Source: Desulfobacteraceae bacterium (GTDB lineage: Bacteria > Desulfobacterota > Desulfobacteria > Desulfobacterales > JAABSP01). Taken from it: 64,000 nucleotides of DNA. The notes under the pieces were generated by a model. It was not told the origin of the DNA, searched no databases, and worked only from the letters and a program-made list of their open reading frames with translations. The stretch covers positions 1 through 64,000 of the forward strand of contig JAABSP010000013.1 in NCBI GenBank assembly GCA_011390345.1, given 5' to 3'. Of the stretch, positions 1 through 64,000 are shown piece by piece. Every line of letters begins with the position of its first letter. The stretch's first letter is position 1. A program made the position numbers and the translations under genes.

Positions 1-177
1 GACGTGACCGGCAACCTGTTCCTGCCCGAGGGTGTGGAGATGGTGATGCCCGGTGACAACGTGACCATTTCGGCCGAACTGATTACCCCCATCGCGATGG
101 AAAAAGAGCTTCGCTTTGCGGTGCGTGAGGGCGGACGGACCGTGGGCGCGGGTGTGGTCAGCGAGATCATCGAATAG
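1..177 (+). CDS. tuf: Elongation factor Tu, C-terminal end (partial)
   Basis: The first 58 codons are open from the window edge and finish with the typical EF-Tu end [15 protein letters not shown], part of beta-barrel domain 3. The family is GTP-dependent and delivers aminoacyl-tRNA to the ribosome. The gene lies directly before rpsJ, the usual fus-tuf-S10 order. Only the C-terminus is visible, so nothing can be said about the GTPase domain. Confidence 0.95.
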
Positions 178-196
178 GGGAATGAGGTAAGGATAG

Positions 197-502
197 ATGA
201 ACACGAAGATCAGAATCCGGCTCAAGGCGTACGATCACAAATTGTTGGATCAGTCCGCGACCGATATCGTGGATACGGCCAACAAGACCGGCGCAAAGGT
301 AGTGGGGCCCATTCCCCTGCCGACGAGAATCAATAAATATACTGTACTGCGGTCTCCCCATATCGATAAGAAGTCGAGAGAGCAGTTCGAGATGCGGACC
401 CACAAGCGCCTTCTCGATATTCTGGAGCCGACCCAGCAGACCGTGGATGCGCTCATGAAGCTGGATCTCTCTCCGGGAGTGGACGTGGAGATCAAACTCT
501 AA
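197..502 (+). CDS. rpsJ: 30S ribosomal protein S10
   Basis: 101 residues, the usual S10 length, with the family segments [17 protein letters not shown] near the N-terminus and [29 protein letters not shown] in the middle. S10 sits in the 30S head and in the NusB-NusG antitermination complex. The ATG has a GAGG/AAGGA stretch 5-12 nt upstream. It is the first gene of the S10 operon, 19 nt after tuf, so read-through from tuf is likely. Confidence 0.98.
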
Positions 503-512
503 GGAGAAGGTC

Positions 513-1151
513 ATGAGCAAAGGAATTATTGCAAAAAAAATTGGCATGACAGGGGTCTATACGCCCGATGGCCGGTATGTACCGGTGACGGTGCTCCAGG
601 CCGGACCCTGTGTGGTGACGCAGATCAAGACCGAAGCCACCGACGGCTACCCCGCGCTGCAGCTCGGATTCGATGATAAGCGGGCCAAGCGGGTCAACAA
701 ACCCCTCAAAGGTCACATGGCAAAGAGCGGCGAGAAGCTTTTCGCCCATCTCCGGGAGTTTGCCGTGGATGATCCGGCCGAATATACCCTCGGACAGGAG
801 ATCACCACAGGGCTTTTCGAGGTGGGAGATAAGGTTGATATCACCGGAACGACCAAGGGCCGGGGCTTTTCAGGCGTCATCAAGCGCCACGGATTTCACG
901 GGGGCCGCGCCACCCACGGCAGCAAGAGCCACCGGGTTCCGGGCTCCATCGGATGCAGTGCATGGCCATCCAAGGTGATCAAAGGGAAGAAGATGCCGGG
1001 ACAATACGGCGATGCCCGCAAAACGATCAAAAATCTCGAGATCATCGATATCCGCCCCGAAGAGAATCTCCTTTTTGTCAAAGGCGCGGTGCCGGGTGCA
1101 AAGTCCGGATTGATCCTCGTCCGCAATCTGAAGAAATCCTCCAAAAAGTAG
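513..1151 (+). CDS. rplC: 50S ribosomal protein L3
   Basis: 212 residues beginning MSKGIIAKKIGMTGVY, with the L3 signature around GRGFSGVIKRHGFHGGRATHGS and the central MPGQYG loop that reaches towards the peptidyl transferase centre. An AAGGAG Shine-Dalgarno lies just upstream and rpsJ ends 10 nt before. L3 is an early 23S-binding assembly protein. Bacterial-type throughout; no anomaly seen. Confidence 0.98.
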   Translation: MSKGIIAKKIGMTGVYTPDGRYVPVTVLQAGPCVVTQIKTEATDGYPALQLGFDDKRAKRVNKPLKGHMAKSGEKLFAHLREFAVDDPAEYTLGQEITTGLFEVGDKVDITGTTKGRGFSGVIKRHGFHGGRATHGSKSHRVPGSIGCSAWPSKVIKGKKMPGQYGDARKTIKNLEIIDIRPEENLLFVKGAVPGAKSGLILVRNLKKSSKK

Positions 1152-1171
1152 AAAACTAAACGGATATTGTT

Positions 1172-1795
1172 ATGGCTGTTATAGATGTTGTGAACAGTAA
1201 GGGGGAGACGGTCTCCCAGACAGACCTTCCTGACGGGGTCTTCAATGTGTCGGTCAAGCCCGAAGTACTGCACCAGGTGGTGAATATGCAGTTGGCCCGG
1301 CGTCGTTCGGGGACCGCTGCGGTCAAACACCGGAGTGATATCAAGGGCAGCACCCGAAAGCTCTTTCGTCAGAAGGGAACCGGTCGGGCCCGGCGCGGCG
1401 ATATCAAATCTCCGCTGCTTCGGGGCGGCGGCGTGGTCTTTGGCCCGGATAACCGATCCTATGAAAAGAGAATCCCCAAGAAGGTGCGGAAGCTTGCGCT
1501 CAAGATGGCTTTGAGCAGCCGATATCAGTCGGAAAAGCTCACTGTGGTGGATGGATTCGGGCTGGAGAGGATCAGGACCAAGGCATTTGCCGCAGTGCTC
1601 GAAGCTCTGGGTAAAAAGAATGTGCTGATCATTACCGATGGAAAGGACGAGGTGCTGGAACTCTCCTCAAGAAACCTTCCCGGCACCAAGGTGCTGCGAA
1701 CCGACGGGCTGAATGTCTACGACATTCTCAAATATGAGCATCTCGTTCTGATCGAGCCCAGCATTCAGCAGATCGAAGGGAGGCTTCAAAAATGA
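1172..1795 (+). CDS. rplD: 50S ribosomal protein L4
   Basis: 207 residues. The exit-tunnel loop is recognisable as [20 protein letters not shown], followed by FGP and the [12 protein letters not shown] helix of the family. The Shine-Dalgarno before the ATG is weak. The stop overlaps the rplW start as ATGA, implying translational coupling. In E. coli L4 represses its own S10 operon, but the leader needed for that is outside this window. Confidence 0.98.
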
Positions 1796-2079
1796 TTCGG
1801 TACGATATCATCAAACGGCCATTGGAGACGGAGAAGACGACCGCCCAGCGGGAACTTGCCGGCCAGTACACTTTTGAGGTGGACCGGAAGAGCAACCGCG
1901 TAGAGGTCCGGCGGGCCGTAGAGCAGATCTTCAATGTAAAGGTGAAGCAGGTCCGAACGATCCAGATGAAGGGCAAAGTCAAGCGCCGGGGCCGGATTGA
2001 GGGCAAACGCAAAGACTGGAAAAAGGCGATCGTCACCCTGATGCCCGGCGAACGAATCCAGGCATTCGAAGGGGCATAA
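1792..2079 (+). CDS. rplW: 50S ribosomal protein L23
   Basis: 95 residues beginning [17 protein letters not shown] with the L23 signature [20 protein letters not shown]23 sits at the exit of the ribosomal tunnel and docks SRP and trigger factor. The start overlaps the rplD stop by 4 nt, and a GGGAGG inside the end of rplD serves as its Shine-Dalgarno. Confidence 0.98.
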
Positions 2080-2101
2080 GCGAAAGCTAAGGGAGTAAAT
2101 T

Positions 2102-2929
2102 ATGGCGATAAAAAAGACAAAGCCCACCTCTGCGGGCCGCAGATTTCAAGAGTTTTCAGATTTCGGCGCACTCACCAGGAAGGCGCCGGAAAAGTCTCTG
2201 CTGGCGCCCAACCGGAAATCCGGGGGGCGGAATGTAAATGGCCGGACCACCTGTCGGTTCCGGGGCGGCGGACACAAGCGCCACTACCGGATCATCGACT
2301 TCAAACGGGACAAGACCGACATCCCGGCAAAGGTTGCGGCCATCGAATACGATCCAAACCGCAGCGCCCGCATCGCGCTCCTCCATTATGTGGACGGCGA
2401 GAAGCGCTATATTCTGGCCCCGGTCAACCTCAAGGTTGGCGACACGGTCATGTCGGGACCTGACGCGGACATCAAACCCGGCAATGCGCTGCCCCTGGCC
2501 AACATTCCACTGGGAACCCACATCCACAACATCGAGCTGCGCCTGGGAAAGGGCGGCCAGATCGTGCGAAGTGCGGGGGCATACGCCCAGCTTATGGCCA
2601 AAGAGGACCGATATGCTCAGGTCAAGCTCCCCTCCAGCGAAGTCCGGATGGTGCTGCTGGCCTGCAGCGCGACCATCGGTCAGGTGGGCAACGTGGAGCA
2701 CGAGAACATCTCTTTGGGCAAGGCCGGCCGGAAGCGGTGGCTGGGCAAAAGGCCCCATGTACGGGGCGTGGCCATGAACCCGGTGGATCATCCCATGGGC
2801 GGCGGCGAGGGGCGTTCCTCGGGCGGGCGCCATCCCTGTTCTCCGTGGGGCAAACCCACCAAGGGATACGTCACTCGTAAAAACAAGCGAAGCAACCGCT
2901 ATATCGTGCGGAAGCGGACCAAGAAGTAG
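2102..2929 (+). CDS. rplB: 50S ribosomal protein L2
   Basis: 275 residues, the usual bacterial length. The RNA-binding segments [14 protein letters not shown] and the C-terminal [23 protein letters not shown], with the conserved histidine that approaches the peptidyl transferase centre, are both present. GGGAG precedes the ATG. Gene order rplW-rplB-rpsS is standard. Confidence 0.98.
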
Positions 2930-2939
2930 AGGAGACTTT

Positions 2940-3221
2940 ATGCCACGCTCGTTGAAAAAGGGTCCCTATGTGGAGCCGAAACTGGTCAATAAGGTGGAGG
3001 CCGCGCAGGAGAGCCGCAGTAACCGGGTCATCAAGACCTGGTCCCGGCGGTCCACCATTCTCCCGGAGATGGTAGGGATCACCCTTGCCGTGCATAATGG
3101 CAAGAAGTTCATTCCGGTCTTCGTGACCGAGAACATGGTGGGCCACAAGCTCGGGGAGTTCTCGCCGACGCGTACCTTCTACGGGCACGCGGGCGACAAA
3201 AAATCGAAACTGAAGAAGTGA
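2940..3221 (+). CDS. rpsS: 30S ribosomal protein S19
   Basis: 93 residues. [11 protein letters not shown] at the start, then [16 protein letters not shown] and [21 protein letters not shown] are diagnostic of S19, which binds 16S rRNA in the head with S13. GAGGAGA lies 5-6 nt before the ATG. rpsS and rplV are close enough to be coupled. Confidence 0.98.
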
Positions 3222-3235
3222 TAAGGGAAGGGCTG

Positions 3236-3574
3236 ATGGAGTTCAGAGCCGTATTGCGATATGCCCGGATGTCTCCCCAGAAGGTTCGAACCGTGATCGA
3301 TACGGTCAAGGGCGAGCAGGTGGAGGACGGGCTCAACAAGCTGAAATTCATGCCGCAGAAGGCGGCCGGAATCCTGGAGAAGTTGATCCGCTCGGCACTG
3401 GCCAATGCGGATCAGTACCCGGGGGTCGATGTGGATTCGCTGGTGATTCGAAACATCTTCGCGGACCAAGGACCTACACTGAAGCGCTTCCGGGCCAGAG
3501 CCCGGGGCCGGGGCACGCGAATCTTAAAGCGAACATCCCATATCACGGTCATTTTGACTGAAGATTCTGTCTAA
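3236..3574 (+). CDS. rplV: 50S ribosomal protein L22
   Basis: 112 residues from the ATG at 3236, close to the usual 110. The reading frame is open further upstream to a GTG at 3218, but the ATG at 3236 has AGGGAAGGG before it and starts where the family does ([18 protein letters not shown]). The C-terminal beta-hairpin that lines the exit tunnel is represented by [21 protein letters not shown] chose 3236 on those grounds. Confidence 0.95.
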
Positions 3575-3598
3575 ATAATTGCGAAGGAGGGATTAAGG

Positions 3599-4264
3599 TT
3601 GGGCCAGAAAGTAAATCCAATCGGATTGAGACTCGGTATCGTCAAGACCTGGGAGTCGCGGTGGTATGCAGACCGAAAGCGATATTCGGACTACATCCTG
3701 GAAGATCATAAAATCCGGGAATATATTAAAAACAAGCTATTCCACGCCGGTATCTCCAGGATCGAGATCGAGCGCTCGTCCAAGCGGGTCCGCCTCAGAA
3801 TCTACACAGCCAGGCCGGGAATTGTGATCGGCAAGAAGGGTTCCGAGATCGAGCAGTTGAAAAAGGAGCTGGAGAAGATGATCACCCAGGAGGTGCTCAT
3901 CGATATTCAGGAGGTGCGCAAGCCCGAGATCGATGCGCAACTGATGGCCGAGAACGTGGCCCTTCAGATCGTGCGCCGGGTGGCCTTTCGCCGCGCCATG
4001 AAGCGGGGGGTCTCCTCTGCCATGCGCTTCGGTGCAAAGGGGGTCAAGATCATCTGCTCGGGACGTCTGGGCGGTGCGGAGATGGCCAGAACCGAATGGT
4101 ACCGGGAGGGGAGAGTTCCCCTGCATACCTTGAGAGCCGATATCGACTACGGTTTTACCCAAGCAAAGACCACCTACGGAACCGTAGGGGTTAAGGTCTT
4201 TATCTTCAAAGGCGAGATCTTAAAGAAAGATTCGCTGGAAGGTACCATGCTGCAGGCGCAGTAA
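3599..4264 (+). CDS. rpsC: 30S ribosomal protein S3
   Basis: 221 residues with an N-terminal [14 protein letters not shown] and a KH domain around [20 protein letters not shown], which lines the mRNA entry channel. The start is a TTG with GGAGG 8 nt upstream; no ATG fits. TTG starts recur in this cluster (rpsN, rpsM, rpsD). Confidence 0.97.
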
Positions 4265-4303
4265 CGGTCTACTTTTCTGCGGATTTCAGGAGACAGATAA
4301 AAG

Positions 4304-4720
4304 ATGTTAAGCCCCAAGAAGGTCAAATTCAGAAAGGTGCAGAAGGGGAAAATGCGGGGGAAGGCCCATCGCGGGTCGAGCCTCTCCTTTGGCGAATATG
4401 GTCTGCAGGCCACAGAGTGCGGCTGGATCAGTGCCAAACAGATCGAGGCCGCCCGTATCGCCATGACCCGCCATGTCAAGCGCGGCGGAAAGATGTGGAT
4501 TCGCATATTCCCTGACAAGCCCTTTACCAAGAAGCCGGCCGAAGTCCGGATGGGTAAGGGGAAAGGCTCACCCGAAGGATGGGTGGCCGTCATAAAGCCC
4601 GGCCGCATGCTCTATGAGATGGAGGGCGTGCCCCGGGAGCTTGCCCGGGAGGCCTTTCGCCGGGCCGCGCATAAACTGCCGGTGAAGACCCGGTTCGTGG
4701 AGAGGAGTGAAGTCCTATGA
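4304..4720 (+). CDS. rplP: 50S ribosomal protein L16
   Basis: 138 residues beginning [15 protein letters not shown], with the conserved [18 protein letters not shown] segment near the A-site. The stop overlaps the rpmC start as ATGA. L16 is a late assembly protein of the large subunit. No anomaly in length or composition. Confidence 0.98.
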
Positions 4721-4914
4721 AGGCCAGTGAGATCAGAGAGATGAGCCCGGAGGAGCAGCAGGCCAAGCTCGTCGAGCTTCAGGAGACGCTGTTCAATCTC
4801 CGCTTTCAACACGGCATCGGACAGCTCGAGAATCCGCAGAAGATGAAGCAGACCCGGCGCGAAATCGCTCAGATAAAGACAATCGTTAAAGAGCAGGAGA
4901 TCGCGGTCGGTTAA
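4717..4914 (+). CDS. rpmC: 50S ribosomal protein L29
   Basis: 65 residues, helical hairpin protein: [20 protein letters not shown], then [24 protein letters not shown], the L29 signature. It lies near the tunnel exit beside L23. The start codon overlaps the rplP stop, so its translation probably depends on rplP. Confidence 0.97.
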
Positions 4915-4941
4915 CCCAGTAGATCGCAAACGGGATAAGCT

Positions 4942-5199
4942 ATGAATGAGCGAGGTATGAGAAGACAGGTGATGGGGACCGTGGTCAGCGACAAGATGGA
5001 CAAGACCGTCGTCGTCCTCGTCGAGCGCCTGGTGAAGCACAAGTACTATCACAAATACTTGCGCCGGCGGGCCAAGTTCGCAGCCCACGACGAGAAGAAC
5101 GAGTGCCGGGCGGGGGATAAGGTACTGATCACCGAATCGAGACCGTTGAGCAAAACCAAACGCTGGCGGGTGAGCAATATCGTCGAACGGGCGGTATAG
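4942..5199 (+). CDS. rpsQ: 30S ribosomal protein S17
   Basis: 85 residues with the S17 OB-fold signature [31 protein letters not shown] and [19 protein letters not shown]17 is a primary 16S binder at the subunit body. The spacing to rpmC is 27 nt. Confidence 0.98.
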
Positions 5200-5214
5200 G
5201 ACAGGGGTGCTAAG

Positions 5215-5583
5215 ATGATTCAGGCAGAATCGAGATTGACGGTGGCCGACAACTCTGGGGCCAAAGTGTTGTATTGCATCAAGGTGCTCGGCGGCTCGCG
5301 AAGGCGATATGCCCGGATCGGGGATATCATCGTTGTCAGCGTCAAGGAGGCGATCCCCAACGCGAAGGTCAAAAAGGGGGATGTACTGAAGGCGGTAGTG
5401 GTTCGGACCAAAAAGGAGCTGCGCCGTCCGGACGGTTCCTACATCCGCTTCGATGATAACTCCGCGGTGCTGATCAACCAGAACAGGGAGCCCATCGGTA
5501 CCCGAATCTTCGGGCCCGTGGCCAGAGAACTGAGGGCCAAACGGTTCATGAAGATCATCTCCCTCGCGCCGGAAGTGCTGTAA
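5215..5583 (+). CDS. rplN: 50S ribosomal protein L14
   Basis: 122 residues, the standard L14 length. [36 protein letters not shown] and the end [11 protein letters not shown] are family hallmarks. L14 contacts 16S h14 and the silencing factor RsfS. Intact, in the usual place between rpsQ and rplX. Confidence 0.98.
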
Positions 5584-5606
5584 TCAAAGCAACAAGGAGA
5601 TGAGAC

Positions 5607-5936
5607 ATGCCGAAGATGAAGATGCATATAAAAAAAGATGACAAGGTGAAGGTGATCGCCGGCAAGGATCGGGGAAAGATCGGAAAGGTCTTGAAGGTCA
5701 TTGCCAAGGACGATCGGGTGTTGGTGGAGAAGGTCAATATCGTCAAGCGCCACATGCGGCCCAATGCCCAGATGAAGCAGGGCGGCATCGTCGAAAACGA
5801 GGCTCCCATCCATGTCTCCAACGTGCAGGTGATGTGCGACAAATGCGTCAAGCCGGTTCGGATCAAGATGCAGCACCTCGAGGACGGAACAAAGGTGCGG
5901 GCATGCCGCAACTGCAATGAGATCATCGGCGGGTAA
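5607..5936 (+). CDS. rplX: 50S ribosomal protein L24
   Basis: 109 residues with an N-terminal KOW motif ([19 protein letters not shown]) that initiates 50S assembly. The C-terminal part contains CDKC and CRNC pairs, a possible zinc knuckle seen in many but not all bacterial L24. AAGGAG precedes the ATG. Confidence 0.97.
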
Positions 5937-5978
5937 ACACATGAGACCGGATTTGGCCGCGTATGTCGGAGGAAGAAT

Positions 5979-6518
5979 ATGTCACAGTTGAAAAAGTATT
6001 ACGAGGAGACGGTCGTCCCTCAGCTTGAGGAGACCTTCACCTATAAAAATAAGATGCAGGTTCCCCGGCTCGATAAGATCGTACTGAACATGGGACTCGG
6101 GGAGGCGATTCAGAATATCAAGCTGCTGGATACGGCATCGGAAGAGCTGAAGCTGATCGCGGGGCAGCAGCCGGTGATCACGCGGGCCAAACGATCCATC
6201 GCAGCCTTCAAGCTGCGGGCCGGCATGCCCATCGGCTGTATGGTGACCCTGCGCCATATCCGGATGTATGATTTCTTCAACAAGCTCGTCAATGTGGCCC
6301 TGCCCCGGGTACGGGACTTTCGCGGGATTTCCGGCAAAGCCTTCGACGGCCATGGAAACTACTCTCTGGGTATAAAGGAGCAGATCATCTTTCCCGAGGT
6401 GGACTACGACAAGATCGACCGGATCAAGGGGATGAACATCTCCATTGTCACCACAGCGCCCACCGACGAAGAGGGAAAGACCCTGTTGAAACTGATGGGC
6501 ATGCCGTTCAGGAACTAA
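5979..6518 (+). CDS. rplE: 50S ribosomal protein L5
   Basis: 179 residues. Family segments are [40 protein letters not shown] and [24 protein letters not shown]5 binds 5S rRNA and bridges to S13. The spacing to rplX is 42 nt and to rpsN 13 nt. Confidence 0.98.
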
Positions 6519-6531
6519 AGGAGGCACAAGT

Positions 6532-6717
6532 TTGGCAAAAAAAGCGCTAATGAACAAGGCCAGAAGAAAGCCCAAATTCAAGGTCCGGACCTATAACCGG
6601 TGTCCCATCTGCGGCCGGGCAAGAGCCTTTTTGCGGAAATTCGGCATCTGCCGGATCTGTTTTCGAAATATGGCCTCTGAGGGCAAGCTTCCGGGCGTCA
6701 TCAAGTCAAGTTGGTAG
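6532..6717 (+). CDS. rpsN: 30S ribosomal protein S14, zinc-binding type
   Basis: 61 residues with two CxxC pairs (CPIC and CRIC), which marks the short zinc-containing S14 form rather than the ~100-residue zinc-free paralogue. The TTG start has AAGGAGG 7 nt upstream, which decides the start. It is located between rplE and rpsH as expected. Confidence 0.97.
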
Positions 6718-6747
6718 GTATCAGTCGTATGAAAGGAGAAGAGAAGG

Positions 6748-7140
6748 ATGTTAAGTGATCCCATCGCGGATATGCTTACCCGGATCCGAAACGGGGGAAA
6801 GGCCAAGTTCAACAGCGTGGACATCCCCGGTGCCAACATCAAGATCGAGATGGCAAAGGTCCTGAAGAGCGAAGGGTATATTCGGAACTACAAGTTCGTC
6901 CGGGACGGCAAGCAGGGCATCCTGCGGGTCTATCTCAAATATCAGGGCCCGACCAGCACGATCTACAAGATCGAGCGGGTGAGCAAACCGAGCCGTCGGG
7001 TCTATGTCAAAGCCAATGATATCAAACCTGTCTACAATGGGACCGGTATCGCCATACTTTCCACCTCAAAGGGGCTCATGACCGACCGGCAGGCCAAGGC
7101 CGAAAATGTCGGGGGCGAGATCCTCTGCAAGATCTGGTAA
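6748..7140 (+). CDS. rpsH: 30S ribosomal protein S8
   Basis: 130 residues beginning MLSDPIADMLTRIRNG and containing SKPSRRVYVKANDIKPVYNGTGIAILSTSKGLMTDRQA, the S8 C-terminal 16S-binding region. In E. coli S8 represses the spc operon by binding mRNA near rplE; I did not identify that mRNA site here. AGGAG precedes the ATG. Confidence 0.98.
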   Translation: MLSDPIADMLTRIRNGGKAKFNSVDIPGANIKIEMAKVLKSEGYIRNYKFVRDGKQGILRVYLKYQGPTSTIYKIERVSKPSRRVYVKANDIKPVYNGTGIAILSTSKGLMTDRQAKAENVGGEILCKIW

Positions 7141-7149
7141 GGAGGAAAT

Positions 7150-7689
7150 ATGTCTCGAGTTGGAAAAAAACCGATTCCGATTCCGGAGAAGACCAGGATC
7201 ACCTATTCGGACCGGTTTATTACGGTTGAGGGGGAGAGGGGAAAACTCTCCAGGAGTATTCACCCGATGGTCGATCTCGATATCGATGACAACGAGATCC
7301 GGGTGACCATGGAAAAGGATGACCGGAAGAGCCATGCGCTGCAGGGGCTTACCCGCAGCCTGGTCTCCAACATGGTCGTGGGGGTGAGCAAAGGATTCGA
7401 GCGGACCCTGGAGATCAACGGCATCGGCTATCGGGCCGAGACTAGCGGGGATACTCTCACCCTGAATCTCGGCTATTCACATCCGATCCAGTATAAGATT
7501 CCCGCCGGCCTTTCAGCCACTGTGGAAAAGAACAATGTGGTCCGACTTTCCGGAATCGACAAGGAGCTGTTGGGGCATACCGCGGCCACAATCCGCAGCC
7601 TCAGGCCCCCGGAGCCCTACAAGGGAAAAGGGGTGAAATACAGCGAGGAATATGTTCAGCGCAAGGCCGGAAAAACTGGAACCAAATAG
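7150..7689 (+). CDS. rplF: 50S ribosomal protein L6
   Basis: 179 residues with two L6 repeats: MSRVGKKPIPIPEK at the start and the C-terminal signature RPPEPYKGKGVKYSEEYVQRKAGK. L6 lies near the sarcin-ricin loop and factor-binding site. The gene is 9 nt after rpsH. Confidence 0.98.
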   Translation: MSRVGKKPIPIPEKTRITYSDRFITVEGERGKLSRSIHPMVDLDIDDNEIRVTMEKDDRKSHALQGLTRSLVSNMVVGVSKGFERTLEINGIGYRAETSGDTLTLNLGYSHPIQYKIPAGLSATVEKNNVVRLSGIDKELLGHTAATIRSLRPPEPYKGKGVKYSEEYVQRKAGKTGTK

Positions 7690-7735
7690 CAACTTCCGGG
7701 TGGGAACCGCCGGAATGGGTAAGGATTGTTGACAA

Positions 7736-8104
7736 ATGGGCTCGACAGATCAGAAAAAAGCGGCGCGGCTGAAACGGAAACAGAGAATTCGCAAGAATAT
7801 GCTTGGAACAGAACAACGGCCAAGACTTTCTGTGTTTCGCAGCGCAAGACATATCTACGCGCAGGTGATCGATGACACCCGCGGACAGACAATGGCATCG
7901 GCATCGAGCCTCGATGAGGAAGTGAAGGGGCATGCCGATTTTGAAAACAAAGTGGCGAAGGCTGCTTTCGTGGGTCAGTTGGTGGGAAAACGGCTTGCCG
8001 ACAAGGGCGTCAAGCAGGTGGTTTTCGACCGGAACGGGTTCCGGTATCATGGCCGGGTGAAGGCCCTCTCCGACGGCGCACGCGAGGCCGGCCTCGATTT
8101 TTAA
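7736..8104 (+). CDS. rplR: 50S ribosomal protein L18
   Basis: 122 residues; RLSVFRSARHIYAQVIDD and the C-terminal VVFDRNGFRYHGRVKALSDGAREAGLDF are the L18 5S rRNA-binding signature. The ATG has AAGGA about 10 nt upstream. The Arg/Lys-rich N-terminus (KKAARLKRKQRIRKN) is normal for the family. Confidence 0.98.
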   Translation: MGSTDQKKAARLKRKQRIRKNMLGTEQRPRLSVFRSARHIYAQVIDDTRGQTMASASSLDEEVKGHADFENKVAKAAFVGQLVGKRLADKGVKQVVFDRNGFRYHGRVKALSDGAREAGLDF

Positions 8105-8152
8105 GTCAGGCGACAGACCCAATCGAAAAAGATGAGTGAAGGAGGCAGGCCC

Positions 8153-8644
8153 TTGTTCAGACAGGATTCAGATGACCAGTTTATCGATAAGGTCGTTCAT
8201 ATCAGCCGGGTGGCCAAGGTCGTCAAAGGCGGACGCCGGTTCAGCTTCAGCGCGCTAGTGGTGGTCGGCGACGGCCAGGGGAGCGTCGGATACGGCCTCG
8301 GAAAGGCCGGGGAAGTACCCGAGGCGATCCGCAAAGGCGTTGAAAAGGCCAAACGGTCTATGGTTTCAGTGCCGCTGATTGAGGGAACCATCCCCTTTGA
8401 AGTGATCGGCAGGTTCGGCGCGGGGCGGGTCCTTTTGAAACCCGCATCCGAGGGAACCGGCGTGATCGCAGGGGGCGCGGTTCGCGCGGTTCTCGAAGTG
8501 GCCGGGGTGCAGAATATTCTCACCAAATGCATCGGAACCAACAACCCGCACAATGTGATCAAAGCGACAATGGAAGGCCTTACCATGCTGCAGAGCCGAG
8601 AGGATGTCGCAGCCCGGCGGGGGAAGGTCGCGGCCGAACTGTAA
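8153..8644 (+). CDS. rpsE: 30S ribosomal protein S5
   Basis: 163 residues from a TTG at 8153. The frame also offers an ATG at 8132, but that has no Shine-Dalgarno, whereas GGAGG at 8141-8145 is 7 nt before the TTG, and four other genes of this cluster use the same TTG arrangement. S5 double-stranded-RNA-binding fold: [19 protein letters not shown] and [16 protein letters not shown], then [22 protein letters not shown]5 shapes the mRNA entry site. Confidence 0.92.
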
Positions 8645-8688
8645 CCGCAGTCGAAACGCCGTAGCCATCGGATAAAAAGGAGCGATCG

Positions 8689-8868
8689 ATGCTGAAAGTA
8701 ACGCTTGTAAAGAGCATGATCGGACGGCCCGAGAAACATCGGAAGATTCTGCGGGGCATGGGGCTGACAAAGCTCAATCGCACTGTGGAACTCAAAGACA
8801 CACCGGCCATCCGTGGAATGATCAACAAGGTGACTCACCTTGTCAAAGCAGAAGAGGTTTCGCAATGA
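8689..8868 (+). CDS. rpmD: 50S ribosomal protein L30
   Basis: A 59-residue gene between rpsE and rplO. It starts [20 protein letters not shown], then [20 protein letters not shown] and [11 protein letters not shown], the full bacterial L30 pattern. AAAAAGGAG lies 9 nt before the ATG. The stop overlaps the rplO start (ATGA). Present in most but not all bacteria. Confidence 0.96.
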
Positions 8869-9326
8869 GGCTGCACGAACTGAGACCCGGGGCCGATTCC
8901 AACCGCGCGAAGAAGCGGGTCGGCCGCGGCGTGGCATCGGGATGGGGCAAGACCGCCGGCAGAGGAAACAAAGGATACAAAAGCCGTTCGGGCGGCACGG
9001 TCCGTCCCGGATTCGAGGGCGGCCAGATGCCGATCCACCGCCGCCTGCCCAAGCGGGGGTTTACCAACATATTCAAAAAAGAGATCGCGGTGGTCAATCT
9101 GCGCGATCTTGGGCGGTTCTCTCCGGAGGATACGGTCGATGAGGCCGGGCTCCGTGCGGCCGGCCTGGTCAAGGGCAGCTGTGACGGTGTCAAAATTTTG
9201 GGGGAAGGCGAGATCTCCTATGCCGTGACGGTTGACGGACAGATCCGGGTCAGCCGTTCCGCAAAGGAGAAGATCGAGGCGGCCGGGGGAAGAGTGGAGG
9301 CTTCGGCATCAGCGGGTGAGGAGTAA
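8865..9326 (+). CDS. rplO: 50S ribosomal protein L15
   Basis: 153 residues beginning [22 protein letters not shown] with the Gly-rich extension [28 protein letters not shown], typical of L15. The start overlaps rpmD by 4 nt and secY begins 2 nt after its stop, so the three genes are coupled. Confidence 0.98.
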
Positions 9327-9328
9327 TT

Positions 9329-10642
9329 ATGGTCGGTGCCGGCTTCCAAAACATCTTCAAGATCCCGGAACTTAAAAAGCGGATCTTCTACACCCTTGCA
9401 CTGCTGGCCATCTATCGCATCGGTGTTTTTGTCCCGACGCCAGGTATCGATGCCGCGGCCCTCTCCTCATTTTTCGGGAGGGCACAGGGAACGATTCTGG
9501 ACATCTTCAACATGTTTGCCGGGGGGGCACTGGAACGGCTGTCGGTCTTCTCTCTGGGGATCATGCCCTACATCAGCGCATCGATCATCCTGCAACTGCT
9601 GACGGTGGTGATCCCGCATCTGGAGCGTCTCTCAAAAGAGGGCCAGGAGGGGCGCAAGAAGATCACCCAGTATACCCGCTACGGAACCGTGGTCTTGAGC
9701 ATCATTCAGGGCTTTGGCATCAGCTTTGGTCTGGAGAGCATGACCTCTCCGGGGGGAGCCCCGATCGTGGTTGACCCGGGCTGGGGATTCCGGCTGATGA
9801 CAGTGCTGACCCTGACGGCCGGAACCGCATTCATCATGTGGCTCGGGGAGCAGATCACGGAACGGGGGATCGGCAATGGCATATCCCTGATCATTTTTGC
9901 CGGTATTGTCGCGCAGATGCCCAGCGCCATCGGCAATACCTTCCAGCTTCTCTCCACCGGAGAGATGGGGATCTTCATCGTTCTGCTGCTGCTGGTGTTG
10001 ATGGTGGCCGTGATCGGATTCATCGTCTTTGTGGAGCAGGGTCAGCGCCGGATTCCGGTGCAGTATGCCAAGCGGGTTGTGGGCCGCCGGATGTACGGGG
10101 GCCAGAGCACGCATCTGCCCCTGAAGATCAACATGTCCGGTGTGATTCCGCCCATCTTTGCCTCATCCATCATCATGTTTCCCGCGACCCTTGCCAGCTT
10201 CATCGATGTTCCCTGGATGCAGAGTGTTGCAGGAGCAATGCTTCCGGGAAATGTTCTCTATGAGCTGCTCTTTGTCGCATTCATCTTCTTCTTCTGCTAT
10301 TTCTACACCGCAGTCACCTTCAATCCTGTGGATGTGGCGGAGAACATGAAGAAACACGGTGGATATATTCCAGGCATCCGTCCCGGGAAAAGAACGGCCG
10401 ATTATATCGACCGGGTGCTGACCCGGATCACGCTGGGCGGCGCGATATATGTATCTGCGGTCTGTGTGCTGCCTTCGATTCTGATCGCCCGGTTCAATGT
10501 CCCCTTCTATTTCGGGGGAACTGCATTGCTGATCGTAGTGGGTGTGGCCATTGACACCGTCTCTCAGATCGAGTCCCACATGTTGACCCGCCACTATGAA
10601 GGATTTCTGAAGAAGGGCGGCGCGATCCGGGCCAGGCGATAG
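9329..10642 (+). CDS. secY: Protein translocase subunit SecY
   Basis: 437 residues with ten predicted membrane helices, the channel subunit of the SecYEG translocon in the inner membrane. Signature 1 ([15 protein letters not shown]) appears as [20 protein letters not shown], and the plug and lateral-gate regions follow in normal order. The ATG has GAGGAG upstream. Downstream one would often find adk and map; here infA follows after 90 nt instead. Confidence 0.98.
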
Positions 10643-10732
10643 CCGAAGATGCTGAATGTCAAAAGACAAAAAACGCATCATTGACACTTACCATTTCATT
10701 GACATTCTATAGAACAGGGGGAAGAGAGAAAT

Positions 10733-10951
10733 ATGGCAAAAGAGGAGCCGATCCGGGTGCAGGGGTCTGTTGTGGAGACCCTGCCCAACGCGATGTTTCG
10801 GGTTGAACTGGAGAACAAGCATCAGATTCTGGCGCACATTTCCGGAAAGATGCGCATGCATTTCATCAAGATCCTGCCCGGCGACACCGTGACGGTCGAG
10901 CTGTCTCCATATGACCTCTCCCGCGGCAGAATCGTCTATCGGGAAAAATAG
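10733..10951 (+). CDS. infA: Translation initiation factor IF-1
   Basis: 72 residues, the exact usual length, OB-fold: [26 protein letters not shown] and [25 protein letters not shown]-1 occupies the A-site during initiation. Located between secY and rpmJ. A GGGGGAAGAGAG stretch precedes the ATG. Confidence 0.98.
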
Positions 10952-10985
10952 CAAACACAAGATTTCCTTTACAAGGAGCAAAGAT

Positions 10986-11099
10986 ATGAAAGTCAGAGCA
11001 TCCGTACGGAAAATGTGCAGCGGTTGCAAGGTGATCAAAAGACGCGGGGTGGTGAGGGTCATCTGTAAAAACAAACGACACAAGCAGCGGCAGGGATAG
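10986..11099 (+). CDS. rpmJ: 50S ribosomal protein L36, zinc-binding type
   Basis: A 37-codon gene between infA and rpsM, starting [20 protein letters not shown] and ending [11 protein letters not shown]. The CxxC...C...H pattern is the zinc-ribbon of the C+ form of L36. AAGGAG is 8 nt upstream of the ATG. Too short to stand out on its own; identity and context are clear. Confidence 0.96.
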
Positions 11100-11109
11100 G
11101 AGGGGAGCT

Positions 11110-11493
11110 TTGGCACGAATTGCGGGCGTCGATTTACCCAGACAGAAACGGATCGATATCGGACTGACCTATATCTACGGGATCGGCCGGAGCACTTCTT
11201 CGGAGATCCTCAACCAAATCGGGATCGATCCGTCCATAAAGACAGATGACCTTTCAGGCGAGGATATCAACCAGATCCGGAAGATCATCGACGGCGAGTA
11301 CAAGGTAGAGGGAGAACTCCGAACCGAGATCTCCATGAACATCAAACGGTTGATGGATTTGGGATGCTACCGCGGCCTGCGGCACCGGCGATCGCTTCCG
11401 GTACACGGTCAGCGGACCAGCACAAACGCAAGAACCCGGAAGGGTCCGAGGCGGGCGGCCGTGAAGAAGAAGGGCGGCGCGAAGAAAAAGTAA
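11110..11493 (+). CDS. rpsM: 30S ribosomal protein S13
   Basis: 127 residues from a TTG with AGGAGGGG upstream. [43 protein letters not shown] and the basic tail [15 protein letters not shown] are typical of S13, which contacts the P-site tRNA and L5. First gene of the alpha-operon part. Confidence 0.98.
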
Positions 11494-11525
11494 CATTTGA
11501 ATAAGGATAAGATAAGGGAACATTC

Positions 11526-11912
11526 ATGCCGAGAAGAACCCGTACAAAGAAGAAAGAAAAGAAAAATATCGTCAGCGGAGTGGTCCACATCCAGTCGACG
11601 TTCAACAATACCATTGTGACGATCACCGATTCGGCCGGCAATATCCTCTCCTGGTCCAGCGCCGGGGTTCAGGGGTTCAAGGGATCGAGGAAGAGCACAC
11701 CCTTTGCAGCCCAGCTTGCGGCCGAGGACGCCTCGAAAAAGGCGATGGAGCACGGATTGAGAAATGTGGAGGTCTATGTCAAAGGTCCGGGTTCGGGTCG
11801 GGAATCGGCCCTGCGCGCGCTGCAGGCCGTCGGCTTGAATGTTCAGATGATCAAAGACGTCACCCCCATTCCCCACAATGGATGTCGTCCGCCCAAGCGG
11901 CGCAGAGTATAA
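11526..11912 (+). CDS. rpsK: 30S ribosomal protein S11
   Basis: 128 residues: [41 protein letters not shown] and the end [10 protein letters not shown] define S11, on the 30S platform near the E-site. 32 nt after rpsM and 18 nt before rpsD. Confidence 0.98.
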
Positions 11913-11930
11913 GGTTAAGGAGGGACAGAC

Positions 11931-12560
11931 TTGGCACGATATAGAGGTTCGGTCTGCCGCCTGTGCAGGCGGGAGAACATGAAGCTGTTTTTGAAGGGAG
12001 ATCGCTGCTATTCGGACAAATGTGCGGTGGACCGCCGGGGATATCCGCCGGGGCAGCACGGACAGAGACGCCGGGGCAAGATCTCGGACTACGGCATTCA
12101 GCTTCGGGAAAAGCAGAAGGTCAAGCGGATCTATGGGCTTCAGGAGAATCAGTTTCATCTCTTCTTCGAGCGGTCCGACCGCCAGAAGGGGATCACCGGC
12201 ACCAACCTGCTGGTCCAACTGGAGCGTCGCCTGGACAATGTGGTCTACCGGCTCGGATTCGTCAACTCCCGAAACCAGGGCCGCCACTTTGTCCGGCACG
12301 GCCATTTTCTCGTCAATGGAAAGAAGGTGGACATCCCCTCCTATCTGGTGAACATCAATGATGTGATCGAGGTTCGGGAGAAGAGCCGAAACATTCAGGC
12401 CATCACCGATTCTTTAGATTCGGTGGTTCGGCGGGGGGTTCCCCCGTGGCTGGAGCTGGAGAAAGACAACAAGAAAGGGGCGGTGAAGGCCTTCCCGGTC
12501 CGCGAGGATCTGACCATGCCCATGCAGGAGCAGCTCATCGTGGAACTCTACTCCAAGTAA
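11931..12560 (+). CDS. rpsD: 30S ribosomal protein S4, zinc-binding type
   Basis: 209 residues. The N-terminus carries CRLC and a later CYSDKC, the four-cysteine zinc-binding form. An S4 RNA-binding domain follows around [20 protein letters not shown]. The TTG start has AAGGAGG 8 nt upstream. S4 is a primary 16S binder and, in E. coli, the translational repressor of the alpha operon. Confidence 0.97.
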
Positions 12561-12588
12561 CATCTAAAAGAGGTTGGAGTAATAATAC

Positions 12589-13611
12589 ATGGCTTCAAAT
12601 GAACTGATGTACATGAACTGGCAGGATATCATCCGGCCGGATAGAGTTCATGTTGAAGAGAGCACACCCTCCTACGGAAAGTTTGTCTGTGAGCCCCTGG
12701 AAAGGGGCTTTGGCATCACTATCGGGAATTCGCTGCGGCGGATTATTCTTTCTTCGCTGTACGGCGCGGCCCTTGTTTCGGTGAAATTCGAAACGGTCAT
12801 GCATGAGTTTTCCACCCTGCCCGGGGTGATCGAGGATGTCTCCGAGATCATCCTCAACCTCAAGGAAGTGCGTCTGAAGCTGACGGATGTGGGCCCCCGA
12901 ACGGTTCGCATCGAGGCCAAGGGCAAGGGAGAGGTGAAGGCAGGCGATATCATCAGCGACGACGGAAGAGCCGAGGTCCTGAATCCGGATCAGCACATCG
13001 CGACCCTCTCGGACGAGGGGGAGCTGAAGATGACCATGACCGTGAAGACCGGCAAGGGATATACCCTTTCCGAGTCGAACAAGGACCCGGATGCCTCCGT
13101 GGGAACCATTCCCATCGATTCGATTTTCTCCCCCATCAAGCGGGTCAACTATGTGGTCGGCAACGCCCGGGTTGGGCAGCAGACCGATTATGACAAGCTG
13201 ACGATGGAGGTCTGGACCGACGGCAGTGTGATTCCCGAGGATGCTGTGGCCTATGCGGCCAAGATATTGAAGGAGCAGATGAACATCTTCATCAATTTTG
13301 ATGAGGAACTCGAGCCCGAGCCGGAGAAGAGGGACGAGGAGGAAGAGAAACCTCAGTTTAACGAAAACCTTTACCGGAGCGTCGAGGAGCTGGAACTCTC
13401 CGTCAGAAGCGCCAATTGTCTGAAGAACGCGGATATCAACAAAATCTATCAGCTCGTCAGCAAAAGCGAATCGGAGATGCTCAAGACCAAGAACTTCGGC
13501 AGAAAATCTCTCAACGAGATCAAGGAAGTGCTGGCCGAGATGGGGCTTTCGCTCGGCATGAAGCTCGAGGGGTTCGAGGCGCCGGAGGAAGATAAAGAGG
13601 AAGGAGAGTAG
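12589..13611 (+). CDS. rpoA: RNA polymerase alpha subunit
   Basis: 340 residues, slightly longer than the common ~330. The N-terminal dimerisation domain ([20 protein letters not shown], and [28 protein letters not shown]) is joined by an acidic linker ([13 protein letters not shown]) to the C-terminal DNA/activator-binding domain ([35 protein letters not shown]). Placed between rpsD and rplQ as in most bacteria. Confidence 0.98.
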
Positions 13612-13617
13612 GGTCTC

Positions 13618-14004
13618 ATGAGACATCGGAAAGCCGGAAAAAAATTAGGGAAGACAACAAGCCATCGTCAGGCCATGTTCCGGAACATGGTCACGTCGCT
13701 GTTCAAGCATGAGCGTATCCGAACCACGGATGCCAAGGCCAAGGTTCTTAGGGGATGGGTGGATCACCTGATCACCCTTGCCAAGCGGGGGGATCTTCAT
13801 GCCCGCCGCCAGGCCCTCTCCATTGTTCGGGAGAAGAATGTGGTGCATAAGCTCTTTGCAGAGGCCAATGACCGATTTGGGGCCCGCGCCGGCGGATATA
13901 CCCGGATCATCAAAGAGGGGTGCAGACCCGGAGATGCGGCACCGGTTTCCATTATCGAACTGGTCGCAGGCGCTCCGGCCAAGGCAGGGAGTTCCCAGGA
14001 ATAG
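13618..14004 (+). CDS. rplQ: 50S ribosomal protein L17
   Basis: 128 residues beginning [24 protein letters not shown], with [29 protein letters not shown] at the C-terminus. It ends the superoperon: an inverted repeat and a strong terminator follow. 6 nt after rpoA. Confidence 0.98.
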
Positions 14005-14040
14005 GAGACGCTTTTCAGGAATAGCGCGTCTGTCTTGTCG

Positions 14041-14084
14041 CCTTGAGTCCCTTTCTACAGCAAAAAGACCAAAGGGACTCAAGG
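14041..14084. repeat. 14-bp perfect inverted repeat after rplQ
   Basis: Arms CCTTGAGTCCCTTT (14041-14054) and AAAGGGACTCAAGG (14071-14084) pair perfectly across a 16-nt loop. No T-run follows, so it is not a standard intrinsic terminator; it may be a 3'-end stabilising hairpin or part of a dispersed repeat. It lies between rplQ and the terminator at 14118. Confidence 0.7.
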
Positions 14085-14117
14085 GACATAAAGGACAATG
14101 GCCCAAGAAAATTTTTC

Positions 14118-14154
14118 AAAAAGCCCCTTTTCCGCTGCGGAAAAGGGGCTTTTT
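14118..14154 (+). terminator. Terminator of the ribosomal superoperon
   Basis: An 18-bp perfect stem rich in A/GC/T (AAAAAGCCCC... at 14118-14135, complement at 14137-14154) ending in TTTTT. The A-run at the left arm makes it capable of working in both directions. It separates rplQ from the dihydrodipicolinate reductase gene. Confidence 0.85.
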
Positions 14155-14172
14155 GCATTGGAGGTTTAAAAA

Positions 14173-15012
14173 ATGAACCGGATTCCCATGATCGTCAACG
14201 GCCTTCCCGGAAATGTGGCCGCAACCGTGACCCGTCATGCGGCTTTGGATAACCGCTTCGATCTCGTGGATCTCTCTCTGACGGGTCCTGAGATCACCGA
14301 TCCTTCCTGTAGGGTTGATGATGTGTTGGTGCGCCTCTTTCCCCCGGATCGGCGGGATGCCTTTCTTTCGGAACTGAAGGGCCGGGGGGATAAGATCATC
14401 TGTGTCGATTTCACACATCCCGCAAGTGTCAATGAGAACGCCCGATTCTACTGCGAAAACAGCATCCCCTTTGTGATGGGCACAACGGGCGGGGATCGGG
14501 AAATGCTTGCGGATACGGTGAAGAGTTCGAATGTGCCGGTGGTCATCGCGCCCAATATGGCCAAGCAGATCGTCGGGTTTCAGGCCATGATGGAGTGGGC
14601 AGCAAAGACCTTTCCGGGGCTCTTCTCGGGCTATTCACTGTCGATCAGGGAGAGCCATCAGAGGGGAAAGGCCGACACCTCGGGAACGGCCAAGGCGATG
14701 GTGCGCTATTTCAACGAACTGGGCGCGCCTTTTAAAGAAGACGAGATCGAAAAGGAGCGGGACCCGCACTTGCAGCAGCAGGATTGGGGGATTCCTGAAG
14801 AGCATCTCAATGGCCACGCCTGGCACACCTACACCCTGACCTCTCCCGATGAGACCGTTACCTTCTCATTTACACACAATGTCAATGGCCGGGAGATCTA
14901 TGGTCTGGGAACCCTCGATGCGGTGGCTTTTCTTGCGGGAAAGATCCGGGCCGGAGAAAAGGGCGGGGTCTACTCCATGATCGATGTGCTGAAAGGGGAG
15001 AAAGGAGTTTGA
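14173..15012 (+). CDS. dapB: Dihydrodipicolinate reductase, plant-like type
   Basis: 279 residues. The protein should reduce dihydrodipicolinate (or its hydrated precursor) with NAD(P)H in lysine/diaminopimelate synthesis in the cytoplasm. Visible segments are FVMGTTGGDR, a substrate-site ESHQRGKADTSGTAKAM, IPEEHLNGHAWHTYTLTSPDETV and FTHNVNGREIYGLGTLDAV. These, as I recall them, resemble chloroplast DHDPR more than E. coli DapB (ESHHRHKVDAPSGTAL). The Rossmann glycine loop is present but loose (VNGLPGNVAATV). It lies 18 nt after the ribosomal terminator and 1 nt before a solute-binding protein gene, with which it is probably cotranscribed; no other lysine genes are near. Assignment to the DapB fold is firm, the subtype less so. 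Confidence 0.85.
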   Translation: MNRIPMIVNGLPGNVAATVTRHAALDNRFDLVDLSLTGPEITDPSCRVDDVLVRLFPPDRRDAFLSELKGRGDKIICVDFTHPASVNENARFYCENSIPFVMGTTGGDREMLADTVKSSNVPVVIAPNMAKQIVGFQAMMEWAAKTFPGLFSGYSLSIRESHQRGKADTSGTAKAMVRYFNELGAPFKEDEIEKERDPHLQQQDWGIPEEHLNGHAWHTYTLTSPDETVTFSFTHNVNGREIYGLGTLDAVAFLAGKIRAGEKGGVYSMIDVLKGEKGV

Positions 15013-15013
15013 A

Positions 15014-16795
15014 ATGACCCGAAGGATTAAATGGATCTCGATTTCGCTTCTGCTGCTTCTTTTCACCGGGACACGGATCGCTGCACAGGAGCATTTTCCC
15101 AAACCCGACTGGAAGGACAGACCCAACCCTCTGGCCAGCCCCTATGCTGTAGTGGGCGGAGATCTCTCCATCTTCGCGGGCCAGTATCCCAAAAGCCTCA
15201 ACTACTATCTCGACAACAACGTGCTGTCGGCAGAGGTCTTCGGCGCGATGTACGAGACGCTTCTGTCCATGAACCCGATTAACCTGCAGTACGAGCCGGG
15301 GCTTGCGGAGAAGTGGAGTATCGGGGAGGACAAGAAGACCTTCACCTTCTATCTGGACCCGGAAGCGAAATGGAGCAATGGAAGCCCCATCACCGCGCAC
15401 GATGTTCGGTGGACCTATGATGCCGTCATGAATCCGAAGAACCTGACGGGCCCCCATAAGATCGACATGGAGCGATTCGATCCCCCGGAAGTGATCGATG
15501 ACCGCACCATCCGATTTACGGCCAAAACCGTTCATTGGAAAAACCTGGGCGCGGCCGGGGGGTTTCACATCCTGCCCCAAAAAGCCTTTGCGGACCAAGA
15601 TTTCAACCGGATCAACTTCGAGTTCCCGGTGATCTCGGGCCCGTACCGGCTCGGGGAGATCAACGAGGGGATCTATGTGGATCTGAAGCGCAGGGACGAC
15701 TGGTGGATGAAGGATCGGAAGCGGAGCCAGGGAACCGGCAATTTCGAAACCCTTCGGTTTCGCTTCTTTGCAGAGCGAGAGAATGCCTTCGAGGCCTTTA
15801 AAAAGGGAACCATCGATCTCTATCCCATCTACACCTCCCGGATCTGGGTCAATGAGACCACGGGCGAGAAGTTTTTGAACAACTGGATCGTCAAGCAGAA
15901 GATCTACAACCATCAGCCTGTGGGATTTCAGGGCTTTGCCATGAACATGCGGAAGCCCCCCTTTGACGATGTCCGGGTGCGGAAGGCCCTGGCCTATCTG
16001 CTGGACCGGAAAAAGATGAACAAGACCCTGATGTATGACCAGTACTTTCTCCACCGCTCCTATTACGAGGACCTCTATTCCGATGCGCATCCCTGTCCCA
16101 ACCCGCTCATCGAGATGGACAAGGAGAAGGCACGGGCGCTGCTGAAGGGGGCCGGCTGGGGCGTCAATCCCAAGACCGGCTATCTTGAAAAGGAGGGACA
16201 ACGCTTCTCCTTCCGTTTTCTCACCCGCAGTGCGACATCGGACAAGTTTCTGGCCATCTATGCCGAGGATCTGAAGGATGTGGGCATCGAGCTGATCATC
16301 GACAAGAAGGACTGGGCCGCATGGGCCAGGGACATGGATGAATTCAACTACCAGATGACCTGGGCCGCATGGAGCGCCGGAGTTTTCAAAGATCCGGAGG
16401 GGATGTGGTCATCGGCCGAGGCTGATCGGCAGGGCGGCAACAATATCACCGGCTTCAAAGATCTTCAGGTGGATGTACTCATCGAAGAGCAGAAGGGGAT
16501 TTTCGATGTGGAGAAGCGAAACGAGATCGCCCGGAAGATCGACAAGATCGTCTATGGGGCCTCCCCTTACGTCCTGCTCTGGAATATCGACTATACCCGG
16601 CTGCTCTACTGGAACCGGTTCGGAACCCCGGAGACGGTGCTCTCCAAGTACGGAGACGAACGGAGCGCCTACTGGTACTGGTGGTATGATCCGGATTCCG
16701 CAGCCGATCTCGATGATGCAAAAAAGAACGGGCTGCCGATGATCCCCCGGCCCCGAACCGTTTATTTCGATGCGGTCTTTGCCCCTTCAAAATAG
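15014..16795 (+). CDS. ABC transporter solute-binding protein, peptide (family 5) type
   Basis: 593 residues with a Sec signal peptide (MTRRIKWISISLLLLLFTGT, cleavage near AAQ) and the SBP_bac_5 layout: YETLLSMNP, EPGLAEKWSIGEDKKTFTFYL, WSNGSPITAHDVRWTYDAV, MRKPPFDDVRVRKALAYLLDR. The long form and its WYDPDSAADLDDAKK tail recall YejA-type oligopeptide binders. It should deliver a peptide or related solute to an inner-membrane ABC permease, but no permease or ATPase gene is adjacent. It starts 1 nt after dapB, so both may be one transcript, perhaps for wall-peptide recycling (inference). Confidence 0.85.
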   Translation: MTRRIKWISISLLLLLFTGTRIAAQEHFPKPDWKDRPNPLASPYAVVGGDLSIFAGQYPKSLNYYLDNNVLSAEVFGAMYETLLSMNPINLQYEPGLAEKWSIGEDKKTFTFYLDPEAKWSNGSPITAHDVRWTYDAVMNPKNLTGPHKIDMERFDPPEVIDDRTIRFTAKTVHWKNLGAAGGFHILPQKAFADQDFNRINFEFPVISGPYRLGEINEGIYVDLKRRDDWWMKDRKRSQGTGNFETLRFRFFAERENAFEAFKKGTIDLYPIYTSRIWVNETTGEKFLNNWIVKQKIYNHQPVGFQGFAMNMRKPPFDDVRVRKALAYLLDRKKMNKTLMYDQYFLHRSYYEDLYSDAHPCPNPLIEMDKEKARALLKGAGWGVNPKTGYLEKEGQRFSFRFLTRSATSDKFLAIYAEDLKDVGIELIIDKKDWAAWARDMDEFNYQMTWAAWSAGVFKDPEGMWSSAEADRQGGNNITGFKDLQVDVLIEEQKGIFDVEKRNEIARKIDKIVYGASPYVLLWNIDYTRLLYWNRFGTPETVLSKYGDERSAYWYWWYDPDSAADLDDAKKNGLPMIPRPRTVYFDAVFAPSK

Positions 16796-16964
16796 GGGCT
16801 GATGCTGCATCGGTCTTTTTGGAACTGGGATTTCATCATTTTTTAAACCTCATGCAGGGAAAGGGGGTGAAGAGCAGACAAAGTACCAGATCAGAACCCG
16901 ATCAAGACCCGATCGAAAAAGAGAAACCCATTTATTCAAAGCGAAACAGGAGGCAGTTTACGAC

Positions 16965-17585
16965 GTGAAACATGCTGAGATGAACAAAAAGAACAGGCAG
17001 AAGAAAAACAACGGAATTACAACAGCGCTCTCCATCGACAAAATCAACCAGATCAGCCTGCAGCAGTTTTTGACGCTGATCCGGGAGGAGGGCCGATGGG
17101 CCGCGGCAAGGCTTCTTTTTTATCTGTATATAGCACTCTCTCTGATAACCTTCGGAGGGTTCAGCATCCTCACCCTCCCCATCGCCTCCCGCCTCTTCTT
17201 CGATTCCTGGGCATTCTGGAGATACGGAAAATACTACCCCCGACTGCTCCTTCAGGGATATCGGGTAATGGGAAAGATGCTGAAGGACAGCTCCTATAAG
17301 TTCCTCTTCTCGGTTCCCCTCACGGGCCAGCCCCTGAAGAGCCCGGATCGAAATATAACCCGCCTGGCCTCCAACTGGGTGCATGAGGAGAATACCTGCC
17401 ACAACTGCTCCCGGTGCTGTGATAAGATCTTCTGTCCCCTGCTCGATTCCGCAAATGGAAACTGTATCGCCTACAACACCTTCTACTGGCGGTATTTCCT
17501 CTGCGGCCGGTTCCCCACCACCCAGCAACAGCTTGATTACTACGGATGTCCCAAATGGAAGATGCGGTATCAGGAAGAGGGATGA
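16965..17585 (+). CDS. Membrane-anchored Cys-cluster protein (YkgJ-like C-terminus)
   Basis: 206 residues from a GTG with AGGAGG 11 nt upstream; an ATG at 16980 is an alternative. A basic N-terminus is followed by one or two hydrophobic segments (about residues 48-75) and a C-terminal cluster: CHNCSRCC, CPLL, NGNCIAYN, LCGRFP, GCPKW. That spacing resembles the YkgJ/CxxCxxCC zinc-or-iron chelating family (C-x-x-C-x-x-CC ... C.. C-R-x-F-P). Function unknown; possibly a membrane metal or Fe-S protein. It has its own terminator and no operon partners. Confidence 0.65.
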   Translation: MKHAEMNKKNRQKKNNGITTALSIDKINQISLQQFLTLIREEGRWAAARLLFYLYIALSLITFGGFSILTLPIASRLFFDSWAFWRYGKYYPRLLLQGYRVMGKMLKDSSYKFLFSVPLTGQPLKSPDRNITRLASNWVHEENTCHNCSRCCDKIFCPLLDSANGNCIAYNTFYWRYFLCGRFPTTQQQLDYYGCPKWKMRYQEEG

Positions 17586-17600
17586 TCTCTTTATGAAAGA

Positions 17601-17650
17601 AGGCCGGTGATCCGGGCCGGTGATCCGGGTCGGTTCCGGCCTCTTTTTTT
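17601..17650 (+). terminator. Rho-independent terminator
   Basis: AGGCCGG (17601-17607) pairs with CCGGCCT (17636-17642), followed by C and seven T. The loop holds a duplicated GGCCGGTGATCCGG unit. It ends the + strand gene at 16965-17585 and lies 15 nt from the end of the convergent DUF4112 gene. Confidence 0.7.
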
Positions 17651-17665
17651 GAATCCCTTCTGAGA

Positions 17666-18148
17666 TTACCCGGTGATCTGGTTCCAGATCCAGTGGAGAA
17701 AAACAAAGCCCAATATCCCCAGCCCGATCAGTGCAAGAACCAGCAGCACCATTATCAACGCGGTCATCCAGCGGCTCTCGCTCACCGTCTTTTCAGAAGA
17801 TCTGCTGTATTCGTGGAGCAGCTTCACATTTCTGGCGTTGGATTTCCAGGCCATGTCAAAAAGATCTCCAAAAACCGGGATCGTGCCGATGACCGTCTCC
17901 ACGGCAATATTCCATGCCATCCGGAAGAGAACGGGCCGGGGCAGGCGTGCCTTTGCCCCTTCGGTCAGAATATAGAGGGAGAGCAGAGAGCCCACCGCGT
18001 CACCGATACCCGGAACAAGGCCGATGATCCCGTCCAGGCCGATTTTATAGCGAGTGCCGGGGACCTGGATGGAATTGTCCAGAAGCCACGCGAGCCAGTC
18101 CAGCCGCTGAAACGGGATTTTTTCCTGAAGTCGGTTATTCTGTTTCAT
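17666..18148 (-). CDS. DUF4112 family membrane protein
   Basis: 160 residues. The segment LDNSIQVPGTRYKIGLDGIIGLVPGIGDAVGSLLSLYIL is the DUF4112 signature, followed by RMAWNIAVETVIGTIPVFGDLFDMAWKSNARN, and a C-terminal membrane helix (WMTALIMVLLVLALIGLGILG). The Gly-rich GLVPGIGD motifs suggest helices buried in the membrane. No biochemical role is established for the family. Convergent with the preceding gene and divergent from the next. Confidence 0.85.
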   Translation of the reverse strand: MKQNNRLQEKIPFQRLDWLAWLLDNSIQVPGTRYKIGLDGIIGLVPGIGDAVGSLLSLYILTEGAKARLPRPVLFRMAWNIAVETVIGTIPVFGDLFDMAWKSNARNVKLLHEYSRSSEKTVSESRWMTALIMVLLVLALIGLGILGFVFLHWIWNQITG

Positions 18149-18193
18149 GCTCTCCCTGTCCCTTTCTGTTGAAATCCTTAAATGATAAGTCCA

Positions 18194-18222
18194 TTGACTT
18201 CCCTTTCATTTTTTTTTATACT
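18194..18222 (+). promoter_or_regulatory. Sigma-70-type promoter
   Basis: TTGACT (18194-18199), a 17-nt spacer including a run of T, and TATACT (18217-18222). It would start transcription about 55 nt before the ATG at 18285 of the coiled-coil protein gene. Confidence 0.65.
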
Positions 18223-18284
18223 CCATCTCTAGTGAGCAGGATTTATCCGAAGAAATCCGTTATGGACGCATTTGCCAAGGAGAG

Positions 18285-19388
18285 ATGATGGAATCCCTTT
18301 CCCCCCCGAGCCGGCCCCAGGTTGTCCCTTCCTTTCTCAAAGCCTTTCCCCCGCAGATGGTGGAGGGAGCGGCCCGCTGGGCCTCCGATTGTACGGGCCT
18401 GCTGGTCGACCGGTGTCAGGATGTGGATGCGGCTGCGGCCGAAGTGGCCGGAGAGGATCTCCTGGGCCGGTTGAGCCTTGCCGCAGAAGAGCTGCAGAGT
18501 GAATTGAGCAGCCTCCAGAAGCATATGACTGCCCCCCGGTGGGAGCGGATTCCCTATGAGATGGAGAAGCTCGACCGGACCTTTGGCCAGATGAACCCTT
18601 TCCAGATCGTTGACAAAATCGAAAAGGACCGGTGTGCCGGCTTTTTCACCCGGCTTCTGGAACCTCCCCCCACCATCGGGGCCCATCTCCGGGCTCTGGG
18701 CGACGAATACCGATCCTTCAGGGTCTATATCGAAGCGGTTATTCAGTCCATCGGGTTTGGAAACAAACGCCTCTGGGGGCACTATCTGAAGATTCGGAAC
18801 CACCATGCGCGGGTGCGGGATCTCAATCGGGAGATCCGGCTGCGGCTCTACGGGCTTCAACTGCTCCAGGATGGCCTCGATTCGGCTGCCCAGAGATGCG
18901 AAAATCGAAAGATCCAGAACCGCATCCAGAAGAGCGCGGCCGAAACAGCGGCACTGAAGGAGCGGTTCGAGCGGGTTCGGGAGAATACCGCGCCGATTTT
19001 CATCGGGCTGACGATGATCGAAAAACAGATTGAGTCCCTTCGAGAGCAGGCCAGTGCTCTTTTGGACATATCCCGAATCTGCTGTGAAAACGGCAATCAC
19101 CTGGTGGTCAGCGCCTGGAAAGAGCAGGAGATCGGAAAGCTGATGCTCCTGGAGCCGGATCTGCTGATCGATATGTGCGCCGGCCGCAACCTCCCGGCCA
19201 TAAGAGGGGTTCTGGCAAAGGGCGGAGTGGCTGTAACCCCCCTGGCATATCTGATGAATCTGCTGGGATCATACCGGCGCTGGACCCGGGGAATGGATGG
19301 AGTCAAAGAGATCCAGACCCTGCTCACGGCCAATGTCGAGGAAGCCCTTGCCAATACGGATGACCTCATCCGGGAGGTGAGCGGCTGA
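18285..19388 (+). CDS. Coiled-coil protein of unknown function
   Basis: 367 residues, no signal peptide or clear membrane helix. I do not recognise the family. The middle (about residues 170-270) is strongly helical with many charged/Leu heptads (RDLNREIRLRLYGLQLLQD, KRIQKSAAETAALKERFERVRE-type), the rest is mixed helix. AAGGAG lies about 5 nt before the ATG, with a second ATG one codon on. It stands alone behind a good promoter and ends 15 nt from the convergent SDR remnant. It could be a scaffold or stress-related protein; no evidence for either. Confidence 0.6.
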   Translation: MMESLSPPSRPQVVPSFLKAFPPQMVEGAARWASDCTGLLVDRCQDVDAAAAEVAGEDLLGRLSLAAEELQSELSSLQKHMTAPRWERIPYEMEKLDRTFGQMNPFQIVDKIEKDRCAGFFTRLLEPPPTIGAHLRALGDEYRSFRVYIEAVIQSIGFGNKRLWGHYLKIRNHHARVRDLNREIRLRLYGLQLLQDGLDSAAQRCENRKIQNRIQKSAAETAALKERFERVRENTAPIFIGLTMIEKQIESLREQASALLDISRICCENGNHLVVSAWKEQEIGKLMLLEPDLLIDMCAGRNLPAIRGVLAKGGVAVTPLAYLMNLLGSYRRWTRGMDGVKEIQTLLTANVEEALANTDDLIREVSG

Positions 19389-19403
19389 GAAGCCCTCTAC
19401 CAT

Positions 19404-19622
19404 TCACCCTCCCACATCTGCGCCCTCTTTGGCAAAAAGGATGCTGACGGCCCGGCCGATTCCGCTGTCGCCACCCGTGACCAGGGCCTTTTTACCCTTC
19501 AGTTTCCCCGAGGGAACATATGAATCGCTTTCGGTCACCGGCTTGGGGGTAATTTCGGACCGCTTTCCGGGCTGCTTCTCCTGATGCTGGGGGGGCTGGA
19601 GGTTCTCCTTTTCACTGCCCAT
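19404..19622 (-). pseudogene. Truncated short-chain dehydrogenase
   Basis: 72 codons that match only the N-terminus of the ~290-residue SDR group with a long polar leader: QPPQHQEKQPGKRSEITPKP, then KLKGKKALVTGGDSGIGRAV, the NAD(P)-binding TGGxxGIG loop, and FAKEGADVGG before a stop. The catalytic Tyr-x-x-x-Lys part is missing, and the sequence that follows belongs to the convergent 18285-19388 gene. A start with an AGGAGA Shine-Dalgarno is intact. It therefore looks like a deletion remnant; an expressed short peptide cannot be excluded. Confidence 0.75.
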
Positions 19623-19822
19623 ATCTCTTCTCCTTTTCTTTATCGAATGCTTCGATTCCTGTCATACAAAAGCGTACAGAACCTGAATAGCTCATAAAAT
19701 AAGGTAAAAGATGTATTTTCTCCGGCAAAGCGGGGTATAGGAGAAGAGCGGCCCCTGAAGGGAAGAATTCGGGGTTGAGAAGAAAATCAGATTCAATGCG
19801 CAAAATAATTTAGGAAAAATCC

Positions 19823-19851
19823 TTGACTTTATTTTCTACACAATGTAATAT
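19823..19851 (+). promoter_or_regulatory. Sigma-70-type promoter for the SAM-cycle operon
   Basis: TTGACT (19823-19828), 17-nt spacer, TAATAT (19846-19851). This is the best promoter match upstream of the operon and would give a leader of roughly 480 nt before the first gene. An additional promoter closer to 20336 is possible but not clear. Confidence 0.6.
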
Positions 19852-20202
19852 TAGTTCACTTGTCAGATACAAGAGATCAAATAGAGCATTAATCCAATTC
19901 ATTTACAGGGCTTCAAAAAAACAGGAAGCGAGAAAATCGAGCGGAGGTAAAAAAGATCGCCTATGATAATCAATTCTCATCAATACATTTTGGACAATAC
20001 AATTATAACGATCTTTCCCTTCCTTTTCTCCGCCTGAATGCAATACCCCCAACGGCATCCCTGAAAAATGCCTGCGGGTCATACCGATCTAAAAATCCCG
20101 GCATCATACCCGGGTAACTGATAAAAGAGTATTTACAACTAGAAGCGGAATGCCAATAATAGATCGTCGGACCGGTGATCGGCATCGTATCCGCATGGCA
20201 CC

Positions 20203-20217
20203 TTGAAACCGTTTCAA
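20203..20217. promoter_or_regulatory. LacI-family-like operator palindrome
   Basis: TTGAAAC and GTTTCAA flank a single C, a perfect 7-1-7 inverted repeat of the type bound by LacI-family regulators (TGAAAnCGnTTTCA). It lies about 120 nt before the start of the adenosine kinase-like gene. No LacI-family gene is in the window. Confidence 0.45.
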
Positions 20218-20239
20218 CCTTTTGATAATAAGATAAATA

Positions 20240-20255
20240 TCTGACGTTTGTCAGA
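20240..20255. promoter_or_regulatory. 6-4-6 inverted repeat in the operon leader
   Basis: TCTGAC (20240-20245) and GTCAGA (20250-20255) separated by GTTT. It could be a small hairpin or a regulator site controlling the SAM-cycle genes; the binding protein is not known from this sequence. Confidence 0.4.
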
Positions 20256-20335
20256 AGGCCGAATCAACAGGTTCGACTCTCAATCCGATATAGAGTCATA
20301 AAAGGTGTAGAATCTTGTGAACCGGAGGTTAACTA

Positions 20336-21367
20336 ATGGACGATCAAATTAAGATACAGGTCATCGGGGTGGGTTCGCCGGTGGTCGATCTCGTGGCCGA
20401 AGTGGAAGAGGAGATGCTTTCAAAGGCCATTGAAGGAAGAAAGGGCGGCATGGAACTGGTCGATGCCGAAACCATGCGAACCTTGGTGGGCGCGCTCAGA
20501 TCCATTCCCGCACGGACCCCGGGCGGGTCGGCCGGCAACACTACATTCGCGCTCACCCGGATGGGGATGCCCTGTGCATTCATGGGCAAGCTGGGCAATG
20601 ACCCCGAGGGGAAATTCTACCAGGGGGAGTTCAAAAGACTCGGCGGGGACTGCACCCGCTTCAAGACCGACGGGGATGCGCCCACAGCCCTCTGCGTCAG
20701 CATGGTGACGCCCGATTCAGAGAGGACCATGCGCACCCACCTCGGCGCGGCCATGGCCTTTTCCCCTGAAGATGTCACCCCCGAAGACTTTGCCGGCTGC
20801 AGCCATGTCCATGTGGAAGGGTATCTGCTCTTCAACCGGGATCTGCTGATGGCGGTCCTGAAGGCTGTCAAGGGGGCCGGCTGCCGGGTGAGCATGGATC
20901 TGGGCTCCTTCGAGGTGGTGGAGGCCGCAAGGGATATCCTCCCGGATATTTTAAGCCGATATGTGGACATCGTCTTCGCCAATGAAGAGGAGGCTGCGGC
21001 CTTTGCCGGCAGCGACGACCCCCTGGTCGGCCTCGAAGAACTGCACAAAATCTGTGAAGTGGCCGCAGTAAAGCTCGGCAGGGACGGTGCGCTGATCCAA
21101 AACGGGGTCGAGAGCGTGCGGGTCCCCGCGGCCATCGTGCCCGATCTGATTGACACCACGGGCGCAGGAGATTTCTGGGCCGCCGGCTTTCTCTACGCCT
21201 ATCTCAATGGCTACGGCCTTTCAACGGCCGGGCAATTGGGCGCACTGCTGGCCAGTCACGTCATCCGACACCTGGGCACATCTCTTGACGGAGTGGTCTG
21301 GGGAAATATTATAGCGGAAACAACTTTATTACTGATGGAACCCAAGGAGGCAAAGAAAGCATGTTAA
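20336..21367 (+). CDS. PfkB-family sugar kinase, probable adenosine kinase
   Basis: 343 residues of the ribokinase fold: [17 protein letters not shown] near the N-terminus, the anion-hole and catalytic-Asp motif [13 protein letters not shown] near residue 280, and [11 protein letters not shown]. Such kinases phosphorylate adenosine to AMP with ATP. Position argues for adenosine kinase: its gene overlaps ahcY by 7 nt, and adenosine is what SAH hydrolase makes. GGAGG precedes the ATG. Substrate specificity cannot be read from sequence alone; a general nucleoside kinase is the alternative. Confidence 0.82.
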
Positions 21368-22773
21368 TGTCACTCAACGAAGATTATAAAGTCCGGGATA
21401 TAGAACTGGCCGATTTCGGCCGCAAGGAGATCGAGATCGCGGAAAAGGAGATGCCGGGGCTGATGGCCACGCGGGAGAAGTACGGACCCCAAAAGCCTTT
21501 GAAGGGCGCAAAGATCATGGGTAGCCTGCACATGACCATCCAGACCGCGGTCCTGATCGAGACCCTGGAGGAACTGGGCGCGGATGTCCGCTGGGCCTCC
21601 TGTAACATTTTCTCCACCCAGGACCATGCCGCGGCCGCGATCGCGGCTAAGAAGACCCCGGTCTTTGCCTGGAAGGGGGAGACTCTGGAGGAGTACTGGT
21701 GGTGTACGAAAAAGGCCATCACCTGGCCCGACGAGACCGGCCCCAACCTTGTCGTGGATGACGGCGGAGATGCGACCCTGCTGATCCATCGAGGATATAT
21801 GGCGGAAAACGATCCCTCCATGCTCGATGTCCCCACCGACAACAAGGAGCTGAGCATCGTCAATGCGGTCCTCAAGGAGACCCTGAAGGAGGACCCGCAG
21901 TTCTGGCACAAGGTGGTCAAGGAGTGGAAGGGCGTCTCCGAGGAGACCACCACCGGTGTCCATCGCCTCTACCAGATGAAGGAGCGGGGCGAGCTGCTGG
22001 CCCCGGCCATCAACGTCAACGATTCGGTCACCAAATCCAAGTTCGACAACATCTACGGGTGCCGGGAGTCCCTGGTCGACGGGATCAAGCGGGCAACGGA
22101 TGTGATGATCGCGGGCAAGACCGCGCTGGTCTGCGGCTTCGGCGATGTGGGAAAGGGCTCTGCCCAGGCCCTGGCCGGGCTGAACGCTCAAGTCTGGGTC
22201 ACGGAGATCGACCCCATCTGTGCGCTCCAGGCCCTCATGGCCGGCTATAAAGTTACCACCATCGAGGACGCGCTTCCCCATGCCGACATCTACGTCACCA
22301 CCACCGGCAACAAGGACATCATCACCGCAGAATACATGGCCGGGATGAAGGATCAGGCCATCGTCTGCAACATCGGCCATTTCGACAACGAGATCCAAGT
22401 CGATCGCCTCAACGAGTGGCCCGGGGTGAAAAAGGTCAACATCAAGCCACAGGTGGACAAATACACCTTTGAAGACGGCCGCTCCATCTTCATGCTGGCC
22501 GAGGGGCGCCTGGTCAATCTGGGATGCGCGACGGGCCACCCGAGCTTTGTGATGTCCAACTCATTCACCAACCAGACCCTGGCCCAGATCGCTCTCTGGA
22601 ACAATCCCAGAGAGATCGATGTCTACCGGCTGCCAAAGGAGCTGGATGAAGAGGTGGCGAGGCTCCATCTGGAAAGACTCGGGGCCAAACTAACCAAGCT
22701 CTCCGAGGATCAGGCCGATTATATCGGCGTGCCCGTGAACGGTCCTTTCAAGCCCGACCATTACCGATACTAA
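21361..22773 (+). CDS. ahcY: Adenosylhomocysteinase (SAH hydrolase)
   Basis: 470 residues. It hydrolyses S-adenosylhomocysteine to homocysteine and adenosine using tightly bound NAD. Seen are [16 protein letters not shown], the catalytic region [31 protein letters not shown], the NAD loop [31 protein letters not shown] and the C-terminal KPDHYRY that completes the neighbouring active site. The start at 21361 has GGAGG 10 nt upstream and overlaps the kinase stop; an ATG at 21367 is the alternative. Removal of SAH relieves product inhibition of methyltransferases, fitting the neighbours. Confidence 0.97.
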
Positions 22774-22807
22774 TACTGAAAAACCGATACAAAACAGGTT
22801 CAGGAAG

Positions 22808-22881
22808 ACCGGGAGCATAAGCCGCAGGGGCTGCGCTTCCGGTATATACAAACCTTACATTCTGGGTTGAAACCGCCCAGA
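22808..22881 (+). promoter_or_regulatory. Two hairpins between ahcY and the methyltransferase gene
   Basis: ACCGGGAGC (22808-22816) pairs with GCTTCCGGT (22835-22843) with an inner GC-rich stem, and TCTGGG (22861-22866) pairs with CCCAGA (22876-22881) ending directly before the GAGGAGG of the next gene. No T-run. They may set mRNA stability or control access to the Shine-Dalgarno. Confidence 0.45.
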
Positions 22882-22893
22882 GAGGAGGAAACC

Positions 22894-23673
22894 ATGGTTA
22901 CAGGAAAAGAATTTTCCATCCATTTCCCCAAAGTCGATTCCGTGGAGCAGGGCTCTGAAGAGTACTTTCTCATCAAGTGCGGAGACAAAACAGAGCGGGT
23001 GCGGTTTCACGACTACGACAGAATCTATGAAACCCCCGGTCTCTACGAGTATCTCTTCTACGAGAGATACGGCTGCAACTCCCCCGACGTGGTCTGCTCA
23101 CTGCTCAACGAACACCTGGGCAACGGCAACAGGACCATCAAGCCCTTGAACGTCCTCGACATCGGCGCGGGCAACGGCATGGTAGCGGAGAAGCTGAAGG
23201 AGTTATGCTCTGCGGAAATGATCGTGGGCATCGACATCATCGAAGAGGCCGCAAAGGCCGCGGAGAGAGACCGCCCCGGGGTCTATGAAGATTACTATGT
23301 AGCAGACCTGACGGATCTGCCCGAACCGGTCGAAAGCGCACTGGCCAAAGGAAATTTCAACGGGATGACCATCGTGGCCGCGCTCGGATTCGGCGATATC
23401 CCGCCCCTGGCCTTTGCCAACGGCTACAATTTTATTGACACACCCGGCTGGATAGCTTTTAATATCAAAGACGAGTTTGTCTGCGACGGGGACAACACCG
23501 GCTTCTGCCAGCTCATCGACAAGATGCTCGATGAGAAGATCATGGAGATCGAGGCAAAGAAGAAGTACCGCCACCGGTTCTCCCAGGACGGGACCGCCCT
23601 CTACTACCAGGCCATCGTGGCCCGGAAGAATCAGGACATCCCGGAGGATATGCTCAAAGAGTTCATTGAATAA
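22894..23673 (+). CDS. Class I SAM-dependent methyltransferase
   Basis: 259 residues. Motif I is VLDIGAGNGMVAE (about residues 87-99) and the acidic end of strand 2 is VGIDIIEEA; a third strand ends with YVADLTDLP. The ATG at 22894 has GAGGAGG 5 nt upstream; the frame is open to a TTG at 22867 but without a ribosome site. The target is unknown. It sits between ahcY and metK, so its SAM supply and SAH removal are encoded in the same operon, which suggests a heavily used methylation, possibly of a small molecule. The C-terminal CDGDNTGFCQLIDKMLDEKIMEI is not one I can place. Confidence 0.8.
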   Translation: MVTGKEFSIHFPKVDSVEQGSEEYFLIKCGDKTERVRFHDYDRIYETPGLYEYLFYERYGCNSPDVVCSLLNEHLGNGNRTIKPLNVLDIGAGNGMVAEKLKELCSAEMIVGIDIIEEAAKAAERDRPGVYEDYYVADLTDLPEPVESALAKGNFNGMTIVAALGFGDIPPLAFANGYNFIDTPGWIAFNIKDEFVCDGDNTGFCQLIDKMLDEKIMEIEAKKKYRHRFSQDGTALYYQAIVARKNQDIPEDMLKEFIE

Positions 23674-23696
23674 AAAGAAAGGAAGAGTAGAAAAAT

Positions 23697-24866
23697 ATGA
23701 GTCAGGAAAGCTACTTTTTTACCTCGGAATCCGTAACCGAAGGACATCCGGACAAGGTGGCCGACGCCATCTCCGATTCGGTGCTCGATGCGATCATCGC
23801 ACAGGACAAGAATGCCCGGGTGGCCTGCGAGACCCTGGTCACCACCGGCCTTGCCTTTATCGCCGGCGAGATCACCACCGAGTGTTATGCAGACATCCCC
23901 CAGATCGCGCGGGACACCATCAAGGACATCGGATACCATTCTTCCAGAATGGGCTTCGACTGGCAGACCTGCTCGGTGATCACCAGCATCGACCAGCAGT
24001 CCCCGGACATCGCCCAGGGCGTCAACTCCGGCCAGGGGCTTCATAAGGATCAGGGTGCGGGAGACCAGGGTCTCATGTTCGGCTTTGCCTCGGACGAGAC
24101 CCCGGAGCTGATGCCCATGCCGATCATGTACGCACACCAGCTCACCAAGCGGCTGGCCCATGTCCGGAAGAACGGCGCTTTGGATTTTTTAAGGCCCGAC
24201 GGAAAATCCCAGGTGACCATCGAGTATGTGGACGGACAGCCCAAGCGGGTGGACACGGTGGTGGTTTCCACCCAGCACAAGCCCGACGTGACCCATGAGG
24301 AATTGAAGGAGGCGGTTGTCGATTCGGTGATCAAGAAGGTGATCCCCCGGGAGATGATCGACGGCGACACCCGGTACTTCATCAACCCCACGGGACGCTT
24401 TGTGGTGGGAGGCCCCATGGGCGACTGCGGCCTGACCGGCCGGAAGATCATCGTGGACACCTACGGCGGACACGGCAGCCACGGCGGCGGATGCTTCTCC
24501 GGAAAGGATCCTTCCAAGGTGGACCGGAGCGCTTCCTACATGGCCCGGCACATCGCCAAGAACATCGTGGCCTCGGGCATTGCCAAAAAGTGCGAGGTGC
24601 AGGTGGCCTATGCCATCGGCGTGGCCGAGCCGGTTTCGATTCTGGTGGACACCATGAGGACGGGCAAGATTCCCGAAGCCCGGATCCAGGAGATCATCAA
24701 AGAGGTTTTTGACTTAAGACCCGCCGCCATCATCGAATACCTCGACCTCCTCCGCCCCATCTACAGAAAGACCTCAGCCTACGGACACTTCGGCCGAAAT
24801 GATCCCGATTTCAACTGGGAGCATACGAACAAAGCCGATACCATCCGAGAGAAGGCGGGCATCTGA
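23697..24866 (+). CDS. metK: S-adenosylmethionine synthase
   Basis: 389 residues, the usual length. It makes SAM from methionine and ATP. Visible: [32 protein letters not shown] (the signature hexapeptide region), [21 protein letters not shown] and [17 protein letters not shown], the P-loop-like element. A GGAAGAG site precedes the ATG. It is the last gene of the kinase-ahcY-methyltransferase-metK operon and is followed by a strong terminator. Confidence 0.98.
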
Positions 24867-24899
24867 CACCATCCCCCCGCAGTAATTTTTGCCCCCCGA

Positions 24900-24949
24900 C
24901 GCCCCTCGAACTTTCAGAGAGACTGGAAGCTTGGGGGGCGTTTTTTTTT
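24900..24949 (+). terminator. Strong terminator after metK
   Basis: An 18-bp stem with two mismatches and G-U pairs (CGCCCCTCGAACTTTCAG against CTGGAAGCTTGGGGGGCG), a 5-nt loop and nine T. It closes the SAM-cycle operon. Confidence 0.88.
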
Positions 24950-25560
24950 AACTTTTTATCTCACAATGCCTTGATCCTTCTGCTCTGGATGCTGATCCAG
25001 GCCAGAAAGAAGAGTCTTCTGGCCATTCAAGATATTGATCAAAAGACCTTTGAATCTGCCAAATAAGAACCTCTGGCAATCTCTCTATATTGGTTTGTCA
25101 GGGGAATCTGTTGTCTAAGGCGAAACGATGTCGATCCCTGGTCAATGTTTGAATTGATTCCACAGAAAATCCATTTCTTCCGGAAGTTTCAGTCCACGGA
25201 TTTTCCGGTTTCTCCGATCGATTCTTCAATGATTTCCTGCCACCTCTTTTCCGCGCCCTTGACCCTCATCCGGCCTCTCCCAGCCCGATGAAGAATTGAA
25301 CCATCTGTTCAGCATTGCGGAATGCGCCATGGCTTTCCATCATATCGTCTGCAGAGAATCCTGTTGCACAATTTTGATTCCCAGCGAATTGAATAGGATA
25401 TCATGTCAGTCCAAACCCTGATCCAATCCTGTTTCCAAACCGGCAAAAATATGATACTTCATCCTGCAGATACGGCCCTTTGTTTCTTTTGTCTCTTTGG
25501 ATCGAGGAACTGAAGTGAAGTTGCCATCATGAAATCGCATAAGGATTACAGGAGGAAATT
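24950..25560. other. Gene-free stretch with possible decayed coding sequence
   Basis: 611 bp with no good gene. On the plus strand, 24964-25065 reads as a hydrophobic tail LILLLWMLIQARKKSLLAIQ ending in a stop but with no start. On the minus strand, 25160-25270 shows protein-like fragments in two frames (EKRWQEIIEESIGETGKSVD and IRGLKLPEEMDFLWNQFKH), as if frameshifted. Both look like remnants. The promoter of the following lipoprotein gene must lie at the right end. Confidence 0.4.
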
Positions 25561-26724
25561 GTGAACCCACAGCCCATAAAGCGCATCGGCCCATCAATGG
25601 TCATTCTCATCTCGGCTTTGCTCATGGCAGCCCTGCTCCTACCGCTGGGATGCGCATCCGCCCCTGATATCGCCTCCACGGAAAAGCAAACCGGTGAACG
25701 GTATTCCGCAGATGAGATCCGCCGACAGACCGTAGACCAGCCCTTTCTGATCTCCGGCGACTATTTCAGGGAGCGGGAGCAGCAGCCCCAATGGGATCTT
25801 AATGAAATATTCTCCGACAGCAAATCGGATGAAAAGAGGGCTGATGCAGCCGAAGTAGCGGAGCCGGAAATTTCCCAATCCCCGGAGCCGCAAAGGGCTC
25901 AGGAGAACATGGCATCTCCGCCGACGCCATCAACCGGAAGCATCCAGCCGGATACACCTCCCGCGGCTACGGCTCCGCCAGCAGCATCACGCCAGAAAGC
26001 CGAAGCTTTGGAAGCCGAAGCATTTGACCGGCCTCCGCTCACCATCGGACTCTTTTTCGATCCGGAGACCATTCCTGATTCTGCTGCTGTGCGGGTGGAT
26101 CATCTGATGTCGGCTGCTGCGGCCCAATCCGGGGCGATTCTGACCGATCAGGAAAAGATTCGGGAGGTGCTCTCCACCGTTGACTGCCTTTCCAGAAAGG
26201 ATCTCGCCTGCGTGGCCCAAGCCCTCGCTATCTATCCCGGGGTGCGGATGCTTATCCTCTTCGAGGCCATCGAACTTCCGGAACGTCTTCCGGCAAAGGC
26301 GCTGATGCGGATGTCCCTGGTCGATACGGGCCTCTCCTATCGGTATCCTACTATAGAGATCACGCAGGATCTGGAGAACGCAGAGGATCAGGACCGCTTT
26401 TTAACCGGAACCCTGATGCAGTTGACCGATTTTGCGATCCAGAAAAGCCGGTTGATGCCCTGGCACTGCCGGGCCTTCTCCCAAGATGGCGATACCTGGT
26501 TCATCACGGCCGGAAAGCGCTCCGGCCTCAAACCCGGGGATCGCCTCTCCGTCTCAACCTCGGGCCGCCTGGTGAAAAGCCCCACGGGTCTGCCGGCCGG
26601 CTGGCTCCCCGGTGATATCGAGGGGAAGGTGAAGATCACCCGGATCTTCGGTGACAATCTGGCCGCTTGTGAGCTGACGGAGGGACGGGGCCCCGAGCCG
26701 GAAGATATTCTGCTTTTCCCCTGA
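25561..26724 (+). CDS. Lipoprotein with FlgT-like C-terminal domain
   Basis: 387 residues from a GTG (ACAGGAGGAAATT upstream). A lipoprotein signal peptide ends in LLPLGC (Cys31). Residues ~35-155 are a low-complexity Pro/Ala/Glu linker. Residues ~155-300 form a mixed domain with CLSRKDLACVAQALAIYPGVRMLILFEAIE and a final part (SGLKPGDRLSVSTSGRLV ... GDIEGKVKITRIFGDNLAACEL) that resembles the C-terminal domain of flagellar assembly protein FlgT and related envelope proteins. No flagellar genes are nearby. Likely a periplasmic or outer-membrane anchored protein; role unknown. Confidence 0.65.
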   Translation: MNPQPIKRIGPSMVILISALLMAALLLPLGCASAPDIASTEKQTGERYSADEIRRQTVDQPFLISGDYFREREQQPQWDLNEIFSDSKSDEKRADAAEVAEPEISQSPEPQRAQENMASPPTPSTGSIQPDTPPAATAPPAASRQKAEALEAEAFDRPPLTIGLFFDPETIPDSAAVRVDHLMSAAAAQSGAILTDQEKIREVLSTVDCLSRKDLACVAQALAIYPGVRMLILFEAIELPERLPAKALMRMSLVDTGLSYRYPTIEITQDLENAEDQDRFLTGTLMQLTDFAIQKSRLMPWHCRAFSQDGDTWFITAGKRSGLKPGDRLSVSTSGRLVKSPTGLPAGWLPGDIEGKVKITRIFGDNLAACELTEGRGPEPEDILLFP

Positions 26725-26815
26725 ATCGGAAAAAGGAAGCCATCGGACAACCTAAGAGAATGGAGAACGAAAACAGGGGGTAGCCGGTGCTGCCGATCTT
26801 GGGTGCGGCTTTACC

Positions 26816-27601
26816 TCATCCGGCCCTTGGGTTTTCGGAAAATCTATCCGGATCTTGAGCCTGAGCCAGTGGAACCCGGACCATGAATTGAGCCCCCGCG
26901 CCCTCGTCGCTCTTCAAGGTCAACTCTCCGGAAAGATCCTCCACCAGCGCCAGCACCCCGGCAAGCCCGAGGCCGTGGCCCCGGAGATGGCTCTCTTCCG
27001 GGGCCAGTTGAAAATACTGCTCAAAGATTTTTTCATGAAAGGCTTTGGGAATGCCGATCCCGTCATCGGACACCTGCAGCAGCAGGCCATCCGCTTTCAC
27101 GGAAAGGCCGATGACCAGACGCTCTTTCCGGTACTTCAATCCATTGGTCAAAAGATTCCGGAAGATCTGGGTGGTCTTTGCCAGATCGATCCGGATCTCT
27201 TTTTCCCAGTCCCCATCTTCAACAGCAAGGATCGCGCGTTTTGCTTTAAGAACACGGGTGAGATCTCCAAGGCTGCCGCTCTTTGAAATCTGCTCCGAGA
27301 GTTCCGGATCGATAAGATCATAGACCTCGATAAGGCTGTTTCGGACGAATCCGGAGAGCCGGAGGGGGGTGAAACGGACAAATCCCCATGTGGAACGGGC
27401 GATCTCCAGTGCATCGCCCACCAGGGTCTGGGAAAGGCGGATATTCCGCTGTGCCCGTAAAAGCGCCTTCTCCTGCTTTGGGGTGAGGGGTCCCAGGGTC
27501 TGCTGCCGATGGAGGAGCGATTCTATGGTGGCGCGGATCACAGAGAGTGGGACTTTGAGGTCGTGGATGAGAAGTTCGGTTCGGATTCGGTCCTTCTTCA
27601 T
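26816..27601 (-). CDS. Sensor-less histidine kinase
   Basis: 261 residues, soluble, beginning almost at the dimerisation helix: the phosphoacceptor is His13 in LLIHDLKVPLSVI. The ATPase domain has the N box NLLTNGLKYR (Asn153), DDGIGIP and GHGLGLAGV. There is no input domain or membrane helix, so it must sense through a partner or be an orphan that acts on a separate regulator. No response regulator is adjacent; the nearest are at 33802 and 39191. Start has GGAGAACG upstream. Confidence 0.85.
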   Translation of the reverse strand: MKKDRIRTELLIHDLKVPLSVIRATIESLLHRQQTLGPLTPKQEKALLRAQRNIRLSQTLVGDALEIARSTWGFVRFTPLRLSGFVRNSLIEVYDLIDPELSEQISKSGSLGDLTRVLKAKRAILAVEDGDWEKEIRIDLAKTTQIFRNLLTNGLKYRKERLVIGLSVKADGLLLQVSDDGIGIPKAFHEKIFEQYFQLAPEESHLRGHGLGLAGVLALVEDLSGELTLKSDEGAGAQFMVRVPLAQAQDPDRFSENPRAG

Positions 27602-27714
27602 CGGACGTTCTCCTTGTTGATATTTCCATTAAAACTAATGACTTATATCCATCTTTCCATGACTTTGCAATCCTTCATCGGCAAAGGAGAGGAGAGGATT
27701 CTGCAAAAGGAGAA

Positions 27715-27746
27715 GCGGCCTCCCTCACTCGGATGAAGGAGGCCGC
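27715..27746 (-). terminator. Terminator of the lipase gene
   Basis: GCGGCCTCC (27715-27723) and GGAGGCCGC (27738-27746), a perfect 9-bp stem, lie 31 nt beyond the minus-strand lipase stop and are followed on that strand by a modest pyrimidine run (TTCTCCTTTT). Plausible but the U-tract is weak. Confidence 0.55.
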
Positions 27747-27776
27747 CGGTTTCATTGCGGAGAGATCAACAGATTT

Positions 27777-30563
27777 CTATTGAAGGAAAAATGCACGGAT
27801 CTGTTCCCATACAGCCGCATGCGCGGCCGAGACATAGGCCGGGTTCAGGTGCGGTCCGGCAACCGTATAGAAATCTATGTTGTCGGTCATCATGAAGCTG
27901 TGGCCCATCCAGTTCTTCTCCATGCGGGGCGCGCCGCCGTACATGTACCAGCCGGCCCCTGCCGGAACCGGATCTGAAAAATCCATCACCCGGTGAAGGG
28001 TTTCATGGCCGATGGTGATGGCCAGGATTTCATTGGAGATGTTCGGCACATAGGTATCCTGATATGCGCTCAGCAGCAGGGTCTTCTCCGCATCGACTCC
28101 GCGTGCCAGAAAGACGGGATCAGCCGGGTCGAGAATGGTCTGCGCCACCCCGAGAGCCACAAAATAGTCGAAGCTGTTCTTCTCCACCCCAAGGGCATCT
28201 GCCAGCCCCGCGATCTCCGGATTCGTGGCCTGATCCAAAAGGGCAGCGAAATCGGCCCCGCCCACAGCCATCGCGATCCGGTCTATATCCGCGATATTGT
28301 CTGCAACAAAGACCGATCCGATGATCGATCCAAAGGACTGGGAGATGAACCGGATGTTTGCCGGGATATCATCGGCATCGGTCACCTCCTCCCCCGGGAG
28401 ATTGATATCCTCATCGCCATCGAGATTGAACAGCCCGGCCTTGAGGTTTCTCAGCAACAGGTTCATGTCGAAGTATGACTGATAGAAGTTGAGCCGGGTG
28501 GCCGGCAGATTGGACGAGAAAAAGCCGTATCCGGAATCGGCTCCTTCTACGGTACGGGCGCCGTGAAGCGGCAGATCCATCGCGATGACCGGTTCATCAA
28601 AGAGCGGCGCGATGGAGTGCGCATTCTCCTTGCGCTGGCCCAGACCGTGCAGGTAGATGGTCACGGTTCCGTCATACCCATCAGGATTGTATAGCGTGTA
28701 GGGGACGGGGATCTGTTCCTGGGTCGGCGATTGAAGATCGACACTGATGAAGAACCCGGAGGCCGGCATATCGACTGCTGTCATGGGTGGAAGCATCTCC
28801 CGGATCGCCCCGTATTCGCTGGTGATGGTCAGCTCTCGGTCCGCAGTATAGGGCAGGTTGGGCGAATTTTTGATGAGAGCAGAGAGTTCATCCAGCGAGG
28901 TGATCCCCATTCCGGCTCCATAGGCCATGATCTTGCCGAAATCATCGCTGCTCAGGGTCCGGGCTGCGGTGGTGAAGGTGAACATGTGAAGCAGGTTTTT
29001 TGCGTCCACGCCGACTGTACGCAGCACCAGATTGGCCAGCGGCGCATATTTCCGGCGCAGAGGCTCCAGATCCGTGAGTTCTCCGGTCAGCGGCGCATCT
29101 CCCAGCAGTGCAGGATAGAGCGCCGGAGGCCGAACCATCAGGCCGTTGCCATCGGTCAACTGATCCAGGGTCTCGGGATTCTCCGCCATCACATAGACAA
29201 GATAGGTGGCACCCGGAGAGAGAGGTTGAAGGGGGGAGATCTTTAAAAATTCATCCTCCTGGCGAACCTTGACCCGGGCATCGTAGAAGAGATCGAAATG
29301 CTCCCGGAGGCTCTGCTGCAGCAGGGGCCAGTTGGCCGCGGGAAACTCGGCCAGCGCGGATAGCACGGCCGGCAGGATCTGATCCGGAGGGGTGGTCAGC
29401 GGATTCCCCAGATTCAGCCCCTGGAAGAGCGCACCCATGAGCATGTTGAGGTTGATCAGCCGGATGTTGTTTTTTAGGGCATTGGGGTCCAGTTGCACCG
29501 GTGCGGTCATCGGGATGGATATCGGTGTGTTGGGGCTGAACCCTCTCAGCTCCAGGGAATTGACCGCGGTATAAAAGGCAGCGCTCAGATCCGTGCCCTG
29601 AACCGGCAGGTCCACTGTCCCGCCGGTCTGTGCCCAGGCCAGATCATTGGGAAAGGGAATCTGCCGTGATGCCGGATCAAAGGCAAAGGCTGTGCCCGTA
29701 AGCATCCCGCCGACCTGGGCAAGGACCCCTTCATAGATCGGCAGAATATCGGCCTCTGTCACGGTTTGATCTTCGGGAATCTGCATCAGAATCCCGCCGG
29801 CGGCCCTTGCCAGAATATTGGCGATACCGAATGCATCTCCGGCCAGTACCGTCTGGTCCTTTTCAATGGCATTGTCCAGCAGAACCGCGGCCGCGGCCAT
29901 ATAGATGGCCTCAGAAAGGCTCTGGTCATCCTTCAGATCCGTGCCCGGCTTGACAAGAATATCGGCCAGTTTGGCATAGATCCGCATCTGGTTGTCTATT
30001 CCCCGGATGGCCGCGGGGGATTTTCGGGTCAGCAGATCGAGCACCGCCTCTGTGGCTTTTGCCAGTTGGAGAATTGCGCCATCTACGCCTGCAGGATCTG
30101 CAATGTCGGCATCATAGGAAGGGCCGATCTTCTCCCGCAGCTCGGGATTGAGCGCGACCAGTGTAGTGACGGGGGTGATGTTTCTTGCGCCTTTAGGCGC
30201 GAGCATGGGAAGGGCCTCCATCTGATTGCCCCGGCTGTCTGTCACGGTTCCGCCGGAGACGAAGAGAACATAATCCCCATAGGCCGGGGGAATGGTGAGG
30301 GTGAAAGATCCGGCCCCATCGGTTCTGGCCGGGATCTCTTTGGCGTCTGCGGCAAAGTTCCCCGTGCTGCCGGAGGTTATCCGGTCTGCCAGCACCAGGG
30401 CATCTGCAACATAGGTCTGGGCTGCTCTTCCGAAGATCAGGGTCGGTTTCGGCTCCGGCTCCGGAACATACTCGGCATCGTCATCATCATCACCGCATCC
30501 GAAAAGAGCAAAAACCAAAACTGCCGCCAGTGCAAAGGCCAGCCATCTCCGCTTTTCGATCAT
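27777..30563 (-). CDS. Large secreted lipoprotein with alpha/beta-hydrolase domain (VolA/Pla-1-type lipase)
   Basis: 928 residues. Signal peptide and lipobox (ALFGC, then GDDDDD) direct it to the envelope as a lipoprotein. An N-terminal beta domain (about residues 40-110, GSFTLTIPPAYGDYVLF) and a long helical middle precede a C-terminal hydrolase: oxyanion segment IYLHGLGQRKENAHS, nucleophile elbow FISQSFGSIIGSVF (Ser near residue 744, with Ser where GxSxG normally has its first Gly), a likely acid Asp in AYQDTYVPN. Overall layout recalls VolA/Pla-1 extracellular lipases. AGGAGG is 7 nt before the ATG. Downstream of the Ala-rich outer-membrane protein gene on the same strand, separated by a GC hairpin. 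Confidence 0.72.
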   Translation of the reverse strand: MIEKRRWLAFALAAVLVFALFGCGDDDDDAEYVPEPEPKPTLIFGRAAQTYVADALVLADRITSGSTGNFAADAKEIPARTDGAGSFTLTIPPAYGDYVLFVSGGTVTDSRGNQMEALPMLAPKGARNITPVTTLVALNPELREKIGPSYDADIADPAGVDGAILQLAKATEAVLDLLTRKSPAAIRGIDNQMRIYAKLADILVKPGTDLKDDQSLSEAIYMAAAAVLLDNAIEKDQTVLAGDAFGIANILARAAGGILMQIPEDQTVTEADILPIYEGVLAQVGGMLTGTAFAFDPASRQIPFPNDLAWAQTGGTVDLPVQGTDLSAAFYTAVNSLELRGFSPNTPISIPMTAPVQLDPNALKNNIRLINLNMLMGALFQGLNLGNPLTTPPDQILPAVLSALAEFPAANWPLLQQSLREHFDLFYDARVKVRQEDEFLKISPLQPLSPGATYLVYVMAENPETLDQLTDGNGLMVRPPALYPALLGDAPLTGELTDLEPLRRKYAPLANLVLRTVGVDAKNLLHMFTFTTAARTLSSDDFGKIMAYGAGMGITSLDELSALIKNSPNLPYTADRELTITSEYGAIREMLPPMTAVDMPASGFFISVDLQSPTQEQIPVPYTLYNPDGYDGTVTIYLHGLGQRKENAHSIAPLFDEPVIAMDLPLHGARTVEGADSGYGFFSSNLPATRLNFYQSYFDMNLLLRNLKAGLFNLDGDEDINLPGEEVTDADDIPANIRFISQSFGSIIGSVFVADNIADIDRIAMAVGGADFAALLDQATNPEIAGLADALGVEKNSFDYFVALGVAQTILDPADPVFLARGVDAEKTLLLSAYQDTYVPNISNEILAITIGHETLHRVMDFSDPVPAGAGWYMYGGAPRMEKNWMGHSFMMTDNIDFYTVAGPHLNPAYVSAAHAAVWEQIRAFFLQ

Positions 30564-30591
30564 GGTAAACCTCCTGTGTCTGAAATAATGA

Positions 30592-30622
30592 ATGCGCCCG
30601 TCCGGTTCCCGGGCGGGCGCAT
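30592..30622. terminator. GC-rich hairpin between outer-membrane protein and lipase genes
   Basis: ATGCGCCCG (30592-30600) and CGGGCGCAT (30614-30622) form a perfect 9-bp stem. On the minus strand it follows the outer-membrane protein stop and precedes the lipase start. With no clear T-run it may be a partial terminator or an mRNA-processing hairpin that lowers lipase expression relative to the upstream gene. Confidence 0.5.
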
Positions 30623-30677
30623 AAAAGAATTAAAAAATTTTCAATGAAGTATCGATTCGAAATTCCAGATCAGTTCC

Positions 30678-33281
30678 CTAGAAGTTCCAGATCAGCTCCG
30701 CCGCGATGCGCATGGCGGTCTCGTCGCTGGCATGGCCGGTGAGGGCTTCGGTCACATCCTCGACAGCCTCTCCCGGAAAGAAGAAGGCGGCCTGACCCTT
30801 GATGAACATGTTCTTGCTCAAAGCCAGGGTCAGCTCGTTATCCCATTCCGTACCCACGAAGCCGGCATCCACCCGGGTGGCCCGGCGCTTTTTGCCGGAG
30901 GCAAGGGATTCCAGGGTGACGGGCTCCACCATGTTTGTGACGTAGAAATCCTCATTCCAACTGAAGAAGTTGAAATTGCTCCGGTAGATGAGGAAGATCT
31001 TGGGCCGCATGGTGAAGCCGAGGCTGGTCATGGTTAGGCCCGGGTTGTCACCCCGTCCGTTGCCGTTGCCCGCGAAGTTCTGGAGACCTCCCACGAAGAC
31101 CGGTGTTCCGTTGCCGTAGAACTCCGGCACATAGCCGTAGAGCGCGGTTCCCAGCACGAAGTTGGTGTCACCGATGATGGTGTTCTCTCCGCCCCACATA
31201 CCCGAGAAGCGCTGGGCGTTGGTGACCGCGGAATATCCGCTCAGGGTGTCGTCCGTGGAATCGTCATCGCCCGAGGTGTACATTATCCCCAGATGGGGCT
31301 TCAGGCTCATCCAGCCCACGGTCTCCCCCAGCTCCAGGGCAATATCCGCTGCCAGGGCATAGGAGGAGATGTCGAAATCATCATGTTCGATGGTGTGGAC
31401 CCCGTTGTCGGTCCCTTTCAGGCCCGTGTTGTCCGCGGTACCGAACTTGTAGACGCCCTCGGTCATCAGCTCGAACATGCCGAACTTGCCCAGATAGTAC
31501 GCGCCGATATTGTGGGAGTCGGTGGAGGGGATGTCCCCGTTGATGCCGGCATACTGATCCAGACCCGCATCTGCGGCCATCGCGCCCAGCAGATCCCGGG
31601 CCGGAACATTGCGGATGCGGTCGTAGGCATAGAAGAAGCGGGCCTTGTTACCCTCGCTGAAGATGTAATCCATATAGCCGGCAATGAGATCCCGGTCCTC
31701 ATCCACAGAGCCGTTATGATCGGCCGCATTGATCTGAAAATCGTTCTCCTCCAGTTTGAGCCAGGCCAGGGAGTAATAGATGTCTCCGTTGTTGCCCTTG
31801 AGCCAGAAGCCGGCATTGTCATCGCCATAGACCATAGAGGCCGCCTCGATGATGTCCAGTCCCCAGACATCCCATCCGGCATGGAGCCGCAGATTCGGCA
31901 CAAGCTCGATGCTGGCGTTGAGCCGCTCCAGTCCGAAGTTGCTGGCCGTGTCCACCTTGCCGCCCCGGTTGTCCACGGTGTCGGTGTCGATGGGCCGGTC
32001 GAACTCCAGTGCGCCGTAGAAGCTCCACTTCCGGTCCTTGGCCATCGCGTTGAAGTACATCTTGGTCTCGTTGCGGATGTAGCCGTCGTTGACGCTGCCG
32101 CTCTCATTTGAGTGGGTCTTTAAAAAAGTATCCGCGAGATAATAGGGGGAGAAGGCATCGACTCTGGCCTTGAGCACCGTTGCATAGGCCATGGCCTCCG
32201 CGATGGTGGCATTGGGATTGTCCCGCATGATCTTCAGGACCACGCCATCCACGATCTGACCCGCGCCGGCCACCAGTGCCGGGTCCGCATTGTCCCGGAT
32301 CACGCCCTCTGCGGCATTGTCTGAAGCTTCCGCAGCCGACTGCACCACCACGGCCTGCGCGGCCGCCTCGGCTGCGGCATCATTCCCGGCTGAAGCTGCG
32401 GCTACATAATCAGGATCGGAAAAGACATTCTTCACAGCCGCGCCGGCCTCAGCCCCCTGGGCCTCTGCAGCCTCGATGGCCGCATTCATCACATAGGGGG
32501 TGGCGATTTGGCTCGCAATGGCCTGTGCCTGTGCCTGATCTCCCGCGGCCACTGCGGCCTGATAATCCGGATTCGTCGCGATGGCGGCCAGGGCATCACC
32601 AGCCACTTCCGGATTCTGGGTCACGATGGCGGTCCGATAGGCATCGGCTGCGGCAGATGCTGCATCCAATGCCTGGATATAGGTCTGTGCCGTGCTCATG
32701 CCGGCCAGTTGAGCTGCGGCCTCGGCAGCGCTCTGGATCTGGGCCGCACCCGCGGCCGCCTGTGCGATCTTCTGGGCCGTGGCCGGATCGGCCGAAGCTC
32801 CCAGCACCGCATCGGCATGGTAGAGGGAGTTGGCAAAATCTGCAAACGATGACCGAACCCCCCGATCCTCATTCAGTGCATTGGCAAAGGTGGTGCGCGC
32901 GGTATTGACCTCCATTCCAGCATTGGCCGAATTATACGCGGTCCGGGCAAACAGCTTGAGGGGCTCAGTGTTGATAAACCCATCCACATTGTCGCTGATG
33001 CCGAAATCCCAGTTCGACTCGGACGTGGGGATGAAGCGGACCGTAGCGCCGAAGCTCATCAGGATCTCCCGCTCGGTCTCGATGGAGATTCCGCCGGGGC
33101 CAAGCATCTTGTCCGGGTCCAGGTCCGTGGGGCCTGTAAGCACCTCTTCGGTGATGTCATCCACGATCCCCTTTTCTGCCTTGGGCGGCTCAGGGATCTT
33201 TGCCTCCTCTGCAAGAGCGACACCTGGTACCAGCAGGAGTACGGAAAGGAGTATGATACCTTTTGACCAAATTTCCTTCAT
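30678..33281 (-). CDS. Outer-membrane beta-barrel protein with long Ala-rich segment
   Basis: 867 residues from the second of two adjacent ATGs (33281; the frame is open upstream, but GGAGG at 33289-33293 fits here). Signal peptide KGIILLSVLLLVPGVALAEE. A short N-terminal part (FGATVRFIPTSESNWDFGI) looks like the first barrel strands, then roughly residues 125-360 are Ala-rich helix, with repeated units such as NPDYQAAVAAGDQAQAQAIA and DPDYVAAASAGNDAAAEAAA. The rest is beta-rich with alternating aromatic strands and ends in AELIWNF, the terminal Phe of many BAM substrates. Likely a porin-like channel or adhesin; the helical insertion is unusual. Paired with the lipase gene downstream. Confidence 0.72.
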   Translation of the reverse strand: MKEIWSKGIILLSVLLLVPGVALAEEAKIPEPPKAEKGIVDDITEEVLTGPTDLDPDKMLGPGGISIETEREILMSFGATVRFIPTSESNWDFGISDNVDGFINTEPLKLFARTAYNSANAGMEVNTARTTFANALNEDRGVRSSFADFANSLYHADAVLGASADPATAQKIAQAAAGAAQIQSAAEAAAQLAGMSTAQTYIQALDAASAAADAYRTAIVTQNPEVAGDALAAIATNPDYQAAVAAGDQAQAQAIASQIATPYVMNAAIEAAEAQGAEAGAAVKNVFSDPDYVAAASAGNDAAAEAAAQAVVVQSAAEASDNAAEGVIRDNADPALVAGAGQIVDGVVLKIMRDNPNATIAEAMAYATVLKARVDAFSPYYLADTFLKTHSNESGSVNDGYIRNETKMYFNAMAKDRKWSFYGALEFDRPIDTDTVDNRGGKVDTASNFGLERLNASIELVPNLRLHAGWDVWGLDIIEAASMVYGDDNAGFWLKGNNGDIYYSLAWLKLEENDFQINAADHNGSVDEDRDLIAGYMDYIFSEGNKARFFYAYDRIRNVPARDLLGAMAADAGLDQYAGINGDIPSTDSHNIGAYYLGKFGMFELMTEGVYKFGTADNTGLKGTDNGVHTIEHDDFDISSYALAADIALELGETVGWMSLKPHLGIMYTSGDDDSTDDTLSGYSAVTNAQRFSGMWGGENTIIGDTNFVLGTALYGYVPEFYGNGTPVFVGGLQNFAGNGNGRGDNPGLTMTSLGFTMRPKIFLIYRSNFNFFSWNEDFYVTNMVEPVTLESLASGKKRRATRVDAGFVGTEWDNELTLALSKNMFIKGQAAFFFPGEAVEDVTEALTGHASDETAMRIAAELIWNF

Positions 33282-33378
33282 CATTTTTCCTCCAGAATTT
33301 TTGCAAATCATTGTCAGACAAGAATATATTAACCGCCAAAGCGGAGTCAGAAGGGAGTCAGCCCGTCCATCCGATAGA

Positions 33379-33400
33379 AATGAATGAATGTTCATTCATT
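33379..33400. promoter_or_regulatory. Candidate TetR-type operator
   Basis: Arms AATGAATGAA (33379-33388) and TTCATTCATT (33391-33400) around TG form a perfect 10-2-10 palindrome, about 100 nt upstream of the outer-membrane protein start. Palindromes of this shape are typical of TetR-family repressors. No TetR-family gene is visible in the window. Confidence 0.6.
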
Positions 33401-33715
33401 CTGTTTATCAGGAAAAGTTGCCGCATGTCAATCCGAAAATCACAATTATAATGGAAGAAGTCGAAAACGATTCCCTGGAATCGCAATGAACACAAATTCA
33501 GTCCGGGAATCTGTCACATTTTTGTCTGCTCCTGTATCCTGTTTCCGATAACAAAGTTATCTATTCAAAAGGAAATTTAGTGACTGGTGAATCATTCAGT
33601 ATCTAAATTTCCAATCATTGCCAATTACCACACCCGATTCATTATTGCAAGCCCTGTTTGCCACATTCCCGACGATCTGCAGGGGAGGACCCAAGGCTAT
33701 GTTCGAACAAACTTT
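33401..33715. other. Gene-free region between divergent genes
   Basis: 315 bp that separate the minus-strand outer-membrane protein gene from the plus-strand response regulator gene. AT-rich by local standards, with the operator at its left edge and a promoter at its right edge. I saw no gene and no further clear structure. Confidence 0.5.
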
Positions 33716-33744
33716 TTGCATCTATGGTCCGACAGTGCTATAGA
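33716..33744 (+). promoter_or_regulatory. Sigma-70-type promoter for the response-regulator operon
   Basis: TTGCAT (33716-33721), 17-nt spacer, TATAGA (33739-33744), about 57 nt before the ATG at 33802. Confidence 0.55.
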
Positions 33745-33801
33745 AGAAGGGAACAATATACCATTCATATATTGAGAGTTCTTCAGCAGGAGATTCGAGG
33801 G

Positions 33802-34182
33802 ATGCCCAAGGTACTGATCGTAGATGATGAACCCCATATCCGGCAACTTCTGGAGCAGACCCTGGAGGATCTGGAGGAGGAGGGTGTCGAGCTGCTTCTG
33901 GCAGGGGATGGGAGAACGGCTTTCGATATCATCTGCCGGGATCGGCCCGAGCTGGTCTTTCTCGATGTGATGATGCCGGAGATGAGCGGGTTCGAGGTCT
34001 GCGAACGGGTGAAAAACGATTGCAGCATGAAAGGGATCTGCATCATCATGCTCACGGCCAAAGGACAGGAGTTTGACAAGGAGAAGGGGAGGGCTGCAGG
34101 GGCCGATCTGTACATGACCAAACCCTTTGATCCGGACGAGGTGCTGGAGAGAGCAAGAGAGGTTCTGGGACTGAAGCGATGA
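33802..34182 (+). CDS. Single-domain response regulator
   Basis: 126 residues, a bare receiver domain. The acid pocket is VDDE near the start, phosphoacceptor Asp55 in LVFLDVMMPEMSG, Thr85 in MLTAKG and Lys107 in MTKPFD are all present. The frame is open 48 codons further upstream, but family alignment and a GAGG just before the ATG support 33802. Its stop overlaps the start of the large hybrid kinase gene (ATGA), so it is probably the partner of one of the two following kinases. Confidence 0.9.
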   Translation: MPKVLIVDDEPHIRQLLEQTLEDLEEEGVELLLAGDGRTAFDIICRDRPELVFLDVMMPEMSGFEVCERVKNDCSMKGICIIMLTAKGQEFDKEKGRAAGADLYMTKPFDPDEVLERAREVLGLKR

Positions 34183-37097
34183 AGCATTCGCAAAACATTC
34201 CGAGGGATTTGCGCATGGAAAAGCTCCTCAACTCATTATATCAGATCTCCGAAGCGGCCCATACAGCCAAGCGCCTGCCGGCCCTGTTCGAGGCCATTCA
34301 CGGGATCGTGAACGAACTGATGCCGGCCAAAAATTTATACATCGCCCGGTATGATGAAAAGACCGATAGAATCTGCTTTTCCTACAGCGTGGATGAGTAT
34401 GACACGAATCGGGTCGATCGGAAACCGGCACGGGGGCTGACGGAGTATGTACTCAGGACCAAAAAGCCGCTGCTGGCCTCGAAAAAGGTCTTTGCCGAAT
34501 TGGTGGCATCGAATGAGCTGGAGCTGATGGGTGAGCCTACGGTCGACTGGCTCGGGGTCCCGCTGATCACAAAGGGAAAGGCAGTCGGGGTACTCGCGGT
34601 GCTGACCTATTCCGAGTCGGTGCGTTACGGTGACGAGGAGAAGAATATCCTCACCTTTGTCTCGGAGCAGATCGCGATGGCCATCGAGCGGGTGCAGTCC
34701 GAAGAGGAGCTGAGACGCCACCGGGATCATCTGGAGGAGCTGGTCAGGGAGCGCACCGAGGCACTGGCTTCCACCACCGAGACCTTGAAGGTGGAGATCA
34801 CGGGCCGGGAGAAGGCCGAGGCCGCGCTGAAGGAGTCGGAGCAGAAGTTTCATGATCTTCTCAATATCCTGCCGGACCCGGCCTTTATCATCGATATCAC
34901 GGGAAAGGTGATCGCCTGGAATCGGGCCATAGAACAGTTGACCGGCGTCAGTGCCGGGGAAATGCTGGGCAGAGGGGATCATGAATATGCGGTCCCCTTC
35001 TACGGAGATCCGCGGCCGATCCTCATCGATCTGGTTGGGCAGGACGACGGGGAATTCGAAAAGCGATACGCCATGATCTGCAAAGATCCTGAGAACAAAA
35101 CCCTCATTGGAGAGAACTACACCCCGGCCCTTCCGGGCGGAGGCCGCTATCTATATGCAACGGCCGGGGTACTCCAGGATGCCCAGGGCAGAGCCATCGG
35201 GGCCATCGAGGTGATCCGGGACATCTCGGACCGGAAGCGGATGGAGGAGGAGCTTCGTCGGGCCAAAGAGTATCTGGAGAATGTCTTTGAAAGCTCGGCC
35301 GATCCCATCGCGATGGTCGATACTCAGGGCCGGTTTGTGAAGTGGAACCGGATGACGGAGATCTTTTTCGGGTGGGAGAGCAAAGATCTCTACCTGAAAT
35401 CGGCCTTTGAACTCTACCCGGATCAGCAGCAGCTCCGGGATCTGCTCAATCGGCTCCGCTCCGAAGGGGCCGTGCGGCGCCATGAAACCCGCCTCTTCCG
35501 AAGCGACGGCACCATCCGGCCGGTGGAGATGTCGGTCAGCCTGCTGAAGGATTCCCAGGGAAAGACGATCGGGAGTGTTGCGGTGGTCCGGGATCTGAGC
35601 GAGCTGAAAAAGGCGATGATCAAGGTGCAGGAGTCGGAGCGGCTCAAGACCGATTTTCTCTCCACGGTCTCCCATGAACTGCGGACCCCGCTCACCTCGG
35701 TGGTCGGCTTTGCAAAGATCATCAGGAAGCGGTACAAGAATATTCTGCTGGAAAATATCAGAACCGATTCCCCCCAGGTGGAGCGAGCAGCAAAGCAGGT
35801 GGGTGAGAATATCGACATTATCATCTCCGAAGGGGAGCGGCTGACCGCACTGATCAACGATGTGCTCGATATCGCAAAGATCGAAGCGGGCCGCATGGAG
35901 TGGCAGATGGTTCCCCTTTCGGTGGAGGATGTGGTGCGCAAGGCCGCGGCATCACTCACCCCCCTCTTTGATGAGCGGAAGGGGCTGGCCCTTCACTTGG
36001 AGATAGAGGAGGGGCTTCCCCTGGTTCAAGGGGATCGGGGCCGGCTGATTCAGGTGATGACCAATCTCTTCTCCAACGCGGCCAAATTCACCCCGTCGGG
36101 CGCGGTCACCTGCCGGGTACGGCCGGAGCGGCGAAGCGTTACGGTCAGTGTCGAAGATACCGGTATCGGAATTCAGGAGGCGGATCTGGAGCGGGTTTTC
36201 GACAAGTTCAAACAGGTGGGGGATACTCTGACGGACAAGCCCAAGGGGACCGGGCTAGGGCTTCCCATCTGCCGGGAGATCGTGGAGCATCACGGCGGCA
36301 GGATATGGGCCGAGGGAAAACCCGGCAGCGGCAGCATCTTCTCCTTTACCCTGCCGAGCCACGAGGCCCCGGAGCAGATCATCTTCATGGATCTCAACGC
36401 GGCCACGGCCCAGATGAAGAAGTGGTCCGCAACCGGAGAGACCCTCCCCCTCCAGCAGGGGAGAACCGTATTCATTCTGGATGACGACCCGAATATCCGC
36501 GAGCTGATCCGGCAGGTGCTGGAGGGAAAATCCTATCGAGTAGCCGAGGCCGGGGATGCAAAAACAGCCATTCGAAGGATCAAGAAACAACTGCCCGATC
36601 TGATCATCCTCGATCTAAAGATGCCCGATATCAACGGCTTCGATGTAACAGCGGTTCTCAAGAGTGATCCGGGAACCCGCCACATTCCCATCATCATCCT
36701 TTCGGTCCTTTCAGACCGGAAGCGGGCCGCGGATCTCGGGGTGGAGAGCTATCTTAACAAGCCCCTGGACCCGGACGTGCTTCTGGCCGAGGTGGATCGG
36801 CTTCTGGTGCAGCGGGCCTTTCAAAACAATATCCTGGTGGGGGATGGCAGTAACGGGACCATCCATATTCTCGGGGATGTTCTCGACGCGCACGGGTATC
36901 GGGTGGAGAGGATCGATTCCACACCCCAGGCCTTCAGAGCCGCGGTTAGGGCCGGCGCGGATATGATCGTGGTGCAGCCTCTGGATCAGAATACCCCGAA
37001 GATCCTGATGCGACTGATTCGGGAGGGGATCGTGGCGGAGTCGGTTCGATTTATCGTGCTGACGGAGAACCGGGAGGCCGGGGAGAATCGTGTCTAA
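34179..37097 (+). CDS. Hybrid histidine kinase (GAF-PAS-PAS-HisKA-HATPase-REC-pseudoREC)
   Basis: 972 residues, soluble. A GAF domain (about 20-175), coiled coil, two PAS domains (about 225-345 and 355-475), HisKA with His499 in TVSHELRTPLTSVVGF, an ATPase domain (N box NLFSNAAKF, VEDTGIGIQ, GTGLGLPICREIV), then a receiver with Asp near 811 (LIILDLKMPDING). A final ~90-residue receiver-like domain (ILVGDGSNGTIHILGDVLDAH) has lost the phosphoacceptor Asp (VVQPLDQ). Coupled to the response regulator and overlapping the next kinase. A phosphorelay is likely; the signal is unknown. Confidence 0.88.
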   Translation: MKHSQNIPRDLRMEKLLNSLYQISEAAHTAKRLPALFEAIHGIVNELMPAKNLYIARYDEKTDRICFSYSVDEYDTNRVDRKPARGLTEYVLRTKKPLLASKKVFAELVASNELELMGEPTVDWLGVPLITKGKAVGVLAVLTYSESVRYGDEEKNILTFVSEQIAMAIERVQSEEELRRHRDHLEELVRERTEALASTTETLKVEITGREKAEAALKESEQKFHDLLNILPDPAFIIDITGKVIAWNRAIEQLTGVSAGEMLGRGDHEYAVPFYGDPRPILIDLVGQDDGEFEKRYAMICKDPENKTLIGENYTPALPGGGRYLYATAGVLQDAQGRAIGAIEVIRDISDRKRMEEELRRAKEYLENVFESSADPIAMVDTQGRFVKWNRMTEIFFGWESKDLYLKSAFELYPDQQQLRDLLNRLRSEGAVRRHETRLFRSDGTIRPVEMSVSLLKDSQGKTIGSVAVVRDLSELKKAMIKVQESERLKTDFLSTVSHELRTPLTSVVGFAKIIRKRYKNILLENIRTDSPQVERAAKQVGENIDIIISEGERLTALINDVLDIAKIEAGRMEWQMVPLSVEDVVRKAAASLTPLFDERKGLALHLEIEEGLPLVQGDRGRLIQVMTNLFSNAAKFTPSGAVTCRVRPERRSVTVSVEDTGIGIQEADLERVFDKFKQVGDTLTDKPKGTGLGLPICREIVEHHGGRIWAEGKPGSGSIFSFTLPSHEAPEQIIFMDLNAATAQMKKWSATGETLPLQQGRTVFILDDDPNIRELIRQVLEGKSYRVAEAGDAKTAIRRIKKQLPDLIILDLKMPDINGFDVTAVLKSDPGTRHIPIIILSVLSDRKRAADLGVESYLNKPLDPDVLLAEVDRLLVQRAFQNNILVGDGSNGTIHILGDVLDAHGYRVERIDSTPQAFRAAVRAGADMIVVQPLDQNTPKILMRLIREGIVAESVRFIVLTENREAGENRV

Positions 37098-38706
37098 GAT
37101 CCTGAAAAAGCTTTTTCGAAGACCCGGGGTTCTCGCTCTGATGGAAGAATATGAGAGGCTCTTTGGAGCGCTGCTGTGGGTAATGGACCAAGATGGAAAC
37201 CCTCTTTTCGGGAGTCGAAGCGATGGGGAGGCGCGGGGTGTGCCTGTCCGGCTGGAAAAAGAGGTGATCGGCCGGGTGGGCCGAGGAAAAGCGGCTCCCC
37301 TTGTCGCTGCTCTGCTGGAATATCTGGCCGCGGAGGAACAGGAGAAGCGGTCATTGATCCGGGAGACCCTGGATCGGTACAAGGAGATCAATCTTCTCTA
37401 TAATGTCGCGGAACGGATCACCACAAGCCTTGCGCTGAAGCGGGTGGGCTCCCTGGTTCTGGATGAGGCGATCCGATGCATCCGGGGAAACTCGGCATCG
37501 GTGATGCTGATGGATGCGGAGACGAACCGCTTCAATATCATTGCGGCCCGGGGCCGGGAGTCTGCCAATAAGGTTCGGCTGGAACCGGGAAAAGGGATCG
37601 CCGGCCATGTCTTCAACAGCGGAAAGGCCGAGATCGTCAACGAGATGCAGGAAGATGACCGCTATCTCTCGGGCGAGCATCCGGTGAGATCTATAATCTG
37701 CGCGCCATTGAAGATCGCGGACCGGATCATCGGGGTGATGACCATCAGCAGTGATGATCCGCTGCAGTACACCGCTTCGGAGCTGAAGCTCTTCAACACG
37801 CTGGCCTCGTTTGCCGCGTCCGCGATTGAAAACTCCCTGACCCATGAGGCCCTGGAACGGGCATTTGAAGAGCTGAAAGCCCTGAATCGGGCCAAGGACA
37901 AGATGATCGACCATCTCTCCCATGAGCTGAAGACGCCTATTGCCGTGCTCGGCTCTGTGCTGGAGATCGTTTCAAAGAAGAGTGGGGCCGCAGGGATCAC
38001 AGGGATTGAAAAGAGCCTGGAGAGGGGCCGGCGGAATCTGGATCGGCTGGTTCGGATTGAGGATCAGGTGGCAGATATCGTCAATACGCGGGAGGTGATC
38101 CAGCTTGTACCCATTCCCCTGACCGATTTTTTAGAGGAGATCTGCCGAGGGGCCGAGGCCGCTATGGGGAGTCGAATGGTAGAGATTCTCCGCGGTTTTG
38201 CACCAGAGGCGTTGCTCTACATGGACAGAATCGTGCTGGAGAAGATCTGTGCCGGCATGTTGAAAAACGGGGTGGAGAATACCCCGGATGAGGGAAGGAT
38301 CATTGTGGAATCCCTGGAGAATCCCGATGGTATTTGCATCCGGTTTCACGATTTCGGAACCGGCATCATCGAAGAGAATCGGAGCCTGATCTTCGGCGGC
38401 TTCTACCATGTGCAGGAGACCAGCCGCTACTCCTCGGGCAGACCCTATGCATTCAATGCAGGGGGCTCCGGCTCCGATCTTCTCAGAGCCCATATCTTTT
38501 CGGAGCGGTTCGGGTTCTCCATCGAGCTGAAAACCAGGCGATGCCCTTATCTTCCCACGGAACAGCATATCTGCCCGGGCCGGATTTCCGCGTGTTCCCA
38601 TGTCCCGGATCGCCAGGCCTGCCTCTCATCCGGGGAGACGATCTTTTCCCTGCTTTTTCAAGATCCGGTATTTACCAAAGGCCCGTTTCCCCAAACCGAT
38701 CTTTAA
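37090..38706 (+). CDS. GAF-domain histidine kinase with Cys-rich C-terminal segment
   Basis: 538 residues from a GTG that overlaps the previous stop by 8 nt. An N-terminal segment of ~95 residues, a GAF domain (about 100-255; PGKGIAGHVFNSGKAEIVN, SIICAPLKIADRIIGVMTI), HisKA with His278 in HLSHELKTPIAVLGS, and an ATPase domain with N box LKNGVENTP and HDFGTGI. The G2 region reads GGSGSDLLRAHIFSERFGF. After it come four cysteines (485, 495, 502, 511: RCPYLPTEQHICPGRISACS... QAC), which could bind metal or sense redox state. Such a Cys segment is, as I recall, found in other Desulfobacterota kinases. Confidence 0.85.
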   Translation: MSKILKKLFRRPGVLALMEEYERLFGALLWVMDQDGNPLFGSRSDGEARGVPVRLEKEVIGRVGRGKAAPLVAALLEYLAAEEQEKRSLIRETLDRYKEINLLYNVAERITTSLALKRVGSLVLDEAIRCIRGNSASVMLMDAETNRFNIIAARGRESANKVRLEPGKGIAGHVFNSGKAEIVNEMQEDDRYLSGEHPVRSIICAPLKIADRIIGVMTISSDDPLQYTASELKLFNTLASFAASAIENSLTHEALERAFEELKALNRAKDKMIDHLSHELKTPIAVLGSVLEIVSKKSGAAGITGIEKSLERGRRNLDRLVRIEDQVADIVNTREVIQLVPIPLTDFLEEICRGAEAAMGSRMVEILRGFAPEALLYMDRIVLEKICAGMLKNGVENTPDEGRIIVESLENPDGICIRFHDFGTGIIEENRSLIFGGFYHVQETSRYSSGRPYAFNAGGSGSDLLRAHIFSERFGFSIELKTRRCPYLPTEQHICPGRISACSHVPDRQACLSSGETIFSLLFQDPVFTKGPFPQTDL

Positions 38707-38717
38707 AAGCGGCCCGG

Positions 38718-39191
38718 TCAGAGGCCAATCTCCTTCTGATCCAGCCAGCCGGGGCCGAATTTCCTTTCGAAATACCCCTTGAGACGGCCGTACCATCTGC
38801 CGAGACCGCGGCCCTTTTTCCGTTCCAGCTCCTCGAAGATGTAGATCAGGAAGGTGTCGATCTCGTGGAGCTTCTCCTTGGGCAGGTAGGCCCATGCTCC
38901 CTCCTCGATCGACTTGACAAAGTGATCCGCGCTCAGGGCATGAGCCGTCAGCATGACCGCAGGAATCTTTTTTTGACGGGAGATGTCGAGCAGGTCGTAT
39001 CCGTTGACGCCCATGATATCGAGGACTGCGATGGCATACCGGTTCTCATCAAGCAGTATCACCGCACTCTCGTAATCCGACGCCCGGTCCACCTCGCACA
39101 TCTCCAGCATCTCCTCCAGGGAATCGAGAATATCCGGCTCGTCATCGACGATCAGAATTTTTTTGCCGTTGAGAATATCGGAATCGGTCAT
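38718..39191 (-). CDS. Response regulator with helical C-terminal extension
   Basis: 157 residues from the ATG at 39191 (AAAGG 8 nt upstream; the frame is open further but without a ribosome site). Receiver domain with DD in ILIVDDEPD, phosphoacceptor Asp58 in AVLDIMGVNG, Thr in MLTAHAL and Lys105 in YLPKEKL. The last ~40 residues (FEELERKKGRGLGRWYGRLKGYFERKFGP) are a basic amphipathic helix, not a known output domain; it might bind membrane or a partner kinase. Convergent with the GAF kinase gene, 11 nt apart. Confidence 0.85.
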   Translation of the reverse strand: MTDSDILNGKKILIVDDEPDILDSLEEMLEMCEVDRASDYESAVILLDENRYAIAVLDIMGVNGYDLLDISRQKKIPAVMLTAHALSADHFVKSIEEGAWAYLPKEKLHEIDTFLIYIFEELERKKGRGLGRWYGRLKGYFERKFGPGWLDQKEIGL

Positions 39192-39375
39192 CAGGTGGCC
39201 TTTCTGTGAATTGTTGTTGATGCCATTGCTCAAATCTATAGAAGAAGTTTGGGTTTCTGTCAAGAACCTCGGGCCGGCAGGAAATTCTTTTTGCACGGAT
39301 ATTGCGATTATTGTTTTATGAGGGTGGCCTTTTGCGATGGTTGCCTTTTGATGCGGGTTGCGCTATCTTTGCCCC

Positions 39376-40497
39376 ATGAATGCTTCTTCTTCCGAAACTC
39401 CAAAATTGAAATCCGGCTTTACAACAGGCGCGGCCGCGGCGGCCGCGGTAAAAGGAGCGCTGCGTTTTCTGATAAAAGGAAGCGCGCCGGCCGCGGTGAC
39501 GATCCGGTTTCTCACCGGAGAGACCACGGCCATCTCTGTCCATTCCTGTGAGAAATTGGATTCAGATACCGCAAGATGCACCATTATAAAGGATGCAGGA
39601 GATGATCCGGATGTGACCCACAAGGCCGAGATCGGCGCGGTGGTCCGGCTGTTGAAGGATGGAGCGCCCGGGGAGATCCTTTTCACCGGCGGGAAAGGGG
39701 TAGGGCGGGTGACAAAGCCTGGGCTTGAGGTCCCTCCCGGAGAGCCGGCCATCAATGCCGGGCCCAGGAAAATGATTCAGGAGGCGGTTCTGGAATCGAT
39801 TGAAGATTCCGACCATACCGGCAGTGTGGCTGTGGAAATCTTTGTCCCCAAAGGGGAAGAACTGGCGAAAAAGACCCTGAACCATCGGCTCGGCATCATC
39901 GGCGGCATCTCCATTCTCGGAACCACCGGCATTGTCCGGCCCATGTCCCACGCGGCCTATATCGCCACCATCGAATCCTCCCTTTCGGTGGCCCGGGCAA
40001 TGGGAATCACCGAAGTCGTCTTCTCCACCGGAAGAAGAAGCGAGCGTTTGGCCCAGACGCAGTGGCCCCATCTGCCGGAGGAAACATTCGTCCAGATCGG
40101 GGATTTCTTCAGGGCTTCTCTGCGCGCGGCCGGCAGATCCGGTATTGAAAAGGTGACGCTTGCGGTCTTTTTCGGAAAGGCCGTGAAGATGGCACAGAAG
40201 ATTCCCCATACCCACGCGGCCACCTCGGAATTGACCTTGGACAACCTCTCCCGATGGGTGGAGAGATTGGCCGGAGATAAACCCTTTGCCGATGCGGTGA
40301 GGGCGGCCAATACCGCACGCCATGCCTTTGATATCATGATGGAAAGAGATCCCAAGGGGGATACGGGGATCATCGACCAGGTGGGAAGGGAGATGGTTGG
40401 GGCCGGGGCCGAATTTGCCGGGCCGGGAATCCAGGTTCGGGGGGTAATTTTCGGCTACAATGGTGAAGTCCTGTTTGATTCTACATCGGATAGATAG
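39376..40497 (+). CDS. cbiD: Cobalt-precorrin-5B C1-methyltransferase CbiD
   Basis: 373 residues. CbiD methylates C1 of cobalt-precorrin-5B with SAM in the anaerobic corrin pathway. The family hallmark KSGFTTGAAAAAAVKGALRFL is at the N-terminus, with GVGRVTKPGLEVPPGEPAINAGPRKMI and GILGTTGIVRPMSHAAY-type (ISILGTTGIVRPMSHAAYI) segments following. An in-frame TTG at 39358 is an alternative start; neither has a clear Shine-Dalgarno. It is separated from cbiET/cobM by two unrelated genes, so the corrinoid genes here are scattered. Confidence 0.93.
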   Translation: MNASSSETPKLKSGFTTGAAAAAAVKGALRFLIKGSAPAAVTIRFLTGETTAISVHSCEKLDSDTARCTIIKDAGDDPDVTHKAEIGAVVRLLKDGAPGEILFTGGKGVGRVTKPGLEVPPGEPAINAGPRKMIQEAVLESIEDSDHTGSVAVEIFVPKGEELAKKTLNHRLGIIGGISILGTTGIVRPMSHAAYIATIESSLSVARAMGITEVVFSTGRRSERLAQTQWPHLPEETFVQIGDFFRASLRAAGRSGIEKVTLAVFFGKAVKMAQKIPHTHAATSELTLDNLSRWVERLAGDKPFADAVRAANTARHAFDIMMERDPKGDTGIIDQVGREMVGAGAEFAGPGIQVRGVIFGYNGEVLFDSTSDR

Positions 40498-40500
40498 AGG

Positions 40501-42513
40501 CTAAAAGAGCTGCAGCCGCTCCCGATAGGCCGCGATCACCTTCTCCGGATCTCCGGTGATGATCAGATTCTCCCCGATCCACTCCGGGGCCCGGGCCTGT
40601 GCGATCATCTCCTTGATCTGATGCGAGATTCCCCCCCAGAAACTCCCGTCCCCGTCGCTGTCGAATAGCACCACCGGAACCGGCTCCATGATGGAAAGCT
40701 TCATGTTGCAGAGGGTGATCCCCAGCTCCTCCAGTGATCCCAGCCCTCCCACATTGAAGATGGGAAAGGAGGCGATCTCGAACCACTTCTGCCGGCTGTG
40801 GCGGCACGCGGCCTGGAAGACCTGGCAGAAATCGACATCTGTGGTCATGGCCTGATCCGTGATATCGAGATAGTTTGCACCCGACAGAATCCCCCGCTTT
40901 CTCGCGAAGGTGTTGGCATGTTCCATCACGCCGCTGCCCCCGCCCGTAACGATGCCGATGTTCTTGCCCCAGAAGCGGATGAGCGCATCCATCAGCTTTC
41001 CCAGCCGTTTCACTCCGGCCCCGGATAAGGGCTTTGTGGAGCCGTAAAACGCGAAGAGCATCGATTTGTGGAAATCGGCGAGCCTTTCCGTGGTCACGAA
41101 ATATCCTTTGCCGTCCCGCATGGTATGGACCATCAGGTTTTTGGTGAGATCTGACACCCAGAAGACATCCACCCCGAATGCATGATACTCCTGAAGCCGA
41201 TGATGATCGAGCTGGGAGAGAAAGGGGCCATGCTCGCACGAGGGATGGAAGAAGTAGATGGCCTCTAAAAGCCCCTCTTTGGCCAGATTGACGATATCGA
41301 TGTGCTCCAGGATATTCGGGAAATACTGGAGCGCGATGGCGCCGGGTCTTTCTTTGATCTCGGATTTAATCTCGGCCCTGATCTTTGCGGTGGCATAGAG
41401 ATGGGTGCAGGCGCTCTTCAGGGAGAAGTCCTGCCGCGCGATCGCGCAGGAGGCCCGGCTGACGGGGCAGGGCTGTATGGGGCCGTTTTTGAGAATCAGT
41501 GCCTCTTTGATATTTGCATCTTCGGCATCGGTATCTTCGGCCGGAAGCAGCGCGGCCGATTTGTCGAGATAGTGGCAGGTGGCCTGCCCCTTTTCCGGAA
41601 AGCGGCTCTGCAGCCTCTTCATCTGCGAGTAGGAATAGCGGATCTTTCCGTTGATAAAGGGGCTTGGGCTCAAAGGCCGGCTTTTGGGGGCCCGGTAGAT
41701 CTTCGCTAAAATGAGCGGGTTGACCAGTGGATGACGGCTGTTGTTGACGATCTCCAGATAGATGCGGATGCCCCGGGTCTTGATCGGGTCCAACAACGTG
41801 GCAGGGAGATGGCTGCCCAGAGCAAGCGTTGCATTGGAGCGGCTCTGGAGCACCACATAGTGTTCGTTGAGATACATGGAACAGGTGGTGATGGCCCCCT
41901 GGCCGGCCGGTATGGTCAGGGCACTCACCCGGCGCCGGAGCTGATACCGGTTGAGGATCTCCCGGCCCTCCTCCTTGAAGAGAATCCGGCTCAGGGTCTT
42001 TCGGTCCAGAGGCCCTTTGAGATCACAGACCACCCGATGGGGGCTGATGAGGATGCTGCCGTCGCTGGTGATGGTGGTGGAGGCCGGCAGCTTCAACTGA
42101 GACTTCTCGATGGCCGCGATCACCGCGTCAGAGGTGAGCAGCGCATCAGGATCGCAGAAGACGAGCCTTCCCACCGGGAACCCGGGCACGAAGAAATCCT
42201 CAAAGGTCTTCAGAACCGGATAGCCCGGAATTACCGATGATGCGGTCAGCCGCAGAACCGCAGCCTTCCCCTGGATCGCATCGGAAGTGGGGGGCTCACA
42301 GGTGATCTGAACCCCGAGCCGCGCGATCCGGGAGCGCTCGCTGAAGATGATGTGCCGGGACTGGTGCTTCAACCGGTCAGCAAGGTGCGGAGAGAGGCCA
42401 AAGGCCGTCTCAAAGACGATCCGGTTGACATCCGACTCGATGACCTTTGTGATCTGTCCGTCGTCGGATTGTAAAAAGCCTCTGAAAAAATGGGTGTCGA
42501 AATCTCTGGACAT
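40501..42513 (-). CDS. LOG-domain fusion protein of unknown function
   Basis: 670 residues. The C-terminal ~190 residues form a LOG/TIGR00730-type Rossmann domain: FAFYGSTKPLSGAG (about residue 488), GIVTGGGSGVMEHAN (about 523), and VGGLGSLEELG (about 588) in place of the usual PGGxGTxEE. In active cytokinin-riboside monophosphate phosphoribohydrolases these loops bind and cleave AMP. The N-terminal ~450 residues have no family I recognise; they are mixed alpha/beta with no signal peptide. The altered motif (Val for Pro, Ser for Thr) may mean a different substrate. Convergent with cbiD, 3 nt apart. Confidence 0.65.
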   Translation of the reverse strand: MSRDFDTHFFRGFLQSDDGQITKVIESDVNRIVFETAFGLSPHLADRLKHQSRHIIFSERSRIARLGVQITCEPPTSDAIQGKAAVLRLTASSVIPGYPVLKTFEDFFVPGFPVGRLVFCDPDALLTSDAVIAAIEKSQLKLPASTTITSDGSILISPHRVVCDLKGPLDRKTLSRILFKEEGREILNRYQLRRRVSALTIPAGQGAITTCSMYLNEHYVVLQSRSNATLALGSHLPATLLDPIKTRGIRIYLEIVNNSRHPLVNPLILAKIYRAPKSRPLSPSPFINGKIRYSYSQMKRLQSRFPEKGQATCHYLDKSAALLPAEDTDAEDANIKEALILKNGPIQPCPVSRASCAIARQDFSLKSACTHLYATAKIRAEIKSEIKERPGAIALQYFPNILEHIDIVNLAKEGLLEAIYFFHPSCEHGPFLSQLDHHRLQEYHAFGVDVFWVSDLTKNLMVHTMRDGKGYFVTTERLADFHKSMLFAFYGSTKPLSGAGVKRLGKLMDALIRFWGKNIGIVTGGGSGVMEHANTFARKRGILSGANYLDITDQAMTTDVDFCQVFQAACRHSRQKWFEIASFPIFNVGGLGSLEELGITLCNMKLSIMEPVPVVLFDSDGDGSFWGGISHQIKEMIAQARAPEWIGENLIITGDPEKVIAAYRERLQLF

Positions 42514-42653
42514 GGACCTCTGTTTCGTTTTTCAAAAAGAAAAGGCAGAGACGGTTTTTCTATATCCGACTCTGCCAATTTCCGGGGACCTGGGGCAATC
42601 AACCCTCACGCCGATCTTCTTCGATTAAAGCCGCTTCCGAGGAGCGGAAAGGA

Positions 42654-42992
42654 TCAATACCTCGGGCTGGTTTTGCCCAGCCAGCGCGCATCGAGTTCCA
42701 CGCTTTCGCCGGTGGAGGTCTTTTCGATTCTCACCATGCCGTCGCCCAGATGGGTCAGCTTCAGCTTCTCACCTCTATAAGCGGAATCAAAGAGGTTGCC
42801 GTTGCCCACGCTCACCGGATCGACCACGGTGGCCGAATATGTCTTATTGACCCGATAATTCGAGTAAAAATTCGATACCGCGGGTTTGATGCCCATACGA
42901 TCGAGAGGGACATATCTCATTGTTGCTGCAGAGGCGGAAACGGCGAATACGATGGCAAGCAAAAGGGTTAAAAGAACTGTCTTCCGGTACAT
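42654..42992 (-). CDS. Small secreted protein, unknown family
   Basis: 112 residues with a Sec signal peptide (RKTVLLTLLLAIVFAVSASA, cleavage near ASA-AT). The mature ~87 residues are beta-rich and polar, without Cys. AGGAGG lies 7 nt before the ATG. Unlike its neighbours it belongs to no known operon: it lies behind the LOG gene and divergent from cbiET. The AT-rich region to its right presumably carries its promoter. Confidence 0.65.
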   Translation of the reverse strand: MYRKTVLLTLLLAIVFAVSASAATMRYVPLDRMGIKPAVSNFYSNYRVNKTYSATVVDPVSVGNGNLFDSAYRGEKLKLTHLGDGMVRIEKTSTGESVELDARWLGKTSPRY

Positions 42993-43208
42993 AGCTCACA
43001 CCTCCTGTTTCAAGTTAAAAGTTCAAGCTCCTTAACCTGCGCAAGTGTTATCGACTTGCTACAACTTATTTTGACAATATAATACTTTTCTCACAAATAG
43101 CAAATATTTTCCGCAGGTATCGGCAAAAAAATCTTTGCCAAACAGCATGGATCTGTTAATAGAGCACCTGTCATGAAAACGGAAACAGAAGCAACGATAA
43201 AAGTGGCT
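42993..43208. other. Divergent promoter region of the small secreted protein and cbiET
   Basis: AT-rich, about 215 bp, gene-free. Holds an inverted repeat GCAAGT/ACTTGC (43041-43059) that overlaps the -35 hexamer of the cbiET promoter, and a GGCAAA/TTTGCC hairpin (43122-43139). No B12-box or cobalamin-riboswitch core could be found. Confidence 0.5.
43056..43083 (+). promoter_or_regulatory. Sigma-70-type promoter for cbiET-cobM
   Basis: TTGCTA (43056-43061), 16-nt spacer, TATAAT (43078-43083). It would give a leader of about 190 nt before the TTG at 43278. The -35 hexamer shares bases with the GCAAGT/ACTTGC inverted repeat, so a bound factor could block it. Confidence 0.55.
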
Positions 43209-43260
43209 GCAAGTAGCTACAACAAGTATCCATAACAAGTAACTATAACAAATATCTACA
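43209..43260 (+). repeat. Four 13-bp tandem direct repeats upstream of cbiET
   Basis: Four units in register: GCAAGTAGCTACA, ACAAGTATCCATA, ACAAGTAACTATA, ACAAATATCTACA (consensus roughly ACAAGTAnCTAYA). The array ends 17 nt before the start codon, directly before AAAAGGAG. A 13-bp period is a little over one helical turn, so a protein could bind each unit on nearly the same face. Confidence 0.75.
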
Positions 43261-43277
43261 AAAGGAGCAACGGTATT

Positions 43278-44540
43278 TTGTTACCGATAGTGCTGATCGG
43301 ATTCGGCCTCTCTCCACAGGATCTGACCTCCCAGCACCTTCAAGAGATCCACGGTGCGGATGTGCTGGTGGCCGGGAGACGGATTCTGGCCTATTTCGAT
43401 GGGTTCCAGGGGGAAAAGATACCGGTTGCCGGAGATATCGGACCCCTTATCCAAACGATTCAAGATCGTGCAGCAGACCGAACTGTTGCGGTGATCGCAT
43501 CGGGGGACCCTCTCTTTTACGGCATCGGTGCCCGGCTGATTTCCGATCTGGGCCCGGAAAATATCCGGATTTATCCCAATATCTCCTCGGTGGCCGCGGC
43601 ATTTGCGCGGATCAAAATTCCCTGGCAGGATGCAGAGGTCATCAGCCTTCACGGCCGGGGTTCCGGGGAATCGAACTGCCCGTCAAAGATCCTTCTGGCC
43701 GCGATCCGGGAGCACCAAAAAGTTGCCGTTCTTACCGATTTGACTCACAATCCCGAGTGGATCGGGGAACGCCTTGCGGAAACAAAGATCCCGAACCTCT
43801 CCATGTCTGTTCTGGAAAAACTCGGAACCGAAGAAGAGAAGATGAGCTGGTACGATCCCGCGGCGGTCTCCGGCAGAAGCTTTGCCTCGCCCAATCTCGT
43901 GATTATCCTCCGAAAGGAGAACAGCGCACTCCCCGAAGAAGAGAAGCCGCTTCCCTATCTCGGCATGCCTGAGTCGGATTTCAGCCATCAGCAGGGCCTC
44001 ATAACCAAGGCCGAGGTCAGGGCCGTCTCTCTTTCAAAGCTCTGTCTCGACTCCCCTGATTATACCCTCTGGGATCTGGGCGCGGGCAGCGGTTCTGTCG
44101 CGATCGAGGCCTCCCTCTTTCTGCCCCGGGGCAGGATCTATGCGGTGGAGCGAAACCCGGAGCGGATCGAAGATATCCAAAAGAACCGAAGCCGCTTTTT
44201 CGTGCATCAACTGGAGCCGATCTGTGCCGAACTGCCAAACGGGCTCGAGGATCTTCCGGCCCCGGACCGGGTCTTTATCGGAGGCGGCGGAAAGGATCTT
44301 CCCCGGATCATCGAAATTGCGGCAAAACGATTGAAGCGGGGCGGAGTGATGGTGGCCAACACCGTGCTGATCGGCAATATAGAGGGCGCGATCCGGGCCA
44401 TGAAAGGAGAGGGGCTCCTGACGGAGACGGTGCAGATCCAGATCAGCCGAAGCAAAACCATGCCCTGGGGAGAGCGGCTCGATGCCCTCAATCCGGTATG
44501 GATCATTCAGGGAAAAAAGAGGAAAGATCATATCCAATGA
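43278..44540 (+). CDS. cbiET: Precorrin-6B methylase CbiE-CbiT fusion (CobL-type)
   Basis: 420 residues. It carries out C5 and C15 methylation and decarboxylation in corrin-ring synthesis. The N-terminal CbiE tetrapyrrole-methylase domain (DVLVAGRRILAYF, ASGDPLFYGIGARLI, NISSVAAAFARIKIPWQDAEVISLHGRG) is fused to a C-terminal CbiT class I methyltransferase (LWDLGAGSGSVAIEASL, RVFIGGGGKDL). TTG start with AAGGAG about 10 nt upstream. The stop overlaps the cobM start (ATGA). Confidence 0.93.
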   Translation: MLPIVLIGFGLSPQDLTSQHLQEIHGADVLVAGRRILAYFDGFQGEKIPVAGDIGPLIQTIQDRAADRTVAVIASGDPLFYGIGARLISDLGPENIRIYPNISSVAAAFARIKIPWQDAEVISLHGRGSGESNCPSKILLAAIREHQKVAVLTDLTHNPEWIGERLAETKIPNLSMSVLEKLGTEEEKMSWYDPAAVSGRSFASPNLVIILRKENSALPEEEKPLPYLGMPESDFSHQQGLITKAEVRAVSLSKLCLDSPDYTLWDLGAGSGSVAIEASLFLPRGRIYAVERNPERIEDIQKNRSRFFVHQLEPICAELPNGLEDLPAPDRVFIGGGGKDLPRIIEIAAKRLKRGGVMVANTVLIGNIEGAIRAMKGEGLLTETVQIQISRSKTMPWGERLDALNPVWIIQGKKRKDHIQ

Positions 44541-45331
44541 TAAAAGAGAATGCGAAAAATGGAGCCCTCCCGATCCTTTTTGTGGGCGCAGGCCCCGGAG
44601 ATCCGGAATTGATCACGGTCAAGGGGCAAAAGGCGCTGGAAAGGGCCGATCTGGTGATCTGGGCCGGCTCCCTGGTTCCCCAAGCGGTGCTGAAATGGAC
44701 GGGCCCGGAAGCCGAGACCCTGAACAGCGCATCCATGCATCTGCAGGAGATCGTCGATGCAATGGCCGCCGCGCATGAGGCGGGAAAGCGGGTGGTGCGG
44801 CTTCATACCGGAGATCCGAGCCTGTATGGCGCGATCTTCGAGCAGATGGCGGCCCTGGACGAGCGAAATGTCCCCTATTCAGTCATACCGGGGGTGACGG
44901 CCGCATTTGCAGCGGCCGCGGCCCTGAAGATGGAATATACCCTGCCGGAGATCACCCAGACCCTGATCCTCACCCGAATGGCCGGCAGAACCCCGGTTCC
45001 CGAGGCCGAATCGCTCCGAGCCCTGGCCGCGCACCAAGCTTCAATGGCCATCTATCTGAGCATGGGCCTGATCCATGAGGTGGCAGAGATCCTGACAGAA
45101 TCCTACGGCGCGGATGCCCCCTGCGCGGTGACCTACCGGGTAAGCCAGCCCGAGGAGAAGATCTTCTTCACCTCGGTCCAAGAGCTGCCGCAGAAGGCCA
45201 AAACAGAGGGAATCGACCGGTTGGCGCTGGTGATCGTGGGGCCGGCTGTGGCTCAATGCCTGGCACGCAGGAAGCCCGAACATCTTTCCCGTCTTTATGA
45301 CAAGGATTTCCGGCACGGATACCGAAAATAG
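44537..45331 (+). CDS. cobM: Precorrin-4 C11-methyltransferase
   Basis: 264 residues from the ATG at 44537, coupled to cbiET by ATGA. Tetrapyrrole-methylase fold: FVGAGPGDPELITVKGQKAL, VRLHTGDPSLYGAIFEQM, IPGVTAAFAAAAALKMEYTLPE, LTRMAGRTPVPE. These match the CobM/CbiF subfamily. It should transfer a methyl from SAM to C11 of precorrin-4 or its cobalt form. A longer frame reaches back to 44498 but lies inside cbiET. Confidence 0.93.
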   Translation: MIKENAKNGALPILFVGAGPGDPELITVKGQKALERADLVIWAGSLVPQAVLKWTGPEAETLNSASMHLQEIVDAMAAAHEAGKRVVRLHTGDPSLYGAIFEQMAALDERNVPYSVIPGVTAAFAAAAALKMEYTLPEITQTLILTRMAGRTPVPEAESLRALAAHQASMAIYLSMGLIHEVAEILTESYGADAPCAVTYRVSQPEEKIFFTSVQELPQKAKTEGIDRLALVIVGPAVAQCLARRKPEHLSRLYDKDFRHGYRK

Positions 45332-45344
45332 TCTTCGCTGCCTA

Positions 45345-45373
45345 TTGTCTCCCCACCATACTTGGTGTATGAT
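45345..45373 (+). promoter_or_regulatory. Sigma-70-type promoter for the cupin operon
   Basis: TTGTCT (45345-45350), 17-nt spacer, TATGAT (45368-45373). It lies 13 nt after the cobM stop, so the cupin-rnhA genes may have their own promoter about 65 nt before the start at 45439. Confidence 0.5.
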
Positions 45374-45438
45374 AGCCAATTTAGAGGAATGAAATCCAAA
45401 AAGAGTATTTCGCAATGAATCAGGCATACGGAGGGAGA

Positions 45439-45834
45439 ATGGAAAAGGTCAATATTACAGAAAAATTCCGGGCTTTCGATAAGTACTGGCAGTCGAAGAT
45501 GGTCTCGGAATTCAACAGCCGGCCCGTGAAGCTGGCCAAGCTGAAAGGGGAGTTTGACTGGCATCTTCACCGCACCGAAGACGAGTTCTATCTGGTGCTG
45601 AAAGGGAGCCTGCTCATTCAGCTCCGGGAGCGTGAGATCGTGCTGAACGAAGGGGATCTTTTTGTGGTTCCGGCCAATACAGAGCACCGGATCGTGGCCA
45701 GAGACGAGACCCATATGATGATCATCGATCCGAAATCGACATCCAATTCAGACAGCCTCCCCGATCCCCAGCCGATCGAAAAAAATGATGAACTCCCCCG
45801 GCCCGGAACCAAGCCTGCGGGGACGCAGACATGA
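45439..45834 (+). CDS. Cupin-domain protein
   Basis: 131 residues from the ATG at 45439, which has GGAGG 4 nt upstream and the family start [11 protein letters not shown] single double-stranded beta-helix with metal-site motif [24 protein letters not shown] and second half [16 protein letters not shown]. Two of the His ligands (HLH), Glu and the later His are all present. Small cupins of this sort include metal-dependent isomerases and binding proteins; function here is unknown. Stop overlaps rnhA start by 4 nt. Confidence 0.8.
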
Positions 45835-46349
45835 CAGCCTCTTCCGCAAACGGTGCTTCATCAAAGCGGAAAGAGGTAACGATCTACACGGACGGCGGCT
45901 GCATCGGAAATCCGGGCCCCGGCGGATGGGGCGCAGTCCTTCTCTATGGCGGGCATCGAAAGGAATTGTCCGCGGGATTCCGATGCACCACCAACAACCG
46001 GATGGAGCTGATGGCCTGCATCGAGGGGCTCAACGCGTTGAAATACCCCTGCCAGGTTCAACTCTATTCCGATTCCCAGTATGTGGTCAACGGCATTGAA
46101 AAAGGGTGGGCCAGACGGTGGCGATCCATGGGCTGGATGCGGAACAAAAAGGAGGCTGCGGAGAACCCGGATCTATGGGGAGAACTGCTTAATCTATGCG
46201 CCCGGCATGAGGTGCGCTTTCAGTGGGTGCGGGGACATGCCGGTAATCCGGAGAACGAGCGGTGCGACCAGCTCGCGACCCAGGCGGCCAAGGGAGCGGA
46301 CCTTGCCCCGGATGCACATTACGAGACAGTAAAAGGTAAGGGAAGTTGA
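45831..46349 (+). CDS. rnhA: Ribonuclease HI
   Basis: 172 residues. It cleaves RNA in RNA-DNA hybrids. The four catalytic acidic residues are Asp21 ([18 protein letters not shown]), Glu59 ([13 protein letters not shown]), Asp81 ([11 protein letters not shown]) and Asp146 (NERCDQLA). [14 protein letters not shown] is the C-terminal signature. N-terminal ~13 residues are a polar extension. Overlaps the cupin and thymidylate synthase-like genes by 4 nt each, indicating translational coupling. Confidence 0.95.
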
Positions 46350-47137
46350 AGATCCACAGCATCGTTGCCCGGGATCTGCCGGATCTATGGTTTCAGGCGG
46401 TTCATGATATTCTGGAAGAGGGCCGGCGGTTTACCATCGACCGGGGCTCCTATGCGGGCCAGACCCGGCTGGAATACGATTATTTCACCGGCCATATCCG
46501 CCATCCCGGAACAGTTCCGCTGCTGCCCGACATCCCTCCGGCCTGCGGGATTCCCAATCCAGTGGAAAATGATTATGTTTTCGGCGGCGGGGGCTATAAT
46601 CGCTCCTATGTCGAGTATCTGATGACCCCGCACAAGGCGCCGGGAGAATCCTATACTTACGGCGAACGGCTGACCCGGGTTCCGCTTGAAGGGGAGATTG
46701 GCCCCTGGTGGCAGGAGCAGAGCCGGGAGATTCTCGATCTTCGAAAGATCGACGGCAAGGTGCTCTTTGAATCGGACGGACAGCTCTGCCTCAATCAGAT
46801 AGAGTGGATCATCGAAACTTATCGGCAGTACGGCTTCCGGAACAACCAGATGGTCCTCCAGGTGGCGCGGCCTTCGGATCTGCTGCTTTTGGACCCTCCC
46901 TGTCTGCGATCCATCGACACCCGGATTCAGGAGGATCGGCTCCATTTCTGTGTCTATTTCCGCTCCTGGGATCTCTGGGGCGGGCTGCCGGCCAATCTTG
47001 CCGGCATCCAGACCCTGAAGGAGTATATGGCCGAAGCCATTGGTGTGGCCGATGGCGAGATGATCGTGGAGAGCAAAGGGCTCCACCTGTACGGCTATGC
47101 CGAGGATCTTGCAAAATTGAGATGTCTGAAGATGTGA
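46346..47137 (+). CDS. Thymidylate synthase-like protein (archaeal-type)
   Basis: 263 residues from a TTG overlapping the rnhA stop. The ThyA fold is indicated by [11 protein letters not shown] with the catalytic Cys, the dUMP-binding [23 protein letters not shown], and [12 protein letters not shown]. The residue after Cys is Leu rather than the usual His, as I recall for archaeal ThyA-like enzymes. The N-terminal folate-facing part is shorter or different from E. coli ThyA. It may make dTMP with a different methyl donor or modify another pyrimidine nucleotide. No dihydrofolate reductase gene is adjacent. Confidence 0.75.
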
Positions 47138-47583
47138 AAGGGTTTTTTTTGAGGAATATCATATCCATGTATTCTGCAGCAAATATCATCGGAGTTCTGA
47201 TCGCGGCCGTTGCGGTGGTGATCCTCGTCATGTTGTTATCCGTATCTGTCAGTATGGGATTTGCCTATCTTCTGACACTGTTTCTGCCGCTGACCCTCTT
47301 TCAGGCCGGCATCATAACGATCCTCTCCACAGTCGGTGCCGGACTCGTGCTGACGCTGATGGTACTTTCCAGCCGGGTGCTTCAGTTCATCAATCAGCAG
47401 GCGGAATTTTTCGAAAATGATGATGAGGATTATCCCGAGGATTATGATGATGAAGAGGATGATCAGTGGGAGATGGCCGACCCCCGGTTCCGGGTCATCC
47501 GATCATCAGGTCCTGAAGATGATGGTGAAGTACTCTGTCCCTGCGGCAGCGGAAAGAAGTTTAAAAATTGCTGCGGAAAATGA
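47122..47583 (+). CDS. Small membrane protein with C-terminal SEC-C zinc motif
   Basis: 153 residues from the ATG at 47122, overlapping the previous gene; a TTG at 47149 is an alternative. Two membrane helices (about residues 17-70) are followed by an acidic stretch (ENDDEDYPEDYDDEEDD) and a SEC-C motif CPCGSGKKFKNCCGK at the very end, as at the C-terminus of SecA, where it binds zinc and SecB or ribosomes. A membrane-anchored SEC-C protein of unknown function. Its stop overlaps the ABC ATPase start (ATGA). Confidence 0.72.
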   Translation: MSEDVKGFFLRNIISMYSAANIIGVLIAAVAVVILVMLLSVSVSMGFAYLLTLFLPLTLFQAGIITILSTVGAGLVLTLMVLSSRVLQFINQQAEFFENDDEDYPEDYDDEEDDQWEMADPRFRVIRSSGPEDDGEVLCPCGSGKKFKNCCGK

Positions 47584-48344
47584 CCATCCCCGCCCCTGTC
47601 ATCGAGATTGAAGATCTCTTCTTCTCCTTCAACGGCGGCCCGGTGCTGGAGAAGATCGATCTCACCATTCGGGAGCGGGATTTCACCGCGCTCATCGGCC
47701 CCAACGGCGGCGGAAAAACCACCCTTTTAAAGCTGATGCTGGGGCTTTTGAAGCCGGATCGGGGAAATGTCCGGATCTTCGGCAAATCCCCCCGCCAGGT
47801 GGCCCGGCGCCTCGGATATGTGCCCCAGGAGGTCGGAGTCAACCGGACATTTCCCATTACGGTGCGGGATGTGGTGCGGATGGGCCGGCTCCGCTCCTTC
47901 CGTGGCTGGGCATTCGGCTCGAAAAAGGATCGGATGGCGGTGCAGAAGGCTTTGGAGCAGGTGGACATGTGGGAATTCCGGGGCCGGCACATCGGCGAAC
48001 TCTCCGGGGGCCAGCGCCAGCGGGTCTTCATCGCAAGAGCCCTGGCCACCCATCCCGAGATCCTCTTCCTGGACGAACCGACCGCGAGCATCGACACCAA
48101 GCACCAGACCGAGTTCTACGATATCTTAAAGGAGCTGAATCGGACCGTGACGGTGGTGATCGTCTGTCACGATCTGATGGTCATATCGAGCTATGTCAAG
48201 TCTGTGGCCTGCGTCAACAGGTTTATCCACTACCATGATTCGGCCGAGGTGACCGACGACATGATCGACATGTATCACTGCCCCGTGGAACTGCTTGCCC
48301 ACGGCCTGCCGCATCGGGTGCTGAAGCACCATTCAGAGGAGTAG
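47580..48344 (+). CDS. ABC transporter ATPase, ZnuC/metal type
   Basis: 254 residues from the ATG at 47580 (ATGA overlap; a TTG at 47568 is unlikely). Walker A GPNGGGKTTLL, Q-loop YVPQEVGVNRTFPITVRDVVRMGR, signature LSGGQRQRVFIARAL, Walker B ILFLDEPTASID, and H-loop VIVCHDLM. The PITVRDVVxMGR segment is typical of Zn/Mn/Fe ABC-type (ZnuC-MntB) importers. No permease or binding-protein gene adjoins; the next gene is on the other strand. It must work with a partner elsewhere or is a relic. Confidence 0.85.
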   Translation: MTIPAPVIEIEDLFFSFNGGPVLEKIDLTIRERDFTALIGPNGGGKTTLLKLMLGLLKPDRGNVRIFGKSPRQVARRLGYVPQEVGVNRTFPITVRDVVRMGRLRSFRGWAFGSKKDRMAVQKALEQVDMWEFRGRHIGELSGGQRQRVFIARALATHPEILFLDEPTASIDTKHQTEFYDILKELNRTVTVVIVCHDLMVISSYVKSVACVNRFIHYHDSAEVTDDMIDMYHCPVELLAHGLPHRVLKHHSEE

Positions 48345-48408
48345 GCTACAGATCCCAGAACCAGGGGCCTGCGGCCTTTCCCTTTTCCCCACGGCCAATC
48401 CTTTGAAA

Positions 48409-48825
48409 TCATTTCTCCGAAGATTGTGCCCACCATAAATTGTTTTCCTCCACCGGATCGAAAAAGCAGAACCCGCGGCCCTCAACCCAGATCTTCGGGG
48501 CAAGATGGATCTCATCCCGGCCGCACCGGGCCAGGCGATCCGCGGCCATCATCCAGCCGGTAATCGGGCCGTGCTTTGCAATCGCCTGCCGGGCATATTC
48601 CGAGCAGGAGGGGTACATGGGGCATGAACCCCTGCGGACCGCGGAGAGATGATCTAATCCGTCCCGATAGAAGGCGATCATCGGAGAGACGGTCTCCTGC
48701 TGTTTCTCTTTTCCCTGCCCGTTGCGGTTTTTCATGCTGCCATCCGTATGGGCGCAGGCGGAAAGGGCAATTGTCATTAGAAGAAAAATCGAATATCGAA
48801 TTATTTTTTTCCGGTTTATCGGCAT
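48409..48825 (-). CDS. YidD-domain lipoprotein
   Basis: 138 residues. A lipoprotein signal peptide ends in LSAC (Cys24), then a polar linker, then the YidD core: MIAFYRDGLDHLSAVRRGSCPMYPSCSEYARQAIAKHGPITGWMMAADRLARCG. YidD is normally a ~70-residue inner-membrane-associated protein encoded by rnpA-yidC that aids membrane-protein insertion. The lipid anchor and the location far from rnpA and yidC are unusual. Divergent from tadA. Confidence 0.8.
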   Translation of the reverse strand: MPINRKKIIRYSIFLLMTIALSACAHTDGSMKNRNGQGKEKQQETVSPMIAFYRDGLDHLSAVRRGSCPMYPSCSEYARQAIAKHGPITGWMMAADRLARCGRDEIHLAPKIWVEGRGFCFFDPVEENNLWWAQSSEK

Positions 48826-48917
48826 TGTAAATATTTCCTTGTTTTATGAAAAACCTCAAAGCATGTATCGGCGAGCCCTTCTTATAGCCGCAATCCTTTG
48901 TTCCTGTCAATGATATC

Positions 48918-48945
48918 TTGACACCGCTGCTCAAGGTGGTATGAA
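48918..48945 (+). promoter_or_regulatory. Sigma-70-type promoter for tadA
   Basis: TTGACA (48918-48923), 16-nt spacer, TATGAA (48940-48945). The transcript would begin near 48952, only about 20 nt before the tadA start. Confidence 0.55.
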
Positions 48946-48972
48946 ATCGATGAACGGAGGATGCAACAGGCC

Positions 48973-49440
48973 ATGAATGAAATCGAGCTGATGCAGATCG
49001 CCCTGACGCTGGCCCGGGATGCGGAGAAGGCCGGAGAGGTTCCGGTGGGTGCGGTGCTCTCGGCCGGGGACGGAGAGATTATAGCGGCAGAACATAACCG
49101 GACCATCGGAAACTGTGATCCTTCTGCCCATGCGGAGATGCTCGCGATCCGTGAGGCCGCGGAGAAGATCGGCAATTACCGGCTTGTCGATACGACCCTC
49201 TGCGTGACGGTGGAGCCCTGTGTCATGTGCATGGGCGCGGTCATCCATGCCCGGATCGGGCGGCTGATTTTCGGGACCAATGACGCCAAATGGGGCGGGG
49301 CCGGTTCCCTGTATAATCTTGCAGACGATCCCCGATTAAACCATCATCCGGAGGTGATTCCCGGAGTTTTGGCCGATGAATGTCGTGATTTAATGCGGGA
49401 TTTTTTCCGGAAAAGGCGAAAATCATTGCAAACGGCCTGA
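48973..49440 (+). CDS. tadA: tRNA-specific adenosine deaminase
   Basis: 155 residues from the ATG at 48973. The first ATG at 48961 directly abuts GGAGG (48956-48960), too close to use; 48973 lies 12 nt away. TadA converts A34 to inosine in tRNA-Arg. The zinc site is His53 and Glu55 (HAEMLAI) plus the PCVMC pair (Cys83, Cys86); YRLVDTTLCVTVEPC and GRLIFGTNDAKWGGAGS follow. The start could be 48961 if leader distances differ. Confidence 0.92.
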   Translation: MNEIELMQIALTLARDAEKAGEVPVGAVLSAGDGEIIAAEHNRTIGNCDPSAHAEMLAIREAAEKIGNYRLVDTTLCVTVEPCVMCMGAVIHARIGRLIFGTNDAKWGGAGSLYNLADDPRLNHHPEVIPGVLADECRDLMRDFFRKRRKSLQTA

Positions 49441-49544
49441 TGATGGCGTAGAAAAAAGGGTTGGATGTTGTAAACGAATATCAATATGCATCGAAAATGA
49501 AAAAACAAAGCACTTTGAACCACAATCTTTTGATGACTTAACCC

Positions 49545-51617
49545 ATGCGGCCGGATCTCGCTGAAAATTGGGGTGATGCCCATAAAAAAATGATGCATGA
49601 CGTCGTGGCATCGGAAACTCTCGATGAAGATTTCGGTGTTTTAGAAGCGGATTTGCCGTTTATAGACGATCTGCCCATTGATGATCGTTTTGATATCGTT
49701 TTGGCCGAATATCTGGCAAAGGTCGAATCTTACAACAAGCATCTGTATCGGCCCAATACCTATCTCCATAAATGGTGGGCCCGCCGTTGCGGCACGACTT
49801 TCCGGGCAATTCTGAAGCATCTGGTCTGCAATCCTGCAAAACAGAATTATTACACAGCCGGCGGACTCGAAGGGCAGATCATCCTGGACCCGATGATGGG
49901 GGGCGGAACTACCCTTCATGAGGCGATACGGCTGGGAGCAAATGTGGTCGGAGCCGATATCGACCCGATTCCCATCCTGCAGGTCCGCTCAACCTTGACG
50001 GAAGTTCCCCTGAAAGATCTGATCCATCAGTTCAATCATTTCTATGAATCGCTCTGTTCAAAACTGGGATATTTCTATCGGGTTGCCTGCCCCGTCTGTG
50101 GGGAGGATCATGAACTGAGATTCGTCTTATATGGCCTGCGTCTCAAATGTCTCAACGGACATGAATCCATTGTTGTGGACAGCTATATATTGCGGCAGAA
50201 CAGCGACGGTTCCGAGATCCATGTCTGCCCCGAAACCTATAATATTCTGCAGGATAGAGAGATTCACAGTTCCGCATCCATCCATCCCTCTTTGCCGCTG
50301 CTGGAAAAAAAGAACAAGAGGTGCTTCTGCGGAGAAAAATTCGAAAACAGCATCTCCGACCCCTACTATAAACGCTATGTTCCGATTGCCATTGCCGGAG
50401 AATGCAGCGAACATGGCGTTTTTTTCAATTCCCCGGGAAAAGCGGATATAGATCGGATCTCTTCTGCGGATGCAAAAAGAGGCACATTGAAATTTGATCC
50501 GGATCATTTTAAAATTCATCCGGGGCCAAAATCCTCGGATCTCGTGAAGCGAGGCATTTTATCGTACCTCGATCTTTATTCGAGCCGACAGTTGCTTTTT
50601 TTCAACAGCGCCATAAATGAACTGCAGAAGCTGGATGATTCCATACGCCTCAAGTTTTCCCTGCTGCTCTCCACTTCCACGGAATTCAATTCCATGCTTT
50701 GCGGATACAAAGGCGCCGGCAAAAACAGACCCGGAGCCATCCGGCATACCTTTGCCCATCACGCCTATTCATTCCCCTATACAGCACTGGAAAACAATCC
50801 GCTATACAGCCGCAAATCCTCCGGAACCCTGCAGAATCTGTTTCATAACAGGCTGATTCGGGGATACCGCTGGGCAATGAAGCCGTTGGAGCGCAAGGTC
50901 TTGGATGGAAAACCCTTTAAAGTTCATATTCATGGTGAGAGGGATTCGGGAACAGAATATTTCTCGATGGATGATTTAAAGGAGGGGACACGCCGCTTTC
51001 TGCTGCTGCAGGGCTCTTCCGGCAAACTCCCCTTGCCCGACGGCTGTATTGATCATGTGGTCACGGACCCGCCCTATTTCGACAGTGTGCAGTACAGCGA
51101 TTTAGCCGCTTACTTTCGGGTTTGGCTGCGGCAGATGCTGCCGGATGAAGTCCTTTGGGATTATTCGACGGCCGATTCCGCGGTCGATCCGCATTCAAAT
51201 GGCAGCGATCAATATGAGATGGTACTGAGCCGGATCTTTTCAGAGTGCCATCGGGTTTTAAAAGAGGAAAAGGGAAGGATGATCTTCACCTTTCATCACT
51301 GGAATCCGAAAGGGTGGGCCGCTCTCACCATAGCCTTGAAAAGGGCCGGCTTCGTACTGATGAACCGCTACGTTATTCATTCGGAGAATCTGACATCGGT
51401 GCATATTTCCAATCAGAAAGCCCTGGTGCATGATGTGGTTCTGGTCTTTGCAAAGAAAGGCAGCGGCTTCTGCCCCGACTGGGAAAAAGCGGACCGGATC
51501 TCAAAGGAGGAGAGTTTCGCCTTCTGCGAACAGTGCGGAACCTTGCTGGGCTGTCTGTTGAATGAAAATGATGAAGATCAGAAGATCCATCGCATCTGGT
51601 CCGAAAGCATCTTGTAA
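49545..51617 (+). CDS. Orphan DNA methyltransferase with zinc-binding insert
   Basis: 690 residues. HKWWARR (about residue 75), the SAM motif LDPMMGGGTTLHEA (about 114) with VVGADIDPIP, and the catalytic motif TDPPYFDSVQYSDL (about 507) follow the order of amino-type DNA methyltransferases in the DUF1156-like group, which methylate adenine or cytosine N4. Between them a ~350-residue segment carries two CxxC-type elements (CPVCGEDH, CFCGEKF) and probably recognises DNA. A third pair, CEQCGTLLGC, lies near the C-terminus. No restriction enzyme is adjacent. Start is uncertain: no Shine-Dalgarno before the ATG. Confidence 0.78.
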   Translation: MRPDLAENWGDAHKKMMHDVVASETLDEDFGVLEADLPFIDDLPIDDRFDIVLAEYLAKVESYNKHLYRPNTYLHKWWARRCGTTFRAILKHLVCNPAKQNYYTAGGLEGQIILDPMMGGGTTLHEAIRLGANVVGADIDPIPILQVRSTLTEVPLKDLIHQFNHFYESLCSKLGYFYRVACPVCGEDHELRFVLYGLRLKCLNGHESIVVDSYILRQNSDGSEIHVCPETYNILQDREIHSSASIHPSLPLLEKKNKRCFCGEKFENSISDPYYKRYVPIAIAGECSEHGVFFNSPGKADIDRISSADAKRGTLKFDPDHFKIHPGPKSSDLVKRGILSYLDLYSSRQLLFFNSAINELQKLDDSIRLKFSLLLSTSTEFNSMLCGYKGAGKNRPGAIRHTFAHHAYSFPYTALENNPLYSRKSSGTLQNLFHNRLIRGYRWAMKPLERKVLDGKPFKVHIHGERDSGTEYFSMDDLKEGTRRFLLLQGSSGKLPLPDGCIDHVVTDPPYFDSVQYSDLAAYFRVWLRQMLPDEVLWDYSTADSAVDPHSNGSDQYEMVLSRIFSECHRVLKEEKGRMIFTFHHWNPKGWAALTIALKRAGFVLMNRYVIHSENLTSVHISNQKALVHDVVLVFAKKGSGFCPDWEKADRISKEESFAFCEQCGTLLGCLLNENDEDQKIHRIWSESIL

Positions 51618-51663
51618 AAGATCGTTTCCGTGGCTTTGATGATCCAATATCCATATCCGGTGA

Positions 51664-52992
<1,329 letters not shown>

Positions 52993-53012
52993 ACGGGTGG
53001 AAATCGAAGGAG

Positions 53013-53093
53013 ATGAAGAATGAAGAAGAATTGATCAAAAGGATCGAAGATGTAAAAAAGGAAGCCGAAGAAATCCGATCAATTGAAGGGTGA
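53013..53093 (+). CDS. 26-residue acidic peptide ORF, possible remnant
   Basis: MKNEEELIKRIEDVKKEAEE followed by IRSIEG and a stop; a short helix-forming peptide directly after purA. AAGGAG touches the ATG, poor spacing. The same sequence recurs at 56158-56229, where the equivalent start is broken by a small duplication. It could be the tail of a gene lost in rearrangement rather than a functional peptide. Confidence 0.3.
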   Translation: MKNEEELIKRIEDVKKEAEEIRSIEG

Positions 53094-53096
53094 GAT
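53025..53096. repeat. 72-bp direct repeat, copy 1
   Basis: Matches 56158-56229 with about five differences, starting GAAGAATTGATCAAAAGG and ending GGGTGAGAT. It marks the left junction of the duplicated and partly deleted block; at 53097 it is joined directly to sequence that in the intact copy begins 855 bp further on (57085). Confidence 0.85.
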
Positions 53097-53562
53097 GCGG
53101 CAGACTCTCCCCCCGATCCATGATGTTTTCAAGCTCTTCTGACGTAACTCCGGAAAGATCGGGCTGGGCTTCCGCGGTCAATTCATCATTGAGGGAGAGG
53201 GTCTCCTCACCCGCAGGCGCTGGGGAGGAGGTTTCCGATTCTTCTCCGGATTCAGAAGGGCTTCCCTCGGCAATGGCCTCGGCCGATGCCGGCTCCTTTT
53301 CCGGTATCGATTCCGGTTCCGCTTCCCCTTCCCCTTCAATGGATGAGGGGCCGGTTGTCAAGGGTTCGGTCTCGGATGGGTTCGATTCCGTGCCTTCTGC
53401 CGGAATGCCGGTTCCCGAATATCGGCTCTCCACAATCTGAACCGTTGTGTGGAAAAAATAGGTGGATGCGGCCGTCATCACCACAACCAGTATGATGCCG
53501 GCCGATAAAAAGGCCAATATGGCAAAGAAGAGATCTTTGAAAATTGAAAATCGGCTCCTCAC
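53035..53562 (-). pseudogene. Truncated duplicate of the LysM membrane protein gene
   Basis: The first ~152 codons repeat the N-terminus of the gene at 56864-57544 (membrane helix, Glu/Ser/Pro linker) with a few substitutions and a 6-bp insertion (GEGEAEPE for GEAEPE). The LysM domain is gone: after GESLP the frame runs into the antisense of the 72-bp repeat and stops. Start and Shine-Dalgarno region match the intact copy, so a truncated membrane-anchored peptide could still be made. Confidence 0.8.
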
Positions 53563-53664
53563 AGGCTTTTCCTTTCCGAACCCTTATGGTGCAGTTGCTG
53601 CTGCATTCCAATCCGTTAAAACAGCGCTATTTCCTGGGCCATGCTGATATACGTCTGAACGGTA
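53097..53664. repeat. Large direct repeat, copy 1 (LysM N-terminal part)
   Basis: About 568 bp matching 57085-57646 (562 bp) with roughly 95-97% identity by eye. It includes the truncated LysM gene and the last ~49 bp of the ferredoxin-domain gene (antisense of TVQTYISMAQE). Homology stops abruptly at ACGGTA. Confidence 0.85.
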
Positions 53665-53691
53665 ACGGTAATATGACCCAACAACAGCAGC

Positions 53692-53990
53692 CTATACCCA
53701 TCCGATGGCCGACACAAAGACCTTCACCCCATCGATGATCCTCTGTCCGGAAAGCTCATTCAGGACATCTTCATCTTCGACCGGAACAAAAAGCGCAATC
53801 GTCACCTGATTCAGGGATAGACGCTTTGCATAGTGGGCAGCCTGCTGCTGTGCCAGTTCGGTTTTGGCCAGGGTTTTAAAACTCTTCACTTCGATAATGG
53901 CGTATTTCGTGCCGCAATTCAGGTGCAGATCCACAACCGGTTGCTGTAGCCTTAAAGCTCCTGGTATATCCTATTGCCGGCAAAAAAATT
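53692..53990 (-). pseudogene. Frameshifted PD-(D/E)XK nuclease-domain fragment
   Basis: The frame VVDLHLNCGTKYAIIEVKSF then KTLAKTELAQQQAAHYAKRL is the Asp...ExK core of the C-terminal nuclease domain found behind AAA-like ATPases, about 80 codons with no proper start. Just upstream GNRIYQEL, the usual preceding segment, is in another frame, so a frameshift separates the two. The remaining ~400 residues of the usual protein are absent. Confidence 0.6.
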
Positions 53991-53991
53991 T

Positions 53992-54966
53992 TCAGGAAAT
54001 ATTGCCTGACTTGCGTTGCCGAATCCATTCCTTGATTTCAGAATAGGACTCGCAATCGATCATCAAATCAAAAAGCTCAAGCAGGTCTTCCGAACAGAGC
54101 CCCTCCAAAATACTCAATTCATTAAGAGGGCGCCGATACTTTTTCATCAGCATACGGCTCAGAAGTTTGAAACGCTCCTCCTGAAGCCCTTCCACTAGTC
54201 CTTCGACTCGTCCTTCCACCCGTCCTTCCACCCGCCCTTCCATTCGCCCTTCTTCCTTCAATATCTGCTTAATCATCACCGTCTCCTTTCGATTATCCAT
54301 TTCCCGAAGAATCTGATCCCGTTCCGCCGCATCTATTTCGGCATAGATGTCGATGAAATCGGTATATTTTACAAACAATGTCCGTGACGCCAGTTGATAC
54401 AGCCCGATGTACGCCTGCCGGATCACCTCCCACCGCTCCTCCGGCTCATACCGCATCTTGGGCAGCAGGATCTTCACCACCGGATTCGGGCTGTCGAAGT
54501 AGTCCCTTGCCCACAGATCGTAGAGCTTCAGAAACACATACTCGAAATGGAGCAGCACCCGATCGTTCAACTGGGCATCCAGATATCGGGCCACATCCTT
54601 TCTCCACTGTCGCCGGTCCGAAAAGATCATCGTCGGCACCACCAGGGCATCGGGATATGCCTCCATCTTGTCTGTGGTGTAGCGGAGGAGTTTGTAGATC
54701 GAGAATTCCGATTTGTCCTCCTGAAACTCCACCAGCCAGAGAAGGAGTTTCCGGTTGTTCCGGAAGGTGTACAATATGGGGATGTCCAGCGCAAGATGCC
54801 CGTCGGCAAGCTTATCTTTTCGGGTCTCCTGCCGGGAGAAATCATATTTGATCACCGGTCCGAAGCTTTGGATCGTCTCCGGCAGTATCCATTCCAGGGT
54901 CTCCAGCGGGAAGTCCAGGAAGAGGTTTTTGAAGTTCTGGTCATGGGGAATATTTGTATTTGTCAC
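53992..54966 (-). CDS. Rpn-family PD-(D/E)XK nuclease, long copy
   Basis: 324 residues. Rpn-type proteins are DNA endonucleases that stimulate recA-independent recombination. Start HDQNFKNLFLDFPLETLEWI, then the core LALDIPILYTFRNNRKLLLWLVEFQED with Asp and Glu-x-Gln in place of Glu-x-Lys, as in the family. A flexible segment GRMEGRVEGRVEGRVEG (residues ~240-260) comes from 12-bp repeats. A helical C-terminus ends in YSEIKEWIRQRKSGN. It is one of two nearly identical neighbours; no transposase ends are seen. Confidence 0.82.
   Translation of the reverse strand: MTNTNIPHDQNFKNLFLDFPLETLEWILPETIQSFGPVIKYDFSRQETRKDKLADGHLALDIPILYTFRNNRKLLLWLVEFQEDKSEFSIYKLLRYTTDKMEAYPDALVVPTMIFSDRRQWRKDVARYLDAQLNDRVLLHFEYVFLKLYDLWARDYFDSPNPVVKILLPKMRYEPEERWEVIRQAYIGLYQLASRTLFVKYTDFIDIYAEIDAAERDQILREMDNRKETVMIKQILKEEGRMEGRVEGRVEGRVEGLVEGLQEERFKLLSRMLMKKYRRPLNELSILEGLCSEDLLELFDLMIDCESYSEIKEWIRQRKSGNIS
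54187..54250 (-). repeat. Tandem 12-bp repeats inside the Rpn gene
   Basis: About five units of CGTCCTTCCACC-type sequence (plus strand) encode (GRVE)n on the minus strand. The block is 60 bp and in frame; it is absent from the second copy of the gene, so it has expanded or contracted in recent time. Confidence 0.85.
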
Positions 54967-55035
54967 TACAGAATCGCTTTCTCTGTCGGTTCAAGATCAT
55001 TCGGCTGCCCTGCCTACTCATACCGCAAGAGTTCT

Positions 55036-55969
55036 TTCAGGAAAGATTGCCGGACTTGCGTTGCCGAATCCATTCCTTGATTTCAGAATAGGACTCGCAA
55101 TCGATCATCAAATCAAAAAGCTCGAGCAGGTCTTCCGAACAGAGCCCCTCCAATATACTCAATTCATTTATAGAGCGCTGATATTTTTTCATCAGCATAC
55201 GGCTCAGAAGTTTGAAACGCTCCTCCTGAAATCCTTCTTCCTTCAATATCTGTTTGATCATCACCGTCTCCTTTCGATTATCCATTTCCCGAAGAATCTG
55301 ATCCCGTTCCGCCGCATCTATTTCGGCATAGATGTCGATGAAATCGGTATATTTTACAAACAATGTCCGTGACGCCAGTTGATACAGCCCGATGTACGCC
55401 TGCCGGATCACCTCCCACCGCTCCTCCGGCTCATACCGCATCTTGGGCAGCAGGATCTTCACCACCGGATTCGGGCTGTCGAAGTAGTCCCTTGCCCACA
55501 GATCGTAGAGCTTCAGAAACACATACTCGAAATGGAGCAGCACCCGATCGTTCAACTGGGCATCCAGATATCGGGCCACATCCTTTCTCCACTGTCGCCG
55601 GTCCGAAAAGATCATCGTCGGCACCACCAGGGCATCGGGATATGCCTCCATCTTGTCTGTGGTGTAGCGGAGGAGTTTGTAGATCGAGAATTCCGATTTG
55701 TCCTCCTGAAACTCCACCAGCCAGAGAAGGAGTTTCCGGTTGTTCCGGAAGGTGTACAATATGGGGATGTCCAGCGCAAGATGCCCGTCGGCAAGCTTAT
55801 CTTTTCGGGTCTCCTGCCGGGAGAAATCATATTTGATCACCGGTCCGAAGCTTTGGATCGTCTCCGGCAGTATCCATTCTAGGGTTTCCAGCGGGAAATC
55901 GAGGAAGAGGTTTTTGAAGTTCTGATCATGGGGGATATTTGTATTTGTCACTACAGAATCGCTTTCTCT
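55036..55969. repeat. Rpn gene direct repeat, copy 2
   Basis: Second copy of the repeat at 53991-54984, without the 60-bp tandem block. Both copies share the 18 bp before the start codon, including the Shine-Dalgarno region, so expression signals are probably alike. Confidence 0.88.
55037..55951 (-). CDS. Rpn-family PD-(D/E)XK nuclease, short copy
   Basis: 304 residues, the same as the long copy except the missing (GRVE) repeats and a few substitutions (LRQRKSGNLS end, YQRSINELS). Active-site residues are unchanged. The pair, 70 bp apart, is a tandem duplication that has been homogenised in the middle. Confidence 0.82.
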   Translation of the reverse strand: MTNTNIPHDQNFKNLFLDFPLETLEWILPETIQSFGPVIKYDFSRQETRKDKLADGHLALDIPILYTFRNNRKLLLWLVEFQEDKSEFSIYKLLRYTTDKMEAYPDALVVPTMIFSDRRQWRKDVARYLDAQLNDRVLLHFEYVFLKLYDLWARDYFDSPNPVVKILLPKMRYEPEERWEVIRQAYIGLYQLASRTLFVKYTDFIDIYAEIDAAERDQILREMDNRKETVMIKQILKEEGFQEERFKLLSRMLMKKYQRSINELSILEGLCSEDLLELFDLMIDCESYSEIKEWIRQRKSGNLS

Positions 55970-56157
55970 ATGGGTCGAAAATGGTAAGCCGCCTTGCCCG
56001 CTGTTGCAGGATACTCCAGAATTAAAAAAATTTCAATTCCAGGATTCTCTCGACCCCGAGATTGACTCAGGATCGAAAATATCTACTAAAATATCTACCA
56101 AAAGATCTATCGGATGGCTTTGGGAAAGGGGATGGCAGATGAAGAAGAATTGATCGA
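55970..56157. other. Gene-free spacer with short tandem repeats
   Basis: 188 bp without a gene between the second Rpn copy and the second 72-bp repeat. It contains three 12-bp units (56076-56111). Confidence 0.5.
56076..56111. repeat. Three 12-bp tandem repeats
   Basis: AAAATATCTACT, AAAATATCTACC, AAAAGATCTATC. The core AAATATCTAC also occurs in the last unit of the array upstream of cbiET, perhaps by chance. Confidence 0.65.
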
Positions 56158-56229
56158 GAAGAATTGATCAAAAGGATCGAAGATGTAAAAGAGGAAGCTG
56201 GAAAAATCCGATCAATTGAAGGGTGAGAT
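56158..56229. repeat. 72-bp direct repeat, copy 2
   Basis: Partner of 53025-53096. A small duplication of GAAGAATTGATC lies just to its left. It abuts the end of the class II aldolase gene, so in this copy the original arrangement is probably kept. Confidence 0.85.
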
Positions 56230-56858
56230 TAGGCGGCCAATGCCTTTGCCATGGCCTGTACCATCCTGGTTCCGGCCTCTGCTAGGCTCTTTCCGAAGGT
56301 CAGTACCCCGTCTTCATGTCCCGCCATGATCAGGATACGGCCGGTCCGGGCCCCTGGATAGACCGCGGCAGCGGCGGCCGCCATCTCCGGGGTTCCGCAT
56401 GCCGCGTCCGCGGGGGTGGCCGGCAGGCCCCGGGCCATTCCCCAACCCCAGATCTCCGGAGAGTGGGCGTGGATCACTGCCTTGATCTCCGGATCGATCC
56501 GGTAGATGGCAGCATGGGTGAGGGCTTCGGATGAGGGGTTAAGGGGGCCCGTTGCCATGATCCGGTTCTGGTCCAGATCGTAATCCTCCACCGCAGCATA
56601 CCCTTCCGGGTTCAGATGGGCGATCTCTCCGGTCTGGGAGCCGCTGATGATAAAACAGTCCGGGGATTCAGCAGAAGGCTGCAGGATGCTGATGTTGCCG
56701 TACCCATAGCCGTCGTACCGGTTCGGGTCATGCCCGATGAGCCCCATGAGCCAGAGAATTCGCCGCCATGCCATGATCTCCCGGAGGGCATCCACTGGCA
56801 TCGGCTCTCCCGGCGTGAAGCGAAGATCGAATTGAATGACACCTTCAACATTATCCAT
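56229..56858 (-). CDS. Class II aldolase/adducin-family protein
   Basis: 209 residues. YGNISIL and CFIISGSQTGEIAHL near the N-terminal half, then AVIHAHSPEIWGWG with two zinc-ligand His, and HEDGVLTFGKSLAEAGTRM with a third. This is the fold of fuculose-phosphate aldolase and ribulose-phosphate epimerase-type enzymes. Substrate unknown. It is the last gene of the long minus-strand operon, 5 nt after the LysM gene; a link with envelope lipid functions is not obvious. Confidence 0.82.
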   Translation of the reverse strand: MDNVEGVIQFDLRFTPGEPMPVDALREIMAWRRILWLMGLIGHDPNRYDGYGYGNISILQPSAESPDCFIISGSQTGEIAHLNPEGYAAVEDYDLDQNRIMATGPLNPSSEALTHAAIYRIDPEIKAVIHAHSPEIWGWGMARGLPATPADAACGTPEMAAAAAAVYPGARTGRILIMAGHEDGVLTFGKSLAEAGTRMVQAMAKALAA

Positions 56859-56863
56859 ATTCT

Positions 56864-57544
56864 CTATTCCCCTCTCTCGGCTGCCTCCACATAGGGTTTT
56901 GCCGCTTCGATGATCTCAGGGCTGAAGATCAGCACACTGCCGGGCTGGATCCGCCGGTAGTCGATGTTCATCTCCCTTGCGGCCTGTCGCCAGATCTCCG
57001 GCTTTCCGGTTCCCGTAACCTTTTTGCTGATCTGGGAGAAGGTATCACCGGACTGCACCCGATAGGCGATTCGGCCGTCCCCCAGCGGCAGACTCTCCCC
57101 CCGATCCATGATGTTTTCAAGCTCTTCTGACGTAACTCCGGAAAGATCGGGCTGGGCTTCCGCGGTCAATTCATCATTGAGGGAGAGGATCTCCTCACCC
57201 GCAGGCGCGGGGGAGGAGGTTTCAGATTCTTCTCCGGATTCAGAAGAGCTTCCCTCGGCAATGGCCTCGGCCGATGCCGGCTCCTTTTCCGATATCGATT
57301 CCGGTTCCGCTTCCCCTTCAATGGATGAGGGGCCGGTTGTCAAGGGTTCGGTCTCGGATGGGTTCGATTCCGTGCCTTCTGCCGGAATGCCGGTTCCCGA
57401 ATATCGGCTCTCCACAATCTGAACCGTTGTGGGGAAAAAATAGGTGGATGCGGCCGTCATCACCACAACCAGGATGATGCCGGCCGATAAAAAGGCCAAT
57501 ATGGCAAAGAAGAGATCTTTGAAAATTGAAAATCGGCTCCTCAC
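56864..57544 (-). CDS. Membrane-anchored LysM protein
   Basis: 226 residues. N-terminal membrane helix (FFAILAFLSAGIILVVVMTA, about residues 11-37), a Glu/Ser/Pro-rich linker (about 45-150), and a C-terminal LysM domain IAYRVQSGDTFSQISKKVTG then NIDYRRIQPGSVLIFSPE that binds peptidoglycan. Start and Shine-Dalgarno as in the truncated duplicate at 53035. It could tie the inner membrane to the wall; it is the intact copy and probably the ancestral one. Confidence 0.85.
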   Translation of the reverse strand: MRSRFSIFKDLFFAILAFLSAGIILVVVMTAASTYFFPTTVQIVESRYSGTGIPAEGTESNPSETEPLTTGPSSIEGEAEPESISEKEPASAEAIAEGSSSESGEESETSSPAPAGEEILSLNDELTAEAQPDLSGVTSEELENIMDRGESLPLGDGRIAYRVQSGDTFSQISKKVTGTGKPEIWRQAAREMNIDYRRIQPGSVLIFSPEIIEAAKPYVEAAERGE

Positions 57545-57646
57545 AGGCTTTTCCTTTCCGAACCCTTATGGTGCAGTTGCTGCTGCATTCCAATCCGTTA
57601 AAACAGCCCTCTTTCCTGGGCCATGCTGATATACGTCTGAACGGTA
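57085..57646. repeat. Large direct repeat, copy 2 (intact LysM gene)
   Basis: Partner of 53097-53664. Holds the N-terminal part of the intact LysM gene and the end of the ferredoxin-domain gene. Confidence 0.85.
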
Positions 57647-58650
57647 TTGGGGGGCGGAATGGTCTTCTCCTCTTTTTCCATGACCCGGATCGCGTCGAAC
57701 TCGCAGCCGGTGACACAGAGGCCGCAGCCGATGCATCGATGGGAGAGCACCTGCGCAGTATCGCTCATCTCGATGGCCCCCATCTGGCAGAGTTCCTCAC
57801 ATGCACTGCATCCGGTGCAGGTCTCTTCATCCACCACCGCGATATAGTTGGATGCGATCGCGTGGGCCGGGGCCTCCAGTGTGTTGAGGTTCTTCAAAAT
57901 CTGACAGCAGTCCCCGCAGCACATGCAGATGTTCATGGGCTTCTGGGAATTGCCCGGTTGGAGCACCAGACCCGCTTCGATTCCCTGCTCCAAAATTTTC
58001 AATGCCTCATCCGAATCGATGGACCTGCCCAAACCATTCTCCTCGTAGAAATATGCGCCGCCGCCAAAGACCAGGCAGGTCTCCATAAGCTTTCCGCACC
58101 CCTTGCCCACCATGGAGTGCTCCTTGCGGCAGATGCATGGGGCCACCACGATCTTGGACTGCTTTTTGATAATCTCTTCGGCCGCATCATAGGGCATCAC
58201 ATGCATGGGGGCATCGATGCTCTGAGAGACCGGAATAACCCGGAGCTGCTTGGTCTTCTGCTCTTCCCAGGTCTTCTTCATGAGATGGGGGACATATTCG
58301 TTGAAGTCTCTGATCAGCTCCTCATCCAGGTCGTTGACATGATACTCCCAGATGCCGATGACGAACTGTGCGGCCATGAAAAGGGTGTTTCCGTTCTTCT
58401 GCATCCGGAAGATCAGCCCCTTTTTCGACATCTCTGAAAGCATCTGCGCGATCTGATCCGGATCTTTCTCCAGCCGCTGTGCGATGGCCGGGGCCGGTTC
58501 GGGAAACATGGTAAGACCCAGGGCAACTTCGGCCTCTTGGGCCGTGAACATCCGCTTCAATATTCTCAGCTCCACCCCTGATTCGGTGGCGGGAAAGCCC
58601 GCAGGCAGGTTGTCCAGGTGTTTTGCGAGCTGCTGATACACATCTTTCAT
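57598..58650 (-). CDS. 4Fe-4S ferredoxin-domain protein with winged-helix N-terminus
   Basis: 350 residues. Residues ~15-90 look like a winged helix (AEVALGLTMFPEPAPAIAQRL, MLSEMSKKGLIFRMQ), then a central part with CICRKEHSMVGKGCGK and MCCGDCC, and two C-terminal ferredoxin motifs CTGCSACEELC and CIGCGLCVTGC, each typical of a 4Fe-4S cluster. Such proteins are common in anaerobes and may regulate or transfer electrons; the partner is unknown. Located in the lipid-transport operon, 1 nt after the acyltransferase-hydrolase gene. Good Shine-Dalgarno (AGGAGA). Confidence 0.85.
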   Translation of the reverse strand: MKDVYQQLAKHLDNLPAGFPATESGVELRILKRMFTAQEAEVALGLTMFPEPAPAIAQRLEKDPDQIAQMLSEMSKKGLIFRMQKNGNTLFMAAQFVIGIWEYHVNDLDEELIRDFNEYVPHLMKKTWEEQKTKQLRVIPVSQSIDAPMHVMPYDAAEEIIKKQSKIVVAPCICRKEHSMVGKGCGKLMETCLVFGGGAYFYEENGLGRSIDSDEALKILEQGIEAGLVLQPGNSQKPMNICMCCGDCCQILKNLNTLEAPAHAIASNYIAVVDEETCTGCSACEELCQMGAIEMSDTAQVLSHRCIGCGLCVTGCEFDAIRVMEKEEKTIPPPNTVQTYISMAQERGLF

Positions 58651-58651
58651 T

Positions 58652-60823
58652 CTACATTTCTCCTTTCAACTCTTCGATAAAACCGGCAACGGTTCTGTGA
58701 ACCCTTTCGGAACCATCGCCCAATATAATGCAATGGCGATTGAAGTCAAACAGCACCAGCCGTTTCTCGGGTGCTCTGATCCGTTCGAAGATCTTTTTCG
58801 ATCCCTTGGGATTTGCAATGGTATCATTTCGGGAATGAATGATCATGACCGGAACCCGGATCTTTTCCAGCCGGGGCTCCAGATCCTCCATAAAGTCTTC
58901 CACCGCCCGCATTCCCGAAACCGGATTTCGGGAGTAGCTGATCTCGGGATTTTCAGGCGCATGATCCAGAAACTCCTCTTTGGTGTTCTCCTTCTGAAAG
59001 ATCTCCTTGATCCACCCCCAGAACTCGGACGGCTGGCTGTATCGATCCGATATGTCCTGCAGCCGCAGGGGTGGAGAGATGGCAAATACTCCGGCGATAT
59101 CATGAATCCGGGAGGCCAGATTGAGGCTGATCATCCCGCCGGTGGAAAAACCGCCTATGATCACCCGGTCGCAGAGGTTTTGGATCGCGGCATATCCCTC
59201 TTCAACCGCTCTGATCCAGTCTTCGTAGCTTCTGGTGGCCAAATCCTTGGGCGAGGTTCCGTGTCCTGGCAGCCGGGCCCCATAGACCGTCAGCCCCTTT
59301 CTGGAAAGGTGGATGGCAAGGCTTGCCACCTCCAGGGGCGCGGCCATATATCCGTGGATCAGCAGCACGCCCGTCTTTTTGAAGCGGCTTCCCGGTATCA
59401 GAAAGGGGCGGCCTGTATCGGGATCATCCTGGGAGGCACTGTCTCCCCGGCTCTTCCGGAAGTCTGCTTCAAACTGAGCCACGGCCTTTCGGAAGAAGTG
59501 GTTGGCCAGTTTCCGGCGCATCCAGAAGGTGGGGGTCCGGGCCATCTTCTTTGTCAGCCGCTGCAGCCCCGGAAGCGGTTCGATCTCGTTTGCGATGACC
59601 GAGATGGGGTTGTCGATCCTCACCTGATGCAGATCCAGCGGCGAGGTGAAGCGGGTCCTGTCCTTGATCAGTCGGTTTTTTTGGGGGATTACGATCTTTT
59701 TTTCCAGGGCCAGTTCGATGAATTCGGAAAATTTTCGGAAGCGGTCGTCCGTCAGCAGATGGAGCTGATCATCTCTGAGGCTGTTGTGGAGAAAGATGTC
59801 GAGATCTTCCAGTTCCTGAGCCGCCACCATATAGACCCGACGGCGCAGGTCATAGGGGTCGAAGCTCCATTTCGGCATGAACTTGAGCACCGATGCAAAT
59901 AGATGGTCATGGTTGACCGTGGTCATCCTGTAGATCTCCCGCATATACTGCTCCATGATCTCCACTGTGACCTTGCGCAGGGTCCGTTTGGAGGGGATGG
60001 GATCATCAAAACCGAAGGCGCGGGAGGAGTGGATATCCTGTTCGATGCTGGCCTTTTTCAGATGCTTGCGCACATGAATCGGCGGGCCGAAGCGGATATC
60101 CACATCCGCGCCCGTGAAGAGAAGGGTTCCCTCTACAAGCATCTCCTCCAGCGCGCGGCCCTTGAGATCCTCCATCAGCAGGGCAGCGATATCTGTCAGC
60201 AGGTTCTCCTTGCCCCGGATGGGATAGTAGGTGATATTGACCGGCACGATGGCAGTATTTCCGGTGATGACAGAATCGAGGGATTCGATCCCAAAGCCCT
60301 TCATCAGCCGTTCTGCCTCCTGGGGCATGGTCTTTGCCACTGCGGTAAGGCGCTTCCTGTAGAACTCGGTTCTCAGGCCGATGGTGGCCGCGCCCGTATG
60401 GGGAGGCCGTTTGACGCCGGCATAGGAGAGCATGAGGCGGCCCTTCTCCACGATCTTCTTGTTCTTGACCATCAGCCCTTCAGGAAAGATGATCCAGGCC
60501 GCCTCCCCTGTCAGCAGGGATTTGACGATCATAAGATCCCGGTCCGGGTCCCGGGTGGAGACCACCCCCACCTTGTCGAGAATATTGCCCATAGCCCCCT
60601 TGAACAGGGAGTAGTCTCCCAGAGACCAGACCGGGGTGCGGGTCAACTGGTGGAGATGGTAGGGGAGCAGCAGGGTCTCCACCCTTGTGAAGTGGTTGAT
60701 CACAAAGATGATGGAGCCCTGTTCGGGGATGTTCTTCTCGTCGTGGAGCCGAACCCGGGCCTTGAGCAGCATGGAAAGGGTCTTGATGGCCAGACCCGTT
60801 GTTCCGTAGGCAAACCGGTTCAC
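58652..60823 (-). CDS. Acyltransferase / alpha-beta-hydrolase fusion protein
   Basis: 723 residues. N-terminal PlsC-type acyltransferase: INHFTRVET (His-x4-Glu in place of His-x4-Asp) near residue 43 and FPEGLMV near 115. A middle part (about 250-480) of unknown fold. C-terminal alpha/beta hydrolase: VLLIHGYMAAPLEVASLA, nucleophile GGFSTGGMI (about 558), acid SRNDT (about 661), NRHCI (about 697). Both catalytic sets are complete in outline. It may re-acylate and de-acylate glycerophospholipids in an envelope lipid pathway (inference). No signal peptide. Between the auxiliary lipoprotein and ferredoxin-domain genes of the Mla operon. Confidence 0.8.
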   Translation of the reverse strand: MNRFAYGTTGLAIKTLSMLLKARVRLHDEKNIPEQGSIIFVINHFTRVETLLLPYHLHQLTRTPVWSLGDYSLFKGAMGNILDKVGVVSTRDPDRDLMIVKSLLTGEAAWIIFPEGLMVKNKKIVEKGRLMLSYAGVKRPPHTGAATIGLRTEFYRKRLTAVAKTMPQEAERLMKGFGIESLDSVITGNTAIVPVNITYYPIRGKENLLTDIAALLMEDLKGRALEEMLVEGTLLFTGADVDIRFGPPIHVRKHLKKASIEQDIHSSRAFGFDDPIPSKRTLRKVTVEIMEQYMREIYRMTTVNHDHLFASVLKFMPKWSFDPYDLRRRVYMVAAQELEDLDIFLHNSLRDDQLHLLTDDRFRKFSEFIELALEKKIVIPQKNRLIKDRTRFTSPLDLHQVRIDNPISVIANEIEPLPGLQRLTKKMARTPTFWMRRKLANHFFRKAVAQFEADFRKSRGDSASQDDPDTGRPFLIPGSRFKKTGVLLIHGYMAAPLEVASLAIHLSRKGLTVYGARLPGHGTSPKDLATRSYEDWIRAVEEGYAAIQNLCDRVIIGGFSTGGMISLNLASRIHDIAGVFAISPPLRLQDISDRYSQPSEFWGWIKEIFQKENTKEEFLDHAPENPEISYSRNPVSGMRAVEDFMEDLEPRLEKIRVPVMIIHSRNDTIANPKGSKKIFERIRAPEKRLVLFDFNRHCIILGDGSERVHRTVAGFIEELKGEM

Positions 60824-60829
60824 GAAGAT

Positions 60830-61474
60830 TCAGCGCTCTTCTGCCGGGGGCTGTTGCAGAACATGGTAGATATCGGTTATGATCGCGGCAGAGATCCGGT
60901 ACATCGCGCTGCTCATGGCCTGAGCCAGCGCGACGGGCGTCTTCTCCTCGCAGATCTCCCGTGTCGAATACTTCTTCTGGAGCAGAATCCGCCGGGTGAT
61001 GTCCGGCTCCGTTGCATCCAGCAGGGTGATGTTGAGGGCCACCACGCCGTACCAGATATCGGGTCCGTCCAGTTCGTAGAAGGCATCCACAAAGCCCTCG
61101 AGGATGTGGCCGGCCGTGGCGGTCCGTTCCCCGAGAAAGACCCCGGAGAAGAGTTCCGATGCGCGCAGATCCCGGGCCAGGTAATCTGCGATCATGTCGC
61201 CGGGGTTGGCCCACCATTTGTGATAGACATAGGCATCCCTTTCAAATGGCCCTTCCCGGTAGATCATCTTCTGGGAGTTGTAGAGGGGGGAGACCCGGAA
61301 CCGGTCCACCCGGATCACTTGGGGCAGGGTCTGAAAGGCGACCACGGTTGGCGGGTCGTACTCCAGGGCGTAATAGGCGATCTTCTCAGGCGGGTTCCGC
61401 AGCCAGGAGCAGCCGCCGGAAAAAAGGATGAGCAGCAGCAATACAAGCGCCGGTATTCGATAGATTGCACCCAT
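60830..61474 (-). CDS. ABC-type transport auxiliary lipoprotein (PqiC/MlaA-associated type)
   Basis: 214 residues from the ATG at 61474 (GGAGG 11 nt upstream; the frame is open to 61513 without a ribosome site). Lipoprotein signal: LVLLLLILFSGGC. ABC_trans_aux fold: YYALEYDPP, VIRVDRFRVSPLYNSQKMIYRE, YHKWWANPGDMIADYLARDLRAS. Such lipoproteins (PqiC-like) bind MCE complexes on the outer-membrane side. 5 nt from the MlaD-like gene. Confidence 0.85.
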   Translation of the reverse strand: MGAIYRIPALVLLLLILFSGGCSWLRNPPEKIAYYALEYDPPTVVAFQTLPQVIRVDRFRVSPLYNSQKMIYREGPFERDAYVYHKWWANPGDMIADYLARDLRASELFSGVFLGERTATAGHILEGFVDAFYELDGPDIWYGVVALNITLLDATEPDITRRILLQKKYSTREICEEKTPVALAQAMSSAMYRISAAIITDIYHVLQQPPAEER

Positions 61475-61518
61475 TGGCCTCGGTTCCTCCTTTCCCTTTT
61501 CCATCTGTTTCATTTCGG

Positions 61519-62436
61519 TTATCGCCTTTCCTCCCCGATCCTTCGCGGCGGCGGGGGTGTTCCGAAGATCAGTTGGGACGGCTGATCCGAAATGGTGCCG
61601 GCAAAGTCCTTGAGCCGGTCGCTTGCGGCCTCCAGGTTCTGCAGGGTCTGGCTCAGGTGGACCTGGGACATGGTGAGCTGCCCGATCATCCGTTCCGACT
61701 CGGCCAGCAGTTCGTTGACGCCTTTCCGGACTTCGGTGACGGTTCTGTCCGTATTGCGGGCCAGACTGTTCATGGAGGCGACCGCATTGTCTGCGGCCCC
61801 GATGATCCGGTCGATCTTTTCCGTATCCATAAGGGTGTTGATCCCGACAAAGACCTGCCGGATCTCCTCTGAAAGTCTGTCGAGCTGAACCCCTTTGATG
61901 GCTTTGTTGAAGCTTTCCACGGTGCTGGCGATCTCATCGGAGATCCGTTTTGCATCCAGCTCCCCGATCTTTTCGATGACCTCATCCACGCCGTCCAGGA
62001 TCACCTGGATATCCGAGGCCTTTGTGGGGATGACCGGATCGGGCGGATCAAAGCTCAGATCCGGGATCAGCCCTTCTCCCTTTTTCCGCTGATCCAGCTC
62101 GATGAACATGATTCCGGTGATCCCGACCGATTTGAGCTGCGCCACCATGTTCAGATCGGGCCGGATTTCATGCTCCTTGTCGATGGTCAATGTGACCTCG
62201 ACCAGCCTTGCGTCCGGGGCCACCGAAACCCCCCCCACCTGGCCGATGCCCACTCCGCGATATTTTACCGGCGAGTCGTGGCTCAGCCCCTGCACCGATT
62301 CGTCGAAATAGGTCACATAGTTGTTGCCGGTAGAGAGATAATTGGACATCCCCAGCCAGAAGATGGCCAGCATCGCGATGGCCAGGCCCGCGATCACGAA
62401 GATCCCCACTGCCAGTTTGGTCTTATTCGATGCCAT
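61519..62436 (-). CDS. MlaD/MCE-domain protein
   Basis: 305 residues. One N-terminal membrane helix (LAVGIFVIAGLAIAMLAIFWLGM), a single MCE domain (about 35-115: SVQGLSHDSPVKYRGVGIGQVGGVSV), and a long helical tail with coiled-coil. MCE proteins form hexameric rings that carry lipids across the periplasm. It overlaps the ATPase gene by 14 nt. No signal of a second MCE domain. Confidence 0.92.
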   Translation of the reverse strand: MASNKTKLAVGIFVIAGLAIAMLAIFWLGMSNYLSTGNNYVTYFDESVQGLSHDSPVKYRGVGIGQVGGVSVAPDARLVEVTLTIDKEHEIRPDLNMVAQLKSVGITGIMFIELDQRKKGEGLIPDLSFDPPDPVIPTKASDIQVILDGVDEVIEKIGELDAKRISDEIASTVESFNKAIKGVQLDRLSEEIRQVFVGINTLMDTEKIDRIIGAADNAVASMNSLARNTDRTVTEVRKGVNELLAESERMIGQLTMSQVHLSQTLQNLEAASDRLKDFAGTISDQPSQLIFGTPPPPRRIGEERR

Positions 62437-63178
62437 TTCCGCCCCGATGGAAGAAGCGCCGAACCCGGGAGTCCGTGCTCTTATCCTTTAAGGTTTTCGG
62501 ATTCCCCTCTGCGATGATTCCCTTTTCGCTCTTGTCCAGCATGATGCCCCGCCCCCCTACCGCGAAGATGCTGGCCAGTTCGTGGGTGACGATCACCACA
62601 GTGGTGTTCAGGGTCCGGTTGATCATTAAAATGAGTTCGTCGATCTCGGCCGACGTCACCGGGTCCAGGCCGGCCGAAGGCTCGTCTAAAAAAAGGATCT
62701 CCGGGTTGAGCGCGATGGACCGGGCAAGGCCGGCCCGCTTCTTCATCCCGCCGCTGATTTCGGCCGGCAGATGGTTCCCGTAGCACTCCAGCCCCACCAT
62801 CCGCAGTTTCCGGGAGACCATCTCGACTACCGCCTCCTGGGGCAGGTCCGTATATTCGGTGATGGGAAGGGCCACATTTTCGGCCACCGTCATGGAGCCG
62901 AGCAGCGCTGATCCCTGAAAGAGTACTCCGATCCGCTTCAGGATTTCATGGAACCGATCTGTATCGGAGATGTCATCCCCGTGAATCCGGACCGTTCCGG
63001 AATGGGCACGCTCCAGACCGACCATATGGCGCAGCAGGGTGCTCTTGCCGCATCCGCTGCCGCCGAGGATGACGAATATCTCCCCCTTGCGGACGCTGAA
63101 GCTGACCCGGTCCAGGATCTTATCCTCTCCGTACTGGGCCACCAGCTCCTCAACTTCGATGATCGGCGATTCTCCCAT
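62423..63178 (-). CDS. ABC transporter ATPase, MlaF type
   Basis: 251 residues. Walker A LGGSGCGKSTLLRHM, signature ISGGMKKRAGLARSIAL (the MKKR form is typical of MlaF), Walker B ILFLDEPSAGLDPVTSAEID, H-loop VIVTHELASIF. It drives the MlaE-like permease for lipid movement between inner membrane and MCE ring. 5 nt from the permease gene. Confidence 0.93.
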   Translation of the reverse strand: MGESPIIEVEELVAQYGEDKILDRVSFSVRKGEIFVILGGSGCGKSTLLRHMVGLERAHSGTVRIHGDDISDTDRFHEILKRIGVLFQGSALLGSMTVAENVALPITEYTDLPQEAVVEMVSRKLRMVGLECYGNHLPAEISGGMKKRAGLARSIALNPEILFLDEPSAGLDPVTSAEIDELILMINRTLNTTVVIVTHELASIFAVGGRGIMLDKSEKGIIAEGNPKTLKDKSTDSRVRRFFHRGGNGIE

Positions 63179-63183
63179 CGATC

Positions 63184-64000
63184 TTACCAGTAGCTCCGAA
63201 AGACGGCAAAGATGGAGTCGAAGAGCACGATCATGAAGATGCTCGTCACCACTGCCGAGGTCGCGGCAGTTCCCACCGCGGACGCGCCGCCCCGGGCCTG
63301 AAAGCCCCGCAGACAGCCGATGGAAGCGATCAGTGCGGCAAAGACCGAGCTTTTGAACATCCCCCAGATCACCTCCTTGATGGTAAGGGCATAGAGGCTC
63401 TGGTTGATGTAGGTGTTGAGGCTCAGATCGAGCATGAAGACGCCGACGAGCAAGCCGCCTCCGATGGCAAAGAGATTGGAAAAAAGGGTCAGCATGGGAA
63501 CCATGATCATCGCGGCAATAATCCGGGGAACCGCCAGAAAGATGGTCGGGTCGAAGCCCATGATGTAGAGGGCATCCACCTCTTCGGAGATCTTCATGGT
63601 ACCGATCTCGGCAGCATACGCGGAGCCCGAGCGGCCCGAGACCACCACGGCCGTCATGATGGGCCCCAGCTCCGAGACCATGGCAAATGCCACCAGAGAT
63701 GCCACATAGATCTCCGCGCCGAACTGGGAGAGCTGGATCGAGGACATGAAGGCCATGATAAGCCCCATCAGAAAGCCGATCATGGCCACCACCGGCAGCG
63801 CGTCCACCCCGGTGCGCTCCATGTGGTTGATGGTGTCGCTGACGCGAAGGGATTTCGGGTGGCGGATTACATACACCAGCGAGAGGAGGATGGAGCCGAT
63901 GAAAGAGACCATGAACTGGAGGTTCTTGAGTTCCTTCAGGGTCGCGTCCCCGATCCGGATGAACATGTTGGTGGAACGCTTTTTCCGGGCGAATGTGCAG
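63184..64000 (-). CDS. MlaE-type ABC permease (5' end beyond the window)
   Basis: About 260 residues from an ATG at 63966, but the frame stays open to the right edge (TFARKKRSTN before it) and no Shine-Dalgarno precedes that ATG, so the gene probably continues, perhaps with an N-terminal STAS-like domain. MlaE hallmarks: VVAMIGFLMGLIMAFMSSIQLSQFGA, AFAMVSELGPIMTAVVVSGRSGSAYAAEIGTMKISEEVDAL, GCLRGFQARGGASAVG. Inner-membrane phospholipid transporter subunit. Confidence 0.9.
   Translation of the reverse strand, partial: CTFARKKRSTNMFIRIGDATLKELKNLQFMVSFIGSILLSLVYVIRHPKSLRVSDTINHMERTGVDALPVVAMIGFLMGLIMAFMSSIQLSQFGAEIYVASLVAFAMVSELGPIMTAVVVSGRSGSAYAAEIGTMKISEEVDALYIMGFDPTIFLAVPRIIAAMIMVPMLTLFSNLFAIGGGLLVGVFMLDLSLNTYINQSLYALTIKEVIWGMFKSSVFAALIASIGCLRGFQARGGASAVGTAATSAVVTSIFMIVLFDSIFAVFRSYW

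Follow-up and report, generated by a model that had tools for sequence, protein, structure and literature searches.

A LOG-type domain fused to tandem DCD-like and dCMP-deaminase-like modules: a new architecture built from known folds

The window analysed here, a stretch of 64,000 nucleotides from a Desulfobacteraceae bacterium (contig JAABSP010000013.1), holds a long reading frame in which a first-pass annotation had seen a LOG-type domain preceded by a large N-terminal part of unrecognised fold, and the question it raises is what these parts are and what they might do together. The frame at 40501-42513 of the minus strand, which has an ATG start, encodes 670 aa and contains both motifs quoted for it, is confirmed and, judged by its conservation, is not a chance reading frame, since 20 other genomes hold the gene whole, at 54-71% identity and over alignments that start at residues 3-9 and end at residue 670.

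40501..42513, minus strand: whole ORF, 670 aa plus stop, with orthologues in relatives.

The sole Pfam match of the 670-aa protein is to Lysine_decarbox (PF03641, residues 572-661, E 5e-7), its match to NCBIfam TIGR00730 lies under the family cut-off, and the N-terminal part has no match in either Pfam or NCBIfam. A Pfam search with all members of alignments A1 and A3 returned just LOG-type families and chance matches; among solved structures, sequence search with the profile of the N-terminal module gave nothing at E values up to 10, and that with the full-length profile gave LOGs and chance matches only. From structure models, structure matching and profile comparison, it is nevertheless well supported that the 670 residues consist of a tandem DCD-like module (1-285), a dCMP-deaminase-like domain (293-459) and a LOG domain (481-670). 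The claim of a LOG-domain fusion is thus borne out, the LOG fold being located at 481-670 with further domains N-terminal to it, and what had been called unrecognised turned out to be two known nucleotide-enzyme folds.

The gene was found in 22 of 96 related genomes, namely the source itself, the 20 others mentioned above and one (G010) in which it is split in two frames. A more distant type B is present in seven of the same 96 genomes and a type C in two, and no genome holds two types together; the source genome has one full copy of the fusion and one separate LOG-like protein (218 aa). When 84,980 species genomes were scanned with patterns drawn from the 670-aa protein, which reach close relatives only, 33 loci came up, nearly all assigned to Desulfobacterales, Desulfobacteraceae, Deltaproteobacteria or their genera, with Desulfatitalea alkaliphila among the carriers. 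In class samples totalling 291 genomes, subfamily B was found full-length in 23 and subfamily C in 36, all of one family, while subfamily D was found in 4 of the 395 genomes of a phylum sample, once as a partial copy. Profile-profile alignments cover 555 columns between A and B (E 2.8e-25) and 582 columns between A and C (E 5.2e-18; about 21% identity), which makes A, B and C full-length homologues. The family, with its four subfamilies A-D and normally one copy per genome, is so far known only from the phylum of the source, coverage beyond it consisting of the species-genome scan and of plasmid, phage and viral-contig collections; the plasmid and phage collections gave no match to the family, and none of 14 pattern matches in IMG/VR viral contigs was a true relative. 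Residue by residue, 68 fusions (32 A, 17 B, 16 C and 3 D, which are kin, so that counts of invariance are not independent) were compared with 21 stand-alone LOG-like proteins of the same genome group. The set omits the split gene, six fragmentary A sequences from alignment A1, three D loci that were partial or duplicate, and further matches.

The features of the N-terminal module are the following.

41659..42513, minus strand: tandem DCD (dCTP deaminase/dUTPase-like) module, residues 1-285, from the AlphaFold2 model, Foldseek, VIA-align and hhalign of each half.
42139..42492, minus strand: N-half, residues 8-125, with an RS(S)xxRLG-type motif, from hhalign to short DCD.
42313..42336, minus strand: residues 60-67, RSRIARLG, equivalent to R110-S111-S112-L-A-R115-L-G of E. 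coli Dcd; S61 and G67 in 68/68 fusions.
41674..41928, minus strand: C-half, residues 196-280, with LDPxxTRGIxxxLEIVN, from hhalign to short DCD.
41752..41754, minus strand: E254, which aligns with E138 of E. coli Dcd and is found in 68/68 fusions.

The nature of this module emerged from an AlphaFold2 model of residues 1-290, built from 31 family-A sequences with no templates (pLDDT 71.2, pTM 0.73, much of 199-266 lying below pLDDT 50). Its top PDB match in Foldseek was 2r9q, a two-domain Agrobacterium 2'-deoxycytidine 5'-triphosphate deaminase (E 5e-4), the runner-up being unrelated (E 0.055), and VIA-align superposed it on 2r9q with a Z of 10.1 over 237 residues (4.8 A), followed at ranks 2-16 exclusively by dCTP deaminases or dUTPases (Z 3.5-4.2). 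The DCD/dUTPase beta fold is therefore present twice, the second half with low model confidence and with support from profiles. That support, which does not depend on the structure models, came from hhalign rankings against 21 profiles (8 candidate and 13 unrelated), in which single-domain DCD was first both for residues 8-125 (score 29.4, E 6.5e-4, 19 columns; best unrelated 18.2) and for residues 196-280 (score 29.8, E 3.1e-4, 62 columns; best unrelated 15.2), and in neither case did any of 150 column permutations, which amount to somewhat fewer than 150 independent draws, match the observed score. Absolute probabilities in these comparisons were low throughout (8-40%), and the assignment leans on the ranking, the agreement of motifs and the permutation controls. 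Little can be read into a score near 16, since the cross-control of the middle module against DCD was also high (1 of 150 permutations got to 16.4), and the sequence signal rests on subfamily A and the pooled profile, since B alone and C plus D alone matched DCD no better than the controls did. Against the long two-domain DCD, the match was weak (probability 0.3-0.7).

In the resulting alignment, ERSRIARLG of the fusion lies over GRSSLARLG of E. coli Dcd (with R110, S111, S112 and R115), and L-E254-I-V-N lies over L-E138-F-Y-N. We take E138 to be the catalytic Glu of the E. coli enzyme, and PDB titles naming E138A and E138D variants agree. The full set of RSS...R and catalytic Glu is absent from either half by itself: the first carries RS..R, the second the Glu. 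The 32 members of subfamily A have no Pfam DCD match at E values up to 10. Residues on the phosphate side of DCDs vary: R60 is replaced by His throughout B and R65 by Gln throughout C and D, and the fusions have Arg, Thr, Ser or Gly where RSS has its second Ser.

Between the DCD-like and LOG modules lies a domain with the following features.

41137..41637, minus strand: dCMP-deaminase-like domain without the catalytic zinc site, residues 293-459, from VIA-align and hhalign.
41389..41487, minus strand: residues 343-375, NGP...C349...C356...C369-x-H371-x-YAT, counterpart of GYNG...HC...GC...HELCxxxHAE.
41302..41325, minus strand: residues 397-404, YFPNILEH, counterpart of LPCSICC (PCxxC).

Its deaminase fold was recognised in the full-length model of the protein (itself modest, with pLDDT 63.9 and pTM 0.47), residues 293-459 of which matched 7fh4, the PBCV-1 bi-DCD (Z 10.8), the human structure 2w4l (Z 10.6) and 1vq2 from T4 (Z 10.0) in VIA-align. 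Consistently, hhalign placed dCMP deaminase first of the 21 profiles (score 23.4; best unrelated 18.0), a score that none of 150 permutations equalled. When aligned with dCMP deaminases, C369 takes the place of the Cys in HELC, Y373-A-T that of HAE and P399-N-x-x-E403 that of PCxxC. With YAT over HAE and PNxxE over PCxxC, the HxE plus PCxxC zinc site is absent, and on this alignment the zinc ligands and the catalytic Glu are lost in the window protein; the deaminase HAE is found in none of the 68 aligned fusions. Cys 313, 349, 356 and 369 are present in 32/32 members of subfamily A, where they may form an alternative metal site; the other three subfamilies do not conserve them. The same distribution is seen for N343-G344, found in all 32 members of A and not kept elsewhere.

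The C-terminal module has the following features.

40504..41073, minus strand: LOG domain, residues 481-670, from VIA-align to 5its, Pfam PF03641 and hhalign to stand-alone LOGs.
40921..40947, minus strand: LOG glycine motif TGGGSGVME, residues 523-531, from alignment with LOGs.
40789..40794, minus strand: R574, the LOG catalytic Arg, and Q575, a Lys in stand-alone LOGs, from the comparison set (roles as given in the part of PMC4979012 consulted).
40726..40752, minus strand: VGGLGSLEE, residues 588-596, counterpart of PGGxGTxxE, with E596 the catalytic Glu.
40717..40719, minus strand: I599, a Glu in 21/21 stand-alone LOGs, at the position of CgLOG Glu125 by spacing.

The LOG/SLOG Rossmann-like fold was found, the highest VIA-align match of residues 481-670 being 5its (Z 12.7 over 168 residues) and hhalign to stand-alone LOGs giving a probability of 99. 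The glycine motif said to be retained is indeed there, as TGGGSGVMEH from residue 523, at which TGGGSGVMEHAN begins, and V588-GGLGSLEE reaches the catalytic Glu at E596. The claim that PGGxGTxEE is altered holds in part, for the Pro is gone and the Thr has mostly become Ser, but glycines and catalytic Glu persist. The fusion thus lacks an intact PGGxGTxxE motif, its Pro occurring in 0/68 fusions and in 21/21 stand-alone LOGs, yet keeps the LOG catalytic pair, Arg and Glu (R574 and E596) being found in every fusion and every stand-alone protein compared. Two further positions separate the groups completely: the residue after the catalytic Arg is Gln in 68/68 fusions and Lys in 21/21 stand-alone LOGs, and the third residue past the catalytic Glu is Ile in the former and Glu in the latter (same counts). 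In CgLOG, Arg99 and Glu122 are the proposed catalytic residues, Lys100 helps to hold the adenine, and the pocket for the prenyl group includes Lys100 and Glu125, as described in PMC4979012. Because R-K has become R-Q, the motif Pro is lost and the pocket Glu has become Ile, a changed base pocket in the fusion LOG module seems likely and cytokinin activity seems unlikely. A FastTree tree separates the fusions, as one clade on a long stem (support 0.72), from the stand-alone LOGs, and a single origin of the fusions may be proposed with weak support.

How does this protein compare with known systems? With the two-domain dCTP deaminase (2r9q; DCD_N plus DCD_C) it shares the fold of the first 281 modelled residues, their order and the tandem halves, but it has no Pfam DCD match, its motifs are split between the halves, two further domains follow, and it matches the profile of single-domain DCD better than that of the long form. 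Its middle part resembles dCMP deaminases of the DCTD/ComEB type in fold (Z 10.0-10.8) and, in subfamily A, in the NG and Cys positions, but has YAT for HAE and PNxxE for PCxxC. Since the defining motifs fail, the fusion is not a strict member of either the DCD or the dCMP deaminase families. From LOGs (types I and II, CgLOG, TT1465), which it resembles in fold (Z up to 12.7) and in the catalytic Arg and Glu, it differs in the absent Pro, R-Q, the Ile at +3 and about 480 extra residues. PpnN (YgdH), a gated nucleoside-monophosphate nucleosidase, likewise has a LOG-type core with partner domains and possible nucleotide gating (passages from PMC6717881), but the partners in the fusion are a DCD and a dead deaminase; there is no sign of the flanking PpnN domains PAG1 and PAG2 (DUF4478 and DUF3412), since no Pfam match other than PF03641 was obtained at E values up to 1. 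An inactivated DCTD-like domain in a non-catalytic role is also known from CDADC1, the human (d)CTP deaminase, for which the sections of PMC12088426 consulted describe no LOG or DCD part. The first-pass annotation had allowed for the N-terminal part being a known LOG-associated domain of a family already described, and this is not what was found: the folds are known, and their joining to LOG is unreported in the literature searched, open-licence PubMed Central yielding no published description of DCD-like, dCMP-deaminase-like and LOG parts in one chain. The fusion is therefore a new domain architecture of LOG-type nucleosidases built from known folds. Three nucleotide-handling folds, two of them for pyrimidine deoxynucleotides, have been joined, in subfamilies so distant that ordinary sequence search barely links them, and what they form together suggests that pyrimidine nucleotides are handled here in a new manner.

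That the protein processes or senses nucleotides, as had been suggested, is likely. The reading that we favour, at a probability of about 0.4, is that of a bifunctional pyrimidine-nucleotide enzyme, with presumed substrates, in which a composite DCD-type site and a LOG nucleosidase would be carried on a dead-deaminase scaffold. A single DCD-type site, to which the first half would give its RS-motif and the second half its Glu, would act on a pyrimidine (deoxy)nucleoside triphosphate; a pyrimidine (deoxy)nucleoside 5'-monophosphate would then be split by the LOG module, with the base and (deoxy)ribose 5-phosphate as products; and the dead deaminase module that joins these two would provide a scaffold or an allosteric pocket for a nucleotide, the physiological sense presumably being sanitation or controlled breakdown of pyrimidine nucleotides. 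That the DCD site is composed from both halves is a guess, suggested by the placing of RS motif and Glu in separate halves and by DCD active sites lying between protomers (excerpt of PMC12088426). Residues invariant in 68/68 fusions over A-D include S61, G67, A238, T246, E254 and P399 in the N-terminal and middle parts and R574, Q575, G589, G590, G592, E596, K605 and P613 in the LOG part. As exactly one of three centres, that of the deaminase, is lost, the DCD and LOG centres would be the ones in use; two catalytic sets surviving the divergence of A and C while the third is gone, two working centres and one scaffold would be the simplest reading. Speaking against it are the variation of the DCD phosphate-side residues, the incomplete DCD motif set of each half, the modest full-length model and the dUTPase and apparent dCMP deaminase of the genome, which leave no obvious pathway need. 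It would be bolder, and is doubtful, to suppose that one chain takes a pyrimidine dNTP through the composite DCD site and hands the monophosphate to the R-Q LOG site, whose base specificity would be new, with the fossil dCMP deaminase as an allosteric hinge that senses dNTP; if true, this would be a new enzyme class, a single-protein line for pyrimidine dNTP breakdown in Desulfobacterales and relatives.

A close rival of the bifunctional enzyme, and a tenable one, is a dNTP-gated nucleosidase, in which the DCD and dead-deaminase modules would do no more than sense a pyrimidine dNTP (dCTP, dTTP), the LOG site being opened or closed in response. PpnN offers a precedent, its LOG-type core being gated by two flanking domains that bind the alarmone (p)ppGpp (PMC6717881, consulted in part), dCMP deaminases bind dCTP or dTTP allosterically at a separate site marked by a G(Y/W)N(A/G) motif (same excerpt of PMC12088426), and dTTP regulates DCDs cooperatively (according to the extract of PMC4827122). 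N343-G344 fits such a site, being kept throughout subfamily A despite the lost catalytic motif, but it is lost in B, C and D, and the DCD catalytic Glu, present in 68/68, is not expected of a mere sensor. The converse, a DCD-type enzyme whose LOG domain is a mere ligand-binding, SLOG-like sensor, would suit a LOG motif without Pro and mostly without Thr, and SLOG domains do serve as sensors elsewhere (PMC11204291); the invariant LOG catalytic pair, shared with the stand-alone LOGs, makes it improbable. It is very improbable that the protein is a LOG enzyme of the usual kind, with AMP or cytokinin ribotides as its substrates and an irrelevant N-terminal extension, for although fold and catalytic pair are present, the Lys-to-Gln and +3 Glu-to-Ile changes affect positions that line the adenine/prenyl pocket of CgLOG (PMC4979012, in part), the extension is also highly conserved, and the genome has its separate LOG-like protein. 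Nucleotide depletion by dCTP deaminases is a known defence idea, and it lends a precedent to the least probable of these readings, an anti-phage effector that depletes nucleotides; the single copy per genome, the lineage-wise conservation, the lack of a PADLOC family for the window protein, the phage and plasmid collections without a match and the unconserved neighbourhood all tell against it, and PHROGs gave nothing useful. The retention of the fusion across four subfamilies suggests a steady cellular role outside the textbook pyrimidine pathway, and two ideas can be put directly to the test in this family: that a LOG nucleosidase can have a base pocket not made for cytokinins, and that a dead deaminase can be taken over as a scaffold or sensor.

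The canonical pyrimidine enzymes bear on this role. A dUTPase is present in the source genome and, counting some matches that are DCD-like or only partial, in 88 of 96 relatives, and all 40 relatives examined for PF00383 have such a protein; the source genome has a PF00383 protein with canonical dCMP-deaminase motifs, an apparent dCMP deaminase, plus a RibD-length deaminase frame. Since it has both, the fusion is no obvious stand-in for dUTPase or dCMP deaminase, and replacement of a canonical enzyme was rejected on the distribution of the two. Canonical DCD is absent from the source genome and rare among relatives, 7/96 having a PF22769 match that scores at least about 75 bits and most other matches falling on the dUTPase of the genome. 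At L115:1-2106, a canonical DCD domain ends a 702-residue open frame with a different N-terminal part, and the window also encodes, at 48982-49278, a deaminase domain of PF00383 whose HAE motif resembles that of TadA.

Gene neighbourhood is not conserved, the commonest neighbour clusters occurring in 13, 10 and 9 of 34 stretches. In the window, the fusion gene stands alone on the minus strand amid cobalamin-like genes (39358-45331), a cluster that it interrupts, lying between cbiD-like (39358-40497) and cbiE/T-like (43278-44540) and cbiF-like (44498-45331) genes, all named by judgement from sequence; the neighbours in relatives differ. A MutL-like gene adjoins the D-type gene in one genus only (G441 and G460; L066, L108 and L111) and not at the other D loci inspected. 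Some loci are irregular: at L023 and L057 the orthologue is split in two frames at residue 404/405, by frameshift, pseudogene formation or assembly error, and at L058 it ends early, at residue 383. In G095, three other places (C45, C1 and C47) carry sequence 96% identical to the first ~55 residues of L026, the B-type frame, so that the B-type gene is probably preceded directly by a repeat element.
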